A stretch of 64,000 bases of DNA from Thiomonas sp. X19 (GTDB lineage: Bacteria; Pseudomonadota; Gammaproteobacteria; Burkholderiales; Burkholderiaceae_C): positions 1,180,058 to 1,244,057 of the forward strand of contig NZ_LT605203.1 of NCBI RefSeq assembly GCF_900089495.1, read 5' to 3'. A program made the position numbers and the translations under genes. Numbering within the stretch: the first letter of the stretch is position 1; each line of letters begins with the position of its first letter. Below are positions 1 through 64,000 of the stretch, in pieces. The notes beneath the pieces are model-generated. The model saw only the letters and a program-made list of their open reading frames with translations, did not search any database and was not told the DNA's origin.

Positions 1-31
1 GCAAGCTTGGCCGCTCCTGGCGCGCGCCTCG

Positions 32-385
32 TCAAGGCTTGCGCAGGTAGTCGGCCAGGACGATGGCGTGATTGTGGGCCTCGTCCTTGGCGGCGTACAG
101 CAGCGTGACCTGCTTGTGCTCCTGGAGCAGGCGGCGCATCAGTCCCACGGTTTCGGGCATGGCGTCCAGCTCGGCGACGTAGCGGCGCCGGAATTCGTCC
201 CACCTCGCGGCGTCGTGGCCGAACCACTGTCGCAACGCCGGGCTCGGCGCGATCTCGCGCACCCAGCGGTCCGCCGCGGCCTCGTCCTTGCCCAGTCCTC
301 GCGGCCACAGCCGGTCGACCAAAAGGCGCAGGCCGTCGGCTGCCGTCGCGGGCTCGTAGACCCGCTTGATGTCGATTCGTGTCAT
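32..385 (-). CDS. DUF488 family protein (YeaO-like)
   Basis: A 117-residue cytosolic protein of the DUF488 (YeaO-like) family, whose biochemical role is not established. Visible family signatures are the N-terminal KRVYEP, then LLVDRLWPRG, the central WFGHDAARWDEF stretch and the late VTLLYAAKD. Length is normal for the family. The ATG is preceded by a purine-rich GGGAGAGGGA, a plausible ribosome binding site. It is followed leftward only by the window edge and preceded on the same strand by small ORFs of the DUF2905/MidA group, so it may be the last gene of that leftward unit. No enzymatic function is claimed. Confidence 0.88.
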   Translation of the reverse strand: MTRIDIKRVYEPATAADGLRLLVDRLWPRGLGKDEAAADRWVREIAPSPALRQWFGHDAARWDEFRRRYVAELDAMPETVGLMRRLLQEHKQVTLLYAAKDEAHNHAIVLADYLRKP

Positions 386-424
386 CGTCCCTCTCCCATG
401 CTTGGAGTGTTCGATGTCCGCATG

Positions 425-553
425 CTAAGACGCCATCGGATCGCCGTGTTGGGTCGGTGCGGCGATGGCCGTGCGCGGATCAGGGTCGGCTTCCGGCACG
501 AGTTCTTCCTCCAGGCGCTGCAGCGTGTCGTGGCCCTCGGCTGGAGCGTCCAT
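425..553 (-). CDS. possible small acidic protein, 42 aa
   Basis: A short ORF that starts with ATG five bases after the stop of the DUF2905 gene on the same strand and encodes 42 residues rich in Glu, Asp, Ala and Pro (core LQRLEEELVPEADPDP). No family is recognised. The tight spacing to the upstream gene and absence of another gene in this gap favour translation, but the length is so small that it may be chance. It has no signal peptide or membrane segment. Confidence 0.3.
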   Translation of the reverse strand: MDAPAEGHDTLQRLEEELVPEADPDPRTAIAAPTQHGDPMAS

Positions 554-558
554 GCGTT

Positions 559-753
559 TCAGCGCAGCAAGCGCGCCATCACCCAGGCGAAGATGGACAG
601 CAGCAGGGCGGAGCCGAGGGGGAACAGCCATTCGCGGCCGAAGGCCTGAAAGCGCAGGTCCAGCGGCAGGCGGCCGAAGCCGAAACGTTCCAGGTAAGGC
701 AGCAGCGCCGAGACCACGATGGACGCGAGGATGAAGACGAACAGCCACATCAA
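559..753 (-). CDS. DUF2905 family small membrane protein
   Basis: A 64-residue protein with two hydrophobic segments (about residues 2-18 and 45-60) separated by a polar stretch containing FGFGRLPLDL and the aromatic WLFPLGSALLLS. This is the DUF2905 pattern (helix, GRLPGD-like motif, F-P-L-x-S-LL helix). It is probably an inner-membrane protein of unknown role. The ATG overlaps the stop of the upstream MidA-type methyltransferase by four bases, which indicates translational coupling. Length is typical for the family. Confidence 0.82.
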   Translation of the reverse strand: MMWLFVFILASIVVSALLPYLERFGFGRLPLDLRFQAFGREWLFPLGSALLLSIFAWVMARLLR

Positions 754-2123
754 GGTGGCCCCTCGGCTGCGTCGTGCAGGGCGAGCGCGGCGCGGCGGTC
801 TCCTTGATCAAAGCCCATGAGCGGTGCGTGCAGGCCGCGCCCGAGGGCGATGACCTTGAACAACTCGCCCATTTCGGCCTCCGACAGCAGCTTTTGCACT
901 GCCGCGGTCTGGGCCAGGCCGGCGCGGCTGCGGGGCGCCCCGCTCTCGCCTTGCTGCCCGGCGGCAACGGCGGCGCCGAGCAGGTCCAGCAGGCCGCAGT
1001 TGAGCAGGAAGCGCGCCTGCGAGGTGTAGCCCAGCAGCTCCAGCCCCGCTTGCGCGGCGATTTGGGCGATGCCGCTGAAGTTCACATGCGCGGTGATGTC
1101 GGAGGCGCCCGGCTGCCACAGCGGATCGTCGTGGGCGCGGTGGGCGCGGTGGCAGCGCAGGGTGCCGCCACTGCGCTGCGGGTGGTCGTACTCGTGGGCG
1201 GGAAAACCGTAGTCGATGAACAGCAGCAGGCCACGGCCGAGGTGTTCGGCCAGCGTGCTGATGAAGGCTTCGGCGGCCTGGTGGATTTCGGTGACGGCCC
1301 CCAGCGGCAGCGCCCGCATGCTCGGACGCGGCGCGACGCCGGTCGCGCGCTCGGCCCAGGCGAGGGGTTGTTCCGTATCGTTGTTCTCAAGGAAACGCTG
1401 GGCCGCTCCCGAGTTTCCTTGACCCCCTCGGGGGGCCTGACGCGAAGCGGCAGGTTCGGGGGCGGTCACAACGACGCCACGCTCGATCCAACCCTGCTGC
1501 GTGCGCAGCGCGAGTTTCACCGGCATGGCGTCCAGCACCTCGTTGCCGATGACCACGGCGTCGAAGCATGCGGGCAGGGCGTCCCACCAGACGACGCGCT
1601 CGCGCAAGGTCGCGGGCAGCGTGGCCACGGCTTCCTGCTGGCGCGCACGCATGGCGGCGGAGACTTCGACGATGGCGTACTGCGCCGGCAGCCAGCCCTC
1701 GGCGTGGAGTGCAGCCAGCAGGTCGCAGGCCAGGCGGCCGCTGCCGGCGCCGAATTCCACCACGGTGGCGAGCCCCTCGACCTGCGCCGCCGCCGCCACC
1801 TGTCGGGCGAGTGTCGCGGCGAACAGCGGCGTGAGTTCGGGGGCGGTGACGAAGTCGCTGCTGCCGCCCCAGGCGCCCAGCACCCCGGGCGCGGCGGCGT
1901 AATAGCCCAGGCCCGGGGCATACAAGGCCAGTTCCATGTAGCGGTCGAAAGGCAGCCAGCCGCCGGCTTCGGCAATGGCTTGCTTGATGCATGCGAGCAA
2001 GGTGGGCAGATGGTTCCAGGCGGGCTCGACCGGGCCACCGTCCGAGCCTGGCCGCGCGGCTTCGGGCATGCCCCCGCCCTCGGGTCGCGGGGCGCCTGAC
2101 GGTAGACTCTGCATGCTTTTCAT
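750..2123 (-). CDS. MidA/NDUFAF7-type SAM-dependent methyltransferase
   Basis: A class I SAM-dependent methyltransferase of the COG1565 family (MidA, mitochondrial NDUFAF7), which in eukaryotes methylates an arginine of a complex I subunit; the bacterial substrate is unproven. Seen in order: PFDRYMELALYAPGLGYY near the N-terminus, SSDFVTAPE, the SAM-binding VVEFGAGSGRL, GNEVLDAMPV and LLFIDYGFPAHEY. The reading frame extends 21 bases further to a GTG, but the ATG chosen here leaves room for a promoter in the divergent gap; ATGs about 10 and 55 bases further in are also possible. The centre of the protein contains an in-frame copy of the dispersed hairpin repeat (residues around SRQAPRGGQGNSGAAQRFLE), absent from ordinary family members and making the protein longer than usual. 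Confidence 0.85.
   Translation of the reverse strand: MKSMQSLPSGAPRPEGGGMPEAARPGSDGGPVEPAWNHLPTLLACIKQAIAEAGGWLPFDRYMELALYAPGLGYYAAAPGVLGAWGGSSDFVTAPELTPLFAATLARQVAAAAQVEGLATVVEFGAGSGRLACDLLAALHAEGWLPAQYAIVEVSAAMRARQQEAVATLPATLRERVVWWDALPACFDAVVIGNEVLDAMPVKLALRTQQGWIERGVVVTAPEPAASRQAPRGGQGNSGAAQRFLENNDTEQPLAWAERATGVAPRPSMRALPLGAVTEIHQAAEAFISTLAEHLGRGLLLFIDYGFPAHEYDHPQRSGGTLRCHRAHRAHDDPLWQPGASDITAHVNFSGIAQIAAQAGLELLGYTSQARFLLNCGLLDLLGAAVAAGQQGESGAPRSRAGLAQTAAVQKLLSEAEMGELFKVIALGRGLHAPLMGFDQGDRRAALALHDAAEGPP
1386..1467 (+). repeat. REP-like hairpin repeat, copy inside midA
   Basis: A copy of the dispersed repeat lying wholly within the methyltransferase coding frame. The arms TCAAGGAAAC and GTTTCCTTGA pair perfectly around a GGGC/GCTCC core, followed by CCCCCTCGGGGGG and a tail (CCTGACGCGAAGCGGCAGGT) nearly identical to the tail of the copy ending near 45516. 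The insertion keeps the frame open. Confidence 0.8.
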
Positions 2124-2133
2124 CGCCGCGATT

Positions 2134-2163
2134 CTAGGTTTCACACCCCCTGCCTAGGTTTCA
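2134..2163. promoter_or_regulatory. 10-bp direct repeat in divergent promoter gap
   Basis: CTAGGTTTCA occurs twice with a 20-bp period (starting at 2134 and 2154) in the gap between the divergent midA-like and folM-like genes. A spacing of about two helical turns is typical of tandem binding sites, so this may be an operator; no regulator is identified. Confidence 0.35.
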
Positions 2164-2975
2164 TGCCTCCTGCCAACCCTCCCACACAAAGCACTCACGC
2201 CGCCGCTCGGCCCGTGGTGCTGGTCACGGGCGCCGCGCGGCGCGTGGGCCGGGTGATCGCGCTGGAACTGGCCGCTGCCGGCTGGGACGTGGCCGCGCAC
2301 CATCGCGACTCCGCCGACGAAGCGCGGCAAACCTGCGCCGATCTGGCTGCCGCTGGAGCCCGCGCTCAGGCCTTCGCCGCCGATCTGGCCGACGCTGCAG
2401 CGGTACGCAACCTCGTGCCGCAAGTGGCAGCCGCCTTCGGCCGCTTGGACGCCCTGGTGAACAACGCCTCGCTGTTCGAGCATGACGACGCCGCCAGCTT
2501 CAGCGCCGAAGCGGCAGGGCAGCATTACCAGGTCAACGCCGTGGCGCCGGTGCTGCTGGCGCAGGCGCTGCACGCGCATGTGCAGGCCCGCGGCGCGCAG
2601 GGTTGCGTGGTGAATCTGCTCGACCAGAAATTGTGGAATCCCAACCCCGATTATTTGTCCTACACCTTGAGCAAAGCGGCGCTGCGCGAGGCCACCACGC
2701 TGCTGGCGCAGGCACTGGCGCCCACCTTGCGCGTGGTCGGCGTGGCGCCGGGCGTGACCCTGCCGTCGGGGCCGATGAGTGCAGCCGAATTCGCCGCTGC
2801 CCATGGGCTCACGCCGCTGGGCCGTTCGTCCACGCCGCAAGACGTGGCCGAGGCGGTGCGTTATGTGCTCGCGGCCCAAGCCATCACCGGCACCACCTTG
2901 CTGGTGGACGGCGGCCAGCACCTCACGGCGCAGACGCGCGACGTCTTGTACCTGGCGCGTGCGCAAGCCGGTTGA
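2163..2975 (+). CDS. folM: pteridine reductase-like SDR (FolM-type)
   Basis: A 270-residue short-chain dehydrogenase/reductase, probably NADPH-dependent and acting on pterins (dihydromonapterin/dihydrofolate reduction). The cofactor motif is TGAARRVGR at residues 22-30, the TGxxxRxG form that marks pteridine reductases rather than the usual TGxxxGxG. The NNAS motif is at about 100-103. The catalytic residues are D154, Y167 and K171, with Asp in place of the usual Ser as in PTR1/FolM. The C-terminus has the LVDGGQHL motif. It lies 35 bp ahead of folB in the same direction, which supports a role in folate/pterin metabolism. Without biochemistry the exact substrate is inferred. Confidence 0.82.
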
Positions 2976-3010
2976 GCCGCACGCCCAGAAACCTTCCACG
3001 AAAACTATCC

Positions 3011-3412
3011 ATGACGAGTGCCCTGAACCACCCCGCCCTCGGCGCTTGCCGCCGGCTGTTCCTGAAGAATTACGAGGTGTGGATCAACATCGGCGTGCAC
3101 GATTTCGAGAAGCGCGGCGAGCAGCGCGTGGTCATCAATGTGGACCTTTACGTGCCCTACGCCGACTCCACACCGACACGGGACAAGCTCGACGAGGTGG
3201 TGGATTACGACTTCATCCGCCGCACCATCGCCCAGCGCCTGGCGCGCGGTCACATTCATCTGCAGGAAACCCTGTGCGACGACGTCGCCGCGCTCATGCT
3301 GCAGCACCCCAGCGTGCGCGCCGTGCTGGTGTCCACCGAAAAGCCCGACGTCTACCCCGATTGCGACGCGGTGGGCGTGGAGGTCTTCCGCATCAAGGAA
3401 TTGGCGCCATGA
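3011..3412 (+). CDS. folB: dihydroneopterin aldolase
   Basis: A 133-residue FolB-type protein that converts 7,8-dihydroneopterin to 6-hydroxymethyl-7,8-dihydropterin and glycolaldehyde in folate synthesis. The family features visible are [19 protein letters not shown] near the N-terminus, [13 protein letters not shown] in the middle, [11 protein letters not shown] with the conserved Glu, and [16 protein letters not shown] towards the end. The chosen ATG gives the usual length; longer versions of the frame run back into folM. Its stop overlaps the start of ttcA by four bases (ATGA). It is in one rightward unit with the FolM-like reductase. Confidence 0.93.
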
Positions 3413-4350
3413 ACGCACCGTTGCCGGCCGATCTTGGCGTGAGTGACGGCCATGCCCAGACCCTGCGCGCCGCGCGCGAAACCAACAAGTTGTCCAAGCG
3501 CCTGCACCGGCTGGTGGGCCAGGCGATTGCCGACTTCGCCATGATCGAGGCCGGCGACCGGGTGATGGTCTGCATGTCGGGCGGCAAGGACAGCTACGCC
3601 ATGCTCGACATCCTCCTGAGCCTGCGCGAGCGCGCCCCGATGGACTTCGACATCGTCGCCGTCAATCTCGACCAGAAGCAGCCCGGCTTTCCCGAGCATG
3701 TGCTGCCGGAGTATCTGCAGCGCCAGGGCGTGGCCTTCCACATCGAGCAGCAGGACACTTACGCCATCGTCAAGCGCCTCATTCCCGAAGGCAAGACGCT
3801 GTGCAGCCTGTGCTCGCGCCTGCGCCGCGGCATTCTCTACCGCGTGGCCGACGAACTCGGCGCCACCAGAATCGCCCTCGGCCACCACCGCGATGACATC
3901 CTGCAGACCTTTTTCCTCAACCTCTTCCACGGCGGCCAGCTCAAGGCCATGCCCCCGAAGCTGGTGAGCGACGATGGCCGCCACATCGTCATTCGTCCGC
4001 TGGCCTATGTGGAAGAGGCCGACCTCGTTCGCTGGGCCGCGCACCGCCAGTTCCCCATCATTCCCTGCACCCTGTGCGGCAGCCAGGAAAACCTGCAGCG
4101 CAAGCAGGCGGCGGCCATGCTGCGCGAGTGGGACAAACGCTTCCCCGGTCGGCTGGAGACCATGTTTTCCGCGCTCGGCAAGGTGACGCCCTCGCATCTG
4201 CTGGACCGCAACGCCTACCCCTTCGCCACCCTGCAGGCCAGCGGCCAGCCGGATGCGAACGGCGACATCGCCTTCGACGATGAACCTTGCATACCACCCA
4301 GCAAGACCCTGTCGGGGAACGGGATGGCGCTGCTGTCGTCCAATGGATGA
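3409..4350 (+). CDS. ttcA: tRNA 2-thiocytidine(32) synthetase TtcA
   Basis: A 313-residue PP-loop ATPase that thiolates cytidine 32 in tRNA using an iron-sulfur cluster. The PP-loop SGGKDS is at residues 57-62. The cluster ligands are visible as the [11 protein letters not shown]xxC pair and the downstream [28 protein letters not shown] is the second nucleotide-binding signature. Start ATG overlaps the folB stop, so translation is probably coupled. The C-terminus includes the family's short variable tail. A degenerate REP-like repeat follows the stop. Confidence 0.95.
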
Positions 4351-4352
4351 CA

Positions 4353-4432
4353 GAGCCCTCAGACCGCCGCCTTGCGGCAGTCGCCCCCGGAGGGGAATGG
4401 GAACACTTCGGGTGGCCGGGCGTTTTCTCATG
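4353..4432 (-). repeat. REP-like repeat, degenerate copy after ttcA
   Basis: Begins two bases after the ttcA stop. It shares GCCGCCTTGCGGCAGTCGCC, CCCGGAGGGG and the GCGTTTTCTCATG arm with the other copies, but the opposite arm (ATGGGAACAC) no longer pairs fully, so this is a decayed member of the ATGAGAAAAC subfamily. Confidence 0.6.
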
Positions 4433-4497
4433 CGGCTTTGCTGGCTGGCGATAGAGTGCTGCCGCCTCCAGACAGAGCCGGAACCATCGAGGTGATC

Positions 4498-5199
4498 ATG
4501 CGTCCACTTGCGAGTTCCTCCCAGGCCGGGTCCGCCCTGGCCACGGCGCAGTCTCAGGCCGGCCTGCACGGTCCGGCGCCTTCAGCGCACCCGCAGCGCC
4601 GCCTTGGCCACCGTCTCGCCGGCCTCGTTGCCATCTCGGCGGTGTTGCTTTTGGGAGGCTGCGCCACACTCACCGCCATGCGGGCGGACGTGGCCACGCC
4701 CAAGCCCGCGCCCCAGGCCCTGGTTGGCGCCAAGGTTCAACTGCAGGCCGCTCCTTCCATTGCCGCCGCGCCCGACGCCGGCGTGTTCCAGTCCGCCGTG
4801 GTGCAGGCCATGACCCGCGCCGGCATGGTGCCCCTGCTGGGTCAGCCCGCCCCCTACACCGCGCGCTACAGCTTCCACAGTTATCTGGACTTCGAGGCCA
4901 GTTTCCCCAGCGCATGGCCACCGCCCGGCGCGCCCATTCTGTTGCCCAACGGCGCCTGGATCTACAGCGGCTACCCCTTGTGGTGGAGCGGGTTCTCCTG
5001 GCCGCCACCGTGGTACGACCGCGTATTCGACCTGGAAATTCGCGACACGGCGACGGGCGCCCTGGTCTACCGCACCAGCGCCGTCACCGGCTCCTACGAG
5101 CAGCGTCTCGGACCGGTGGCGCAAAAGCTGGCGGATTCCGCGCTGGCCGGTTTCCCGCTGCGAAGCGGCATGCACCGGGTGACGATCCCGGGCGGGTGA
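4498..5199 (+). CDS. DUF4136-like lipoprotein
   Basis: A 233-residue predicted lipoprotein. A long basic N-region is followed by a hydrophobic stretch and the lipobox LLGGC (Cys at about residue 55). The mature part resembles DUF4136-type envelope lipoproteins: TARYSFHSYLDFEASF, a Pro/Trp-rich segment (PLWWSGFSWPPPWYDR), then VFDLEIRDTATGALVYRTSA and a C-terminal ALAGFPLRSG. The unusually long pre-lipobox region suggests translation may really start further in, but no better in-frame ATG lies before the lipobox. Function unknown, probably periplasmic face of a membrane. It stands alone between ttcA and the fmdB promoter region. Confidence 0.7.
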   Translation: MRPLASSSQAGSALATAQSQAGLHGPAPSAHPQRRLGHRLAGLVAISAVLLLGGCATLTAMRADVATPKPAPQALVGAKVQLQAAPSIAAAPDAGVFQSAVVQAMTRAGMVPLLGQPAPYTARYSFHSYLDFEASFPSAWPPPGAPILLPNGAWIYSGYPLWWSGFSWPPPWYDRVFDLEIRDTATGALVYRTSAVTGSYEQRLGPVAQKLADSALAGFPLRSGMHRVTIPGG

Positions 5200-5277
5200 G
5201 TGCTGCACCCGTGCCACCGCTGCGCCCCGGCTTCGCGCAGCGGTGGGTGGCTGCGCGCTGTCTGCGGGCGCTGCTTT

Positions 5278-5283
5278 TATAAT
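5278..5283 (+). promoter_or_regulatory. candidate -10 box (TATAAT) upstream of fmdB
   Basis: A perfect TATAAT in an otherwise GC-rich gap, about 107 bases before fmdB. No good -35 hexamer is seen 17 bases upstream (GCGCTG), so this is a -10 assignment only. It would start the fmdB-DUF502-aspS transcript with the 33-bp palindrome in its leader. Confidence 0.45.
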
Positions 5284-5311
5284 CGGCACCAATTTTGCTT
5301 TGCCCCTCTCC

Positions 5312-5344
5312 ACGCGGCGCCGGTCTTGAAGACCGGCGCCGCGT
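5312..5344. repeat. 33-bp near-perfect palindrome in fmdB leader
   Basis: ACGCGGCGCCGGTCTT is followed by a single G and then its exact reverse complement, a 16-bp perfect inverted repeat. No T-tract follows, so a factor-independent terminator is unlikely. It sits between the TATAAT and the fmdB start and could be a leader hairpin or a DNA cruciform/operator. Confidence 0.8.
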
Positions 5345-5389
5345 CCTCATCTGTTCCCTGTCCAATCGTCTCTCCCTGCGGAGTCAGCC

Positions 5390-5692
5390 ATGCCGATTTA
5401 CGCCTACAAATGCGCTTCCTGCGGACACAGCATGGACGCGCTGCGAAAACTATCCGACGCACCTCTCTCGGTCTGCCCGGCTTGCGGCCGGGCAGCATTG
5501 AGCAAGCAGGTCACGGCCGCTGGATTCCAGCTCAAGGGGTCCGGCTGGTACGCCACCGATTTCAAGGGCGGCGGGGCTGCGGCCGCCGCAGCCGCGGCCA
5601 AGCCTGAATCCAAAACCGAACCCAAGGCCGAACCCAAGACCGAAGCAGCGCCTGCGGCCGCCGCGTGCGGCGGCTCCTGTGCCTGCCACTGA
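5390..5692 (+). CDS. FmdB family zinc ribbon protein
   Basis: A 100-residue protein of the FmdB (CxxC_CxxC_SSSS) putative regulatory family. The N-terminal zinc ribbon is PIYAYKCASCGHS with the first CxxC, then VCPACGRAAL with the second. After residue about 60 comes a low-complexity tail of Ala, Lys, Glu and Pro repeats (KPESKTEPKAEPKTE), ending in a cysteine-rich GGSCACH. Family members are widely conserved in front of DUF502 and aspS in Betaproteobacteria, as here; molecular function is not settled. The Cys-containing C-terminus could form an additional metal site, which is inference. Confidence 0.9.
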   Translation: MPIYAYKCASCGHSMDALRKLSDAPLSVCPACGRAALSKQVTAAGFQLKGSGWYATDFKGGGAAAAAAAAKPESKTEPKAEPKTEAAPAAAACGGSCACH

Positions 5693-5797
5693 CCTGCGGA
5701 TTCGCTGCACCGTCCCGCCCGCGCTGTCATGGCCGGGCGGTTTTGATTTTCTGCGGTCAACGCCCGTCTTGTTCGCACGGGGAAACGGGTTTCGCTC

Positions 5798-6481
5798 ATG
5801 CGTCTGAAAAATTTCTTCATGGCCGGCCTGCTGGTCTGGCTGCCGCTCACCATCACCATCTGGGTGCTGTGGCAATTGCTGTCGGTGTTCGACGGCATTT
5901 TCCGCGCCATGGTCGGCGCCCTGAGCGCGGTGGCCCCAGGCCTGGCGCCGGCGCTCGACCGGCTGATGGACATTCCCGGCGTGGGCGTGGTGCTGGTGCT
6001 CGCGGCCATCCTGCTCACCGGCGTGCTGGTGGCCAATATCGTCGGCCAATGGTGGCTGGCGCGCTGGGATGGACTGCTGGCGCGCATCCCCATCGTCAAG
6101 AGCATCTACAGCAGCGTCAAGCAGGTGTCGGACACCTTGTTCTCCAGCAGCGGCCAGGCCTTCCGCCAGGCGGTGATGGTGCAGTATCCGCGCGCCGGCT
6201 CCTGGACCATTGCCTTCGTCACCGGAACGCCCGCCGGCGAGGTGGCCGAGCACTTGCAAGGCGAGCACATCAGCGTTTACGTTCCCACCACCCCCAACCC
6301 CACCTCGGGTTTTTTCCTGATGGTGCCTCGCGCCGAAGTGATGGAGTTGGCGATGAGTGTGGACGAAGCGCTCAAATACGTCATTTCCATGGGCGTGGTG
6401 GCGCCGCAAGCGCACGCCCCAGCACACGCGGAAACACGCCCTCTGCCCCACGCTGCCCCGCAGTCGAACAACGGGCATTGA
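5798..6481 (+). CDS. DUF502 family inner-membrane protein
   Basis: A 227-residue protein with two N-terminal membrane helices (about residues 8-30 and 63-85) and a soluble C-terminal domain, matching DUF502. Recognisable features are FMAGLLVWLPLTITIWVLW, the segment IPIVKSIYSSVKQVSDTLF, the FRQAVMVQYPRAGSW strand and the VYVPTTPNPTSGFF motif. The tail after residue 205 is His/Ala/Pro rich and variable. It lies between fmdB and aspS in the same direction; this order is conserved in related genomes but does not reveal a function. Confidence 0.9.
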   Translation: MRLKNFFMAGLLVWLPLTITIWVLWQLLSVFDGIFRAMVGALSAVAPGLAPALDRLMDIPGVGVVLVLAAILLTGVLVANIVGQWWLARWDGLLARIPIVKSIYSSVKQVSDTLFSSSGQAFRQAVMVQYPRAGSWTIAFVTGTPAGEVAEHLQGEHISVYVPTTPNPTSGFFLMVPRAEVMELAMSVDEALKYVISMGVVAPQAHAPAHAETRPLPHAAPQSNNGH

Positions 6482-6577
6482 GCCGGCCCCGCCGGACCTG
6501 GGCGCTTGTCCCGGGGTGGGCCATCCTCTTCGCTCCGGTCTTTTTCGATTTCCATTTTTCCTGACCTCCATCACACC

Positions 6578-8377
6578 ATGAGCCTTCGCAGCCATACCCT
6601 CGGCGCCGTCACCGAATCCCTGCTCGGACAAACCATCCGCCTGTGCGGCTGGGTGCAGCGTCGGCGTGACCACGGCGGCGTCATCTTCATCGACCTGCGC
6701 GACCGCGAGGGCCTGGTGCAGGTGGTGTGCGACCCCGACCGCGCCGCCATGTTCGCCACCGCTGAAACCCTGCGCAACGAGTTCTGCGTGCAGGTGCAGG
6801 GCCTGGTGCGCAGCCGCCCGGCCGGCACCGAAAACGCCAACCTCGCCTCGGGCAAGGTGGAGGTGCTGTGCCACGCGCTGCAAGTGCTGAATGCCTCGGC
6901 CGCGCTGCCCTTCCAGCTCGACGACGACAACCTGTCGGAAACCACCCGCCTGACCCACCGCGTGCTCGACCTGCGCCGCCCGCAGATGCAGCACAACCTC
7001 AAGCTGCGCTACCGCGTCAGCATGGCCGTGCGCCAGTACCTGGACGCGCAGGGTTTCATCGACATCGAAACCCCCATGCTGACCAAGAGCACCCCCGAGG
7101 GCGCGCGCGACTACCTCGTGCCCAGCCGTGTCAACGCCGGCCAGTTCTTCGCCCTGCCGCAGTCGCCGCAGTTGTTCAAGCAGATGCTCATGGTGGCCGG
7201 TTTCGACCGCTACTACCAGATCACCAAATGCTTCCGCGACGAAGACCTGCGCGCCGACCGCCAGCCCGAGTTCACACAGATCGACTGCGAAACCTCCTTC
7301 CTCGGCGAAGACGAAATCCGCCCGCTGTTCGAGGCCATGATCCGCACCGTGTTCAAGGACGCGCTGGGCGTGCAACTGGCCGACCCCTTCCCGGTCATGT
7401 CCTATGCCGAAGGCATGGCCCGCTTCGGCTCCGACAAGCCCGACCTGCGGGTGAAGCTGGAGTTCATCGAACTCACCGATGTGATGAAGGACGTGGACTT
7501 CAAGGTGTTTTCCGGCGCCGCCGAATTGCCCGACGGCCGCGTCGTGGCGCTGCGCGTGCCGGGTGGCGGCGACATCAGCCGTAGCGAGATCGACGCCTAT
7601 ACCGAATTCGTCAAGATCTACGGTGCCAAGGGCCTGGCGTGGATCAAGGTCAACGACGTGGCCAAGGGCCGCGACGGTTTGCAGTCCCCCGTCGTCAAGA
7701 ACCTGCACGACGCGGCCATAGCCGCCATCCTGCGGCGCAGCGGCGCGCAGAACGGCGACATCCTGTTCTTCGGCGCCGACCGCGCCAAGGTCGTCAACGC
7801 CGCCATCGGCGCGCTGCGCCAGAAAATCGGCCATGGCGACTGGGCCCGCGCCCACGGCCTGTTCGAAGACGCCTGGAAACCCTTGTGGGTGGTGGACTTC
7901 CCCATGTTCGAGTTCGACGACGACAAACAGCGCTTCGTGGCCTGCCACCACCCTTTCACCGCGCCGAAAGACGAGCATGTGGACTACCTCGCCACCGATC
8001 CCGGCCGCTGCATCGCCAAGGCCTACGACATGGTGCTCAACGGCTGGGAAATCGGCGGCGGCTCGGTGCGCATTCACCGTGCCGACATGCAGAGCAAGGT
8101 GTTCGCCGCGTTGGGCATCGGCCCGGAGGAAGCCCGCGCCAAGTTCGGCTTCCTGCTCGACGCGCTGCAATACGGCGCCCCGCCCCACGGCGGCATCGCC
8201 TTCGGCCTGGACCGCATCGTGACGATGATGACCGGCGCCCAGAGCATCCGCGACGTCATCGCCTTCCCCAAGACCCAGCGCGCCCAATGCCTGCTGACCA
8301 ACGCCCCGAGCCCGGTGGACGAGAAGCAGTTGAAGGAGTTGCACATCCGCCTGCGGCAGACGCAGCCGGGGGTTTGA
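6578..8377 (+). CDS. aspS: aspartyl-tRNA synthetase
   Basis: A 599-residue class IIb aminoacyl-tRNA synthetase of the bacterial type that charges tRNA-Asp (and possibly tRNA-Asn in organisms lacking AsnRS). N-terminal OB-fold anticodon domain: [24 protein letters not shown]. Catalytic motif 2 is [18 protein letters not shown], the GAD insertion domain follows, and motif 3 is [14 protein letters not shown]. Length is that expected. The ATG after a short pyrimidine-rich leader is chosen because the homologous start (MSLRSHTLG) aligns with the family; the upstream in-frame extension is not conserved. A strong terminator lies 33 bases after the stop. Confidence 0.97.
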
Positions 8378-8409
8378 ACGACTCGGATCCGTGTCGAGCG
8401 AATCCGGCA

Positions 8410-8434
8410 AAAGGGCGCGCCCGCGCCCTTTTTT
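8410..8434 (+). terminator. rho-independent terminator after aspS
   Basis: AAGGGCGC, a four-base GCCC loop and GCGCCCTT form an 8-bp stem followed directly by a run of six T. It closes the fmdB-DUF502-aspS unit and insulates it from the symporter operon. Confidence 0.9.
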
Positions 8435-8461
8435 GCGCCTGCAAGCGGCGGCCAAGCGCGT

Positions 8462-8604
8462 ACAAATTGTTTCAATTTCGTTCGCCAGGACTTGCCCGGC
8501 CTCGATGCATGCATGTTGGGTGATGCCGCTCGGACGAGCGGCTCATGCGTATGGCCATGCGCGACAAGAATTGCATACAAATAGTTGGGTCTATTGCGTG
8601 CAAT
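8462..8604. promoter_or_regulatory. candidate operator sites upstream of the symporter operon
   Basis: Three short TTG/CAA dyads lie in this leader: ACAAATTGT at 8462, ATTGCATACAA at 8570 and ATTGCGTGCAAT at 8593. The last two are 23 bases apart and directly upstream of the -35 box. The form resembles sites of GntR-type (FCD) regulators that control carboxylate transport, but no regulator gene is adjacent. Confidence 0.4.
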
Positions 8605-8610
8605 AAAGGC

Positions 8611-8639
8611 TTGACGCTGCCGAGGGGTGCGTCTAGCCT
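8611..8639 (+). promoter_or_regulatory. candidate sigma-70 promoter for DUF3311-symporter
   Basis: TTGACG at 8611 and TAGCCT at 8634 are separated by 17 bases. The -35 is good and the -10 weak, as expected for a regulated promoter. Transcription would start about 32 bases before the DUF3311 gene. Confidence 0.5.
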
Positions 8640-8678
8640 GCAGAGCGTGGATTGTCCCCTGACCTTCTGGAGGCCTCG

Positions 8679-8891
8679 ATGCGCAACATCCGCTATCTGG
8701 GTTGGATTCCGCCGATTGGCACGCTGATCGGGCCGCTGGTGCACAACGACGTGCAGCCCTTCATCCTCGGCATGCCCTTCATCCTGGGCTGGATCGTGGT
8801 TTGGCTCCTGCTCACCACGCCCATCATGGCGCTGGTGTACTGGCTCGACCCCTCCAACCGCAGCAGCGGCGACGCGGGAGGCCGGCCATGA
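8679..8891 (+). CDS. DUF3311 small membrane protein, symporter partner
   Basis: A 70-residue membrane protein with two hydrophobic helices (about residues 5-20 and 28-50) and the motif LGMPFILGWIVVWLLLT, matching DUF3311 proteins that are encoded directly ahead of sodium:solute symporters of the MctP type. The ATG is preceded by GGAGG at ideal spacing. Its stop overlaps the symporter start in ATGA, so the two are translationally coupled. It is likely a small accessory subunit of the transporter; this role is inferred from gene order, as for YhdT-PanF pairs. Confidence 0.85.
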   Translation: MRNIRYLGWIPPIGTLIGPLVHNDVQPFILGMPFILGWIVVWLLLTTPIMALVYWLDPSNRSSGDAGGRP

Positions 8892-10363
8892 ATATCGCCC
8901 TCATTCTGATCGCCCTGATGACGGCCCTCGCGCTGTGGCTGGGCATCCGCGCGCGCAGCGGCCACACCATGCACCTGGAGCAGTGGACGGTGGCCGGGCG
9001 CGGCTTCGGCCCGGTGTTCGTGTTCCTGCTGCTGGCCGGCGAGATCTACACCACCTTCACCTTCCTCGGCGCCTCGGGCTTCGCCTATGGCCTCGGGGGA
9101 CCTGCGTTCTACATCATCGCTTACGGTTCGTTGGCTTATGTCCTGTCCTACTACGTCATGCCGCCGGTGTGGCGTTACGCGCGGGAGCACAAGCTCATCA
9201 GCCAGCCGGACTATTTCCGCACCCGCTATGCCAGTCCGGCGCTGGGGGTGCTGGTGGCGTTGGTCGGGATCGTCGCCCTCATTCCCTATCTGGTGCTGCA
9301 GTTCAAGGGGCTGGGCATCATCGTGCACGCGGCGAGCTACGGCAGCATCGACAACGCGCTGGCGATCTGGATCGGCGCTGCCGTGGTCACCATCTATGTG
9401 ATGGTCTCCGGTGTGCGCGGCTCGGCCTGGATCTCGGTGGTCAAGGACATCGGCATCCTTGCCGTGGTCATCTTCCTCGGGGTGTTCCTGCCGACCCACT
9501 ATTTCGGCGGCATCGAGGCCATGTTCCATGCCATCGACGTCGCCAAGCCCGGCTTCCTGGCGCTGCCGGCGCATGGGCAAAGCGTGTCATGGTTCGTCTC
9601 CACCGTGGGCCTGAGCGCTTTGGGTTTTTTCATGTGGCCGCATTCCTTCGCCGCCACCTACACCGCGCGCAGCGAGCGCACCCTGCGCAAGAACGCGGTG
9701 GTGCTGCCGCTCTACCAACTGGTGCTGCTGTTCGTCTATTTCGTCGGCTTCGCCGCGCTGCTGAAGGTGCCGGGGCTTAAGGGGCCGGACATCGATCTGG
9801 CGCTGTTCCACATCGCCACCGCCACGTTCTCGCCGGCCGTGGTGGGCATCATCGGCGCCATCGGCGTGCTCACCGCCCTGGTGCCCGGCTCGCTCATCAT
9901 GATGAACGCCGCCACGCTGCTGGCGCACAACCTTTACCGGCTGGCGCACAAGGGCTGCGACGATGCGCAGGTGACCCGCATGGCCAAGGGCCTGGTGCCG
10001 GTGGTGGCGCTGGTGGCCGTGGGCTTCACCCTGCACGGCGGTTCCACCATCGTCGCCCTGCTGCTGATGGGCTACAGCTTCGTCACGCAGCTGTTCCCCT
10101 CGCTGCTGCTGAGTTTGTCGAGCCGCAACCGGGTGACGGCGCCGGGTGCCTTCGCCGGCATCGCCGTCGGCGTGGCCACGGTGGCGCTGTTCAGCCTGGA
10201 GCACCTGTCGCTCGGCAAGCTGGTTCCCGCGCTGCCGCCAGCCGTGGCCGACTTGAACGTGGGCATCGTCGCCCTGGTGCTGAACATCGTGGTCATGCTC
10301 GTGGTCAGCGCATGGACGCGCAAGCAGCTGCCTTTGCAAGCTGGCGCGCAACTGGCTGGTTGA
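8888..10363 (+). CDS. sodium:solute symporter (MctP-like)
   Basis: A 491-residue secondary transporter of the SSS family, inner membrane, with about 13 predicted helices. Visible are the first helix at residues 2-20, the polar YTTFTFLGASGFAYGLGGPAFY corresponding to the sodium-site region of helix 1/2, and repeated long hydrophobic segments throughout. Its closest recognisable group is the monocarboxylate/pyruvate permease MctP group, which has a DUF3311 partner as here. Substrate is therefore probably a short carboxylate, but this is inferred. It sits in a two-gene unit with its own promoter inserted between aspS and nudB. Confidence 0.88.
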   Translation: MNIALILIALMTALALWLGIRARSGHTMHLEQWTVAGRGFGPVFVFLLLAGEIYTTFTFLGASGFAYGLGGPAFYIIAYGSLAYVLSYYVMPPVWRYAREHKLISQPDYFRTRYASPALGVLVALVGIVALIPYLVLQFKGLGIIVHAASYGSIDNALAIWIGAAVVTIYVMVSGVRGSAWISVVKDIGILAVVIFLGVFLPTHYFGGIEAMFHAIDVAKPGFLALPAHGQSVSWFVSTVGLSALGFFMWPHSFAATYTARSERTLRKNAVVLPLYQLVLLFVYFVGFAALLKVPGLKGPDIDLALFHIATATFSPAVVGIIGAIGVLTALVPGSLIMMNAATLLAHNLYRLAHKGCDDAQVTRMAKGLVPVVALVAVGFTLHGGSTIVALLLMGYSFVTQLFPSLLLSLSSRNRVTAPGAFAGIAVGVATVALFSLEHLSLGKLVPALPPAVADLNVGIVALVLNIVVMLVVSAWTRKQLPLQAGAQLAG

Positions 10364-10583
10364 GGTGCGGCGCGGTCGGCAGCCCGGCTGCCGGTTGTGC
10401 CCCGCCTTGGCCCTGCGTTTTGGCGGGGGCGGCGGCAGGACCGCGACCCCGTTTCCACGCTCTGAGCGCAAGGCCCCGAACCCGAGTCGGCAACCCGCCG
10501 ATACGCCAACAGGTGGGATGGTCGGCGCCTAACATGCATGCTGCGCCCGGCATGGTGTTCGAGCGCATCGGAGCCACTGCCGC

Positions 10584-11099
10584 ATGTCCTCCCTCAGCCC
10601 CGCATCTCCCGTCCAAACCCAGGCCCAGACCGCGGTCCACAAGTTGCCGGTTTCGGTGCTGGTGGTGATTCACAGCCCGGAGCTGGATGTGCTGCTGATC
10701 GAGCGCGCCAAGCAGCCCGGATTCTGGCAGAGCGTCACCGGCAGCCTGGACGCGCTGGATGAGCCACTGGCCGCCGCCGCCATGCGCGAGGTGGCCGAGG
10801 AAACCGGCATCCGCGTCGGTGCGGCAGCGGTTCCGGCTACGGCGCTGCGCGATTGGCACTTGGCGAATGTGTACGACATCTACCCCGTTTGGCGCCACCG
10901 CTACGCCCCCGGCGTGTGGACCAACACCGAGCATGTGTTCAGCCTGGAAGTGCCACGCGGCACGCCCGTGGCCCTGGCGCCGCGCGAGCATCGCGCGCAA
11001 CAGTGGCTGCCCTGGCGCGAGGCGGCGGCGCGGTGTTTCTCCGCGTCCAATGCCGAGGCCATTCGGCAACTGCCACGTCGACTGGGTCGGCAGGCATGA
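10584..11099 (+). CDS. nudB: dihydroneopterin triphosphate diphosphatase
   Basis: A 171-residue Nudix hydrolase of the NudB type that removes pyrophosphate from dihydroneopterin triphosphate, the first committed folate-branch step. The Nudix box runs through the segment GSLDALDEPLAAAAMREVAEE and TGI with the REVAEE core. NudB-specific features are FWQSVTGSLD before the box and HRYAPGVWTNTEHVFSL after it. The N-terminus has a roughly 20-residue extension of Ser, Pro and Gln before KLPVSVLVVIHS. The stop overlaps the start of the next gene in ATGA. Folate genes folB and folM lie about 7 kb upstream. Confidence 0.92.
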   Translation: MSSLSPASPVQTQAQTAVHKLPVSVLVVIHSPELDVLLIERAKQPGFWQSVTGSLDALDEPLAAAAMREVAEETGIRVGAAAVPATALRDWHLANVYDIYPVWRHRYAPGVWTNTEHVFSLEVPRGTPVALAPREHRAQQWLPWREAAARCFSASNAEAIRQLPRRLGRQA

Positions 11100-12154
11100 A
11101 GATGCCGGACCGTCGGCAACAAAAGGCAGCGCGTCTGCGTGCCGCCCTGAGTGCCGCCGGCGGGCCGGCAGCGGCCCTCGCCAGCCACGCCGCCGCATCG
11201 GCTCGCGGTCCGGGCGACGCAAGCGAAACACTCGTGGAGCCATCGGCTGCGGTGGCAGCGCCCACGGTTGCGGGCGTGCTGCGGGTGGCGTCGTACAACA
11301 TTCACAAAGGCGTGGTGGGCCTGGGGCCGACCAAGCGCCTGAGCATTCACGAGCTGCAGGAAGGCTTGCGCGAACTCGACGCCGACCTCGTCTTCCTGCA
11401 AGAGGTGCAGTTCACCCACCTGCGCCATGCGCGCCGCTTTTCCCACTGGCCCGAACTGCCGCAGCACGAGGTGCTGGGGCGGGGTCTGGGCATGCACACG
11501 GCTTATCACACCAATGCCACCACACGGCATGGCGAGCATGGCAATGCGCTGTTGACGCGCCTGCCCATTCTCAGCGTGGCCCACCACGATGTGTCGGACC
11601 ACCGCTTCGAGCAGCGCGGCCTGCTGCATGTGCGCCTGCAATGCGCGGGCCTGGGCGCGTGGCACGGGGGCAGCAGCGCTGTCGGCGGCGGCTCTGCGGT
11701 GCTGCACGCCATCGTCGTGCACTTCGGTCTGTTCAGTGCCGGGCGCAAGCGCCAGATCGCGCGGCTGGTGCATTACATCGCCGCCCAGGTGCCGGGCGAC
11801 GAGTCTGTCATCGTCGCCGGCGACTTCAACGACTGGCGCGGCCAGCTCGGCACTGAGCTTGCCGCGGTGGGCCTGATCGATGTCTCCGCGCGCCAATCGC
11901 CCCATGCCGACGGGCGCAAGCCGCGCTGGCGCCACCGCGTGCGCACCTTCCCGGCGCGCCTGCCGCTCATGCCGCTGGACCGCATTTACGCGCGGGGCTA
12001 CGCCGCGCGCTCGCTGGGCCTGGGCTGGGGCGCTGGTTGGGCGCGCTTGTCGGATCATGCTCCGCTCCTGGTGGATCTGGAACCCGCGACCACGGCCGTG
12101 GCAGGTGCTGCGCCGCTGGCCAGCTCAGGGCTTGGAGTTGGCGTGCGGGGTTGA
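11096..12154 (+). CDS. endonuclease/exonuclease/phosphatase family protein (YbhP-like)
   Basis: A 352-residue member of the EEP superfamily. After an Ala-rich N-terminal extension of about 60 residues the domain begins with VASYNIHKGV, then FLQEVQ with the metal-binding Glu, a central strand set, VAGDFNDWRG, and the terminal LSDHAPLLV with the catalytic Asp-His pair. It lies between nudB (four-base overlap) and the cardiolipin synthase. In E. coli the EEP protein YbhP is likewise encoded directly before clsB, so a role linked to phospholipid or cardiolipin metabolism is likely; the substrate is not known. Confidence 0.87.
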   Translation: MKMPDRRQQKAARLRAALSAAGGPAAALASHAAASARGPGDASETLVEPSAAVAAPTVAGVLRVASYNIHKGVVGLGPTKRLSIHELQEGLRELDADLVFLQEVQFTHLRHARRFSHWPELPQHEVLGRGLGMHTAYHTNATTRHGEHGNALLTRLPILSVAHHDVSDHRFEQRGLLHVRLQCAGLGAWHGGSSAVGGGSAVLHAIVVHFGLFSAGRKRQIARLVHYIAAQVPGDESVIVAGDFNDWRGQLGTELAAVGLIDVSARQSPHADGRKPRWRHRVRTFPARLPLMPLDRIYARGYAARSLGLGWGAGWARLSDHAPLLVDLEPATTAVAGAAPLASSGLGVGVRG

Positions 12155-12219
12155 CGCAGGCGGCACAATGCGGCGAGCGACCGCAGGCCAGCACCGACAC
12201 AAGCCGACCCATCACCCGC

Positions 12220-13716
12220 ATGCCCGAACCCGCAACCCCCAAAAGCCGACACCGACGCAGCTCCCGCCTGGGCCGGGCGCGTGTCTGGCTGCGTGCGGGC
12301 TGGCAAGCAGCACGCTGGTCGCGCATGGTGCCGCGCGGCGCTGGCGGGGGAGGTGCTGCGGGCGCGACCAGCGGCAACCCGCTGGTCGCCGGTGACGACA
12401 CGTCGCCCGACCCGGCCTGGTCGCGCGGCAATTGCGTCGAGCTGCTGCCCCTGGGCGAAACGCTGTTCCCGGCGCTGGAGCAGGCGTGGACAGCGGCGCG
12501 CACCAGCATCTGGCTGGAAACCTACATCTTCCACGACGACCCCATCGGCCTGCATCTCGCCACGGTGCTGGCCGACGCGGCGCGGCGCGGCGTGCACGTG
12601 CGCGTGATGGTGGACGGCCTCGGCTCCGGCCGCAGCATTCCCACGCTGGCGGCACTGTTCGCCGGCAGTGGCGTGGAGTTCATGGTCTACCGCCCCTGGC
12701 GCCTTTGGCTCGACCTGGTGCAGCGCGGCCATTGGCGCCGGCTGCACCGCAAGCTGTGCGTGGTGGACGGCGCCATCGCGTTCATCGGCGGCATCAACCT
12801 GATCGACGACCGGCTCGACATTCGCCATGGCTGGAGCGCCCAGCCACGGCTGGACTATGCCGTGCGGGTGCAGGGCCTGGTGGCGCAGCAGGTGCTGTGG
12901 AGCATGCGGCGCTTGTGGCTGCGCACCGTGGCCACCGGCAGCTTGCAACGGCAGTTGCGCAGCATGCCGGGGCCTGAGGTGCTGAAGTCGCGCCAGGCGC
13001 GCCAACGCTATCTGGATGAATTGCGCACCTGGGGTGGCGAACTGCCGCCACGCGAGGACGTGCAGCAGGAAACCCGCGAGCGCCAGAGCCGCCTGCTGGC
13101 CGAGGAGCGGCCGACGCATCCGGTCTGCCCCGACGGCCAGCCCGGCATGCGCGCCGCGCTGGTGGTGCGCGACAACCTGCTGCAGCGCCGTGCCATCGAG
13201 CACAGCTATATCCAGGCCATCGACCAGGCGCGCAGCCAGGTGCTGTTGGTGTCGCCCTATTTCTATCCGGGCCAGGCATTTCGCACCAGTCTGAAACGCG
13301 CTGCCGCACGCGGGGTGCAGGTCACCTTGCTGCTGCAAGGCCGCATCGACTACCGCGCCGCCGCCTGGGCCGCGCACACCCTGTACCGTGAGCTGCTGCA
13401 GGCCGGCGTGCATATTTGCGAATACCAGCGCGCCTATCTGCACGGCAAGGTGGCCGTGGTGGACGAGTCCTGGGCCACGGTGGGCAGCTCCAACATCGAC
13501 CCGCTGTCGCTGCTGGTCAACCGCGAGGCCAATATCCTCGTGCGCGATGCGCGCTTCGCCCGCGATCTGGCGGCGCATATCCGCGCCGAACTCATCCACG
13601 CCCTGCCCATCGACCACGCCCGGTTGCAAAAACGCGTGTCCTGGTGGACCCGTCCGCTGGTGGCCTTGGCCGCGCGGCTGTTCATCGCCATGGCCGGCGG
13701 TGCGCGCAATTACTGA
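12220..13716 (+). CDS. clsB: cardiolipin synthase B (phospholipase D type)
   Basis: A 498-residue phospholipase D superfamily enzyme that makes cardiolipin from phosphatidylglycerol. Two HKD motifs are visible: HRKLCVVDGAIAFIGGIN about residues 178-195 and HGKVAVVDESWATVGSSN about residues 408-425. Other family segments are SIWLETYIFHDDPIG and VLLVSPYFYPGQAF. The N-terminal 65 residues are basic and low complexity, without an obvious membrane helix, as in ClsB. The ATG chosen follows the EEP gene by 65 bases; upstream in-frame starts would run into that gene. Co-directional with nudB and the EEP gene. Confidence 0.92.
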   Translation: MPEPATPKSRHRRSSRLGRARVWLRAGWQAARWSRMVPRGAGGGGAAGATSGNPLVAGDDTSPDPAWSRGNCVELLPLGETLFPALEQAWTAARTSIWLETYIFHDDPIGLHLATVLADAARRGVHVRVMVDGLGSGRSIPTLAALFAGSGVEFMVYRPWRLWLDLVQRGHWRRLHRKLCVVDGAIAFIGGINLIDDRLDIRHGWSAQPRLDYAVRVQGLVAQQVLWSMRRLWLRTVATGSLQRQLRSMPGPEVLKSRQARQRYLDELRTWGGELPPREDVQQETRERQSRLLAEERPTHPVCPDGQPGMRAALVVRDNLLQRRAIEHSYIQAIDQARSQVLLVSPYFYPGQAFRTSLKRAAARGVQVTLLLQGRIDYRAAAWAAHTLYRELLQAGVHICEYQRAYLHGKVAVVDESWATVGSSNIDPLSLLVNREANILVRDARFARDLAAHIRAELIHALPIDHARLQKRVSWWTRPLVALAARLFIAMAGGARNY

Positions 13717-13798
13717 GCGCCCCCAGGGTCGGCTCGCCGGCCCGCCCCCGTGGGGGTCAAGGAAATTTGGGGCGGCCCTGCGCTCCCTTGAGAGGGAC
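13716..13798 (-). repeat. REP-like hairpin repeat after clsB
   Basis: Starts at the clsB stop codon. It contains GCGCCCCCAGGGTCGGCTCG, CGTGGGGGTCAAGGAAAT and the GGGGCGGCCC core. The far arm is CTCCCTTGAG, so the outer stem has a few mismatches. It is nearly the same as the copy after rlmJ. Confidence 0.8.
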
Positions 13799-13860
13799 GC
13801 AGGAATGCCGCGCCGAGCCGCTGCCATGGCGTGGTGGTTGCAGTCCTGCCCAAGTCCGAA

Positions 13861-13936
13861 CATGCCCCCGAACTGCTGCCTTGCGGGAGTGCCCGGAGGG
13901 TGAGGGGGCACAACGAGCGGAGCTGTGTTTCCTCAA
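13861..13936 (-). repeat. REP-like repeat, weak copy
   Basis: CTGCCTTGCGGGAGTGCCCG and a terminal TGTGTTTCCTCAAG resemble the degenerate copy after ttcA. Pairing of the arms is poor. It lies between the copy after clsB and the sigma-factor remnant. Confidence 0.4.
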
Positions 13937-14133
13937 GTTGCCTTCTGGCCTCTGCGCAAAATGGCCTGCGCCAGCAAGCCCCGCGCACGCGACAAACGCG
14001 GCATGACGGTGCCGATGGGGATGCCGACGACCAGCGCGATCTCCTTGCACGACAAGTCTTCGAGCTCACCGCAAGACCAGACCTCGCGGAATGCGTCGGG
14101 CAAAGTCCCCGGCGCCTGATGAACCATGCCTTG
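13933..14133 (-). pseudogene. ECF sigma factor remnant (region 4)
   Basis: The minus-strand frame ending at 13933 encodes a clear sigma-70 region 4 of the ECF type: LPDAFREV, then LEDLSCKEIALVVGIPIGTV and MPRLSRARGLL. This is the helix-turn-helix that reads the -35 element. The same frame runs back to about 14298, but the residues ahead of LPDAF have no likeness to sigma region 2, and no such region is found in the other frames of this strand. I read it as the 3' end of a decayed gene. No anti-sigma gene is nearby. Confidence 0.6.
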
Positions 14134-14411
14134 TCGCTCCTGTCGGATCAGAGCCGATCCGGCTGAAACAGCCGAAGCCGCAGCCAGGTGCGGCCAGGTT
14201 GCGCCTTGCAATGCTTCGGCCTTTGGGGAGTCTGCCGTTCCTGCGGTCATGGGCAACGAGACGGAGCAGCTCAGTTTGTCGCGTGAATCCGCATGCAAAC
14301 CAAGCCACGACCGAGCATGTTCGGCTGGCTCCTTGGCATATAGCGCCTGGTTCTATGAGTATGTGAAAACAGTATTTCTCAGGCTGCTTGGCCTTGCCGA
14401 GAATGCCGGGC

Positions 14412-15473
14412 ATGACCATCAAGCCAACCCAAGTGCATAAGCCGGCCAGCGCCGCACCCGGCCCATCAGGCGGCGCAGCGCCCGGGCTATCGTCCAGCCA
14501 AGGCGGTCTGTGGCTTCGGTTCAAACGCGGCTGCGTGCTGTTCTGGCTGCTCGCGGCCTGGTCCTTGAGCCAGAGCGCAAGTGCTGCACCGAGTCCTTTG
14601 CTCACCCCGGCCGCGCTGCTGGCGCAGTTGCCACAGGTGCGGGTGATTGACATCCGCGAGGGCGCCGCCTCCTCGTCACCCTACGCCGCTGGCCATATTC
14701 CCGGCGCCGTGTGGGCACCGTATTCCAGCTGGCGCGGCGCGGCCGACAACCCCGGCAAGCTGCGCTCCGTAGCCGACTACACTGCGCTGGTGCGCAGCCT
14801 GGGGCTGAACGCGCCGACCCCCGTGGTGCTGGTGGCCGACGGTTCCGACCCGAGCGATTTCGGCGCCCCGGCCCGTGTCTACTGGACCCTCAAGTGGTTG
14901 GGCCTGGGGCATCTGGCCATTCTCAACGGCGGCATGACGGCGTGGGCCCGCGCCGGGCTTCCCGTGACGCGCCAGTCGGTGCAGGCGCAGCCCTCCGACT
15001 TCACGCCGCATCTCGACACCGCCATCCTCGCCAGCCGCACCCAGGTGGCGCAGGACTTGCGCCAGTCGCAGTCCACCTTGCTGCTGGATGCAAGACCCCG
15101 CGCCTTCTACCTCGGCCAGGTCAAGGCGCCAGCCGCTGCCCAGCCCGGCACCCTGCCGGGCGCGCTGGACTTCGACAACGCGCGCTGGTTCCCGGGCGGT
15201 TCCGGCACGCTGCCCGACAAGGCCGAGCTGGAGCGCATCGCCCAGTCCATGCCGCATGCCGCGGGGGCGCAGCAAACGGTCTCGTTCTGCAACACCGGCC
15301 ACTGGGCCGCGACCAACTGGTTCGTCCTGTCCGAGCTGCTGCACCAGCCCGATGTGAAGCTCTACCCCGGCTCGATGGTGGACTGGTCGCGTGCTGGCGA
15401 ACCCATGACCAACGTTCCCTCCCGCATCCAGCAGCTATGGGCGCAGCTCCAACAAACGTGGCGGGCGCATTGA
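14412..15473 (+). CDS. exported tandem-rhodanese sulfurtransferase
   Basis: A 353-residue protein with a hydrophobic segment at about residues 43-58 ending in QSASAAP, a signal peptide or anchor. Two rhodanese domains follow: the first (VRVIDIREG, GHIPGAVW, LNGGMTAWARAGLPV) lacks a catalytic Cys, the second carries it in SFCNTGHWAATNW. This is the layout of thiosulfate/3-mercaptopyruvate sulfurtransferases, here periplasmic. An in-frame TTG 24 bases upstream is possible, but the ATG fits the family better. Its last 37 bases overlap the start of the YeeE-type transporter, which points to joint work in sulfane-sulfur or thiosulfate handling. Confidence 0.88.
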   Translation: MTIKPTQVHKPASAAPGPSGGAAPGLSSSQGGLWLRFKRGCVLFWLLAAWSLSQSASAAPSPLLTPAALLAQLPQVRVIDIREGAASSSPYAAGHIPGAVWAPYSSWRGAADNPGKLRSVADYTALVRSLGLNAPTPVVLVADGSDPSDFGAPARVYWTLKWLGLGHLAILNGGMTAWARAGLPVTRQSVQAQPSDFTPHLDTAILASRTQVAQDLRQSQSTLLLDARPRAFYLGQVKAPAAAQPGTLPGALDFDNARWFPGGSGTLPDKAELERIAQSMPHAAGAQQTVSFCNTGHWAATNWFVLSELLHQPDVKLYPGSMVDWSRAGEPMTNVPSRIQQLWAQLQQTWRAH

Positions 15474-16729
15474 ACGACCCGGGGGCGATCACTGGCGGCA
15501 TCACGGTGGCAGCGACAAGTCGGTCGCAGGCGCATCCCGGCGTACGAACCAGCCGGCCCGTCCTGCTGATCGGCGCGGCGCTGGCCGGCTTTCTGGCCGT
15601 CACCTGGCTGGTGGGCTGGCGCCAGGGGCTGCTGTGGTGCATCGGCGTGGGCTATGGCGTGGCGCTGTCGGCGGCGGCCTTCGGCTTCACCACCGGCTGG
15701 CGGGTGTGGATCACCCAGCGCGACCCCAAGGGCCTGTGGGCGCAGTTCGTCGGCATCGCGGTCGCCATGCTCATCAGTGTGCCGTTGCTGGCCACCCACC
15801 CCGAGCTGGAGGGGGCCGACGGTCCCTTGTCCATCAGCCTGCTGGTCGGCGCTTTCGTTTTTGGCGCCGCCATGCAGGTGGCGGACGGCTGCGGTTCGGG
15901 CACGCTGTACAAGGCCGGCCTGGGCCATCCGGTGAGTTTGGCGGTGCTGCCGGCTTTCGTCTTCGGCAGCTTTTTCGGCGCAGCGCAACTGCCGGCCTGG
16001 CTGGCGCTCGGCGCGTTGCCGCCGGTGAATCTGGTGCAGGTGCTGGGCGCGAAATGGACGCTGGTGCTGCAACTCGGCGCCCTGGCGCTGCTGGCCGCCC
16101 TGCTCTGGCGCTTCAGTGCGATGCGCGCCTACCGCTTGCGCCGCGCAGCCACTGGCGCGGCGGTGGCCGCGGCGGATCCCAGCGAGCGTGATTCAGCCGT
16201 GCCGCTGCAGGGGCCACCGCAGTCGCGCTGGCAGGGCAAGGCGGTGTGGATCGCCGCCATCGCCCTCGGGCTGTTGGCCGCTGCCAATCTGGTGGTGGCC
16301 GGCCAGCCCTGGGGCATCGTCTACGGCCTGGGTTTGTGGGGCGCGAAAATCGTGCAGGCGCTGGGGTTCGATCTCAGCCACAACGCCTTCTGGGGCCTGC
16401 CCGTGCAACAGGCGCAATTGCACGCCAGCGTGCTGGCCGACAACACCAGTGTCACCGACATCGGGCTTTTGCTTGGCGCCCTCATCGCCGCCAGTTGGAA
16501 GGGCAACGCCTGCCCACGGGTGAAGTTGCCGTGGCGCGCCTGGGTGGCCTCGGTGCTGGCCGGGTGGGTGCTGGGCTACAGCTCGCGCCTCGCCTTCGGC
16601 TGCAATGTGGGGGCCTATTTCTCCGGCATTGCCACCGGCAGCCTGCATGGCTGGATCTGGTTTGCCTGCGCCTTCCTGGGCAGCGTGCTGGGCGTGCGCT
16701 TGCGCGGCCGCTTGGGCATCGCGGGTTGA
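15437..16729 (+). CDS. YeeE/YedE family thiosulfate-type transporter
   Basis: A 430-residue inner-membrane protein of the YeeE/YedE (TsuA) family, which imports thiosulfate through a relay of conserved cysteines. Visible cysteine motifs are ADGCGSGTLYKAG, GNACPR and FGCNVGAYFSG; the first and third match the essential transport cysteines known for TsuA. About ten hydrophobic helices are evident in two homologous halves, joined by a polar loop near residue 240. The ATG lies inside the end of the rhodanese gene in another frame, implying translational coupling. Substrate is inferred from family and neighbour. Confidence 0.87.
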   Translation: MGAAPTNVAGALNDPGAITGGITVAATSRSQAHPGVRTSRPVLLIGAALAGFLAVTWLVGWRQGLLWCIGVGYGVALSAAAFGFTTGWRVWITQRDPKGLWAQFVGIAVAMLISVPLLATHPELEGADGPLSISLLVGAFVFGAAMQVADGCGSGTLYKAGLGHPVSLAVLPAFVFGSFFGAAQLPAWLALGALPPVNLVQVLGAKWTLVLQLGALALLAALLWRFSAMRAYRLRRAATGAAVAAADPSERDSAVPLQGPPQSRWQGKAVWIAAIALGLLAAANLVVAGQPWGIVYGLGLWGAKIVQALGFDLSHNAFWGLPVQQAQLHASVLADNTSVTDIGLLLGALIAASWKGNACPRVKLPWRAWVASVLAGWVLGYSSRLAFGCNVGAYFSGIATGSLHGWIWFACAFLGSVLGVRLRGRLGIAG

Positions 16730-16741
16730 GCGGGCGCACGC

Positions 16742-16924
16742 ATGCCATTTCCCTTCAAAAAATCCTGGCCTGCCTGGCTGCTATGGGCCGCGTTGCTGGC
16801 CCTGCTCGTGCTCGACTGGCGCGGCAGCACCCCGCACCAGCGCTTCGCCGAACCGCCCCCGCTGGCCCTGGGCAACGGCCCTGCAGCCGACGCCGGGCAC
16901 TGTTCACTGGCGCCCCAGAAATAG
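16742..16924 (+). CDS. small membrane protein, 60 aa, possible sulfur module member
   Basis: A 60-residue ORF starting 12 bases after the transporter stop. It has a basic N-terminus (FPFKKSWPAW), one hydrophobic helix (LLWAALLALLVLDW) and a short polar tail with one Cys near the end (DAGHCSLAPQK). No family is recognised. Tight spacing and the membrane-protein composition suggest a real product, perhaps a small partner of the transporter. Confidence 0.45.
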   Translation: MPFPFKKSWPAWLLWAALLALLVLDWRGSTPHQRFAEPPPLALGNGPAADAGHCSLAPQK

Positions 16925-17013
16925 CTCCCTGACCGCGGTCGAGGCGCTGGCCACGCCGAATACGCCCGCCATCCCAGGCGCTACAGTTCGGCTTCCTCCT
17001 CCGGAAGCCCGCG

Positions 17014-17856
17014 ATGCTCGCCTACCGCCATGCCTTTCACGTCGGCAATCCTGCCGATGTGCTCAAACACATCGTGCTGCTCGGTGTGCTCGAACGCATG
17101 GCCGCGAAGGACAAGGCGTATTGGTATATCGACACCCACGCCGGCGCCGGCAGCTACCAGTTGGCCGACCGCATGGCCCAGCGCCTGGCCGAGTACCAGA
17201 CCGGCATCGGCCTGCTGTGGGGGCGCAAGGACATGCCGTCGCCGGTGGCGGCCTATGTGAAACACATCCGCACCTTCAACGCCGGCGGCGAGCTGCGCAC
17301 CTACCCCGGCTCGCCCGCGCTGGCCGGTTCGGTGCTGCGGCCGCAAGACCGCATGCGCCTGTTCGAGCTGCACACCACCGACTTTCGTCTGCTCGACGCC
17401 ACATGGGGCCAGCAGCCGCATGTGGAAGTGCGCAACAGCGACGGCTTTGCCGGGCTCAAGGCCATGCTGCCGCCGCCCACGCGTCGCGGCGTGGTGCTGA
17501 TCGATCCGTCCTACGAACTCGACAGCGATTACGGCCAGCTCGTCGCCGCCCTGCGCGACGCCATCACCCGCTTCGCCACCGGCGTCTACTGCGTTTGGTA
17601 TCCGCAGTTGCAAAGCCTCGAATCCATCCGCCTGCCCAAGCGCCTCAAGGCGCTGTCACCCGCCGGATGGATGCACGCCCAACTCTCCACCGCTGCGCCT
17701 CGCCCCGATGGCTTCGGCCTCATGGGCAGCGGCATGTTCGTCATCAATCCGCCTTTCGGCCTGCAGGAAGGTCTGAAAGCCACGTTGCCCTGGCTGGCCC
17801 GCACCCTGGGGCAGGACGGGGCGGGCAGGCATGTGCTGGAAGGACATACGCCATAG
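17014..17856 (+). CDS. rlmJ: 23S rRNA (adenine(2030)-N6)-methyltransferase
   Basis: A 280-residue N6-adenine methyltransferase that modifies A2030 of 23S rRNA. Family motifs: N-terminal LAYRHAFHVGNPADVLKH, the SAM-binding DTHAGAGSY, a catalytic IDPSYELDSDY (the DPPY-type motif with Ser in the third place) and the C-terminal MFVINPPFG. Length is typical. It is a single-gene unit followed by a REP-like repeat. Confidence 0.95.
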   Translation: MLAYRHAFHVGNPADVLKHIVLLGVLERMAAKDKAYWYIDTHAGAGSYQLADRMAQRLAEYQTGIGLLWGRKDMPSPVAAYVKHIRTFNAGGELRTYPGSPALAGSVLRPQDRMRLFELHTTDFRLLDATWGQQPHVEVRNSDGFAGLKAMLPPPTRRGVVLIDPSYELDSDYGQLVAALRDAITRFATGVYCVWYPQLQSLESIRLPKRLKALSPAGWMHAQLSTAAPRPDGFGLMGSGMFVINPPFGLQEGLKATLPWLARTLGQDGAGRHVLEGHTP

Positions 17857-17876
17857 GGAGCGCCCTGGCGTTTCTT

Positions 17877-17957
17877 GAGCGCCCCCAGGGTCGGCTCGCC
17901 GGCCAGCCCCCCGTGGGGGTCAAGGAAACTTGGGGCGGCCCTGCGTTTCCTTGAGAG
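17877..17957 (-). repeat. REP-like hairpin repeat after rlmJ
   Basis: TCAAGGAAAC and GTTTCCTTGA pair perfectly around TTGGGGCGGCCCTGC. It is preceded by the CCCCCCGTGGGGG stem and the GCGCCCCCAGGGTCGG block. It lies 20 bases after the rlmJ stop. Confidence 0.85.
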
Positions 17958-18161
17958 ATTGAGCCGCCGGCCTCCAACCTGCCCCCCATGGTGAGGTGCC
18001 GCAGGCGCTGGCCATGCTCGAGATGGATGGGCCGCGACATGACCTGGCGTTGGCGGGTGCGCCGGGTTGCAGCCTGAGCGCAGCGGGATAATGATGATCG
18101 GCCGTCGCCCCGCCCCTTGCCCTGCAGCGCCCGCCCATCACCTGCTTTTCCTCGCCCGACC
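17958..18161. other. noncoding gap before glrK
   Basis: About 200 bases between the rlmJ-side repeat and the sensor kinase. No convincing ORF, terminator or strong promoter box is seen. It presumably carries the glrK-qseG-glrR promoter. Confidence 0.5.
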
Positions 18162-19805
18162 ATGCGCATGCCCTATCCCCGTTCCTTCTCCAGCCTCTTG
18201 CTGGCGGGCTTCGCGCTGGTGACGCTGCCGCTGCTGGCCGGGATGGCCTACACCGCCGTGGTGCAGGAGCGCCTCGCGGTGCAGACCCGGCAGTCGATCA
18301 CGCTCACGGTCAAGGTCACGCGCACCACGCGGCAGTTGGCGGAAGACATCTCCAGCCTGCAGCGTGCCGCGGGGCAGTTCTATGTGCTGCAGGACCCGCA
18401 GCTGCGCTCCGGCATGGGCGAGGCGCACGAGTCCATTCGACAGGCGCTGCAAAACCTGCGGGCCATGCCCTTCGGCCCGTCGAACACCGAACGCATCCGG
18501 CAAATCGGCCTGCGCGAAGGCGTGCTGTATGCCCAGTTGAACGATCCGGCCAATGTCGGATTGCGGCGCTTCGACTCGTTCGCCACCGAGTTCAACACCC
18601 TCGGCCGGCTGGCCGATCAGGTGGCGGTGGCGGGCAATGCCATGGTGGAGGATCAGGCGGCTTCGCTCATACGCCGCGCCCACACCCTGCGCATCGTGCT
18701 GCTGAGTCAGGCTGCGGCGGCAGTGCTGTTGTCGCTGCTCATCGCTGGTCTGTTTTCCTGGTTGCTGGGCCGGCCGGTGCACCAGATCGACCAGGCCATC
18801 CGCCGTCTCGGGGCTGGCGACCTGCAGCCCCAGCCCCGGGTGCAAGGCCCCATCGACCTGGTGTTCCTCGGCCAGCAGCTCGACTGGCTGCGCCAGCGCC
18901 TGCGCGAGCTGGACGAGCAGAAACTGCGTTTCCTGCGGCATGTTTCGCACGAGCTGAAAACCCCGCTGGCCTCGCTGCGCGAAGGTGTGGAACTGCTGGC
19001 CGACGGCGTGGGTGGCAAGCTCACGGCGCAGCAGCGCGAGATCACGCAGATCATGCGTGGCAATGCGCGCGACCTGCAGGCGCGCATCGAGAACCTCATC
19101 GGCTACAGCCGCGCCCAGCGCCAGCTCGACCCGCTGGTTTCCAGCGGTGCGGACCTCGCCGCCCTGCTCGACCAGGTGGTGCGCCGCAACGACCTGGCGC
19201 TGCGCGCCAAACATCTGCAGGTCGTGCGCAGCGGCCATGCGCCCTTGCTCAAAGCCGATCGCGGCAAGCTCGACACCCTGTTCGAGAACCTGCTGATCAA
19301 CGCCATGCGCTTCAGCCCTGAAGGCGGGAGCATTCGCATCGACCTGCGCAGTGCCGACGGCGTGGTGCACGCCACCGTGGCCGACGAGGGTCCGGGCGTG
19401 GCCGAGAACGACCGCGCCCATTTGTTCAAGCCCTTCTTCCAGGGCAGCCGCCAACCCCCGGCGGCGGCCCCTGGAAGCGGCCTGGGGCTGGCCATCGCCC
19501 AGGAATATGCGCAACTGCATGGTGGCGAAATCCAGCTGTGCGACACCCCCGATCGCCCCGGTGCCAGCTTTTGCGTCCACCTGCCGCTGCAACCCGAGCT
19601 GCCAGCCGTGGGCGCATCCGCCTGGACCACGACCATGACCACCGCCTCGACCAACGCTTCAACCACCGCCCCCCCCTCGGCCTTGGCCCCGGCCAGCCGC
19701 CGTCTGCCGGACGCCGCACCGCAGCGCAACGAGCTTGCGGACTCCAGCACGGACCCGGAAGCGGAATGGCAACCGACCCAACCCTCCAACGACACACCCT
19801 CATGA
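18162..19805 (+). CDS. glrK: sensor histidine kinase (GlrK/QseE-type)
   Basis: A 547-residue membrane histidine kinase. One helix lies at about residues 10-32, a periplasmic helical sensor domain follows, a second helix is at about 177-203 and a HAMP-like segment comes after it. The H-box FLRHVSHELKTPLASLREG has the phospho-His near residue 263. The ATP-binding domain has the N-box ENLLINAMRFS, the DEGPGV G1 box, and GSGLGLAIAQEY. The C-terminal tail of about 55 residues is Ala/Thr-rich and unusual. The stop overlaps the next gene in ATGA. Order kinase, lipoprotein, sigma-54 regulator identifies the GlrK-QseG-GlrR (QseE-G-F) system of envelope sensing. Confidence 0.9.
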   Translation: MRMPYPRSFSSLLLAGFALVTLPLLAGMAYTAVVQERLAVQTRQSITLTVKVTRTTRQLAEDISSLQRAAGQFYVLQDPQLRSGMGEAHESIRQALQNLRAMPFGPSNTERIRQIGLREGVLYAQLNDPANVGLRRFDSFATEFNTLGRLADQVAVAGNAMVEDQAASLIRRAHTLRIVLLSQAAAAVLLSLLIAGLFSWLLGRPVHQIDQAIRRLGAGDLQPQPRVQGPIDLVFLGQQLDWLRQRLRELDEQKLRFLRHVSHELKTPLASLREGVELLADGVGGKLTAQQREITQIMRGNARDLQARIENLIGYSRAQRQLDPLVSSGADLAALLDQVVRRNDLALRAKHLQVVRSGHAPLLKADRGKLDTLFENLLINAMRFSPEGGSIRIDLRSADGVVHATVADEGPGVAENDRAHLFKPFFQGSRQPPAAAPGSGLGLAIAQEYAQLHGGEIQLCDTPDRPGASFCVHLPLQPELPAVGASAWTTTMTTASTNASTTAPPSALAPASRRLPDAAPQRNELADSSTDPEAEWQPTQPSNDTPS

Positions 19806-20481
19806 ACCGACCGTTTTCTGCAACACGGATTTCAACGCGCAGCCGCAGCCCCAGGCGCTCAGGCGCAGCGCTTGCTGCCCGATGCGCCGCTGCCGCCAGC
19901 TTCGGCACGCTGGCCCTGCTGTCCGGCTGCGCGCCGCTGCCGATGCACCCCGCGCCTGGAACCGCGCCGCACGGCGAATTGCAATCGGCCCAGCCCCCCC
20001 GGGGGCAGGCCGCACCCCCCAAACCGGCGGCAACGTCCGCCGCCGTCGCCTCGCTGTTCAAGCCCGAGCCACTGAGCATGAGCTGGATTGGCGACACATT
20101 GCGCCAAATCGCGCTCGACACGCAGGCGGCGGCCAACGCCGAGCAGCAGCGGCTGCAGGCCCTGGGGGCGCAGCGCACGCCGGCCGACAAGCTCAAGCTG
20201 GCGTATTTGCTGGTGGCGCGCGCCGCGCCCACGACGGAGGAAGCCAATCAGGCACAGGACTTGCTCAGAGGACTGGATAACCAGACCGACGACCCGGCGT
20301 CCAAGCAGTTCATCCGCGTCATGCAGCGCCTGACGCGCCAGACCCTGGACCTGGCGCAACTGCGCGCCGAGCTGGCCCGCAGCAACAAACAAGTGGCCGA
20401 TCTGCAGGACAAGATCGGCCAGATCAAGAACCTGGAGGTCGAATTGCAAGATCGTGCCCAAAGCCGGCCGGGGCCGGCGAA

Positions 20482-20485
<4 letters not shown>
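19802..20485 (+). CDS. qseG: QseG-like lipoprotein
   Basis: A 227-residue predicted outer-membrane lipoprotein. A basic N-region (RISTRSRSPRR) is followed by FGTLALLSGC with the lipobox Cys at about residue 43. The mature part starts with a Pro/Ala-rich linker and continues as an all-helical domain ending in a coiled coil (LAQLRAELARSNKQVADLQD). In enterobacteria QseG sits between kinase and regulator and activates the kinase by periplasmic contact; that role is inferred here from position, lipobox and fold. Start and stop both overlap the neighbouring genes by four bases. Confidence 0.78.
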
Positions 20486-21831
<1,346 letters not shown>

Positions 21832-21868
21832 GGCCTCGGCCGCAGGCTGTCACCGGGGTTCTTCCGGG

Positions 21869-21886
21869 CGTCGCTCAGGAGCGACA
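21869..21886 (+). promoter_or_regulatory. GlrR-type binding site 1
   Basis: CGTC, ten bases, GACA: one mismatch to the GlrR consensus TGTC-N10-GACA. It is centred about 190 bases before the predicted start of the sigma-54 transcript. Confidence 0.5.
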
Positions 21887-21931
21887 AAAAAAACAATGGA
21901 AATCAGGTGTTTGCACGGATCTGGCTATAGG

Positions 21932-21949
21932 TGTCGGGCTGCGGCGACA
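21932..21949 (+). promoter_or_regulatory. GlrR-type binding site 2
   Basis: TGTC, GGGCTGCGGC, GACA: an exact match to TGTC-N10-GACA, centred about 128 bases before the predicted start, the normal distance for an NtrC-class enhancer site. Confidence 0.75.
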
Positions 21950-21951
21950 AT

Positions 21952-21969
21952 TTTCAGTATTCATGGACA
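21952..21969 (+). promoter_or_regulatory. GlrR-type binding site 3
   Basis: TTTC, ten bases, GACA: one mismatch to the consensus. It is 20 bases from site 2, so the two sites would be on the same DNA face. Confidence 0.5.
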
Positions 21970-22042
21970 GGGTTTGTGGCGGCGCACTCCGCAAGCTCGG
22001 CTCGGTAAGCACAAGCTATTGATTCAAAACATGAAAACAGCC

Positions 22043-22058
22043 TGGCACGCAAACTGCA
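22043..22058 (+). promoter_or_regulatory. sigma-54 promoter
   Basis: TGGCACGCAAACTGCA matches the sigma-54 consensus TGGCAC-R-N4-TTGCW at every fixed position except the first T of TTGC. The invariant GG and GC are separated by the required ten bases. Transcription would start near 22069, giving a leader of about 60 bases for the small exported protein. Confidence 0.85.
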
Positions 22059-22128
22059 AGTAGAGGGCATGGTTGTGTTGAATCTGTCCTCAGCACATTG
22101 TCTTCAAACCTGAATCAGGAGCGATCCG

Positions 22129-22368
22129 ATGAACCCCAACATTCTGAGCAAACCCTGGATTCCCGCCTTGGGTTTTGCTGCTGCCATCTTGCTGGCCGCG
22201 CTGATGTCCGGGCAAGCCCACGCTGCCGGCATGCCTGCCGAAACCACGGCACAGGCAGCCACCATGCAACCAACAACCTACAACGCCGCGAAGAGCGGCG
22301 CCTCCGCCCCTGACAATGCGGGTGGAAAAGCCGACAAGATGAAAAAAGAAGGCGAAAAGAAAGAATGA
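22129..22368 (+). CDS. small exported protein under sigma-54/GlrR control
   Basis: A 79-residue protein of no known family. Residues 1-33 form a clear Sec signal peptide: a short polar N-region, the hydrophobic ALGFAAAILLAALMSG, and cleavage after QAHA-AG. The mature peptide of about 46 residues is Ala/Thr/Met-rich with a strongly charged end (ADKMKKEGEKKE). A ribosome site AGGAGCG precedes the ATG. The gene lies alone between a sigma-54 promoter and a strong terminator, so it is the only protein product of that transcript. A periplasmic or secreted stress peptide is a possible role, by inference only. Confidence 0.7.
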   Translation: MNPNILSKPWIPALGFAAAILLAALMSGQAHAAGMPAETTAQAATMQPTTYNAAKSGASAPDNAGGKADKMKKEGEKKE

Positions 22369-22415
22369 ATTCGTCAGGCGCTGCCTGACCCCGGTTGTTG
22401 TCTCCTCCCCCCTTG

Positions 22416-22441
22416 GCCAAGCGCATGCTTGGCATTTTTTT
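22416..22441 (+). terminator. rho-independent terminator
   Basis: GCCAAGC, loop GCAT, GCTTGGC, then A and seven T. A perfect 7-bp stem with a U-tract ends the transcript from the sigma-54 promoter at about 370 bases. Confidence 0.92.
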
Positions 22442-22521
22442 GCGCGTCGCGCGCGCAGAAATGGCGTGAACAGGACCTGGGTTTGGCGGCTTGGGCGCGA
22501 GGCGCTGCGGCGGCCCAATGG

Positions 22522-24783
22522 TCAGGGCAGCGTCAGATCGTGGAATGACCAGATCTCGACGCGGTTGCGCCCGCGTTGCTTGGCTTGGTAGAGCGCCTTG
22601 TCGGCGCGTGCGAGCAGGTCCTCGATGCCGCGGTCGGCGGCTTCCGAGTCGGCGGCATCGGCAATGCCGATACTGACGGTGAGCTGCTGGCGCAGGGGCG
22701 CGTGGTCCATCCCCGCCGATTCCTGAACGGCCAGGCGCAGGCGCTGTGCGAAGTCGTAAGCGCGCAGTCCGTCGCAATGGGGCAGGACGATGGCGAACTC
22801 GTCGCCACCGAGACGCCCGAAGAGATCGACGCTGCGGAGCTGGGACTTGCAGACCGTGGAGAAACTGCGCAGCGCGCGATCGCCCGCCGGGTGGCCGTAA
22901 ACATCGTTGAGTTGCTTGAAGTGATCGACGTCGATGGCCAGCAGCGCCAGGTCGTGGCTCAGTCGCCGCGCCTCGTGAAACGCGGCTGAGGCCTGGGCCA
23001 GGAAATGGCGACGATTGGACACGCCGGTGAGCGAGTCGGTGTAGGCCAGTTCCTGCAGGCTCAACTCACGCTGCTTGGTGGGGGTGATGTCCTTGAAGGC
23101 GAAGATCAGCGCCTCTTCATCCTGGTAATGCGTGTGGGTGATGGACAGCAGCAGCCAGAGCAAGCTGCCGTCGAAGCGACGGAATTTGACCTCCTGCCCA
23201 CTCACGGTGCCCTCGCGCAGCACGCGCGCAATGATGGCTTCGCGCTGGCCCGGCTCGGCCCAGAGGCTGCGCATGGGTTTGCCGTGGTGCTCGGCATGGC
23301 TGGCGCGAAAGAGTTCGTCCGAGGCCCGGTTGGAGAACATCAAGCCCGAGTCGCGCAGGCGGATGATGACCAGGGGCACGGGCGACGCATCGACCAAAAA
23401 GCGAAAACGCTGCTCGTCGCGCTGCAACTGGTCTTGCAGCCGCTTGAGCTCGGAGATGTCCTGCAGACTGGTGACGATGCCCAGCGGCTTGCCGCTCGAG
23501 TCAGCCACCTGGGCCTTGTTCAGGATCCAGACCGATTCCTCGCCGTCCTCCGGCAGTTGGCGGCATTCCTGCGACAGCGGCCGTCCTTCAGCCAGCAGCT
23601 TGCGGTCCATGGCGGTCCAGGTGTGCAACAGGCTGTCTTCGAACACGTCTTCAGGCGGGCGTCCCAGCATGGCATCGTGGGTGCGCCCCAGCAGCTGGGT
23701 GAAGGCTTTGTTGATGAGCGCAAGGCGCCCGTCGTTCGCGGTGTAGGCCGTGGGGTTGGGCAGGGCGCTGAGCAAGGAGTCCTGGAAGCGCAGTTGTCGT
23801 TGCAGCCGCGTCTGGCTCTCCACCAGGGCCGCGGTGCGCCGTTCGACGGCGCGTTCCAGTCTGGCGTTGGCTTCGCGCAATTGGCGCAACGCCGCACCGC
23901 GATCCTGCGCCAGGCTGCTGGCGAGCAGAACCGTGCAGGCCAGACTGATGCCCATGACCTGCAGCGCGGTGATGCGATCCATCGGCGGCAGCGCCGTCAT
24001 CGGCCCCAGGCCCATGGTGGTGCCCGCCAACTCCAATGCGAACAGCGCGGCCATGAGCAGGCTGGAAAGACGCATGGGCAGGCGGGTTGCGGCCCAAAGC
24101 AGGGGCAACAACACCAGGGTTCCAAGACCCAGCGGCAAGGCCTGCGTCGTGGGCGGGGCAAAGTAGATGAGCACCGTGCCCAGCAGGGCAAGCACCGGGA
24201 CGCCGAGCAGTTCGGGGGTTGGCGCCGGCAATGCATCGTTGCGACGCTCCCACCACAGCACCAGGGGTGGGGCGAAGATCAGCACGCTGCAAATATCGCC
24301 GACCAGCCAGCTCAGCCACAAGCCGCCGAGGTTGTGCATCGGCGGCAAGGGTGGCAGCAGCGTTGCGAGCATGCCGCCACCGGCACTGAACGCAGGAGCC
24401 AGCAGACCGAGCGTGACGATGAAGGCCAGCGTATTGCCTGTGCCTTGCAAGCCTGTCCATGGCCGGCGCAGGCGTTGCAACAGCCACCAGGCGATGAGCA
24501 CACCAACCGTGTTGCCCGTCGCGATGCACAGGGCTGCCAGCGGCGACCAGCCGACACTGAATGCATTGGCCAGGTAAGCGCCCAGCGCAATGCCTGGAGC
24601 GGCGGCCCAACCGCCAACCATGACGCCGAAAACGGCCACGGCACTGGAGGGCCAGAGCAACGCGCCTGCTGCGCCACTGCGCATCACCAACCACGCCAGC
24701 AGCACGTAGACGCCCGCCAGCGCAGCGTTGAACAGCAGCAGCTTGGACAGGCGCTGCAGTGCGGCTCTGGCGGGTGCCTGCAT
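22522..24783 (-). CDS. MASE1-PAS-PAS-GGDEF diguanylate cyclase
   Basis: A 753-residue membrane protein that probably makes c-di-GMP. Residues about 10-295 hold some eight hydrophobic helices of MASE1 type (LLWPSSAVAVFGVMVGGW is characteristic). Next come a coiled-coil linker (REANARLERAVERRTAALVE) and two PAS domains. The GGDEF domain has DSLTGVSNRRHFL, IDVDHFKQLND and an intact GRLGGDEFAIVLP. The inhibitory I-site RSVD is at the right distance, so product feedback is expected. The start is uncertain: an ATG 39 bases upstream is also in frame and the open frame goes further. It is encoded downstream of ndh on the same strand, about 300 bases away. Confidence 0.88.
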   Translation of the reverse strand: MQAPARAALQRLSKLLLFNAALAGVYVLLAWLVMRSGAAGALLWPSSAVAVFGVMVGGWAAAPGIALGAYLANAFSVGWSPLAALCIATGNTVGVLIAWWLLQRLRRPWTGLQGTGNTLAFIVTLGLLAPAFSAGGGMLATLLPPLPPMHNLGGLWLSWLVGDICSVLIFAPPLVLWWERRNDALPAPTPELLGVPVLALLGTVLIYFAPPTTQALPLGLGTLVLLPLLWAATRLPMRLSSLLMAALFALELAGTTMGLGPMTALPPMDRITALQVMGISLACTVLLASSLAQDRGAALRQLREANARLERAVERRTAALVESQTRLQRQLRFQDSLLSALPNPTAYTANDGRLALINKAFTQLLGRTHDAMLGRPPEDVFEDSLLHTWTAMDRKLLAEGRPLSQECRQLPEDGEESVWILNKAQVADSSGKPLGIVTSLQDISELKRLQDQLQRDEQRFRFLVDASPVPLVIIRLRDSGLMFSNRASDELFRASHAEHHGKPMRSLWAEPGQREAIIARVLREGTVSGQEVKFRRFDGSLLWLLLSITHTHYQDEEALIFAFKDITPTKQRELSLQELAYTDSLTGVSNRRHFLAQASAAFHEARRLSHDLALLAIDVDHFKQLNDVYGHPAGDRALRSFSTVCKSQLRSVDLFGRLGGDEFAIVLPHCDGLRAYDFAQRLRLAVQESAGMDHAPLRQQLTVSIGIADAADSEAADRGIEDLLARADKALYQAKQRGRNRVEIWSFHDLTLP

Positions 24784-25081
24784 ATCAGCCGTGTCCCGGC
24801 ACGACAAACTGCGGGAAAGCATGGCGCCGAGCCATGAGCGCCGGCTTGCCCTGCAAGGGGGACGCGCACGCGGTCCACAGCTGGCGGCGGGCAGCAGCCA
24901 GCTGCGATGCCTGGCGAGTGCCCGAAGTTGGGCGGATGTTCCCAATTTGCACGTTATCGTTCTTGTCTGGATTTTTCTACAGCATACCGAACAGTTCGCG
25001 CAGAAAAACCTGACAATCAGGGCGAAGCACTCGTCACCGATCACCCGTGTGCTCGATGCAACAGCACCCGCTAGGCTTCTC

Positions 25082-26422
25082 TCAATGCAACTTGATGCGC
25101 GGTTCGGTCGTGCGCGAGATCAGACGTGCCAGCGTGAGGAAGGCGGTTTTCCAGAAGCCATGCAAGGCATGCAGATGCTTGCGATAGAGCAGCCAGTAGA
25201 TGAACCTGGCGAAATGGCCTTCGATGAACAGGCTGCCCTTGGCCAAGCCGCCCATCAAGCTGCCCACGGTGCTGTGCTCGCCCAGGGAAACGAGGGAGCC
25301 GAAATCGCGGTAGTGGAAGGCGCGCAGCGGCTTGCTGGTGCACCGACGTTGAATTTGCCGCGCCAGAAAACTGGCCTGCTGGTGGGCGGCCTGGGCGCGT
25401 GGCGGCACACCGCCGGGGTGGCCTTCCCAGGGGCAGGCGGCGCAATCGCCCAGGGCAAAAATGGCGTCGTCGCGCGTGGTCTGCAAAGTGGGGCGGACCA
25501 CCAACTGGTTGATGCGGTTGCTTTCCAATCCATCGAGATCGCGCAGCACGTCGGGGGCTTTCACACCTGCGGCCCACACCACGAGTTCTGCCGGCAGAAA
25601 GTCGCCATCGGCCGTTTGCACCCCGGTCGCGGTGACGGCGGTGACGCGTTTGCCGGTGTGAATCTGCACGCCCAGCTTGGCGAGTTCGGCCGCTGCCGCC
25701 GTCGACACGCGCTCTGACAACGCGGGCAGGATGCGCGGAGCGGCCTCCACCAGGCTCAGGCGCATATCGCGTTCGGGGTCGATGCGATCCAGCCCGTAGG
25801 CGGCCAGCGTGCGGGTGGAGTTGTGCAGCTCGGCCACCAGTTCCACCCCGGTGGCGCCGGCGCCGATGGCCACCACCTTGAGTTGCTCCGGCCGCAGCGG
25901 GCCGGTTTGCGTGTTGGCGGCAATGCAGGCGTTGACCAGGCGCTTGTGGAAGCGCCGCGCGTCTTCAGGGCTGTCGAGGGCGATCGCGTACTCCGCTGCG
26001 CCGGGGGTGCCGAAGTCGTTGTTCTGGCTGCCCAGCGCCAGCACCAGGATGTCGTAGCCGAAGCTGCGGCGCGGCACGATTTCGCGCCCGTCCTCGTCCA
26101 GCGTCGGCGCCACCAGCACCTGTTTGCGGGCGCGGTCCAGCCCGTCCATCGCGCCCAGGCGGTACTTGAAGTGATGCCAGGTGGACTGCGCCAGGTAGTT
26201 CAGCTCGTTGTCGTCGATGTCGAGGGTGCCAGCAGCGGCCTGGTGCAGCAGCGGTTTCCACAAATGACTGCGACCGCGCTCGACCAGGGTGATGTCGGCG
26301 TGTCCGCGCCGGCCCAGGGTGTTGCCCAGGCGGGTGGCCAGTTCCAGCCCGCCGGCACCGCCGCCGACGATGACGATGCGTGGCAAGGAGGATGCCGGGG
26401 ATGCGTCGGTTTGTGAGTCCAT
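25082..26422 (-). CDS. ndh: type II NADH dehydrogenase
   Basis: A 446-residue FAD-dependent NADH:quinone oxidoreductase (NDH-2), peripheral on the inner face of the membrane and non-proton-pumping. The FAD-binding motif is IVIVGGGAGGLELATRLG, the NADH-binding motif is VVAIGAGATGVELVAEL, and the second FAD segment is AIFALGDCAACP. The C-terminal part with GHFARFIYWLLYRKHL and the basic tail is the membrane-anchoring region. The ATG chosen gives the ordinary start, MDSQTD, before the Rossmann motif; an upstream in-frame start would add 38 unconserved residues. Confidence 0.92.
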   Translation of the reverse strand: MDSQTDASPASSLPRIVIVGGGAGGLELATRLGNTLGRRGHADITLVERGRSHLWKPLLHQAAAGTLDIDDNELNYLAQSTWHHFKYRLGAMDGLDRARKQVLVAPTLDEDGREIVPRRSFGYDILVLALGSQNNDFGTPGAAEYAIALDSPEDARRFHKRLVNACIAANTQTGPLRPEQLKVVAIGAGATGVELVAELHNSTRTLAAYGLDRIDPERDMRLSLVEAAPRILPALSERVSTAAAAELAKLGVQIHTGKRVTAVTATGVQTADGDFLPAELVVWAAGVKAPDVLRDLDGLESNRINQLVVRPTLQTTRDDAIFALGDCAACPWEGHPGGVPPRAQAAHQQASFLARQIQRRCTSKPLRAFHYRDFGSLVSLGEHSTVGSLMGGLAKGSLFIEGHFARFIYWLLYRKHLHALHGFWKTAFLTLARLISRTTEPRIKLH

Positions 26423-26558
26423 GGTTTCTGGATTGTTGTTGGTCTTTGCAAGCGTACTGCGCATTGTGCGAAAAATGGGGCCTGCAAGGAAACACAGGCT
26501 CGCCCGGCGATGTTGCCGGGGCGCTGGCTGGCGCACAATCTCGGCTTGGGCACTTTAG

Positions 26559-26719
26559 GGCGACGCTGAACAAGCCCCTCGTGCGCATCGCATCCGCGCC
26601 TCGGGCGGTCTGCGGCGTTGCAAATCCGCGCCATAGCTTGGGCTATGGCTGTGGTTTGCGCCTTGCATCCCATCCCGATGCGCGGCGCGCTGCATCACGA
26701 GAACTGACTCAGCGTCGCC
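26559..26719. repeat. 161-bp palindromic element upstream of the helicase
   Basis: The ends are perfect inverted repeats (GGCGACGCTGA and TCAGCGTCGCC). Inside them are partly matching arms (CGTGCGCATCGCATCCGCGC against GATGCGCGGCGCGCTGCATC). At the centre is CCATAGC, TTG, GGCTATGG. The whole could fold into one long hairpin. It looks like a miniature inverted-repeat element and lies 41 bases before deaD, in its leader or promoter. Confidence 0.75.
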
Positions 26720-26760
26720 TTGGCGCCCCTTTCATTCACCGTCATCAGGTTCATCCATCC

Positions 26761-28806
26761 ATGTCCAGCACCGCCCCCGAGTCTCCCGCCGTCACCTTCG
26801 CCGATCTCGGTCTGCCGGAGCCCATCCTCGCAGCGCTGCGCGACGTGGGTTACGAAAGCCCGTCGCCGATTCAGGCGGCCACCATCCCCATTCTGCTCGA
26901 AGGCCGCGACCTGGTTGGCCAGGCGCAAACCGGCACCGGCAAGACGGCGGCCTTCGCCCTGCCCATCCTCGCCCGCATCGACGTGGCGCGCAAGGAGCCG
27001 CAGGCGCTGGTGCTGGCGCCCACGCGCGAACTCGCCATCCAGGTGGCCGAGGCCTTTGCCACCTACGCCATGCACCTGCCGGGCTTCAACGTGCTGCCCA
27101 TTTACGGCGGCCAAAGTTATGTGCCGCAGCTGGCCTCGCTCAAGCGCGGCGCGCATGTCGTGGTGGGTACGCCCGGGCGCATCATCGACCATCTGGAACG
27201 CGGCACGCTGAAGCTCGACGGCCTGGCCCATATGGTGCTGGATGAAGCCGACGAAATGCTGCGCATGGGCTTCATCGACGATGTCGAATCCATCCTGCAG
27301 AAAACCCCGCCCACACGCCAGGTCGCGCTGTTCTCGGCCACCATGCCGCAGGCCATTCGCCGCATTGCCAGCAACCATTTGCGCACGCCGGCGGAGGTCA
27401 CCATCAAGGCCAAGACCAGCACCGCCACGCAAGTGCAGCAGCGCTACTGGATGGTCAGCGGCCTGCACAAGCTCGACGCGCTGACCCGCATTCTGGAGGT
27501 GGAGAGCTTCGATGGCATGATCGTTTTCGCCCGCACCAAAATGGCCACCGAAGAGCTGGCCGAGAAGCTGGCGGCGCGCGGTTTCTCCACCGCCGCGCTG
27601 AACGGCGACATCCTGCAGGCGCAGCGCGAGCGCACCGTGCAGCGGCTGAAAGACGGGCAGATCGACATCCTGGTGGCCACCGACGTGGCCGCGCGCGGAC
27701 TGGATGTGGACCGCATCAGCCATGTGGTGAACTACGACATCCCGACCGATACCGAAAGCTATGTCCACCGCATTGGCCGCACCGGACGCGCCGGGCGCAG
27801 CGGCCAGGCCATTTTGTTCGTCACGCCGCGCGAGCGCCATCTGCTGGCCGCCATCGAGCGCGCCACGCGCCAGCCCATCACACCGATGCAATTGCCCAGC
27901 CCGCAGGACGTGAACGACAAGCGCATTTCCCGCTTCCTGGAGCGCATCACCGAGGCGCGCGAGCAGGAAGGCCTGGAGCAGTTCCAGAGCCTGATCGAAC
28001 GCTACGAGCAGGAACAGAACGTGCCGGCCATTGAAATTGCCGCTGCCCTGGCGCGCATGGTGCAGGGCGACAAACCCCTGCTGCTGGGGCCGGGTACCGA
28101 GGGCGGCCATGCGATGCGCAGCGACAGCCTGGGCGCACGCGGGCGCGCTGCGCAGCGCGCCGAGCCCACCTTCGGTCCGCGCGGAAAACCCGCCAAGCCC
28201 TTCGAGCGCGAGGTGCGCAAGCCTTCGCCATCGTTGCCTCCGCGCGAGCCCAAGCCCGCCAGCGCCAAGCCACGCGGCCTGACCGACATCGCCGACGCCG
28301 CCATCGGCGAACTGGAAGCACGGGTGCAGTCGGCGCGCTTCGAGAAGTCGCATCCCGGCTTCGAGCCGGACGACCACGGCAGCGCCGCGCCGCGCCGCAA
28401 GAAGGCCGCCGCGGGCGACATGGCTTTCGAGACGTATCGCGTCGAGGTCGGCCGCGACCATGGGGTGGAGGTGCGCAATCTGGTCGGCGCCATCGCCAAT
28501 GAAGCCGGGCTGGAAAACAAGCACATCGGCAGCATCGACATTCGCGGCGACCATAGCCTGGTGGACCTGCCCGCAGGCATGCCCAAGGATGTGTTTCGCA
28601 CCCTGCAAAAAGTCTGGGTCCTGGGCCACCAGCTCAACTTGAGCCTGGCCGGAGCGGGCGGCGGTGCGGCGTTCAAGCCGCCGGCTCCAGCCAAACCCAG
28701 GGCCGCAGCCGGCACCACGCGGCCAACCCTGCGCGCCACCGAGCGCGCGCCCAGCCGCAAAGGCCCGGGCGCCGATTCGCCCAAGCGCAAGCCGATCCGA
28801 CGTTGA
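26761..28806 (+). CDS. deaD: DEAD-box RNA helicase (DeaD/CsdA-like)
   Basis: A 681-residue ATP-dependent RNA helicase for ribosome assembly and mRNA decay, often cold-induced. Motifs in order: FADLGLPEPI and SPIQAATIP (Q motif), AQTGTGKTAAFALP (I), PTRELAIQ (Ia), VLDEADEML (II), SATMP (III), DVAARGLDVDR (V) and HRIGRTGRAGRSG (VI). A Lys/Pro-rich linker of about 110 residues follows. Then comes a DbpA-like RNA-binding domain (YRVEVGRDHGVEVRNLVGAI, HSLVDLPAGMP) and a basic tail. The start MSSTAP is preceded by the palindromic element. Confidence 0.92.
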   Translation: MSSTAPESPAVTFADLGLPEPILAALRDVGYESPSPIQAATIPILLEGRDLVGQAQTGTGKTAAFALPILARIDVARKEPQALVLAPTRELAIQVAEAFATYAMHLPGFNVLPIYGGQSYVPQLASLKRGAHVVVGTPGRIIDHLERGTLKLDGLAHMVLDEADEMLRMGFIDDVESILQKTPPTRQVALFSATMPQAIRRIASNHLRTPAEVTIKAKTSTATQVQQRYWMVSGLHKLDALTRILEVESFDGMIVFARTKMATEELAEKLAARGFSTAALNGDILQAQRERTVQRLKDGQIDILVATDVAARGLDVDRISHVVNYDIPTDTESYVHRIGRTGRAGRSGQAILFVTPRERHLLAAIERATRQPITPMQLPSPQDVNDKRISRFLERITEAREQEGLEQFQSLIERYEQEQNVPAIEIAAALARMVQGDKPLLLGPGTEGGHAMRSDSLGARGRAAQRAEPTFGPRGKPAKPFEREVRKPSPSLPPREPKPASAKPRGLTDIADAAIGELEARVQSARFEKSHPGFEPDDHGSAAPRRKKAAAGDMAFETYRVEVGRDHGVEVRNLVGAIANEAGLENKHIGSIDIRGDHSLVDLPAGMPKDVFRTLQKVWVLGHQLNLSLAGAGGGAAFKPPAPAKPRAAAGTTRPTLRATERAPSRKGPGADSPKRKPIRR

Positions 28807-28808
28807 AA

Positions 28809-28870
28809 ACGGCCCCCAGGGGCGCTACGCCGCCCCGCCCCCGAGGGGGTCAAGGGAGTTGAGGGGCGCG
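28809..28870 (-). repeat. REP-like repeat, truncated copy after deaD
   Basis: GGCCCCCAGGGGCGCTACGC, CCCCGAGGGGG and TCAAGGGAGTTGAGGGGCG are recognisable, but the second arm is missing. It starts a few bases after the helicase stop. Confidence 0.6.
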
Positions 28871-28974
28871 GCTCCAAGTCTGCCAGTGAGTGCAGCCTTG
28901 GACGGCGCGAAGGCCAGCCGGCTCTGACGCTGGCGGCCGGGCGTTTGCTTGAGTCGGCCGAAGCTGAGTTGGCC

Positions 28975-29259
28975 CTAACCGGGCTTGACGACCACACCCT
29001 TCCAGAACGCCACGCGCCCGGTCATTTCCTTCGCTGCGGGTTTGGGTTCGGGGTAGAACCACACCGCGTCGGCGTTGCGCTGGCCGTCGGCCACCAGGGT
29101 GTAGTAGCTGGCGGTGCCCTTCCAGGGGCAGACGCTGTGGGTGTTGCTGGGTTCGAGCAGCCCGGGTTTGACCGACTCGCGCGGGAAATAGTGGTTGCCT
29201 TCGACCACCACCGTGTCGTCGCTTTCAGCGATGACGACACCGTTCCAGACAGCTTGCAT
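28975..29259 (-). CDS. DUF427 domain protein
   Basis: A 94-residue single-domain DUF427 protein of unknown function, cytosolic. The family is visible in MQAVWNGVVIAESDDTVVVEGNHYFP (read as two adjoining strands), the CPWKGTASYYTLVADG core and DAVWFYPEPKPAA near the end. A GGAGG ribosome site stands at correct distance from the ATG. It is a single-gene unit between the helicase and an alpha/beta hydrolase. Confidence 0.9.
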   Translation of the reverse strand: MQAVWNGVVIAESDDTVVVEGNHYFPRESVKPGLLEPSNTHSVCPWKGTASYYTLVADGQRNADAVWFYPEPKPAAKEMTGRVAFWKGVVVKPG

Positions 29260-29368
29260 CGTGACCTCCGTTGTGATTGGATTGGCAGATCTGCCTGGCA
29301 GAGATGTGCGGCAGATGTGTTCGGCAGACTATGCCGCAGTTGCGCGGTGACTGCCACGGCTGCGGCGT

Positions 29369-30220
29369 TCAACCCTGCGGGCTGGATGTCGCTGGGATCC
29401 GGCCCGTATGCGTTGCGACGACATTCAGCGTGGCGCGAATGACCTCTTCCGGCGCGTCGCGCTGCAGCATATGGCCGCAGTTGGGCAGCACCAGGGTGCG
29501 CGTGTGGGGCAGGATGCGAACGATGCGGTCGACCTGTTCCAGCGTGCCGTAGGCATCGTCCTCGCCCTGCACGACGAGCAGCGGGCAGCGCAGGGTGGCG
29601 ATGTCGGCCTCGATCGTCCAGTGGCGAAACCCCGCATCCAGCCAGGCGTCGCACCAGCCGTAGAAGGCCGAGTCGGCATCGCCTTGCACGGGTTGCAGGC
29701 GCTCGCGCAGCAGGCCGGCTTCATAGGCCTGGCGGATTCGCCTGATCCCGTGCAGAGCTTTTTGCTCGACGAACACATGCGGCGCCAGCACCACGCAGCC
29801 GGCCACTGCTTCGGGAAAAGCCGCGGCGTGGAGCAGGGCGATGGTGGCGCCGTCGCTGTGGCCGAACAGCCAGGGCCGGTGGATGCCGAGGGCCGCGAGC
29901 AGGGCTGGCAAGACCTCCAGCGCCTGCCGGTGGAGATAGCGCGCATCCCAATGCTCGCCAGGTGCGCGCGGGGTGGAGCGGCCATAGCCGGGACGCGAGT
30001 ACACCAGGCCGTCCAGGCCGCTGGCAGCGCAAAGCTGGTCGGGGAAGTCGCGCCAGGCGGCGACCGAGCCCAGCCCCTCGTGCAGGAAGACGATGCAGGG
30101 CGTCTCGGTGGCGTCGGCAGCGCGCTGGGTGCGAACCCGGCGGAACTCGATGCATGGCGACTCCGGCAGCGCCTGCAGGGTGATGAACTCGGTACCGAGG
30201 GATGAATCGGCCTGGGGCAT
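29369..30220 (-). CDS. alpha/beta hydrolase
   Basis: A 283-residue alpha/beta-fold hydrolase, probably a cytosolic esterase or related enzyme; the substrate cannot be read from sequence. Oxyanion region LHEGLGSVAAWRDFP, then the GYGRSTPR loop. The nucleophile elbow is FGHSDGATI with Ser in GHSDG, the acid is in VVQGEDDAYG and the base in NCGHMLQRD. There is no signal peptide. It is divergent from the SpmAB-like gene. Confidence 0.85.
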   Translation of the reverse strand: MPQADSSLGTEFITLQALPESPCIEFRRVRTQRAADATETPCIVFLHEGLGSVAAWRDFPDQLCAASGLDGLVYSRPGYGRSTPRAPGEHWDARYLHRQALEVLPALLAALGIHRPWLFGHSDGATIALLHAAAFPEAVAGCVVLAPHVFVEQKALHGIRRIRQAYEAGLLRERLQPVQGDADSAFYGWCDAWLDAGFRHWTIEADIATLRCPLLVVQGEDDAYGTLEQVDRIVRILPHTRTLVLPNCGHMLQRDAPEEVIRATLNVVATHTGRIPATSSPQG

Positions 30221-30351
30221 GGAATGGGTCGGGCGGCGCGAAGTGGCGACACTGCATTGTCGCGGCAGTTCCGCCCACAGGCCCAGCCTCTACCATCGAC
30301 GCCATCTGCTTGCCCGCCGATCGACGCTCCTGATCATCGTCCACGCTGCCC

Positions 30352-31587
30352 ATGCTGAATCGTCTCTGGCTCGGATTCTTCCTCACCGCCGCTGTGGCCG
30401 CGCTGGCGCGCTGGACCCTGGCCGGCGATGCGGCGGTGTTCGGGGCCATCGTCGACAGCCTGTTCGCGATGGCCAAGCTCTCGGTCGAGGTGATGGTGCT
30501 GCTGTTCGGCACGCTCACGCTGTGGCTGGGGCTGCTGCGCATCGCCGAGCGCGCCGGCCTGGTCGATGCGCTGGCGCGGCTGCTGGGCCCGCTGTTCCGG
30601 CGCCTGATGCCCGGGGTGCCGGAAGGTCATCCGGCGATCGGCCTGATCACGCTCAACTTCGCCGCCAACGTGCTGGGGCTGGACAACGCCGCCACGCCGA
30701 TCGGCCTGCGCGCAATGCGCGAGCTGCAGACGCTCAACCCCAGCAGCGACACCGCCAGCAACGCGCAGATCCTGTTCCTGGTGCTCAACGCCTCCTCGCT
30801 GACCCTGCTGCCGGTGAGCATCTTCATGTACCGCGCGCAGCAGGGCGCCCCCGACCCGACCCTGGTGTTCCTGCCCATCCTGCTGGCCACCAGCGCGTCC
30901 ACCCTCACCGGCTTGCTCAGCGTGGCCTTCATGCAGCGGCTGAAGCTGTGGGACCCGGTGGCGCTGGCGTGGCTGGGCGGCGGCGCGCTGCTGCTGGGCG
31001 GACTGCTGGCCTTGCTGGCCACGCTGTCGGCGGCGGCGCTGGCCAGCGTGTCGTCGCTGGTCGGCAACCTCGCGCTGTTCGGCGTGATCGTCGCCTTTCT
31101 GGTCGCCGGTGCCGTCAGGCGCGTGCCGGTTTACGAGGCCTTCATCGAGGGCGCCAAGCAGGGCTTCGAGGTCGCGCGCGACCTGCTGCCGTATCTGGTC
31201 GCGATGCTCTGCGCCGTCGGTGTGCTGCGCGCCTCCGGCGCGCTGGGCTATGCGCTGGACGGCATCCGCTGGGCGGTGCACGGACTGGGCTTCAACGATG
31301 CCTTCGTGCCCGCCCTGCCGACCGCGCTGGTGAAGCCTTTTTCCGGCAGCGCCGCGCGCGCCATGCTGATCGAGACCATGCGCCACTACGGCGTGGACAG
31401 CTTTCCGGCACTGACCGCCGCGACCATGCAGGGCAGCACCGAGACTACGTTCTACGTGGTCGCGGTGTACTACGGCGCGGTCGGCATCCGCCGCGTGCGC
31501 CACACCGTTGGCTGCGCGCTGCTGGCGGACCTGGCCGGGGTGATCGCCTCGATCGCGGTGTGTTACTGGTTTTTCGGCGGGCGCTGA
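30352..31587 (+). CDS. SpmA-SpmB fused nucleoside-recognition membrane protein
   Basis: A 411-residue inner-membrane protein with two Gate (nucleoside recognition) domains, equal to Bacillus spore maturation proteins SpmA and SpmB joined. The first half shows LFGTLTLWLGLLRIAERAGL and LNFAANVLGLDNAATPIGL. The second half, from about residue 225, has VPVYEAFIEGAKQGFEVARD and a late LPTALVKPFSGSAARAML. In Gram-negative bacteria these proteins occur without sporulation and their role is unknown; transport or export of small molecules is a guess. Confidence 0.88.
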   Translation: MLNRLWLGFFLTAAVAALARWTLAGDAAVFGAIVDSLFAMAKLSVEVMVLLFGTLTLWLGLLRIAERAGLVDALARLLGPLFRRLMPGVPEGHPAIGLITLNFAANVLGLDNAATPIGLRAMRELQTLNPSSDTASNAQILFLVLNASSLTLLPVSIFMYRAQQGAPDPTLVFLPILLATSASTLTGLLSVAFMQRLKLWDPVALAWLGGGALLLGGLLALLATLSAAALASVSSLVGNLALFGVIVAFLVAGAVRRVPVYEAFIEGAKQGFEVARDLLPYLVAMLCAVGVLRASGALGYALDGIRWAVHGLGFNDAFVPALPTALVKPFSGSAARAMLIETMRHYGVDSFPALTAATMQGSTETTFYVVAVYYGAVGIRRVRHTVGCALLADLAGVIASIAVCYWFFGGR

Positions 31588-31603
31588 TGACCCGGAACGG
31601 ACG

Positions 31604-32143
31604 CTACAGCCCGGCGAGATACTCCCGGGCGCGCTCGCGTCCGACCGCCTTGTCCAAGGCTGCTTCCAGCTCGGGGATCAAGCTGCGCAGCTGCTCGACC
31701 GAGTTGCATTGTTCGATCTTGAGCTGCAGGCCATAAGCCTTGAGCAGGCTGAGATGTTCGCTCACCAGCGCATTCATGCGGGCGTAGAGCTCGGCGTAGT
31801 CCCCAGTGGGCGCTGCGGCCGACTCGAACGCAGCGTCCAGCGGCTCCAGGGTGTCGGGCCCGGCCATATCGCGCGCCCGATCCGCTGCAGCCTCAACCCC
31901 TGGCACAGGCGATACGGCGGGGGGAAGGGGAGTCGTGGCGACGATCAACCCAAGTTGCAGGAGCTGCTGCAGGCTATCGCTGGGCGCGCCACTGGCCTGG
32001 ACCAGCGCTTCCAATTCCGCCAGAGTGCGTTTACCGTCGACGCACAGCAGCAGATTGCGCATGGGGCGCGTGAGGCGGTCGCTGCGGCTGCGAATTTCAC
32101 CCTGGCCGGCAGCGGTTTTGGCGTAGATGAGCGGGGTTTGCAT
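31604..32143 (-). CDS. conserved hypothetical protein
   Basis: A 179-residue cytosolic protein without a named family. The N-terminal 75 residues (IYAKTAAGQGEIRSRSDRLT, MRNLLLCVDGKRTLAELEAL) look like a small winged-helix-like module. The linker is Pro/Ala-rich, and the C-terminal half is helical (LYARMNALVSEHLSLLKAYG, LRSLIPELEAALDKAVG). Similar proteins occur in Burkholderiales, but I know no function. It is convergent with the SpmAB gene and lies 31 bases downstream of the LivK-like gene on the same strand. The start chosen begins at MQTPLIY; upstream in-frame codons overlap the LivK-like gene. Confidence 0.65.
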   Translation of the reverse strand: MQTPLIYAKTAAGQGEIRSRSDRLTRPMRNLLLCVDGKRTLAELEALVQASGAPSDSLQQLLQLGLIVATTPLPPAVSPVPGVEAAADRARDMAGPDTLEPLDAAFESAAAPTGDYAELYARMNALVSEHLSLLKAYGLQLKIEQCNSVEQLRSLIPELEAALDKAVGRERAREYLAGL

Positions 32144-32174
32144 GGTGCGTGATTCAGGCCTGAAACCGCGCCAC

Positions 32175-33305
32175 TCAATGCCGGAACTTCCCATCTTTGG
32201 TGATGCTGGTGACGTCGACCAGGCTGGAGCCGGAATGGTCGGTCGGCGAGAAGCGCACCATGAAACCGCCGAGGTCGTCCGCATTCATGGCGTTGAGTGC
32301 ATCGATCAGGCCGGTGCGCGTGGGCGTCTTGCCAGCCTTGCGCAAACCTTGAACCAGGACTTTGGCGTCGATATAGCCTTCCAGGCTGGTGAAGTCGTAG
32401 TCGTCCTTGTGGCCGCTGGCCGCCATGCGCGCCTGGTACTCGCGCACGATGGCGATCGCGCCCGAGTAGGGGAAGGGCACCACCTGGGTGATCATGACGC
32501 CGTCGCCTTCTTTTCCAAGGGCTTTCGCCAGGGCCTCCGAGCCCACGAAGCTGACGTTGGCGAACTGGCCGGCGTAGCCCTGGGCGCGTGCAGCCTTGAT
32601 GAAGGCCGCGGCTTCGGTGTAGGTGCCGACCTCGACGATGAGATCGGGCTTGGCCGACAGGATGGATTTCAGCGCCGCAGCCACATCCACCGTGTTGCGC
32701 TGAACCGTGCCGGTGGCCACGGGCTTGAGGCCATGCGCTGCCAGGGCCTTGACCACGCCCGACAAGCCGGCCTTGCCGAAGGCGTCGTCCTGGTAGAACA
32801 CGGCGACTTTCTTCAGCCCGAGGAACAGAAAGTTATCGACCATCCGGCGGGTTTCGTCGTTGTAGCTGGCACGGATGTTGAAGATGTAGCGGTCCACCGG
32901 CTCACGCAAGGCCATGGCACCCGTGAATGGCCCAACGAGCGGAATTTTCGCCTCGTCGATGAGCAGCTTGGCGGCCAGCGTGGTGGGCGTGCCGACGTAG
33001 CCGAGCAGGGCGAAGACCTTGTCGTCGTTGATGAGTCGCTTGGTGTTGGCCACGGTGCGTGCGGGCTCGTAGCCGTCATCCAGGCTGACGAGTTTGATGC
33101 TGCGCCCATCCACCCCGCCTTCGGCGTTGACGGCCTTCAGATAGGCCTCGATGCCCAGGCGCAGGCGGATGCCGAGCTGGGCCGCGGGGCCGGTGAGGGG
33201 TGCCGATTGGCCAATGAGGATTTGCGATTCCGTCACGCCGGGGTCGGCAGCCAGCGCTGAAACGGACAAACCCAGAGAGAGCAGCAACGCCCAGAAGAAT
33301 TTCAT
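32175..33305 (-). CDS. branched-chain amino-acid-type ABC substrate-binding protein
   Basis: A 376-residue periplasmic binding protein of the LivK/HAAT type (type I fold). The signal peptide is residues 1-19, with cleavage after SALA. The mature protein starts with VTESQILIGQSAPLTGPAAQ; later features are GVDGRSIKLVSLDDGYEPAR, FALLGYVGTPTTLAA, a VAVFYQDDAFGKAG strand-loop and SLEGYIDAKVLVQGLRKAGK. No permease or ATPase genes are adjacent, so it is an orphan that must share a transporter encoded elsewhere or act as a sensor. Ligand not deducible. Confidence 0.9.
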   Translation of the reverse strand: MKFFWALLLSLGLSVSALAADPGVTESQILIGQSAPLTGPAAQLGIRLRLGIEAYLKAVNAEGGVDGRSIKLVSLDDGYEPARTVANTKRLINDDKVFALLGYVGTPTTLAAKLLIDEAKIPLVGPFTGAMALREPVDRYIFNIRASYNDETRRMVDNFLFLGLKKVAVFYQDDAFGKAGLSGVVKALAAHGLKPVATGTVQRNTVDVAAALKSILSAKPDLIVEVGTYTEAAAFIKAARAQGYAGQFANVSFVGSEALAKALGKEGDGVMITQVVPFPYSGAIAIVREYQARMAASGHKDDYDFTSLEGYIDAKVLVQGLRKAGKTPTRTGLIDALNAMNADDLGGFMVRFSPTDHSGSSLVDVTSITKDGKFRH

Positions 33306-33430
33306 GAAGACCTCGAATCAAATGAATGAGCCAGGGAAGGGCGTTACTTGGAAAACAGGATTTCGGCCGGCGTGAGCTGGTTCGGCAACAGGTCGGAACA
33401 TGGGTCTTTGCAGGCCATGTGGAAGCGGCT

Positions 33431-34564
33431 TCAAACGATGGCCAGGTGTTCAGTGCCGCTGGACGGGTCTTGCTGGCCGCGCTTGCCGTCGAGCTTGATG
33501 CGCAGGCGCAGATCGTTGACCGAATCGGCGTTGCGCAGGGCGTCTTCGTAGCTGATCTGGTTGGCTTCGAACAGGTCGAACAAGGCCTGGTCGAAAGTCT
33601 GCATGCCCAGCTCGCGTGAGCGCTTCATCACGTCCTTGATTTCGCCCACCTCGCCCTTGAAGATGTGGTCGGCAATGAGCGGTGAGTTGATCATGATTTC
33701 CACCGCGGCAACCCGTCCGCGCCCGTCCTGCCTGGGCAGCAGGCGTTGCGAAATCAGCGCCTTGAGGTTGAGCGACAAGTCCATTAGCAACTGGCTGCGA
33801 CGTTCCTCGGGGAAGAAGTTGACGATACGGTCGAGCGCCTGGTTGGCGTTGTTGGCGTGCAGCGTGGCCAGCACGAGGTGGCCGGTTTCGGCGAACGCCA
33901 CGGCATGGTCCATGGTTTCCCGGTCGCGGATTTCGCCCATCAGAATGACGTCCGGCGCCTGGCGCATGCTGTTCTTCAGCGCGGCTTCCCAACTGTCGGT
34001 GTCGATGCCGACTTCGCGCTGGGTGATGATGCAGTTCTTGTGCGCGTGGACGAACTCGATCGGATCTTCAACCGTGACGATGTGGCCGTAGGAGTACTCG
34101 TTGCGCCAGTCGAGCATGGCGGCCAAGGACGTGCTCTTGCCGCTGCCGGTGGCGCCGACGAAGATGATGAGTCCGCGCTTGGCCATCGCCAGTTCTTCCA
34201 GCACCTTGGGCAGGCCCATGCTGTCGATGGTCGGCACGGTTTGCGGAATGAGCCGCAGCACCAGGCCGATATTGCCCTGCTGCATGAAGGCGTTGCAGCG
34301 AAAGCGGCCGATGCCCGATGGGGCGATGGCGAAGTTGCATTCCTTGTTCTTCTCGAAATCCGAGGACTGCCGATCGTTCATGATGGCGCGCGCCAGTGCC
34401 TGGGTGTGCTGGGCGGTGAGCGGCTGCGCCGACATCTTGCTGACTTGCCCGTCGACCTTGATGGCGGGGGGGAAGTCTGCCGTGAGGAACAGGTCGGAAC
34501 CGCCGCGGCTGACCATCAGGCGCAACAGGTCGTGGACGAATTTGGAGGCTTGGTCGCGTTCCAT
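33431..34564 (-). CDS. pilU: twitching motility ATPase PilU
   Basis: A 377-residue hexameric secretion-type ATPase, the auxiliary retraction motor of type IV pili. N-terminal PAS-like domain: MVSRGGSDLFLTADFPPAIK. Walker A is GATGSGKST, the Asp box VTVEDPIEFVH, Walker B PDVILMGEIRDRET and the His box ETGHLVLATLHANN. At the place of the PilT AIRNLIRE motif it has SPLIADHIFKGEVGEIKDVM, as expected for PilU. It is the last of the pilT, cNMP protein, pilU leftward set, 55 bases after the cNMP gene. Confidence 0.93.
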   Translation of the reverse strand: MERDQASKFVHDLLRLMVSRGGSDLFLTADFPPAIKVDGQVSKMSAQPLTAQHTQALARAIMNDRQSSDFEKNKECNFAIAPSGIGRFRCNAFMQQGNIGLVLRLIPQTVPTIDSMGLPKVLEELAMAKRGLIIFVGATGSGKSTSLAAMLDWRNEYSYGHIVTVEDPIEFVHAHKNCIITQREVGIDTDSWEAALKNSMRQAPDVILMGEIRDRETMDHAVAFAETGHLVLATLHANNANQALDRIVNFFPEERRSQLLMDLSLNLKALISQRLLPRQDGRGRVAAVEIMINSPLIADHIFKGEVGEIKDVMKRSRELGMQTFDQALFDLFEANQISYEDALRNADSVNDLRLRIKLDGKRGQQDPSSGTEHLAIV

Positions 34565-34619
34565 CAGGAGTCTCCGTGGTCAGGTGTGGATCGGGGCAGG
34601 GCGCGCAGCAGAGCCGACT

Positions 34620-35249
34620 TCATGCCGGCTGCGCCGGAGCGCCCAGCTTGCGCAGGCGCAACGAAAGGCGGCGTGCCAGCGAGCCGATGAGGCGTGCGGC
34701 CGAACCCGGATCTTGCTCGATCATGCTATCAAGCGCCCCGGCTTCGAGCACGGCGATCTCGCAGGGGTTGAGCGAGGTGCAGTAGGACCAGCGCGGCCCG
34801 GCGTCGAGCAGCGACATCTCGCCCAGCACATTGCCGGCGCGCACTTCCGTGAGTCGCAGGCGCTCGCCCCAGGGCTGCTGCCGGTCGACGGCCACCACGC
34901 CGTGCAGCACCACCAGCATGAAGCCGCCGTATTCGTTCTGGGCGATGAGGTCCTTGTTCGCATCGGCGGCGTAGAACTCGAAATGCCGTGCGCATTTCTC
35001 CAGGTCGTCGGGGGAAAGCCCCGCCATGAAGCGATCGCGGCTCCACAATTCCTTCAGGCGCTTGGCCGGCGCCGGTCTTGCGAGCTTGCGCGCCCCGATG
35101 GCCTTGGCGCGCTCGGCCCAATGGACGATGGGCACGGTGGCGTCGTCCACGTCCTGGAAGCCGGTGGTGAAAAACTGGGATTCCGGGCCGTCGTCCCGGC
35201 TTTCCGTCACGGGTTTGCCCCGGCGCAGCATCTCGAAGACTTTTTTCAT
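34620..35249 (-). CDS. cyclic nucleotide-binding domain protein
   Basis: A 209-residue protein with one cNMP-binding domain (about residues 70-185) and no DNA-binding helix-turn-helix. The phosphate-binding cassette is present as NVLGEMSLLDAGPRWSYC: the conserved Glu and Arg are there, but the usual Ala-Thr/Ser after Arg is replaced by Trp-Ser. The N-terminal 65 residues (KKVFEMLRRGKP, FQDVDDATVPIVHWAER) have no known domain. It is encoded between pilT and pilU and may tune pilus retraction in response to a cyclic nucleotide; that is inference. Confidence 0.82.
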   Translation of the reverse strand: MKKVFEMLRRGKPVTESRDDGPESQFFTTGFQDVDDATVPIVHWAERAKAIGARKLARPAPAKRLKELWSRDRFMAGLSPDDLEKCARHFEFYAADANKDLIAQNEYGGFMLVVLHGVVAVDRQQPWGERLRLTEVRAGNVLGEMSLLDAGPRWSYCTSLNPCEIAVLEAGALDSMIEQDPGSAARLIGSLARRLSLRLRKLGAPAQPA

Positions 35250-35339
35250 GATGGTTGGGTGCAAACGAGCAGTGCGGGCTCGATGGGGCCGCTCGGGTGT
35301 TGTCGGAGGCGCAGCCATGTCTGCTCAGCGTGCATGGGT

Positions 35340-36386
35340 TCAGGCGCCCGGGAAATTCTCGGGTATTTTGGCCTTGGAGCGCGCCTCGCTGGCGGAGATG
35401 GCATTGCGGCGCACCAGATCGGTCAGGCATTGGTCCAGGGTCTGCATGCCGTGGGCCTGGCTGGTCTGGATCATGGAATACATCTGCGCCACCTTGTTCT
35501 CGCGGATCAGGTTGCGAATGGCCGGGGTGCCCAGCATGATCTCGTGCGCGGCGACGCGGCCGGCACCGTCCTTGACCTTGCACAGGGTCTGCGAGATGAC
35601 GGCCACCAGCGCCTCCGACAGCATGGCGCGCACCATGTCCTTCTCGGCCGAGGGGAAGACGTCGATGATGCGGTCGATGGTTTTCGGTGCCGACGAGGTG
35701 TGCAGCGTGCCGAACACCAGATGCCCGGTTTCGGAGGCGGTGAGCGCCAGGCGGATGGTTTCCAGGTCGCGCATTTCGCCCACCAGGATGGAGTCCGGGT
35801 CTTCGCGCAGCGCCGCGCGCAGCGCGTTGGAGAAGCTCAGCGTGTGCGGGCCGACTTCGCGCTGGCTGATCAGCGACTTTTTCGACTCGTGCACGAACTC
35901 GATCGGGTCCTCGATGGTGAGGATGTGGCCGTACTCGTTTTCGTTCAGGTGGTTGACCATGGCGGCCAGCGTGGTGGACTTGCCCGAGCCGGTGGGCCCC
36001 GTCACCAGCACCAGGCCGCGGGGCTTGAGCGCCAGTTCGCCGAAAATCTTGGGCGCGTTCAGGTCATCCAGCGTGAGGATTTTGCTCGGAATGGTGCGGA
36101 ACACCGCGCCGGCGCCACGGTTCTGGTTGAAGGCGTTGACGCGAAAGCGCGCCAGACCCGGAATCTCGAAGGAGAAGTCGACCTCGAAGTACTCCTCGAA
36201 ATGCTTGCGCTGCACATCGCTCATGATGTCGTACACCATGGCATGCACGGACTTGTGACCCAGCGGCTCGACATTGATGCGGCGCACATCGCCATGCACC
36301 CGGATCATCGGCGGCAGGCCAGCCGACAGATGCAGGTCCGACGCATTGTTCTTCACACTGAACGCCAGCAATTGCGTGATGTCCAC
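35340..36386 (-). CDS. pilT: twitching motility ATPase PilT
   Basis: A 348-residue hexameric ATPase that powers type IV pilus retraction, on the cytosolic face of the pilus base. It starts with GTG: the sequence reads VDITQLLAFSVKNNASDLHL, the exact PilT start, and a GGGGG ribosome site lies seven bases upstream. Walker A is GPTGSGKSTT at about 130-139. The Asp box LTIEDPIEFVH, Walker B DSILVGEMRDLET, the His box ETGHLVFGTLHT and the retraction motif AIRNLIRE are all intact. It is divergent from yggS, an arrangement conserved in Proteobacteria, and leads the pilT-cNMP-pilU set. Confidence 0.95.
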   Translation of the reverse strand: MDITQLLAFSVKNNASDLHLSAGLPPMIRVHGDVRRINVEPLGHKSVHAMVYDIMSDVQRKHFEEYFEVDFSFEIPGLARFRVNAFNQNRGAGAVFRTIPSKILTLDDLNAPKIFGELALKPRGLVLVTGPTGSGKSTTLAAMVNHLNENEYGHILTIEDPIEFVHESKKSLISQREVGPHTLSFSNALRAALREDPDSILVGEMRDLETIRLALTASETGHLVFGTLHTSSAPKTIDRIIDVFPSAEKDMVRAMLSEALVAVISQTLCKVKDGAGRVAAHEIMLGTPAIRNLIRENKVAQMYSMIQTSQAHGMQTLDQCLTDLVRRNAISASEARSKAKIPENFPGA

Positions 36387-36516
36387 TGCGATCCCCCCTA
36401 ATTTGGCAAGGCTCTTATAGTAAGGGTCAGTCCGGCGCCGCACGGCCGAAACCAGCCCATGCGGCCGGGCGCTGTTGTTTCCGCGGAACGCGGCTTTCGC
36501 CTGCACCTCATACCCC

Positions 36517-37248
36517 ATGACGCCTTCCAGCCCTGCCGCACGCCTGCGCCAAGTGCGCGAGCGCATCGCCGCAGCAGCCACCGAGGCAGGACGCGACCCG
36601 GCCTCGGTGCGCTTGCTGGCCGTGTCCAAAACCTTCCCGGCCGAAGCCGTTGCCGAGCTTGCCGCCTGCGGCCAGGCCGACTTTGGCGAGAACTACGTGC
36701 AGGAAGGCCTGGGCAAGATGGCGGCCCTGCGCGCCACCCATCCGCAGCTCGGCTGGCATTTCATCGGACCGCTGCAGAGCAACAAGACGCGCGAGGTGGC
36801 GGCACAGTTCGACTGGGTGCACGCCGTGGACCGCCTGCACATCGCCCAGCGCCTGTCGGCCCAGCGCCCGGCCGCGCGCAACGGCAGCCCGCTTTCGCCG
36901 CTGCAGCTGTGCATCCAGGTCAACATCAGCGGCGAGGGCAGCAAGAGCGGCATTGCGCCCGAAGCCGTGGCCGAACTGGCCCATGCCGTGGCGGTGCTGC
37001 CCAATTTGCGCCTGCGCGGGTTGATGTGCATTCCGGCCCCAGCCGAGGGGCTGCAGGCGCAACGTGCGCCTTTCGCCCGGTTGCGACGGCTGCTGGCTGA
37101 ACTCAACCGGCAAGGTCTCGCGCTCGACACGCTCTCCATGGGCATGAGCGCCGACCTCGAAGCCGCCGTGCTCGAAGGCGCAACCCTGGTGCGCGTGGGC
37201 ACGGCCTTGTTCGGGGCGCGCGTTGCGCGGCAAACGGCGCAGGTCTGA
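36517..37248 (+). CDS. yggS: YggS family PLP-binding protein
   Basis: A 243-residue single-domain PLP protein (PLPBP/YggS) involved in vitamin B6 and amino-acid homeostasis. The PLP lysine is K38 in LLAVSKTFPAEAV. Other family motifs are FGENYVQEGLGKM, LGWHFIGPLQSNKTR, CIQVNISGEGSKSGI, LRLRGLMCIPAP and LSMGMSADLEAAV, with phosphate binding in the last. Length is normal. It is divergent from pilT across about 130 bases, which should hold both promoters. Confidence 0.94.
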   Translation: MTPSSPAARLRQVRERIAAAATEAGRDPASVRLLAVSKTFPAEAVAELAACGQADFGENYVQEGLGKMAALRATHPQLGWHFIGPLQSNKTREVAAQFDWVHAVDRLHIAQRLSAQRPAARNGSPLSPLQLCIQVNISGEGSKSGIAPEAVAELAHAVAVLPNLRLRGLMCIPAPAEGLQAQRAPFARLRRLLAELNRQGLALDTLSMGMSADLEAAVLEGATLVRVGTALFGARVARQTAQV

Positions 37249-37353
37249 ACCCTCGACCTGCCCCAGCGGCGCGGCTCAAGTTCACAACTTGAAACCATGC
37301 ACCCCAGCATCGTGGTCTACGCTGAACAGCCCGAGAACTTGCAGGATCTTGCC

Positions 37354-37902
37354 ATGTCACGTCGCTTCCAAACCCCGTTCCGGCGCTGGATCGCGGGGCT
37401 ACCCCTGATCGTTGCCGCCCTGTGGTCGTCCCATGCCCAAGCGTTCAGCCTCAAGCCCGGACTGTGGGACTACAGCGTGCAAAGCTCGACCAACGGCGCT
37501 CCGCCGGTCGATCTGTCGCAAATGATGCAAAACGTCTCCCCGGCGATCAAGGCCGAGATCGAAGCGCAGATGAAGGCGCGTGGCATGGCGATGGATCTGG
37601 GCAAGCAGACCCTGCGTCTGTGCCTGAGCCCCGAGTTCGTCGCGGCCAAGCGCCCGCCGCTGCACCTGGGCGGGCAATGCAAGGTGCACTGGAGCCAGCC
37701 CACGCAGGGCAACTGGGATTTCAGCTACGCCTGCACCCAACCCACCTCCAGCGGCAAGGGTCGCGTCGCGCTCGCCAGTCCGACGGCGTACAAGACCCAG
37801 TTCACCGCCGTCACCCCGCAAGGCACTGTCTCCAGCACCTCCGAGGCGCATTGGGTGGGCAGCGACTGTGGCAGCGTGCCGCCGCTGCGGCCCGTGCCGT
37901 AA
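37354..37902 (+). CDS. DUF3617 family exported protein
   Basis: A 182-residue protein with a signal peptide (residues 1-31: basic SRRFQTPFRRW, hydrophobic PLIVAALWSS, cleavage after AQA). The mature part starts FSLKPGLWDYSVQSS and matches DUF3617, a small periplasmic family with a conserved cysteine pattern (LRLCLSPE, GGQCKVHW, YACT, SDCGSV). Function unknown. A longer in-frame start 57 bases upstream is possible, but this start gives a proper signal peptide. It is convergent with the thioredoxin-like gene. Confidence 0.82.
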   Translation: MSRRFQTPFRRWIAGLPLIVAALWSSHAQAFSLKPGLWDYSVQSSTNGAPPVDLSQMMQNVSPAIKAEIEAQMKARGMAMDLGKQTLRLCLSPEFVAAKRPPLHLGGQCKVHWSQPTQGNWDFSYACTQPTSSGKGRVALASPTAYKTQFTAVTPQGTVSSTSEAHWVGSDCGSVPPLRPVP

Positions 37903-37971
37903 GTCGCGCCATGCGCGCCGGCCGTTCCCATGCCCGGCGCACGCAGCGCCCCGAGCACATTCTCAGCGCGT

Positions 37972-38325
37972 TCAGCGCAAGAACCTGCGCAGGTCGATGT
38001 CGAGTCCGCCCAGTTGGCGCATGCGCGTTGCCGCCTGCGCAGCGTTCGCGGCGTCGAGCGCCGCCAGCGTGTCGATCAGCCGCGCCCAGGTTCCAGGCTG
38101 CTGGGGCAGTACATCGCAATACAGCAGCAGGTCGCCGCGCTGCACGGCCAGCACCGGAAAGTTGTCCACCTCGCCATCGCCCAGGGCCTCGGCTGCGTCC
38201 TCCACGTCGATCCAGACGAAGCGCGCTTGCGGATAGCGCGTGGCCAGGGCCTCGAAGCCCGGCCGCCATTCCCGGCATACCCCGCACCACTGCGCGCATA
38301 GACAGGCGACGATCAAGGATTCCAT
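37972..38325 (-). CDS. thioredoxin family protein
   Basis: A 117-residue thioredoxin-fold protein without signal peptide. The redox motif is CGVC in CAQWCGVCREWRPGFE, with the usual W before it. The later cis-Pro region is VDNFPVLAVQRGDLL. The fold follows the family (ARFVWIDVEDAAE strand with an acidic turn) but is slightly short. It probably works as a cytosolic thiol reductase. It is co-directional with ettA, 171 bases downstream of it, and the intervening gap has tandem repeats. Confidence 0.85.
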   Translation of the reverse strand: MESLIVACLCAQWCGVCREWRPGFEALATRYPQARFVWIDVEDAAEALGDGEVDNFPVLAVQRGDLLLYCDVLPQQPGTWARLIDTLAALDAANAAQAATRMRQLGGLDIDLRRFLR

Positions 38326-38362
38326 GGGTGCCCCGGGTGCAGACGGACAAGTGTGGAGGGAT

Positions 38363-38457
38363 GGAGGCGCGGCGCAAGTGTGCACCGAGGCTCTTCGCGC
38401 GGAGAAAATAGTGGCCTCGGGAGGCATGGCGCAAGTATGCGCCATGGCCCTTCGCGC
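38363..38457. repeat. two tandem 38-bp repeats, 57-bp period
   Basis: GGAGGCGCGGCGCAAGTGTG starting at 38363 and GGAGGCATGGCGCAAGTATG at 38420 begin two copies of 38 bases that agree at 31 positions and end in CTTCGCGC. They lie between the ettA stop and the thioredoxin start. Confidence 0.6.
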
Positions 38458-38462
38458 CGCGC

Positions 38463-38486
38463 GCGAAGGTGCGAAGGCACCTTCGC
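38463..38486 (-). other. stem-loop downstream of ettA
   Basis: GCGAAGGTGC, loop GAAG, GCACCTTCGC: a perfect 10-bp stem ten bases after the ettA stop. No T-run follows on either strand, so it may be an mRNA-end stabiliser rather than a terminator. Confidence 0.6.
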
Positions 38487-38496
38487 TGGTCGGCGC

Positions 38497-40161
<1,665 letters not shown>

Positions 40162-40372
40162 GGTTTTCGCGGTCTGGGGTTGTCTTGCAGCCGGGGCCCG
40201 AATGGGCTGCGGCATCGGCATTCAGCTTAGCGGACTGGACGAGGGCGGGCATCCGGACCGCTCGCAATCAGCCGTCGGCATCGCGCGCTGTCAACCTGCC
40301 TGTTGAATCGGCAGCCCAACCCGCCGGCTCGTCAGCCAGCGCCCTCAGCCCCCCCGGCGCCGGACGTTTGCC

Positions 40373-40660
40373 TCACTGCTTTGGGCCCTTCACCGCATGC
40401 CAGGCCGCCACACCGCCAGCCTCCGCCGCATGGCCCACGGCCAGGCCGACGTGCTTGGCTTCATGGCCCACCGCCAACCCCACTTTCTTGCCTTCCTTGC
40501 CAACGTCACGCACAACCGTGCCGACGGTCGTGCCCACTTTTTTCGCCCCTTGCGTCAAGCTGCTGTCGCTCGCCTGGGCTGGCAAATTGCCCAGCGCCAC
40601 GAGCGCAATGAGGCTGGCGCAAAGCTGGGCTGCATAGGTTTTTTTCGATCGAGATTGCAT
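40373..40660 (-). CDS. small exported protein with VGxAVGH repeats
   Basis: A 95-residue protein: signal peptide at residues 1-32 (basic QSRSKKTY, hydrophobic LCASLIALVALGNL, cleavage after AQA), then a mature part with repeated glycine/valine units. These include KKVGTTVGTVVRDVGKEG and two near-identical ten-residue repeats, KKVGLAVGHE and KHVGLAVGHA. No family is assigned. The regular Gly-Val-His spacing suggests an amphipathic helix or membrane-associated structure. It stands alone between ettA and the DegQ gene. Confidence 0.6.
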   Translation of the reverse strand: MQSRSKKTYAAQLCASLIALVALGNLPAQASDSSLTQGAKKVGTTVGTVVRDVGKEGKKVGLAVGHEAKHVGLAVGHAAEAGGVAAWHAVKGPKQ

Positions 40661-41053
40661 CTGGATTCTCCTGGTTCGTGGTGCTTGCTTCCGGGATGAT
40701 TTCCGCCGGAACAAGCATAAGCGCAACGGCGCGCCGACATCGCAAGGTCGAGCACGAAAAAAGAAGCGGACCGAGGCCCGCTGGAAGTGCTGCTCGCTTG
40801 CTTGAGGAACACCCCGGAGCGTGAGTCCCGGGGCAGGTGAAGGCGGCGGCCCGTTACCGCCGCCAAATGGTCGCAGCTCAGGGAGTGAAAGCTGCGGCCA
40901 GATGGGGTTTGTGCTCGGAGGTTCGGCGCTTGCAGGCGCCGAGGCTCTGAGCAGCGCGCGCACGCTGGTCGTTGGCCGGAGGCGGCGGGCTTGCAAGCCC
41001 CAGACCCTTCGTGCGGCGCGCCGCAGTGCGCAGGCACTGCGTCTGGTCCGCTT
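40661..41053. other. intergenic region with small dyads
   Basis: Nearly 400 bases. A short ORF reading to the right is of low complexity and has no family. GGGCTTGCAAGCCC near 40990 is a perfect 14-bp palindrome with no T-run. I see no other gene, promoter or RNA. Confidence 0.5.
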
Positions 41054-42535
41054 TTAGCCCATTTCCACCGGGACGAAGATGCGGTTGTTGCCGCGCTGGA
41101 TGAGGAGCGCCACGGTTTTGCCGGCTTTCTTCAGGATGGTGCGAACCTGGTCGATGCTGTCCACCGGCTTGCCGTCCACGGCCAGCAGGATGTCGCCGGA
41201 TTGCACGCCAGCTTGTTCGGCCGGGCCTGTGACGTTCTCCACCAGCAGGCCGTGGTGCACATCGGCCTGCTGCTCTTCGGTCGGCTTGAGCGGCCGCACT
41301 TCCAGGCCGAGGCCATGGCCGCCTTCGGTGCTGCCGCCGGCATCGGCCACCAGGGTGTTGCTGCTGAAGCTGCCCAGGGTGGCGGTGATGGTGGATTCGC
41401 GATGGTTGCTCCAGACGCCGAGCTTGACGGGCTGGCCCGGCCGCATCAGACCGATCATCATCGGCAGATCAGCCGAGTCGTTCACCGGTTCGTTGTTGAC
41501 GCTCAGGATGATGTCGCCCGCCTTCAGGCCGGCCTTGGCCGCCGGGCTGCCCTTGGCCACATTGGCCACCAGCGCGCCGCGTGGCGTTTGCAGGCCGAAG
41601 GAGTTGGCCAGTTGCTGCGACACGGTTTGCACCGCGATGCCGAGCTTGGCGTGTTCCACATGGCCGCTCTGGATGATTTCCTTGGCCACCGTCACGGCCA
41701 CGTTGATCGGGATGGCGAAGGACAGACCCTCGAACGCCCCGGTCTGGGTGAAGATCTGCGAGTTGATGCCGACCACGTCGCCCTTGGTGTTGAACAGCGG
41801 GCCGCCGGAGTTGCCGGGGTTCACGGCCACGTCGGTTTGAATGAAGGGCACCATGTCGTCGTCGGGCAGCGAGCGGCTCTTGGCGCTGACGATGCCCGAG
41901 GTCACGGTGTTGTAGAAGCCGTAGGGCGAACCGATGGCCAGCACCCAATCACCAGGTTCCAGGTTGGCCGGGTTGCCCACGCGGATCGTGGGCAGATTGG
42001 TGGCGGGAATCTTCACCACGGCGATGTCGGTCTTGGTGTCATAGCCCAACACCTTGGCCTTGTAGCTGCGGTGGTCGGTGAGCGTGACCATCACCGACTT
42101 GGCGCCTTTCACGACGTGGGCATTGGTGAGGATGAGCCCGTCGGAGCTGATGATGAAGCCCGAGCCCAAGCCTTCGGTCGGCACCTCGCGCGGCTGCTGG
42201 TTCTGGAACTGCTGGAAGAACTGGAAAAAGGGCGAGTTGCGCAGTTGCGGCGGCACCTGCGACATGTCGGGTGCGTCGGTGCTCTTGGTTTCGCCGCGCA
42301 CATTGATGTGCACCACCGTGGCGCCGAATTGCTTGACGATGGCGGCGAAGTTCGGCCCGCCCACGGCAGCGGTCTGCATCGGCGCGCCCGGCGGGTTGTT
42401 GAACAGGGGCACCGTCTTGTTGTTGAGTTCCACATGGGCTGGAATGCCGGCATAGCTCACCTGGTAGGCCATGAAACCGCTGCCCCCGATGATGCCGGCG
42501 GCAGCCAGGGCTGCCCACAGTTTTCTGGATTTCAT
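41054..42535 (-). CDS. Do family periplasmic serine endoprotease (DegQ/HtrA-like)
   Basis: A 493-residue periplasmic protease/chaperone for misfolded envelope proteins. An N-terminal hydrophobic segment (KLWAALAAAGIIGGSGFMAY) is a signal peptide or anchor. Catalytic triad: His in ILTNAHVV, Asp in YDTKTDIAVVKI, Ser in NPGNSGGPLF. A Gln/Phe-rich LA loop (FFQFFQQFQNQQ) precedes the strand GLGSGFIIS. Two PDZ domains follow, starting near HAKLGIAVQTV and HGLGLEVRPL. A perfect GGAGG ribosome site supports the start. Whether it corresponds to DegP, DegQ or MucD cannot be decided here. Confidence 0.93.
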   Translation of the reverse strand: MKSRKLWAALAAAGIIGGSGFMAYQVSYAGIPAHVELNNKTVPLFNNPPGAPMQTAAVGGPNFAAIVKQFGATVVHINVRGETKSTDAPDMSQVPPQLRNSPFFQFFQQFQNQQPREVPTEGLGSGFIISSDGLILTNAHVVKGAKSVMVTLTDHRSYKAKVLGYDTKTDIAVVKIPATNLPTIRVGNPANLEPGDWVLAIGSPYGFYNTVTSGIVSAKSRSLPDDDMVPFIQTDVAVNPGNSGGPLFNTKGDVVGINSQIFTQTGAFEGLSFAIPINVAVTVAKEIIQSGHVEHAKLGIAVQTVSQQLANSFGLQTPRGALVANVAKGSPAAKAGLKAGDIILSVNNEPVNDSADLPMMIGLMRPGQPVKLGVWSNHRESTITATLGSFSSNTLVADAGGSTEGGHGLGLEVRPLKPTEEQQADVHHGLLVENVTGPAEQAGVQSGDILLAVDGKPVDSIDQVRTILKKAGKTVALLIQRGNNRIFVPVEMG

Positions 42536-42759
42536 GATGCACCTCCGTGAAGAAATCCGATGGAATCGAAATTGCGCTGAGGTGAATGATCCATGCATGA
42601 ACTTAGGTCTGTCTTAAGTGGTGGTGGGTGGGCGCGGGAGCAGGAAGCGCCGCTTGGGTTGCGACACATTTGCTGACATTTGCGCGTTCAGCACTGTCGC
42701 CATCGCGGACGGCGACTCCGTTATCGCCGGCACTGCATGCAGCATCGTTCGTTTCTATC
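42536..42759. other. divergent promoter gap upstream of the DegQ-like gene
   Basis: Holds the DegQ ribosome site, and further on TGCATGAACTTAGG and CTGTCTTAAG, the only AT-richer stretch, probably part of the degQ promoter. No ORF is convincing. Confidence 0.4.
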
Positions 42760-42840
42760 TCATGTGAAAACGCAGGGCCGCCCCGAGTTTTCTCATCCCC
42801 TTTTGGGGAGTCCGCTTGCGGACAACTGGGGGCGCTCGCA
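42760..42840 (+). repeat. REP-like hairpin repeat
   Basis: ATGTGAAAAC and GTTTTCTCAT flank GCAGGGCCGCCCCGA, followed by CCCCTTTTGGGG, a TCCGCTTGCGGA dyad and CTGGGGGCGCTCGC. A member of the ATGAGAAAAC subfamily, ending 15 bases before the next gene. Confidence 0.75.
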
Positions 42841-42855
42841 ACCGGAACTCAGACC

Positions 42856-43200
42856 ATGAACACCAGAACCACCCCGCTGCACAAAACCCTGCTCGGCGCA
42901 CTCGCTCTGGGCACCCTGCTCGTCGCCACATCGGCACAGGCGGAAACCCACTGGGAGCACGCGCATCCGCGGCGCGACCAAGTCCTCGACCGCACCCAGC
43001 ATCTCAATCGCCGCATCGTGCACGAACGCCGCGAAGGCGAGCTGACCGCGGCGCAGGCTCATGCCCTGCATGCGCAGGTGCGGCAGACCCGCCTGGAGCA
43101 GCGCGCGATGGCGCAGACCAATGGCGGCTACATCACCAAGGTGCAACAAGCGGGCCTGAACCAGCAGCAAAACGCCATCAGCCGGAAGATCGGGCCATGA
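42856..43200 (+). CDS. small exported helical protein
   Basis: A 114-residue protein with a signal peptide (residues 1-33, hydrophobic LLGALALGTLLVATS, cleavage after AQA). The mature part is helical and basic: HPRRDQVLDRTQHLNRRIVH, LTAAQAHALHAQVRQTRLEQ, then GGYITKVQQAGLNQQQNAIS. Such periplasmic proteins are common in Burkholderiales (HPRRxxVxxR and GGxITxxEQxxLNQQ motifs), but their role is not known to me. The stop overlaps the start of the next lipoprotein in ATGA, so they are co-translated. Confidence 0.72.
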   Translation: MNTRTTPLHKTLLGALALGTLLVATSAQAETHWEHAHPRRDQVLDRTQHLNRRIVHERREGELTAAQAHALHAQVRQTRLEQRAMAQTNGGYITKVQQAGLNQQQNAISRKIGP

Positions 43201-43451
43201 GCCCCGCGTCCGGCCGCCCGAAGCGGGGCGAACCCCTCTCGGAGGGGACGCGCGCCTGGGCACGGCGCCTGCGCCTGGGTTTGCTGGGGCTCACGGCCGC
43301 TGCGGCATTGAGCGGCTGTTATGTGGCGCCGCTGGCGCCTCCCGGGCCGCCCGTCGCCGTGGTGGTGCGCCCGGCCCCGCATGGCTGCTGGCACCCTGGC
43401 TGGTGGGGTCCATGGGGCTGGCATCCGGGGCATTGGGGCCTGTGCCGCTGA
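43197..43451 (+). CDS. small Trp/His/Gly-rich lipoprotein
   Basis: An 84-residue predicted lipoprotein. A basic N-region (RAWARRLRLGLL) is followed by the helix GLTAAAALSGC with the lipobox Cys. The mature peptide is Pro-rich (VAPLAPPGPPVAVVVRP), then Trp/His/Gly-rich (CWHPGWWGPWGWHPGHWGLC) with two Cys. No family is claimed; His- and Trp-rich ends are seen in metal-binding envelope proteins. It overlaps the upstream gene by four bases. Confidence 0.6.
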   Translation: MSPASGRPKRGEPLSEGTRAWARRLRLGLLGLTAAAALSGCYVAPLAPPGPPVAVVVRPAPHGCWHPGWWGPWGWHPGHWGLCR

Positions 43452-43528
43452 AGCTGGCGGCAACAGCCATGCGCCTCCAATCAACCATCCATCATGCGGG
43501 CCGCACGCGGCCTGCCGAAGGAACCTTC

Positions 43529-43678
43529 ATGCGTTTCATCCTGCTCGCCGCGCTGCTTGCGGCCAGTCTCTCGGGCTGCATCGTCGTGCCGCCCCGCGCC
43601 GGCGTCTACATCCAGCCTTATGGCGTGATTCAAGGCGGCTGGTATCACCGTTGGGGTGATGACGACGAACGGCGTTGA
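43529..43678 (+). CDS. very small lipoprotein, 49 aa
   Basis: A 49-residue ORF with a GAAGGA ribosome site and a compact lipoprotein signal: FILLAALLAASLSGC, lipobox Cys at about residue 17. The short mature part (VPPRAGVYIQPYGVIQGGWY, then HRWGDDDERR) is like the end of other small YXXP-type envelope lipoproteins. It follows the previous lipoprotein by 77 bases, in the same direction. Confidence 0.6.
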   Translation: MRFILLAALLAASLSGCIVVPPRAGVYIQPYGVIQGGWYHRWGDDDERR

Positions 43679-43760
43679 TCAGCGTAATGCCGTTTGCTCG
43701 TGGCCGGCGTCGTGGGTTATGTTGGCGCTGTTCCAACCGCATTGCGCGATGAGGCCCTGC

Positions 43761-44537
43761 ATGAATTCACGCTCATTCGTTCCAAGCCTGGCCCGGCGTC
43801 TGCCGGGTCTGCGGCGACACTTGCCGGCCGTGGCGCTGTGCGCGGCTTGCCTGGCGGCAGCGCCTCTCGCGCTGGCGCAGACGCCGTCGGCCACCTGTGG
43901 CGCCCAGCCTGCCGGTGTGGTGCAACTCGAAGCCACGGCGCATGCCGACGTCACGCCCGACCGCGCCGTGGCCGTGCTCGCCGCCGTGCGCCAGGGCAGC
44001 GATGTCGCCACCCTCAATGCCGAAGTCACCAAGCTGCTCGACAGCGCGGTGAAAGCGGCGCGCGCCACGCCCGGCGTGCAGGTGCAGACCGGCAGCTTCC
44101 AGACCCAGCCACGCTACAAGGCGGTGGCCGGCCAGAGCCAGCAGGACGGCTGGAGCGTGCGTGCCCAGATCATTCTCAAGTCGGTGGATTTCGCCGCCGT
44201 CGGCCGCCTTGCCGGGCAGCTTGCGCAGAGCCTGCAGGTGGAAAGCACCGGCACCGAAATCTCGCCCGAACTGCAGGCGCACGAATTGGCCAAGCTCACT
44301 CAAATGGCCATCGCCCAATACCGCACCCAGGCACAGGCCGCGGCGCATGATTTCGGCTACGCCGGCTATACGCTGCGCGAGGTGAACATCGGCAGCCTGC
44401 AGGGCGCCTCGCCGGCGCCGAGGCCCATGTTCCGCGCCATGGCCGCGGTGCCCATGGGCGAGCAGGCGGTTCCGATCGAGCCCGGGGTGCAGGCCCTGGG
44501 CGTGACCGTGTCCGGTTCGGTGCAGTTGCAGCGCTGA
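43761..44537 (+). CDS. SIMPL domain (DUF541) exported protein
   Basis: A 258-residue protein with a signal peptide (VALCAACLAAAPLALA, then Q) and a SIMPL/DUF541 domain. Domain signs are VVQLEATAHADVTPDRAVAV, GVQVQTGSFQTQPRYKA, WSVRAQIILKSVDFAAVGRL and GYAGYTLREVNIG. The family includes periplasmic and outer-membrane proteins such as YggE, which lowers oxidative stress; the exact role here is unknown. A GAGG site precedes the chosen ATG; another ATG is 12 bases upstream. Confidence 0.82.
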   Translation: MNSRSFVPSLARRLPGLRRHLPAVALCAACLAAAPLALAQTPSATCGAQPAGVVQLEATAHADVTPDRAVAVLAAVRQGSDVATLNAEVTKLLDSAVKAARATPGVQVQTGSFQTQPRYKAVAGQSQQDGWSVRAQIILKSVDFAAVGRLAGQLAQSLQVESTGTEISPELQAHELAKLTQMAIAQYRTQAQAAAHDFGYAGYTLREVNIGSLQGASPAPRPMFRAMAAVPMGEQAVPIEPGVQALGVTVSGSVQLQR

Positions 44538-44593
44538 GGCCGGGCATGGACGGCGCCGACCTCCCCACACGCTGCGCAGGATAGGTCCCCATC

Positions 44594-45433
44594 ATGTGCG
44601 AGTTGTTCGCCGTCAGCAGCGCCCACCCGGCTCGCGTGCGCCTGCGCTTCGCCGAGTTCGCCACCCATGGTGCCCCGGTGCGGGGCGGCAATCCCGACGG
44701 CTGGGGCGCGGCGTATTTCGACGGTCCCGAGGCGCATGTGCTGCGCGAGCCGCTGCCTGCGGTGCGAAGCGCCTTCGCGCGCGTGCTGGAAGACCACGAT
44801 TTCCACAGCACCCTGGTGCTCACCCATGTGCGCCGCGCCTCGCGCGGGCCGGTGGCACTGGCCAACACCCAGCCGTTCTTGCGCGAGCTGGCCGGTCATC
44901 GGCATGTGTTCGCGCACAACGGCGATCTGCCCGACATCCAGTCGCGCTGGCCGCTCGAGCCGGGTGGCTTGCAAGCTTGTTGGCAACCGATCGGCCAGAC
45001 CGATTCCGAGCATGTGTTCTGCCAGCTGCTGCGCCAGCTCGCGCCGCTGTGGCATGCAGCGGGCGGCGTGCCCGGCGTGGCGGCTCGGCTGGACGTGGTG
45101 ACGGCATTCGCTGCGCGGCTGCGCCCCAGCGGCCCGGCCAATTTTCTCTACAGCGATGGCGACGTGCTGTTCGCCCACTCTCACCGCCGCCATCAGGCCG
45201 ATGGCAGCATCCGTCCGCCGGGCTTGCATCTGCTGCGTCGCCGTGGGGCGGGTGTGCAACTGCATGAGGCCCGTGGCTTGCAAGTGCACACCCGTCACCA
45301 CGAAGTTCACGCCTTGGCGATGCTGGCCAGCGTGCCGTTGGGCGTGGGCCATTGGCAGCCTCTGGCCGAAGGCCAGGTGGTGGCCCTGCGCGCCGGCGAG
45401 GTCGTCGCCAGCACGGGCGAGGCGCCGGTTTGA
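44594..45433 (+). CDS. class II glutamine amidotransferase (YafJ-like)
   Basis: A 279-residue protein with an N-terminal nucleophile amidotransferase fold. The catalytic Cys is residue 2 (MCELFAVSS). Further glutamine-site features are GGNPDGWGAAYF, LTHVRRASRGPV, NTQPFLRELAGHRHVFAHNG and TDSEHVFCQLL. It belongs to the stand-alone YafJ/EgtC-type group whose acceptor substrate is unknown. No synthase domain is attached. A REP-like repeat follows the stop within a few bases. Confidence 0.88.
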   Translation: MCELFAVSSAHPARVRLRFAEFATHGAPVRGGNPDGWGAAYFDGPEAHVLREPLPAVRSAFARVLEDHDFHSTLVLTHVRRASRGPVALANTQPFLRELAGHRHVFAHNGDLPDIQSRWPLEPGGLQACWQPIGQTDSEHVFCQLLRQLAPLWHAAGGVPGVAARLDVVTAFAARLRPSGPANFLYSDGDVLFAHSHRRHQADGSIRPPGLHLLRRRGAGVQLHEARGLQVHTRHHEVHALAMLASVPLGVGHWQPLAEGQVVALRAGEVVASTGEAPV

Positions 45434-45436
45434 GGG

Positions 45437-45516
45437 AGCGCCCCCAGACCTGCCGCTTTGCGTCAGGCCCCCCGAGGGGGATGAGAAAACTTCGGGGGGC
45501 GGTGCGTTTTCTCATG
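45437..45516 (-). repeat. REP-like hairpin repeat, ATGAGAAAAC subfamily
   Basis: ATGAGAAAAC and GTTTTCTCAT pair perfectly over ten bases. Compared with the TCAAGGAAAC/GTTTCCTTGA copies, several stem positions differ on both arms in a compensating way. It contains GCGCCCCCAGACCTGCCGCT and CCCCCCGAGGGGG, and lies just after the amidotransferase stop and next to the IS110 element. Confidence 0.85.
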
Positions 45517-45599
45517 AGCATCCCAAGCCCCTGGGGGCGCCCGGCGTTCGCGAAGAAACGATCTTTGGGCTACAAGGTGAACGGCAGTGCCGAGATGAC

Positions 45600-45760
45600 C
45601 GACAAGTCATTGGTGCGAGCCTGCGGCGTTGTAGGACGCCGTGAGGTGAGCCCGCTCGTGAGCATGGTCCGGGAATCGTCGGCGACAGTGGTGAGCACAG
45701 CGATGTGCATCCCGTTTGAGAGATCGAGTCGAATTCGACGACTCCCATGGCGCTGCCGTT
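45600..45760 (+). ncRNA. candidate bridge RNA region of the IS110 element
   Basis: Three small perfect hairpins follow one another in the noncoding left end: CGGCGT-TGTAGG-ACGCCG at 45624, GCACA-GCGA-TGTGC at 45695 and GAGTCG-AATTCGA-CGACTC at 45726. IS110 elements encode their bridge RNA in this position, upstream of the recombinase. Structure and position fit; extent and loops are not defined. Confidence 0.4.
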
Positions 45761-45783
45761 CGTTGACAATCTTGGAGCAAACG

Positions 45784-47109
45784 ATGGCGATGCGCAAGCG
45801 AGATGATGATCTGGTCTTCCCCAACGCGGCGGGTATCGACGTAGGAGGGTCGAGCCACTGGGTGGCGGTACCCCGGCAAGCCTGCGACGAACCGGTGCGC
45901 GAGTTCGGTGCGATGACCGACGATCTGCACGCCATGGCCGACTGGCTGCTCGCGTGTGGGGTCGACACCGTGGCGCTGGAGTCCACCGGGGTGTACTGGA
46001 TCCCGGTGTTCGAGGTGCTGGAGCAACGCGGCTTGACGGTGTTTTTGGTCGATGCGCGGCAGATGAAGTATGTGCCTGGGCGCAAGAGCGATGTGCAGGA
46101 CTGCCAGTGGTTGCAGAAGTTGATGAGCCTGGGGTTCTTGCGCGCGGCGTTCCGCCCGACCGATGAGGTCTGTGTGGTGCGTGCCGTGGCCCGTCAGCGC
46201 GACGTGCTCTTGGCCGAGCAGGCCAGTTGGGTGCAGCGCATGCAAAAGGCGCTGGTGCAGATGAACATCCAGCTCACCGAGGTTCTGACCGATGTCATGG
46301 GACTGACGGGACAAGCCATCATCCGCGCCATCGTCGCTGGCGAGCGCGACCCCAAGACGCTGGCCCGGTATCGCAACGCTCGTGTCAAGGCCAGTGAGAC
46401 GGAGATTGCCAAGGCCTTGACGGGCAATTGGCGCGATGAGCACCTGTTCGTGCTGCGCCAGGCGCTGGCGATGTATGACGACATTGCCCGGCACCTGGGC
46501 GAATGCGACGCCAAGCTGCAAGGACTGCTGAGCCAGCTTGGCGCGGCCAAGGTCGATCTGGGCAAGACGCCTCGTGCAGGCAGCAAGCTGCGCGCGCAGT
46601 TCGACGCACGCCAGATTCTGGCCAACTGGGCCGGCGTCGATCTCACGCGCATCAACGGCCTGGGTCTGGCTGCGGTGATGAAGATCCTCTCGGAGGTCGG
46701 CCCCAACCTGAGTCGCTTTGCCAACGTCAAGCACTTCTGTTCTTGGTTGGGGCTGTGTCCGGGCACGAAGATCAGCGGCGGCAAGGTGCTGTCAGCCAAG
46801 ACCCGGCGATCCGCCAATCGGGTCAGGCAGGCGCTGAAGATGGCCGCGATGAGCCTGTCGCACAGCGACTCGGCCCTCGGCGCGTTCTACCGCCGCTTGT
46901 CGGGCCGCATGGACAAGCCGCGTGCCAATACCGCCACCGCGCACAAGCTGGCGCGCATGGTGTATTTCATGCTGACGCGTGGCGAGGCGTTCGTCGATCA
47001 AGGCCAGCAGCGCTATGAAGATCAGCAGCGCGAGCGCTCAATCGTCGCCCTCAAGCGCCGCGCCGCTGCCCTTGGCTTCCAGATCCATCCAAACCCGGTG
47101 CCAGCATGA
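45784..47109 (+). CDS. IS110 family transposase
   Basis: A 441-residue IS110 recombinase. The N-terminal RuvC-like DEDD domain has GIDVGGSSHWVAV, VALESTGVYWIPV and the DARQMKYVPGRKSDVQD pair. A coiled-coil region lies near residues 225-260. The C-terminal transposase_20 domain has INGLGLAAVMKILSEVGPNL, then WLGLCPGTKISGGKVL with the conserved catalytic Ser. No frameshift or stop interrupts it, so the element may be active. The ATG chosen begins MAMRKRDDDLV; an upstream in-frame extension runs into the left end of the element. Confidence 0.93.
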   Translation: MAMRKRDDDLVFPNAAGIDVGGSSHWVAVPRQACDEPVREFGAMTDDLHAMADWLLACGVDTVALESTGVYWIPVFEVLEQRGLTVFLVDARQMKYVPGRKSDVQDCQWLQKLMSLGFLRAAFRPTDEVCVVRAVARQRDVLLAEQASWVQRMQKALVQMNIQLTEVLTDVMGLTGQAIIRAIVAGERDPKTLARYRNARVKASETEIAKALTGNWRDEHLFVLRQALAMYDDIARHLGECDAKLQGLLSQLGAAKVDLGKTPRAGSKLRAQFDARQILANWAGVDLTRINGLGLAAVMKILSEVGPNLSRFANVKHFCSWLGLCPGTKISGGKVLSAKTRRSANRVRQALKMAAMSLSHSDSALGAFYRRLSGRMDKPRANTATAHKLARMVYFMLTRGEAFVDQGQQRYEDQQRERSIVALKRRAAALGFQIHPNPVPA

Positions 47110-47291
47110 AACCGGCCTTCAACCCATTTTGTTTCTTGAGAGGTCGCTGAGTTGACGACCTTGCCGTGAACCGGCCCCAGCACCAGGCTTGACCGTACGC
47201 AAGTCAATTGGATCGGGCATGTCGGACAATGCCACGTCCTGTGACCCAGTCGGGTTACAGCTCCCCCGTCCATTCCGCTTCTCGCTTGCCC

Positions 47292-48512
47292 ATGGCCCGT
47301 CGCCTCGTCTGGTTCGTTCTTGCCGTCATCGCGCTGGTACTGGCGGGCATCTGGTTACTCGACTGGTGGCGCGGGCCGCTGGTGGCAGCTTACCGCGTCG
47401 AGCGCCGGCCGCTGCTGCAGGACGTGGTGGCCACCGGACGCATCATCACCCCCTCACGCATCAACATCGCCAGCGAAATCACCGGCGTGGTGATCAAGCG
47501 CCTGGTCGATCGTGGCGACATCGTTCAGCCCGGCCAGGTGCTGCTGGAATTGCGCAGCGATCAGTCCCGCGCGCAGCGCGCGCAGGCCCGGGCGGCGCTG
47601 CAGCAACTGCTCACGCAAACCCGGCCGCAGGCGCAAGCGGCCCTGGTGAATGCCGAGTCGGCGCTGAAGCTGGCGCGCAGCGAGGAAGCGCGCGCCCGCG
47701 TCCAGGTGCAGCAGGGCGCCTTGTCGCAGCAGGCGTTGGAGCAGGCCGAGCAGGCGCAGGCCGCTGCCGCGGCCCAGGTGCGCAGCGCCCGCGCTGGGTG
47801 GGACGCGGTGCGCCCCGGCGGCGCGGCCGAATCGCAACTGCGCGCTGCACTGGCCGCCGCCGAGGCGGTGCAGGCGCGCAGCTTCATCCGTGCCGAGGTG
47901 GCCGGCGAGGTGCTCACCCGCAGTGTGGAGGCGGGCGACACCATCACTCCCGGCCAGGTGTTGTTCACCGTGGCGCGCGCCGGCAGCACGCAAGTGTCGT
48001 TGCCGGTGGATGAGCAGAACCTCGAACATCTGGCGCTCGGCCAGGCCGCGCGATGCCTCACCGACGCTTACCCGAATCGCAGTTTCGCCGCGCGGCTCAG
48101 CTTCATCGCCCCGGCGGTGGACACCACCAGCGGCACCATCGAACTGCGCCTCACCGTGGCGCAGCCGCCCATCTGGCTGCGGCAGGACATGACCACTTCG
48201 TGCGACATCACAACCGGCCAACGGGCCGATGCGCTGGTGGTGCCGAACGACGCGCTGCGTGCCCAGCGGGGCGAGCACGCCCAGGTGCTGGTGCTGCGCG
48301 CGGGCCATGCGCGGGCGCAGCACGTGACGCTCGGCCTGCAGGGCCTGGTGGCGAGCGAGGTGCGCTCGGGCCTGAGCGCGGGCGAGGTGGTGATCGACGA
48401 CCCCAAGGTGCAGCCCGGCCAGCGTGTGCGCGCGGTCTTGCAGGGCGTGCCGGCCGCCGGTGGCGGCAGTTCCGCCGGCGGCGGCAGCGAAGTGGCCGGC
48501 GCGCCGCGCTGA
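47292..48512 (+). CDS. HlyD/MacA-type periplasmic adaptor
   Basis: A 406-residue membrane-fusion protein. One N-terminal helix (LVWFVLAVIALVLAGIWLLD) anchors it. The lipoyl-type half-motif SRINIASEITGVVIKRLVDR is followed by a helical hairpin of about 100 residues rich in Ala and Gln, then the second half (ARSFIRAEVAGEVLTRSVEA), a beta barrel (TQVSLPVDEQNLEHL), and a Gly/Ser-rich tail. With the permease and ATPase that follow it forms a MacAB-like exporter. In-frame TTG and ATG codons lie further upstream, near the IS110 right end; this ATG directly before the membrane helix is preferred. Confidence 0.88.
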   Translation: MARRLVWFVLAVIALVLAGIWLLDWWRGPLVAAYRVERRPLLQDVVATGRIITPSRINIASEITGVVIKRLVDRGDIVQPGQVLLELRSDQSRAQRAQARAALQQLLTQTRPQAQAALVNAESALKLARSEEARARVQVQQGALSQQALEQAEQAQAAAAAQVRSARAGWDAVRPGGAAESQLRAALAAAEAVQARSFIRAEVAGEVLTRSVEAGDTITPGQVLFTVARAGSTQVSLPVDEQNLEHLALGQAARCLTDAYPNRSFAARLSFIAPAVDTTSGTIELRLTVAQPPIWLRQDMTTSCDITTGQRADALVVPNDALRAQRGEHAQVLVLRAGHARAQHVTLGLQGLVASEVRSGLSAGEVVIDDPKVQPGQRVRAVLQGVPAAGGGSSAGGGSEVAGAPR

Positions 48513-48546
48513 GCGCCCGGTCAAGCGCACGCAGAGCAAGCAGCCG

Positions 48547-49749
48547 ATGGGACTGTCCTGGCGCATCGCCTACAACTTCCTGCGCGACGGGCGGGCGCAG
48601 ACCCTGCTCATCATCGTCGGCGTGGCGGTGGGGGCGGCGGTCATCGTGTTCATCACCGCACTGGTGGACGGGCTGCAGGGCAATATCGTGCAGCGCACCC
48701 TCGGCACACAGGCGCATATCGTCGTCAGCAGCCCGGACCTGCTGCCGCTGGCCCAGGCGGTGCCGCCCGGTACGGTCGATTTGCGCAGCACCGATGCCCG
48801 CCCCCAGCGCCTGCGCTCGATCAACAACTGGCCGGGCGTGCTCGACGTGCTGCAGCAGCTCGATGGCGTGACTGCGGCCTCGCCGGTGGTCACCGGTCCG
48901 GCGTTCGCCCAGCGCGGCGCCGCGGTGCGTGCGGTGGCCGTCATCGGCATCGTGCCGCAGCGCTATGTGCAGGTCATTCCGGTGAACCAGGACATGGTGC
49001 AGGGGCGCTTCAACGTCGGCGCCAGCCAGATTCTCATCGGCAACCGGCTGGCGCAGGACCTCGGCCTGCGCGTGGGTGACAAGCTGCGGGTGCAGGGCGC
49101 ATCCGGGGGCTCGCAGGTGTTCGACGTCGCCGGGGTGTTCTCGCTCGGCGTGCGCGACCTCGACCAGCGCTACGTCTACATGGGGCTCAAGCCGGCGCAG
49201 GCGCTGCTGGGCCTGCCCGGCGGCGTCACCGAGATCGACCTCACCGTGCGCGACATCTTCAGCGCCGAGGCCATCGCCGCGCGCATCAACCGTCTCACCG
49301 GGCTGAAGTCGGAGAGCTGGATGACGACCAACGGCCAGTTGCTCAATGCGTTGAAGTCCCAGTCGCTCTCCAGCGCTTTGATCCGTTTTTTCGTCGCGCT
49401 CTCGGTGGCCTTCGGTATCGCCAGCGTGCTGGCGGTGAGCGTGGTGCAGCGCACGCGTGAAATCGGCATCCTGCGCGCCATGGGCGCCACGCGCCAGCGC
49501 ATCCTGGCCGTGTTCCTGTACGAAGGCGCTGCGGTCGGCTTCGCCGGCTCGGTGCTGGGCGCCGCGGCGGGTGCCGGCATGGTGTGGGTCTTCAACACCT
49601 ACGGGCCGGCCTTGTTCTATGTGCCCGTGGCCTTCTCGTTGGTGATCGAAGCCGTGGTCGTGGCCACGCTCGCCGGCATCGCCGCAGCGGCGTTGCCGGC
49701 GATGCGCGCGGCCGGGCTCGATCCCGTGGTGGCGATCCGCTATGTCTGA
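48547..49749 (+). CDS. ABC transporter permease (MacB/FtsX type)
   Basis: A 400-residue inner-membrane permease with the four-helix MacB/FtsX layout: one helix at residues about 18-40, a large periplasmic MacB-core-like domain (about 45-270), then three helices ([39 protein letters not shown] and [20 protein letters not shown]). The typical cytosolic motif [19 protein letters not shown] is present. It lies 34 bases after the adaptor and overlaps the ATPase gene by eight bases. Substrate unknown. Confidence 0.9.
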
Positions 49750-50506
49750 ACCCGCGCCAAGTAGCCTGGCGCCCAGCGACGCCATCCCGGTGTTGCGCTT
49801 GGAGGGGCTGCGCAAGTCCTACCAGGTGGGCACGCCGCTGGAAACCGAGGTCCTGCATGGCGTCGGTTTCACGCTGCAGCGTGGCGAGTTTGCCGCCCTG
49901 GTCGGGCCTTCGGGCTCGGGCAAGACCACCCTGCTCAATCTCATCGGCCTGCTCGACGCCCCCACCGGCGGCGAACTGTTCCTGCAGGGCACGCCCACCC
50001 GCATGCTGGAAGACGCCGAACGCACCGCGCTGCGCGGCCGCGCGATCGGCTTCGTGTTCCAGTTTCACCATTTGATCCAGGCCTTTCCGGTGCTGGACAA
50101 CGTGCTCATGCCAGCACTGGTGCAAGGCGCGCGCCGCAGCCGCGAACTGGAAGCGCAAGGCCTGGCGCTGCTCGACGCCGTGGGCCTGGCGGCGCATGCG
50201 CGCAAGCGGCCGAACGAGCTGTCGGGTGGGCAGCAGCAGCGCGTGGCCATTGCCCGCGCCTTGCTCACGCGCCCGCCGCTGGTGCTGGCGGACGAGCCCA
50301 CCGGCAACCTCGACACCCACAGTGCCGACGATGTGTTCGCGTTGCTGCGCCGCTTCAACCGCGAGTTCGGCTGCGCCGTGCTCGTCGTCACCCACGACCC
50401 GCGCCTGGCGCAGCGCTGCGACCGCATCCTCAACCTTGTGGACGGCATGATCGTGAGCGATCAGCCGGTGGCGCCGGAACTCGCGGTGCAACCCGCGCCG
50501 AACTGA
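49742..50506 (+). CDS. ABC transporter ATP-binding protein (LolD/MacB type)
   Basis: A 254-residue ATPase subunit. Walker [11 protein letters not shown]-loop region [17 protein letters not shown], signature [16 protein letters not shown], Walker [13 protein letters not shown] and switch His in VVTHDPR. The family is the LolD/MacB/FtsE type, which fits the FtsX-type permease encoded just upstream. Start overlaps the permease end by eight bases. No outer-membrane factor gene is adjacent. Confidence 0.93.
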
Positions 50507-50563
50507 AGTTCGGCCGGCACTCGAATCACAGACGCGAGCCAGCGTCCCGGCTGGGGCCGCGGC

Positions 50564-51733
50564 TCAGGCCGTGGCGCTGCCGCGCAGCCGTTGCGGATCG
50601 AGCATGGCGGCGCGCAAGCCCAGCGCCTGCAAATCCGCAGGCAGATCTGCGCGGAGCAACAAGGCCGCCGCCGCGCGCGCCAGCGCAGGGGCGGTCTGAA
50701 TGCCGTAGCCGCCCTGGCCCGCGAGCCAGAACAGGCCGGGCACATCCGGGTCGTGGCCGCAGACGGGCTCGCCATCGGCAACGAAGCTGCGCAGCCCCGC
50801 CCAGGTGCTGCGCGGGCGACGGATGCAGAGCAGGGTGGCTTGTTCGATGGCCCAGATGCCCGTGGCGATGTCCAACTCCTCCGGCCGCACGTCCTGCGGC
50901 GGCATGGGGTCGGAGTTGGCCGGCGAACCGAGCAGGGCGCCGGCGTCGGGCTTGAAGTAAAAGCGCTCGAAGGCGTCGATCACCATCGGCCAGGCGTGGC
51001 AGTCCAGGCCTGCGGGCGGATCGAAGATGAACGCGCTGCGGCGCCGGGGCTGCAGGCCGACGGGCCGCGCACCGGCAAGCTGCCCGACCACGTCGGCCCA
51101 GGCGCCGGCGGCGTTCACCACGATGTCAGCCGAGAACTGGCCGGCGTGGCTGCGAACCTGCCAGGCGTCGTCGGCGCGGCTGAGCGCGAGCACTTCGGCG
51201 TTGGTGTGGATCCTGGCACCCGCGTGACGCGCGCTGCGCAGGAAGCCCTGCAGGATGGCGTCCACATCCAAGTCCAGCGCCTGCGGCTCGAACACGCCGC
51301 CCGCCAGCCCATCGGGGCGCAGCACCGGGCAGCGCTGCCGGCATTGCGCGGGCGACAGGCGCTGCACGTCCACGCCGCTGGCATGCGTGTCGCGCTCCAG
51401 GGCATCCAGCCGGCTTGTCGCGGCCGTCAGGCTGATGTCGTCGTATGCCCAGGCCGCATGCAAGGCGCCTCGCGGCGTGAGCAGTGGATGCTCGGCAAAA
51501 CCCGTGGGCGGCCTGGTGTAGAACGCGCCACTGCCCAGAGTGAGGGCGCGGATGCCCGGTGGCCCGTAGGATGGCATGTACAGCGCGGCCGAGCGGCCGG
51601 TGGCGTGCATGCCGCATTGCGCTTCGCGCTCCAGCAGGGTGACCGTCAAGCCCGGCTGCACGGCCAGCATGCTGGCCAGCGAGGCGCCGGCAATGCCGCC
51701 GCCCACCACCAGCACGCGGGTTGCGCGCTCCAT
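50564..51733 (-). CDS. FAD-dependent oxidoreductase (DAO family)
   Basis: A 389-residue D-amino-acid/glycine-oxidase-like flavoprotein. FAD motif VLVVGGGIAGASLASML at the N-terminus, then HATGRSAALYMPSYG, the VVNAAGAWADVV strand and the C-terminal GLFWLAGQGGYGIQTAPALA. There is no signal peptide. Similar proteins oxidise secondary amines or D-amino acids; the substrate is unknown. It is 12 bases downstream of the MFS transporter on the same strand, so the two may form a unit. Confidence 0.88.
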   Translation of the reverse strand: MERATRVLVVGGGIAGASLASMLAVQPGLTVTLLEREAQCGMHATGRSAALYMPSYGPPGIRALTLGSGAFYTRPPTGFAEHPLLTPRGALHAAWAYDDISLTAATSRLDALERDTHASGVDVQRLSPAQCRQRCPVLRPDGLAGGVFEPQALDLDVDAILQGFLRSARHAGARIHTNAEVLALSRADDAWQVRSHAGQFSADIVVNAAGAWADVVGQLAGARPVGLQPRRRSAFIFDPPAGLDCHAWPMVIDAFERFYFKPDAGALLGSPANSDPMPPQDVRPEELDIATGIWAIEQATLLCIRRPRSTWAGLRSFVADGEPVCGHDPDVPGLFWLAGQGGYGIQTAPALARAAAALLLRADLPADLQALGLRAAMLDPQRLRGSATA

Positions 51734-51745
51734 GCCGCCGTGCCC

Positions 51746-52987
51746 TCAGGCGGCCGCTGGCGCCGCGGGTTTCGGCTTGGCTGGCGGCGCTTGCAAATCC
51801 GGCAGGAAGGTGGCGAGCAGCCCGATCAGCGGCAGGAAGGCGCACACCTTGTAGACGCCGACGATGCCGATCACATCGGCCAGCTGGCCAAGCGCCGCCG
51901 CGCCAATGCCGCCCAGGCCGAAGGCCAGGCCGAAGAACAGGCCCGACACCGCGCCGACCTTGCCCGGCATCAGCTCCTGCGCGTACACCACCATGGCCGG
52001 GAAGGCCGAGGCCAGCACGAAGCCGATGATGGCCGTGAGGAAGGCCGAGACTTCCAGGCTGGCATAGGGCAGCGCCAGGGTGAAGGGCGCCACGCCGAGG
52101 ATGGACGCCCAGATCACGCGCTTGCGGCCGATGCGGTCGCCGATCGGGCCGCCCAGCAGGGTTCCGGCGGCCACCGCGGCGAGGAAGATGAACAGGTGCA
52201 GCTGACCGTCTTGCACGCTGATGCCGAAGCGGTGCTGCAGGTAGAAGATGAGGTAGGTGTTGATCGACGCCAGGTAGAAAAACTTGGAGAACACCAGCGC
52301 CATGAGCACCGCCATGGTTTTGCGCACCAGCCCTGGCGGATGCGCTTGCGCCTGGCTGGCGGCGGGCTTGCGCTTGCCCGGGCGCATCTGGTGCGCCGAC
52401 CAGCGGCCGACGAAGGCCAGCACGACCATCGCCAGCAGCGCGGCGGCCGAAAACCAGGCGATGCTGCCTTGCCCGTACGGCATGATGAAGGCCGCCGCCA
52501 GCAGCGGCCCGATGGCGGTGCCGGCGTTGCCGCCAACCTGAAAGATGGACTGCGCCAGCCCATGCTGGCCGCCCGAGGCCATGCGCGCCACGCGCGACGA
52601 TTCCGGGTGGAAGATGGACGAGCCCATGCCGACGCAGGCCGCCGCCATCAGCACATGCGGAAAACTGTCGGCACGCGACAGCAACAGCAGGCCGACGAAG
52701 GTGAAGCCCATGCCGATGGACAGGGAATAGGGATGCGGCTTGCGGTCGGTGTACAGCCCCACCAGCGGCTGCAGGATGGACGCGGTGATCTGGTAGGTGA
52801 GGGTGATGAGCCCGACCTGGGCGAAGTTCAGATGCAGGCCGGCCTTGAACAGCGGGTAGATGGCCAGCATCAGCGACTGCATCATGTCGTTGAGCAAATG
52901 CGAGAAGCTGATGGCGCCGAGCACGGAGTAGCGCGTGCCCTCGGAGGCGCTGGCCGTTGGCGCCAGCGCGGAGGATGGAGTGGACAT
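51746..52987 (-). CDS. MFS transporter (Fsr, fosmidomycin resistance-like)
   Basis: A 413-residue, 12-helix major facilitator protein of the Fsr group. Features include VLGAISFSHLLNDMMQSLML at the start, LITLTYQITASILQPLVGLY with the DRKPHP loop (motif A position), and GMGSSIFHPESSRVARMASG, a hallmark of Fsr. The central loop is Lys/Arg/Ala-rich. Role: efflux of a small molecule. Related proteins confer fosmidomycin tolerance, but the natural substrate is not known. An in-frame start 18 bases upstream exists. Confidence 0.88.
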   Translation of the reverse strand: MSTPSSALAPTASASEGTRYSVLGAISFSHLLNDMMQSLMLAIYPLFKAGLHLNFAQVGLITLTYQITASILQPLVGLYTDRKPHPYSLSIGMGFTFVGLLLLSRADSFPHVLMAAACVGMGSSIFHPESSRVARMASGGQHGLAQSIFQVGGNAGTAIGPLLAAAFIMPYGQGSIAWFSAAALLAMVVLAFVGRWSAHQMRPGKRKPAASQAQAHPPGLVRKTMAVLMALVFSKFFYLASINTYLIFYLQHRFGISVQDGQLHLFIFLAAVAAGTLLGGPIGDRIGRKRVIWASILGVAPFTLALPYASLEVSAFLTAIIGFVLASAFPAMVVYAQELMPGKVGAVSGLFFGLAFGLGGIGAAALGQLADVIGIVGVYKVCAFLPLIGLLATFLPDLQAPPAKPKPAAPAAA

Positions 52988-53065
52988 GACGGGAACGGTT
53001 GGCAAGGCGCCAGCGATTGCGGCGCAGAGCGAAACTGTACGCCGGGACGTGCTTTTTTGCTGGGC

Positions 53066-53150
53066 CTCTCAAGGAAACGCGGGGCCGCCCCAAGTTTCCT
53101 TGACCCCCACGGGGGGCGGGCCGGCGAGCCCGACCTTGGGGGCGCTCAAA
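53066..53150 (+). repeat. REP-like hairpin repeat, best-preserved copy
   Basis: TCAAGGAAAC and GTTTCCTTGA (53069-53103) pair perfectly with an inner GGGGC/GCCCC stem. CCCCCACGGGGGG and a GGGCCGGCGAGCCC dyad follow. It lies between the MFS gene start and the small membrane protein. Confidence 0.88.
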
Positions 53151-53170
53151 ACGCCGGGCGCCACCCGGGT

Positions 53171-53353
53171 TCAGCCTGCGGCAGGCTTCGCGCCAGTCGT
53201 TTGCGCCTTGGCTTGTGCGCTGGTCTGAACATGGCCACGCGCAGGTGCGGCCATGCCGAAGACCTGGCTGTAGCCGATGAAAATGCCCAGGCCGATGAGC
53301 CCGACGGTGAGGATGACGATGACGAGGACGAGAATGAGGAGCTTGTTGCCCAT
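53171..53353 (-). CDS. small single-helix membrane protein
   Basis: A 60-residue protein with one strong N-terminal helix (LLILVLVIVILTVGLIGLGI) after MGNK, and a polar Ala/Gln/Thr-rich tail (VQTSAQAKAQTTGAKPAAG). The overall look is like FliL N-termini or other small anchors, but no family is assigned. The IS630 element sits 34 bases upstream of its start and has probably displaced its original promoter. Confidence 0.55.
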   Translation of the reverse strand: MGNKLLILVLVIVILTVGLIGLGIFIGYSQVFGMAAPARGHVQTSAQAKAQTTGAKPAAG

Positions 53354-53411
53354 GGCGCTGGCCTGAGATGGGTGTTGACTCAGGCTATTGAGCTTTCCGT
53401 AAATAGCGACA

Positions 53412-54406
53412 TCACCACAGACCCGCCTGGACCCAGCAGGCGGCAATGATGGACGGACGTCGCTGAGCGCTCTTGAGCTTGGCACGGGCGGTCGTGTTGA
53501 GTTCGTTGAGGTTGGCCGGACAGAAGTTGGCCAGCGCGTGGCGCTTGAGCCAGGCCCACAGGTACTCGACCGGGTTCAGGTCCGGCGAGTACGGCGGCAG
53601 GAACGCCATCTGCATGGCGCCGTCGGTGGAGTCCAGGTACTCGCGCACAAGCTTGCTGCGGTGCGCCTTCAACCCGTCCCAGATGATCAGCAACGGCCGT
53701 TTCAAGTGCGCCCGCAGCGCCTTGAGGAATTCGACGTGCTGCTCCTTCTTGATACTGCCCTCGTGCAGCCGGAACATGCAATTCGTGGATGTCAGGCCGG
53801 CGATCACGGAGATGTGGGTCCAGTTGAAGTGGAACTGGATGATCGGCGTCTGGCCCTTGGGTGCCCAGGTACGCACTCGCGTGGGTCGCTCGCTCAGGCC
53901 CGACTCGTCGATGAAGACGATCAGTCGCCCTTGGCGCTTGGCTTTTTTTTGAGCGCAGGCCAGGTCTTGCGCTTCCAGGCCTGCACGGCGTCCTCGTCGC
54001 GCTCGATGGCGCGGCGATCGGGCTTTTGGACCGAGAACCCCAATCCGCCCAGGATGCGCCAGATCTGGGTCTGGCTGAACTTGACGCCGTGCTGGCGCTC
54101 GATGAGCGCGCCCACGCGCTTGAGCGTCCACAACTCGGTGCCGAAGCCGTGCTCGGTTGGGCTTTGCAGCAGCATTCGCCCCAGTGCCTGCAACTGCTCA
54201 TCATCCAGACGCGCCGGCCGGCCTCGCCCGGGCATCGCTCGCAACGCCTCGATGCCCCCCTCATCGAGCAACGCCTTCCATGTGTACACCGTCTGGCGCG
54301 CCACACCCACCGCGTGTGCAGCCTGCGCGGGCGTCTTGCCCGCCAACAACATGCGAGCGGCTCGCAAGCGCCGCCGCACAGATTCGTCCAATCGTTTCGT
54401 CACCAT
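53412..54406 (-). CDS. IS630 transposase, full length by -1 frameshift
   Basis: A DDE transposase of about 331 residues made when ribosomes slip one base back on CTC-AAA-AAA-AAG (A run at 53943-53950). The part after the slip has the catalytic acids: FIDESGLS (D), LIIWDGLKAHRS (D) and LPPYSPDLNPVEYLWAWLK (E). The RTWAPKGQTP loop is typical for the family. The N-terminal half, in the other frame, has the helix-turn-helix. Confidence 0.85.
53921..54406 (-). CDS. IS630 OrfA (DNA-binding part)
   Basis: Unshifted product of 161 residues. HTH segments are LLAGKTPAQAAHAVGVARQT, followed by VYTWKALLDEGG, and a second winged region ILGGLGFSVQKPDRRAI. It ends shortly after the A8 slip site (LKKKPSAKGD). 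The start MVTKRLDE is chosen because it matches IS630 N-termini; the frame could start 51 bases earlier. Confidence 0.85.
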   Translation of the reverse strand: MVTKRLDESVRRRLRAARMLLAGKTPAQAAHAVGVARQTVYTWKALLDEGGIEALRAMPGRGRPARLDDEQLQALGRMLLQSPTEHGFGTELWTLKRVGALIERQHGVKFSQTQIWRILGGLGFSVQKPDRRAIERDEDAVQAWKRKTWPALKKKPSAKGD

Positions 54407-54563
54407 GTCTCGCGTCCCCGACTTCCCAAATATCGGTACAACGCATGACCAGCTCAACGGTTGTCATGATTTACGGAAAGATCAATAGTTGCGGTTCATC
54501 ATGGGGTCAAGGCAGGGACAAGCCTCGTCACACCTGAAACGCTTTGCCGCGCAGTCACCCGCC

Positions 54564-55502
54564 TCAGCCCGCATGGATTGCGCCATAACCCAGGCGCAGG
54601 CGTTCGAGCGCCGCGTCACGCGGAATGGTGTAGTTCTGCGGCCCGGCGCAGGCAATCTTGCTCGCCCCCATCACATTGCCCAGCTTGCAGGCGTCGGCCA
54701 GGCTCCAGCCCTGCTCCAGCGCCCACAGCAGCCCGCTGCGAAAGGCGTCGCCGCAGCCGGTGGGGTCGACCACGGCGCTGGCCTCCAGGCCCGGGACATG
54801 CACGCAGGCGCCGTCCTCGAACACCTCGCAGCCTTCGGCGCCCTTGGTGACCACCAGGCCGCGCACGCGGCTGGCCATGTCGCGCAGGCTCAAGCCCGTG
54901 CGCTCGACCAGCATGGCGGCTTCGTAGTCGTTCACCGCCACCCAGGCGGCCTGGGCGATGAAGGCGCGCAGCTCGGCGCCGTCGAACATGGGCAGGCCCT
55001 GGCCGGGGTCGAAGACGAAGGGCAGGCCGGCGGCGGCCATTTGCGCGGCGTGGTCGAGCATGGCCTGGCGGCCATCGGGAGCGATGATGCCCAGGCGCAG
55101 GCTGGCGTCGGCAGGGACCGTCTGTTCATGCGCCTGGCTCATCGCGCCGGGGTGGAAGGCGGTGATCTGGTTGTTGTCGCGGTCGGTGATGATGTGGGCC
55201 TGCGCCGTGTGGCTGCCGGCCACCACGCGCACATGCCCGCGCGAGATGCCCAGGCGGTCGAGCCGCACCTCGTAGTCCACCCCGTCTTCGCCCAAAGCGG
55301 CCAGGATGACGGGCTCGCCGCCCAGCTGCTTCATGCCGTAGGCGATGTTGCCGGCGCAGCCGCCGAACTCGCGCCGCAAGGTTGGCACGAGGAACGCGAC
55401 GTTGAGCATATGCACCTTGTCGGGCAGGATGTGCTCGGCAAAGCGGCCGGGAAAATCCGTGATGGTGTCGAAGGCGAGCGAACCGCAGATGAGGCTGGAC
55501 AT
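54564..55502 (-). CDS. PfkB family carbohydrate/adenosine kinase
   Basis: A 312-residue ribokinase-type kinase. N-terminal [20 protein letters not shown] and [16 protein letters not shown] form the substrate site. The ATP/anion hole is [16 protein letters not shown], where Cys replaces the more usual Ala of GAGD; the catalytic Asp is kept. It resembles the adenosine-kinase-like PfkB subgroup found in Burkholderiales. The actual sugar or nucleoside is not known. It is divergent from glpK across about 190 bases. Confidence 0.87.
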
Positions 55503-55696
55503 GGCGAGAAGCGGGTTGGGTGAGCTGGAAAGCCAGCACTTTAGCTGCAGTGCCGCGGTGCACGCTCACGCGTGCCCGTGGCCTGGTTCTCGCCTGCTCC
55601 TGGCACTCGCCCGCTCCTGGTTTGCCCGGCTGCGGCGTCACTGGGTATGCTGAATCCTCCATCGTGCTCCCCGACCTGCTTGCTGCCAGCCCCGCC

Positions 55697-57226
55697 ATGA
55701 CCACCGCCCCGTCCTCCGCCATCCTCGCCCTCGACCAAGGCACCTCCAGCATCCGCGCCATCGTCTTCGACCGCACCGGGGGTGTCGCCGCCATGGCGCA
55801 GCGCGAGTTGCCGCAAAGCTATCCGCAACCCGGCTGGGTGGAGCATGACGCGCGCCGCATCTGGGCCGACCAGCTCGCCACCGCGCGCGAGGCGCTGGCC
55901 GCGGCGGGCGCTGGCCGCGTGGCCGCCCTGGGCATCACCAACCAGCGCGAAACCACGGTGCTGTGGGACCGCGCCAGCGGCGAGCCGCTGCACCCGGCCA
56001 TCGTCTGGCAAGACTGTCGCACCGCCGAGACCTGCGCCGCGCTGCGTGCCCAGGGGCTGGAGGCCGAGGTGCGGGCGCGCACCGGCCTGCTGCTCAATCC
56101 CTACTTCTCCGGCACCAAGCTCAAATGGCTGCTCGACCGCATCCCCGGCGCAAGAGCGCGGGCGCAGCGCGGCGAGCTGGCATTCGGCACCATCGACAGC
56201 TGGCTGCTGTGGATGCTCTCCGGCGGCGCTGCGGCCTCCACCCGCGCCCAGGCCGTGCATGCCACCGATGTCAGCAACGCCAGCCGCACCCTGCTGTGGA
56301 ATATCCACACCCAGCAATGGGACGACACCTTGCTGCGTGCGCTCGACATTCCGCGCGAGCTGCTGCCGCAGGTGCTGCCCTCCAGCCACGTCTACGGCCA
56401 TACGGCTCCGGGCCTGCTGCCGGTGGTGTTGCCCATCGGCGCGCTGGCCGGCGACCAGCAGGCGGCGCTGTTCGGCCAGGGCTGCGTGCGCCCCGGGCTG
56501 GCGAAGAACACCTATGGCACCGGCTGCTTCCTGCTGCTGCACACGGGCGGTGTGGCCCAGGCCAGCCACAGCGGGCTGCTCACCACGGCGGCGGCACGGC
56601 TCGACGGCCAGGCGCCGCAATACGCGCTGGAGGGCAGCGTGTTCGTCGGTGGCGCGGTGGTGCAGTGGCTGCGCGACGGCCTGCACGCCATCGCCGCCAG
56701 CGGCGAGGTCGAGGCGCTGGCGCAGTCGGTGCCCGACGCCGGCGGGGTGGTGTTCGTGCCGGCCTTCACCGGCCTGGGTGCGCCCTACTGGCGGGCCGAC
56801 GCCACCGGCACCATCACCGGCTTGACGCGGGGCAGCACCATGGCGCATGTGGCGCGCGCCGCGCTGGAGAGCATCGCCTTCCAGAGCGCCGCCCTGTTGC
56901 AGGCCATGAACCGCGACGTGCAGGCGGCCGGGGGGCCGCCGGTGGCCGAGCTGCGGGTGGACGGCGGCGCCAGCGCCAACGACCTGCTGATGCAGTTCCA
57001 GGCCGACCTGCTCGGCATTCCCGTGGTGCGTCCGCAGGTGCTCGAAACCACCGCGCTCGGCGCCGCGTATCTGGCCGGGCTGAGTTGCGGCGTCTATGCC
57101 GGGCTGGCCACCATCGAGTCTCTCTGGGCCGCGCAGCGCCGCTTCGAGCCTGAACTCGCGCCGGCGCAGGCGCAGGCCCGCATGCAGGAATGGGAGCGCG
57201 CGGTGCGCAAGGCGCTGGCGGCGTGA
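55697..57226 (+). CDS. glpK: glycerol kinase
   Basis: A 509-residue FGGY kinase that makes sn-glycerol 3-phosphate. Family motifs: [100 protein letters not shown] and the ATP-site [20 protein letters not shown]. Length is normal. No glpF or glpD is adjacent. It is convergent, with three bases between stops, to a leftward operon encoding a GpdQ/CpdA-like phosphodiesterase, which could release glycerol or glycerol phosphate. Confidence 0.95.
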
Positions 57227-57229
57227 AAC

Positions 57230-58053
57230 TCAGTCGATGAGCTGGCCGTCCTGGTGGAAGAAGGGGTAGGGGCCGGGCGATTCGTCCACCGCCACGAGGT
57301 GGGACACCAGGCCCGCGCCGGGCAGCCAGGCGTGAATCTCGAACGCCGGCGGCTCCATGCGGTAGGCGGACGGCGCATCCGGCCGGATGTCGAACGCGAC
57401 CTGATGCGCGGGACTGGGGCAGGTGGAGGCCAGGGTGCCGGCGAAGCGGTGCTGGATGGGCCTGTGCAGGTGGCCGCAGAGGATGCGCTCGATGTTCGGA
57501 TGCCGCGCGACGACCGCGCCCAGGCGCGCGCAGTCGGCGGCGGGTAGGCCGATGGCGTCCATATGGCCGATGCCGGTGACGAAGGGCGGGTGGTGCATGG
57601 CCAGGATGACCGGCTGCCCGTCCGCGTGCTCCAGCTCCTGCCCCAGCCAGCGCAGGCGCGCCTCGCACAAGCGCCCACCGCTGTGCGGCGGGTCCTGGGT
57701 GTCGAGCGCGATCAGGCGGCAGGGGCCGAGATCGGCGGTGTAGTGCACGAAGCCGTCTCCACTGTCGAGGTAGGTATGGTCGGGGAAGGCCGCGCGCAGC
57801 GCCTGCCTGCCGTCGTGATTGCCCACCAGCAGGTAGTGGGGCATGGGCAGCGCGGCGAGCAGCTCGCGCAGATGCGCGTATTCCTCGGCGTCGCCCCGGT
57901 CGACCAGATCGCCGGTGATGACCACGGCGTCGGGCAGGGGGCGCAGGGCGCGGATGCGGTCGAGGCAGCGCGCGAGGAAGCCCGCGGTGTCCACGCGGCC
58001 ATAGGCCAGCGCGCCCTTGCGCTTGATGTGCAGGTCGGAAATCTGGCAAAGAA

Positions 58054-58057
<4 letters not shown>
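57230..58057 (-). CDS. class III cyclic nucleotide/glycerophosphodiester phosphodiesterase
   Basis: A 275-residue metallophosphoesterase of the CpdA/GpdQ/Rv0805 type. Metal ligands: ISDLHI (D, H), VVITGDLVDRGD, VGNHD, MHHPPF and CGHLHRPI. It has the size and order of the glycerophosphodiesterase GpdQ and of cAMP phosphodiesterases; which activity prevails cannot be read from sequence. It is the last gene of a seven-gene leftward operon, and its ATG overlaps the ATPase stop by four bases. That, and glpK next door, favour breakdown of an imported phosphodiester over cAMP turnover. Confidence 0.87.
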
Positions 58058-59108
<1,051 letters not shown>

Positions 59109-59112
<4 letters not shown>

Positions 59113-59930
59113 CGGGAGACTCGCTTGTCGGGGTCGTTCACGCCGAGGCGCTGCATGAGCACGAGCAGGGGGATGATCATGAGGAAAAAGATCAGGGTGT
59201 AGGCGCTGCCCACTTCCAGGCGCAGCGAGGCGTAGGCGTCGGCGAGGCCCACGGGCAGGGTCTTGGTCATCGGCGTGCTGAGCATCCAGGTCAGGTTGAA
59301 CTCGCCGATCGACAGCGTGACGACGGTGAGCGCGCCGGCCAGGATGCCGGGCCGGATATTGGGCAGCACCACGGTACGAAAGCGCTCGACGAACCCCGCG
59401 CCGAGACTGGCGGCGCCTTCCTCCAGGGTGCGCAGATCGATGCTCGAACACACCGCGGAGACCGAACGCACCATGAACGGCAGGGTGAAAATCACATGGC
59501 CGACGACGATGAACCAGGCGCTGACGCGAAAGGCGTGCAGGCTGCCGTACACCACCAGCAGGCCGAGCGCGCTGGCCAGACCTGGCATGGCCACCGGCAG
59601 CATCAGCATGCTTTCCAGCGTGCGCAACAGCCTGCCGCGGCTGCGCGACAGGGCGTAGCCGCAGGGCACCCCGGCCAGCAGCGTGATGAGCAGCGTGGCC
59701 AGGGCGATTTCCAGCGACAGCCAGATGGCGTCCTGGTAAAGCGCCCAGACCTGCGCCACCCAGCGCAGGGTCAGACCGCTGCGCAGGCCGACGAAATCGT
59801 TGCGCGTGAGCCCGGCCAGGATGGACATGCCCACCGGGACGATGAGGAACAGGCTCAGCAGCAGGGTGGTGGTGGCCTGCAGCGCGACGGGCAGGCGTTG
59901 CAGCGCGGTCTTCATGGCGAGCCCACTCAT
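59109..59930 (-). CDS. ABC importer permease 2
   Basis: A 273-residue inner-membrane permease (PotC/CysW-like) with six helices. The first is TTLLLSLFLIVPVGMSILAG. The EAA loop that contacts the ATPase is EEGAASLGAGFVERFRTVVL. It overlaps its neighbours by four bases on both sides. An ATG 15 bases further in is also possible. Confidence 0.9.
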
Positions 59931-60748
59931 GCGCCGGTGGCGACCGTCTGGCCGTCGAGTCCGTCGGCCCATGCCAGCACCAGCCAGGTCACCGCGCCCA
60001 GCACCAGGCTGAGCGTGGCGGCGGTGAGCAGGTCGGCGTTGAGGGTGAAGGCGGTGTAGATCACCATGGGCAGGACGTTGATGTCGGTGGCCAGGGTGAA
60101 CGCGGTGCCGAAGGCGCCCACCGCCGTGGCGAAGCACAGCGCGCTGGCGGCCGCCAGCGCCGGCGCCAGAGCCGGCAGGACGACGTCGCGCAGCACCTGC
60201 CAGGACGAAGCGCCCAGGCTGCGCGCGGCCTCTTCCAGCGCCGGGTCGAGTTTTTCGGCGGCGGCCATCAGGGTCAGGATCACGCGCGGTATGGAGAAGT
60301 AGAGATAGCCGAGGAACAGTCCGCCCAGCGAATAGGCGAACACCACGCGGTGGCCGAACAGGGTATTGGTCGCGTCGGCCACCAGGCCCTGCCGCCCGGC
60401 CAGCATGATCACCATGAAGCCGACCACCACGCCCGGAAAGGCCAGCGGCAGCGTGAGCATGGCGATGAGCGCGTGGCGCCCGGGGAAGCGGCGGCGGGCG
60501 AGGAAAAGCCCGGCGGCGAGCGACAGCGCGAGCGCCGCCACCGTCACACCGCCGGCCAGCGCCAGCGTGGTCGCCAGGCTGCGCAGATAGCGCGCGTTGG
60601 TGAGGATGGCGAGATAGCCAGCCAACCCCTCGCCGGCGCTGATGCGCGCCAGCGCCGCCATCGGCAGCAGCCAGAACGCGGCGAAGATGGCCACGGCGGG
60701 CGCCAGCATCATGCCGCGCAAGGGCCGGGAGAACGTGATGTCTTGCAT
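59927..60748 (-). CDS. ABC importer permease 1
   Basis: A 273-residue inner-membrane permease (PotB/CysU-like) with six helices. First helix MLAPAVAIFAAFWLLPMAAL; EAA loop LEEAARSLGASSWQVLRDVV followed by LPALAPAL. It begins 33 bases after the binding-protein gene, the only sizeable gap in the operon, and overlaps permease 2 by four bases. Confidence 0.9.
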   Translation of the reverse strand: MQDITFSRPLRGMMLAPAVAIFAAFWLLPMAALARISAGEGLAGYLAILTNARYLRSLATTLALAGGVTVAALALSLAAGLFLARRRFPGRHALIAMLTLPLAFPGVVVGFMVIMLAGRQGLVADATNTLFGHRVVFAYSLGGLFLGYLYFSIPRVILTLMAAAEKLDPALEEAARSLGASSWQVLRDVVLPALAPALAAASALCFATAVGAFGTAFTLATDINVLPMVIYTAFTLNADLLTAATLSLVLGAVTWLVLAWADGLDGQTVATGA

Positions 60749-60781
60749 GGACTGGACCTTGCTCTGCGACGAGCGCCGGGT

Positions 60782-61798
60782 TCAGCGCACGTCGGCGAGG
60801 TAGAGCTTGACGAAGCCTTGTTGCACCTTGCCCATCTGCTCGTAGTTCACCGGCTTGACTCGGGCATAGTCGGTCGCGGGCAGGAACTTGGCAGCGGTCT
60901 GCGGGCTCATGGCGCTCGGGATGACGGGGCGCAGGAAAGCGTTGGCCCACAGCGCCTGCCCTTGCTTGGACAGCACGAAGTCGAGCACCTTCTTGCCGTT
61001 CGCCGGGTGCGGACCGTTTTTCACCAGCGCCATCACGTAGGGCATGGCGATCGTGCCTTCGGCGGGGATGACGAAGGCCACGTCGGCGTGGTCCTTGTAT
61101 TCGGCGCGGTAGGCGTTGAAGTCGTAGTCGATCAGGATGGGGATCTCGCCCGACAGCACGCGCGCATAGGCGGTCTGCTTGGGCACGATGGGATCGTTCT
61201 TCTGCAGGCGCTGGAAGTACTGGATGGCCGGTTTGAAATCATCCAGGGTGCCGCCCATGGCCAGGTTCACCGCCACCGCGCCGGCATAGCCGACGAAGGC
61301 GCTGCTGGGGTCGAGATAGCCCACCATGCCCTTGTATTCGGGCTTGAGCAGGTCGGCCCAGGAACGCGGGACCGGCCTGCCGCCGAGCGCGGCCTTGTTG
61401 ACGAAAAAGCCCAGGGTGCCGGAGTGGATGGCGAACCAGTTGCCTTGCGGGTCCTTCAGGTCGGCCGGAATCGCGTTCCAGTCCTTCGGCTTGTAGGGGG
61501 TGATCACGCCGGCGGCCTGGGCCTGGAAGGCCGAGCCGATGCCGAGGTAGACCACGTCGGCCACCGGGCTCTGGCGTTCGGCGATGAGCTGGGCGATGGC
61601 CTGGCCCGAGTTCTTGTTGTCGAACGGCACGGTGATGCCGGTGGCGGACTTGATGGCCTGGATCTGGCTGGCCCAGTCGGCCCATTCGGGCGGGCAGTTG
61701 TAGCAAATCGCCGTTTCCGCGGCATGCGCCGAACCTTGCATGGAAAAGACGTTGAGGGCGGTGAGCACCGCGAACAGCCAATGGCGCAAACGTTTCAT
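60782..61798 (-). CDS. ABC importer periplasmic binding protein (type II)
   Basis: A 338-residue extracellular binding protein. The signal peptide is residues 1-28 (HWLFAVLTALNVFSMQGS, cleavage after AHA). The mature protein starts AETAICYNCPPEWADWASQI, with an unusual CxxC near the N-terminus. Later features are LGIGSAFQAQAAGVITPYKP, the hinge GTLGFFVNKAAL, and VIPAEGTIAMPYVMALVKNG with ANGKKVLDFVLSKQGQALWA. It is like the Fe(III)/phosphonate/polyamine binding proteins, so the ligand class is anionic or amine-containing; it is not fixed. The start overlaps the LacI-regulator stop by four bases. Confidence 0.88.
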   Translation of the reverse strand: MKRLRHWLFAVLTALNVFSMQGSAHAAETAICYNCPPEWADWASQIQAIKSATGITVPFDNKNSGQAIAQLIAERQSPVADVVYLGIGSAFQAQAAGVITPYKPKDWNAIPADLKDPQGNWFAIHSGTLGFFVNKAALGGRPVPRSWADLLKPEYKGMVGYLDPSSAFVGYAGAVAVNLAMGGTLDDFKPAIQYFQRLQKNDPIVPKQTAYARVLSGEIPILIDYDFNAYRAEYKDHADVAFVIPAEGTIAMPYVMALVKNGPHPANGKKVLDFVLSKQGQALWANAFLRPVIPSAMSPQTAAKFLPATDYARVKPVNYEQMGKVQQGFVKLYLADVR

Positions 61799-62817
61799 GG
61801 CAGACACTCCGAGGGTGGGTGGGGGAGAAGGGACGCGACCGTGCCGTCGGCGCGGATGCGGTGGGGCAGGATGCTGGAGGACGTCGGCCCGCCTTCGAGC
61901 GCGCCGAGCAGGTGGCGCCAGGCGGCGGCGCCGATGTCGCGGTTGGGCTGGCACACGGTGGCCAGCGGCGGCGTCAGCAGTTCGCCGATGGCCAGGCCGT
62001 CGAAGCCGACGATGGAGATGTCGTCCGGCACACGCACGCCGGCCTCGCGCAGCGCGCGCATGACGACCAGCGCGAGCAGGTCGTTGCCGCAGAACAGGGC
62101 GGTGGGGCGATTGCGCGGATCGGTCAGGCGCTGCAGCACGGGCGGCGGCAGGGTGTGTTCGTTGAAATCGACTTCCAGCGGGGCGTTCGGTGTCAGCCCG
62201 GCCTCCTCCAGCGCGTCGCAATAGCCCAGGTAGCGCTGCGCGGCGCGGTCGGACGCGGCCCGGTTGCCGGTGAGCATCAGCACGCGGCGATGACCTTGCG
62301 CCACCAGCAGTCGCACGCCGTCGCGCGCGGCGCGGTGGTTGTCCACCGACACGCAAGGGTGGGTGGCGCTGTGGTTGTAGACCAGCTGGTAGGGCACGCC
62401 CGAGCACGCCAGGGCGTCGAGCAGGGGATGGCCGGCGGCTTCGGCCACGGTGAGGATCAGCCCATCCACCCGCTGCGACAGCAGGGTGTCGATGGCATGG
62501 GCCTCGCGGCTGGCGTCGTAGCGGGTGGTCATCAGTAGCACGCGGTAGCCGCTGGCCGCGGCCGATTCCTCGATGCCCTGCATGCATTCGCCGAACACGG
62601 GGTTGAACACGTCGGGCAGGATCACGCCGATGAGTCGCGTGCGCACGCTGCGCAACTGGCGGCCCAGCAGATTGGGCCGGAAGCTCAGAGTCTGTACGGC
62701 GGCAAGCACGCGGTCGCGCGTGGATGGCCGCACCTTGGCGGGTTCGTTCAGGGCGCGCGACACGGTGGCGATGGAGGTGCCGGCCAGTTCGGCGACGTCG
62801 TGGATGGTGCTGGCCAT
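61795..62817 (-). CDS. LacI family transcriptional regulator
   Basis: A 340-residue repressor-type regulator. HTH STIHDVAELAGTSIATVSRA, then LNEPAKVRPSTRDRVLAAVQ and the hinge helix PNLLGRQLRS. The ligand domain starts TRLIGVILPDVFNPVFGECM and ends in a region with ISIVGFDGLAIGELLTPPLA. It lies second in the operon it probably controls. Its ATG overlaps the stop of the HAD phosphatase gene (TGATG) and its stop overlaps the binding-protein start. A dyad like a LacI-type site lies just upstream of the operon. Confidence 0.93.
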   Translation of the reverse strand: MASTIHDVAELAGTSIATVSRALNEPAKVRPSTRDRVLAAVQTLSFRPNLLGRQLRSVRTRLIGVILPDVFNPVFGECMQGIEESAAASGYRVLLMTTRYDASREAHAIDTLLSQRVDGLILTVAEAAGHPLLDALACSGVPYQLVYNHSATHPCVSVDNHRAARDGVRLLVAQGHRRVLMLTGNRAASDRAAQRYLGYCDALEEAGLTPNAPLEVDFNEHTLPPPVLQRLTDPRNRPTALFCGNDLLALVVMRALREAGVRVPDDISIVGFDGLAIGELLTPPLATVCQPNRDIGAAAWRHLLGALEGGPTSSSILPHRIRADGTVASLLPHPPSECLP

Positions 62818-63467
62818 CACGCCGCTTCGCGCAGCGATATGACCGGCCACGCGCGCTGGCGCGCCACCTGCGCCAGCACCGGATCCGGATCGACCGTGAC
62901 CGGGTGGCGCACCGCTTCCAGCAGCGGCAGGTCATTGTGCGAATCGCTGTAGAACCAGCTCTGCTCCAGTCCGGCCAGCGAGGTGCCGAGCGCGGCCAGC
63001 GCGGCCTCGGCGTGCAGCACCTTGCCCGGTCCGAAGCACGGTGCGGGAAGGTGCCGGCCCGCGGCCGAGTCGGCGGCCAGCACGTGTTCGAAGCCGAGAT
63101 GGCGCGCCACCGGCAGCACCAGGGCCTCGGGGCTGGCGCTGATCACCATGGTCAGCATGCCGTCGCGGCGCAGCGTGTCCAGCAACGCAGGTGCGCGCGG
63201 CGCCACGGCGGGGAGCAGGCGTTCACGGTTGAATGCCTCGCGGCAAGAGCGCAGGCGTTGCGGCTCGATGGATGCGTCCACGGCCTGGCGGAACGCATGC
63301 AGGCCGTGGAAATCGAGCCGGCCGGCGTGATAGTCGTGGATGAACGCCGCATGGCGCGCGAGCACGTCCTCGTCCAGCAGCCCATGCGCGTGCAGATAGT
63401 CGAACCAGAGCTGGTTGCTATCGGTGCATAGCAGGGTGTGATCCAGATCGAAAAAGGCGACGCGCAT
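62817..63467 (-). CDS. HAD-IB phosphatase (SerB/PgpC-like)
   Basis: A 216-residue haloacid dehalogenase phosphatase, subfamily IB. Motif I FFDLDHTLLCTD with both Asp, motif II MVISASPEA, Lys in GPGKVLHAEAAL, motif IV YSDSHNDLPLLEAV. The cap is the small helical type inserted after motif I (HAAFIHDYHAGRLDF). Members hydrolyse phosphomonoesters such as phosphoserine, phosphatidylglycerol phosphate or phosphocholine. As the first gene of the operon it may act on the product of the phosphodiesterase. A start 30 bases upstream is also in frame but would lie in the candidate operator. Confidence 0.85.
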   Translation of the reverse strand: MRVAFFDLDHTLLCTDSNQLWFDYLHAHGLLDEDVLARHAAFIHDYHAGRLDFHGLHAFRQAVDASIEPQRLRSCREAFNRERLLPAVAPRAPALLDTLRRDGMLTMVISASPEALVLPVARHLGFEHVLAADSAAGRHLPAPCFGPGKVLHAEAALAALGTSLAGLEQSWFYSDSHNDLPLLEAVRHPVTVDPDPVLAQVARQRAWPVISLREAA

Positions 63468-63480
63468 CGGTGATGCCCAG

Positions 63481-63498
63481 GATGTAAACCTTTTCATC
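63481..63498. promoter_or_regulatory. candidate LacI-type operator
   Basis: GATGTAAACCTTTTCATC is an imperfect palindrome (arms agree at seven of eight positions; centre CC). Its TGTAAAC..TTTTCA form is like sites of LacI/GalR proteins. It lies 14 bases before the HAD gene, the expected place for autorepression of the operon. Confidence 0.5.
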
Positions 63499-63681
63499 CT
63501 AGGCGGCCGATATGTCGGTTTGATGACGTTCTAGCGGACTTCTCAGCGGCGGAAATGTACAGTCCGGACCGATCTCCGGCGCACCCAGCGCATGCGTCGT
63601 GGCATGCCGGAGTCAGGCGGCTTCAGCCAGGGCGTCGGCGTCCTCCCACCACGCCCTGGCTGGAGGCTGCGCAGCAGGGTT

Positions 63682-63699
63682 GCCGGGCGCGCGCCCGGC
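63682..63699. other. perfect 18-bp GC palindrome
   Basis: GCCGGGCGCGCGCCCGGC lies in the gap between tpx and the HAD operon, which are both leftward. No T-run follows on the tpx (minus) strand. It may still act in tpx mRNA 3'-end formation. Nothing else is seen in this 300-base gap apart from the operator. Confidence 0.45.
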
Positions 63700-63779
63700 T
63701 TGCGGGCAGGAGAGGCAGGTGGTGCGGGGGTGCGCAAGGCCGGTGCGGCAAGCGCCCGGCCCTGCGGCTGGGGATGCGT

Positions 63780-64000
63780 TTACAGCGCGGCGAGTGCCGC
63801 CGCGTAGTTCGGCTCCTGGCCGATTTCGGGTACCAGCTCGGAATACAGCACCTTGTCGTGCTCGTCCAGCACCACCACGGCGCGCGCCGTGACGCCCACC
63901 AGCGGGCCGGTGGCGATTTTCACGCCATAGGCCTGCATGAAATCGGGGTTGCGAAAGGTGGACAGGGTGACGACGTTGTTCAACCCTTCGACGCTGCAGA
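63780..64000 (-). CDS. tpx: thiol peroxidase (C-terminal part)
   Basis: The last 73 residues or so of an atypical 2-Cys peroxiredoxin, cut by the window end. The text reads [20 protein letters not shown], with the resolving Cys at the very edge, then [20 protein letters not shown] and a terminal [20 protein letters not shown]. All fit Tpx, which reduces alkyl hydroperoxides with thioredoxin. The peroxidatic Cys lies outside the window. Confidence 0.92.

What the first reader, a model, noticed from the sequence alone, without database searches (positions are those of the whole stretch)
21832..22441. A GlrR/sigma-54 regulon unit that makes a small exported protein, next to glrK-qseG-glrR
Directly after a sigma-54 activator gene there is a near-perfect sigma-54 promoter (22043-22058). 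Upstream of it lie three TGTC-N10-GACA-type sites (21869, 21932 exact, 21952), at the distance used by NtrC-class enhancers. The transcript ends at a strong terminator (22416-22441) and has room for only one 79-aa ORF with a Sec signal and a Lys/Glu tail. In enterobacteria GlrR uses the same site form to drive the sRNA GlmY; here the target seems to be a small envelope or secreted protein, or a transcript with both RNA and protein roles. I know no description of this output.
Basis: partly seen in the sequence, partly recalled or inferred. Interest (0 to 1): 0.8.

Follow-up and report, generated by a model that had tools for sequence, protein, structure and literature searches.

The report
GlrR-driven RNA beside glrR in Thiomonas
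Next to a bacterial envelope-sensing regulator lies a switchable gene that probably makes a small regulatory RNA and, in this bacterium, also a tiny exported protein; the RNA end is the part that evolution keeps fixed.

Summary
The genus is Thiomonas. In 27 of 27 genus genomes with glrR, a sigma-54 promoter (<=1 mismatch) and a GlrR-type box follow glrR (promoter control mean 0.2 of 27). The exported-protein ORF is real but fast-evolving, and absent in 6 of 27 genomes, on 2-3 branches, which keep promoter, box and 3' module with predicted transcripts of only 71-144 nt. So the constant product is most simply a small RNA with an unpaired C-run before its terminator, and here a dual-function transcript. 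Outside the genus 39 of 70 glrR loci of the order have such a promoter; one other family shows a different short RNA there. Expression, Hfq and targets are untested; glmS is not supported. New variant of the GlmY kind of arrangement.

The parts
18117..19805 (+). glrK-like sensor kinase ORF (ATG possible at 18162)
   Evidence: HisKA, HATPase_c, HAMP; no NCBIfam model over its cut-off, so the name glrK rests on synteny
19802..20485 (+). qseG-like lipoprotein ORF
   Evidence: no Pfam or NCBIfam match; lipobox-like LLSGC seen in the translation; name by synteny
20482..21831 (+). glrR-like sigma-54 response regulator
   Evidence: receiver and Sigma54_activat domains; best NCBIfam GlrR 584.6 bits, cut-off 763
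21869..21886 (+). distal GlrR-type box (1 mismatch), -174 from the promoter
   Evidence: same place in relatives
21932..21949 (+). proximal GlrR-type box (exact), -111 from the promoter
   Evidence: box pair 63-64 bp apart in 22 of 27 genus loci
22012..22024 (+). IHF-consensus-like site CAAGCTATTGATT
   Evidence: YAANNNNTTGATW (consensus recalled): exact in 11, <=1 mismatch in 21 of 27 loci
22043..22058 (+). sigma-54 promoter; transcript start expected near 22069 (inferred from usual spacing)
22129..22368 (+). 79-aa exported protein ORF, signal sequence ending AHA|AGMP (cleavage inferred)
   Evidence: profile match at the glrR locus in 21 of 28 genus genomes; dN<dS in 17 of 17 pairs
22407..22415 (+). 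CCCCCCTTG, unpaired stretch, proposed pairing region
   Evidence: 27 of 27 identical; unpaired in predicted folds
22416..22441 (+). terminator hairpin GCCAAGC-GCAT-GCTTGGC, A, T7
   Evidence: stem and T7 27 of 27 identical, A 26 of 27, loop in 9 variants

Best explanation
A GlrR/sigma-54-controlled RNA gene directly after glrR. Supported by comparison: a pair of GlrR-type boxes, often an IHF-like site, and a sigma-54 promoter precede a transcript that ends in an invariant module (C6UUG, terminator hairpin, U7). Inferred: on an envelope signal the kinase and QseG-like lipoprotein lead to phosphorylated GlrR, which opens the promoter; the RNA, or a 3' piece cut from it, is a small regulatory RNA that pairs through the unpaired C-run with G-rich stretches such as ribosome-binding sites, probably with Hfq on the U-tail. 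In this strain the same transcript of about 373 nt also encodes a 79-aa exported protein, so it would be a dual-function RNA; in 6 of 27 relatives only the RNA is left.
For: Promoter and box in 27 of 27 genus loci. 3' module letter-identical in 27 of 27 but for loop and one A; core word once in each of 27 of 28 genomes, the 28th lacking a GlrR match. Unchanged beside three kinds of downstream neighbour. Six genomes without the ORF keep promoter, box and module with predicted transcripts of 132, 144, 76, 76, 71 and 102 nt. C-run unpaired in the predicted folds of four short forms and of the window's long form. Own genome: of 11 strict sigma-54 sites only this one has the box pair. E. coli GlrR (QseF) uses TGTN12ACA sites and IHF at the sigma-54 promoter of the sRNA gene glmY, next to the same operon (PMC6075780, passages).
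Against: No expression data. The stem never varies, so there is no covariation support. The four short forms do not fold better than shuffles to a striking degree (z -0.78, -1.67, -0.83, -1.98). No Rfam match. No target found: glmS not supported, a narrow G-run scan gave no universal gene. No terminator control set could be made, so part of the conservation might be that of a terminator. The ORF does show coding selection, so the protein also matters where present.
Confidence: 0.66

Rival explanations
1. One reading: an ordinary GlrR/sigma-54 mRNA for a small exported envelope protein; the 3' end is only its terminator.
For: ORF in 21 of 27 glrR-bearing genus genomes, dN<dS in 17 of 17 pairs; invariant AxAAGMP; outside the genus the slot often holds small exported or membrane proteins, judged by eye, with Pfam support in two cases.
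Against: 6 of 27 genomes keep promoter, box and 3' module without the ORF; C6UUG lies outside the terminator stem and is invariant; the ORF evolves much faster than glrR.
Confidence: 0.2
2. The 3' module is a DNA-level element, such as a palindromic protein-binding site or a transcription roadblock, rather than part of a working RNA.
For: CTTGGCCAAG is a perfect palindrome and the stem letters never vary.
Against: One copy per genome, at the end of this transcript in 27 of 27 loci, beside three kinds of neighbour; the C-run lies outside the palindrome; a T-run for termination follows in 27 of 27.
Confidence: 0.07
3. A working equivalent of GlmY/GlmZ that controls glmS with RapZ.
For: Same regulator type, boxes, IHF-like site and adjacency to the operon as glmY; glmS over the family cut-off in 20 of 28 and a RapZ-like N-terminal domain in 27 of 28 genus genomes (several genomes are incomplete).
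Against: No Rfam match. Of 21 glmS upstream regions read, only one (L093) has a run of four or more G within 40 nt of the start; the G-runs at -124 and -88 lie far upstream (duplex energies there had no shuffle control).
Confidence: 0.07

Closest known systems
GlmY, enterobacterial sRNA under QseF (GlrR) and sigma-54
   Same: sigma-54 promoter, GlrR-type boxes, IHF-like site, next to the glrK-qseG-glrR operon
   Different: lies after glrR, not before the kinase gene; no Rfam match; has a C6 run; carries a protein ORF in 21 of 27 genomes; no glmS link seen
Bordetella S17 sRNA (PMC11722255, passages)
   Same: short 3' form with a C/U-rich stretch and terminator, cut from a longer transcript that holds a small ORF; conserved in betaproteobacteria
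   Different: another locus (between a glycosyltransferase gene and coq7), sigma-A promoter; its letters were not in the text that I saw, so no sequence comparison was made
NcS25 sRNA of Burkholderia cenocepacia (PMC10117139, passages)
   Same: short sRNA of the order with a pairing region for a Shine-Dalgarno sequence
   Different: the paper reports no sigma-54 motif before it; different genomic context
Other glrR-downstream sigma-54 units in Burkholderiales
   Same: promoter (<=1 mismatch) within 700 nt after glrR in 39 of 70 loci, box (<=1 mismatch) in 35 of these 39
   Different: other products, such as MdoG and a glycine-zipper protein; an unnamed family (f23) has another short RNA with RAGAGUGCGCCUUG

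Membership tests
GlrR/QseF sigma-54 regulon unit | regulator is a GlrR orthologue | tested here: inconclusive
   best NCBIfam model GlrR, 584.6 bits, under the cut-off 763
GlrR/QseF sigma-54 regulon unit | sigma-54 promoter (GG-N10-GC) | tested here: met
   22043-22058; 27 of 27 genus loci, control mean 0.2
GlrR/QseF sigma-54 regulon unit | several TGTC-N10-GACA-type upstream sites | tested here: met
   two conserved sites; pair in 22 of 27 loci, at least one in 27 of 27 with <=1 mismatch; E. coli glmY has three
GlrR/QseF sigma-54 regulon unit | binding by GlrR and dependence on rpoN | not testable with these tools
   needs footprinting and mutants
GlmY sRNA family | sequence and structure match to the known family | tested here: not met
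   no Rfam match in the window at gathering score nor in 8 loci up to E=1
GlmY sRNA family | acts through RapZ/GlmZ on glmS | tested here: inconclusive
   glmS and RapZ-like genes present; no conserved G-run near the glmS start
Hfq-dependent trans-acting sRNA | intrinsic terminator with U-tail and an unpaired conserved pairing region | tested here: met
Hfq-dependent trans-acting sRNA | Hfq binding | not testable with these tools
   no experiment; the hfq gene itself was not searched for
Hfq-dependent trans-acting sRNA | conserved target mRNAs | tested here: inconclusive
   narrow scan only: 40 sites fetched, one related pair, in close relatives
Dual-function RNA | one transcript with a coding part under selection and an RNA part under selection | tested here: met
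   dN<dS in 17 of 17 ORF pairs; invariant 3' module also without the ORF; the function of either part is not shown

The most novel reading that the evidence does not exclude
The position after glrR is an order-wide GlrR/sigma-54 output slot whose product switches in evolution between small envelope proteins and small RNAs. Thiomonas shows the switch in progress: a dual-function transcript whose coding half was lost 2-3 times while its C-rich RNA half stayed frozen; another Burkholderiales family reached an RNA output with other letters.
Probability: 0.5. Interest if true: 0.75.

Novelty: new variant of a known kind. Interest (0 to 1): 0.62.

Why it matters
GlrR is known mainly through glmY and rpoE in enterobacteria. 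In the listings of my searches (open-licence papers only) I saw no description of its output in betaproteobacteria. A once-per-genome RNA with an invariant unpaired C-run gives a direct handle on what this envelope circuit controls there, and a natural series of coding and non-coding forms of one transcript to study how dual-function RNAs gain and lose a half.

Tried and rejected
Third box at 21952: rejected, at that place in none of the other 26 genus rows. GlmY relation by Rfam: none. glmS as target: of 21 upstream regions read, one has a G4 run near the start. Target scan: AAGGGGGG-N3-11-ATG occurs in 28 of 28 genus genomes, the listing was cut short; 40 sites were fetched; 25 of them opened a frame of 30 aa or more, and only one pair was related, between G000 and its near relative G001. 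This is too narrow to exclude targets. Other strict sigma-54 sites of the own genome: 10 besides the window's were read; two have a one-mismatch box-like word 232-241 bp upstream (L083, L089), none an exact box or the pair. Three module-pattern hits outside Thiomonas (two Verrucomicrobia, one Pseudomonas): no T-run after the stem and no box within 600 bp upstream; one has a loosely promoter-like word with the wrong spacing; taken as chance. Control terminators after glmS: none found in 16 readable loci, so no control. 'Lost' assumes that the ORF is ancestral in the genus; the tree has open forks, so 2 and 3 losses cannot be told apart. L029 has the AAGMP frame but only a GTG start was seen. 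One search read loci of minus-strand matches in the wrong orientation; it was redone as and only one search is used.

Full report
Observation. The names glrK and qseG for the two genes before it rest on synteny: the kinase has HisKA/HATPase domains but no NCBIfam model over its cut-off, and the middle gene has no match. Single promoter-like or box-like words are weak evidence in 64 kb (37 sites against 28.1 expected; 26 boxes against 17.9 expected), so conservation had to decide.

Conservation in the genus. A GlrR match (E<=1e-120) exists in 27 of 28 genomes of the window's genus, own included, and in 38 of 60 genomes searched. In 27 of 27 loci a promoter with <=1 mismatch begins 150-347 bp after the glrR stop; shuffled (first-order Markov) copies give a mean of 0.2 of 27, maximum 2 in 50 runs. 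Exact boxes are seen in 24 of 27, boxes with <=1 mismatch in 27 of 27; two boxes 63-64 bp apart in 22 of 27, only the distal one in 4, only the proximal one in 1. An IHF-consensus site (consensus recalled) begins 31-44 bp before the promoter, exact in 11 and with <=1 mismatch in 21 of 27. In E. [quoted passage not shown] Among 11 strict sigma-54 sites of the own genome only this one has the box pair.

The RNA end. CCCCCCTTGGCCAAGC-loop-GCTTGGC-(A)-T7 is identical in all 27 loci at every column except one A (26 of 27) and the loop (9 variants), while flanking columns agree in 10-26 of 27. The 15-letter word CCCCCTTGGCCAAGC occurs exactly once in 27 of 28 genus genomes; one search finds it after glrR in each of these 27; the 28th (G016) has no GlrR match at the E-value used. 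In a scan of 84,980 species genomes the longer pattern hit 28 stretches, 25 of them these loci and 3 chance-like; the tool says that near relatives of the window may be left out there. C6UUG is outside the terminator stem, and the stem shows no compensatory change, so the letters themselves seem selected. I had no set of other terminators to compare with. The module is unchanged beside three kinds of downstream neighbour: GGDEF gene 4, convergent gene like the window's 25082-26536 (an oxidoreductase by look) 8, DEAD-box helicase 15 (labels by motif and by similarity of termini).

The ORF. A one-sequence search finds it in 8 of 60 genomes, all same genus, own included; a 12-row profile finds it at the glrR locus in 21 of 28 genus genomes. 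A search of about 5.8 billion proteins gave 11 matches, none with a Pfam domain, the only given name 'hypothetical protein' (only 7987 candidates scored). A-x-A-A-G-M-P is invariant in 12 aligned rows. dN is below dS in 17 of 17 pairs: ratio about 0.07-0.33 in the 9 pairs of the window's clade and its sister, about 0.5-0.8 in the 8 other pairs; glrR in the same pairs is at about 0.15 or below. So it is coding, but evolves fast. These are short frames (50-93 codons) and the ratios are rough.

ORF-less genomes. In 6 of 27 (G014, G010, G024, G022, G012, G019) the predicted start-to-terminator length is only 132, 144, 76, 76, 71 and 102 nt and the profile finds no frame at the locus. Elsewhere in these six there are only weak matches (E 6e-4 to 1.3e-3) in G010, G014 and G019. 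All six keep a promoter with <=1 mismatch and a box with <=1 mismatch and the module. On the GlrR tree they sit in three places, two of which are not firmly separated. Selection on a promoter and 3' end without the frame points to RNA as a product. Four of these RNAs were folded: UCCCCCCUUG is unpaired in all four, between a 5' fold and the terminator hairpin; overall stability is not striking (z -0.78, -1.67, -0.83, -1.98). In the window's 373-nt form UCUCCUCCCCCCUUG is unpaired too (z -2.53). Start sites are inferred from usual sigma-54 spacing.

Beyond the genus. Of 70 glrR loci of the order outside the genus (11, 59 more; a few genomes give two), 39 have a promoter with <=1 mismatch within 700 nt after glrR (control mean 0.54, maximum 2), and 35 of these 39 have a box with <=1 mismatch upstream. 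31 of 70 have none at that stringency. Of four following frames tried against Pfam, one is MdoG and one a glycine-zipper protein; two (as N-terminal parts) had no match; by eye many others begin with a signal or membrane stretch, which I did not count. In one unnamed family (f23) seven loci read (G057, G148, G187, G199, G200, G203, G209) share RAGAGUGCGCCUUG just before a terminator after glrR; the strict promoter test is passed by G057 and G148, the others show by eye a two-mismatch site (G187), TGGCAT-type sites (G199, G203, G209) or none (G200). Of the 19 f23 genomes, 12 others were not read at this place.

Mechanism. Most likely: a signal through kinase and lipoprotein, GlrR-P with IHF activates sigma-54 polymerase, and the RNA or its 3' end pairs by its C-run with G-rich stretches, such as ribosome-binding sites. 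The control part is well supported by sequence; RNA as a product is an inference from the ORF-less forms; pairing, Hfq and targets are unproven. glmS is not supported as a target although glmS and RapZ-like genes are present. Bordetella S17 shows that a 3' C/U-rich piece of a small-ORF transcript can act on mRNAs in this class (PMC11722255, passages).

Verdict.

Noticed in passing
L079, L169, L180, L225, L226, L228, L231 (unnamed family f23): A different short RNA after glrR, with conserved RAGAGUGCGCCUUG before a terminator and C/U-rich letters upstream.
   Followed up: partly
L037 (G032), downstream of glrR: The sigma-54 promoter with a GlrR-type box precedes an mdoG gene (periplasmic glucan synthesis), suggesting another envelope output of GlrR.
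   Followed up: partly
window 22442-28806 and relatives: The stretch between the RNA module and the DEAD-box helicase gene varies: in relatives the GGDEF gene, or both it and the oxidoreductase-like gene, are not next to the module.
   Followed up: no
G016 (genus member, 91% complete): Lacks both a GlrR match and the RNA module: loss of the whole circuit or an assembly gap.
   Followed up: no
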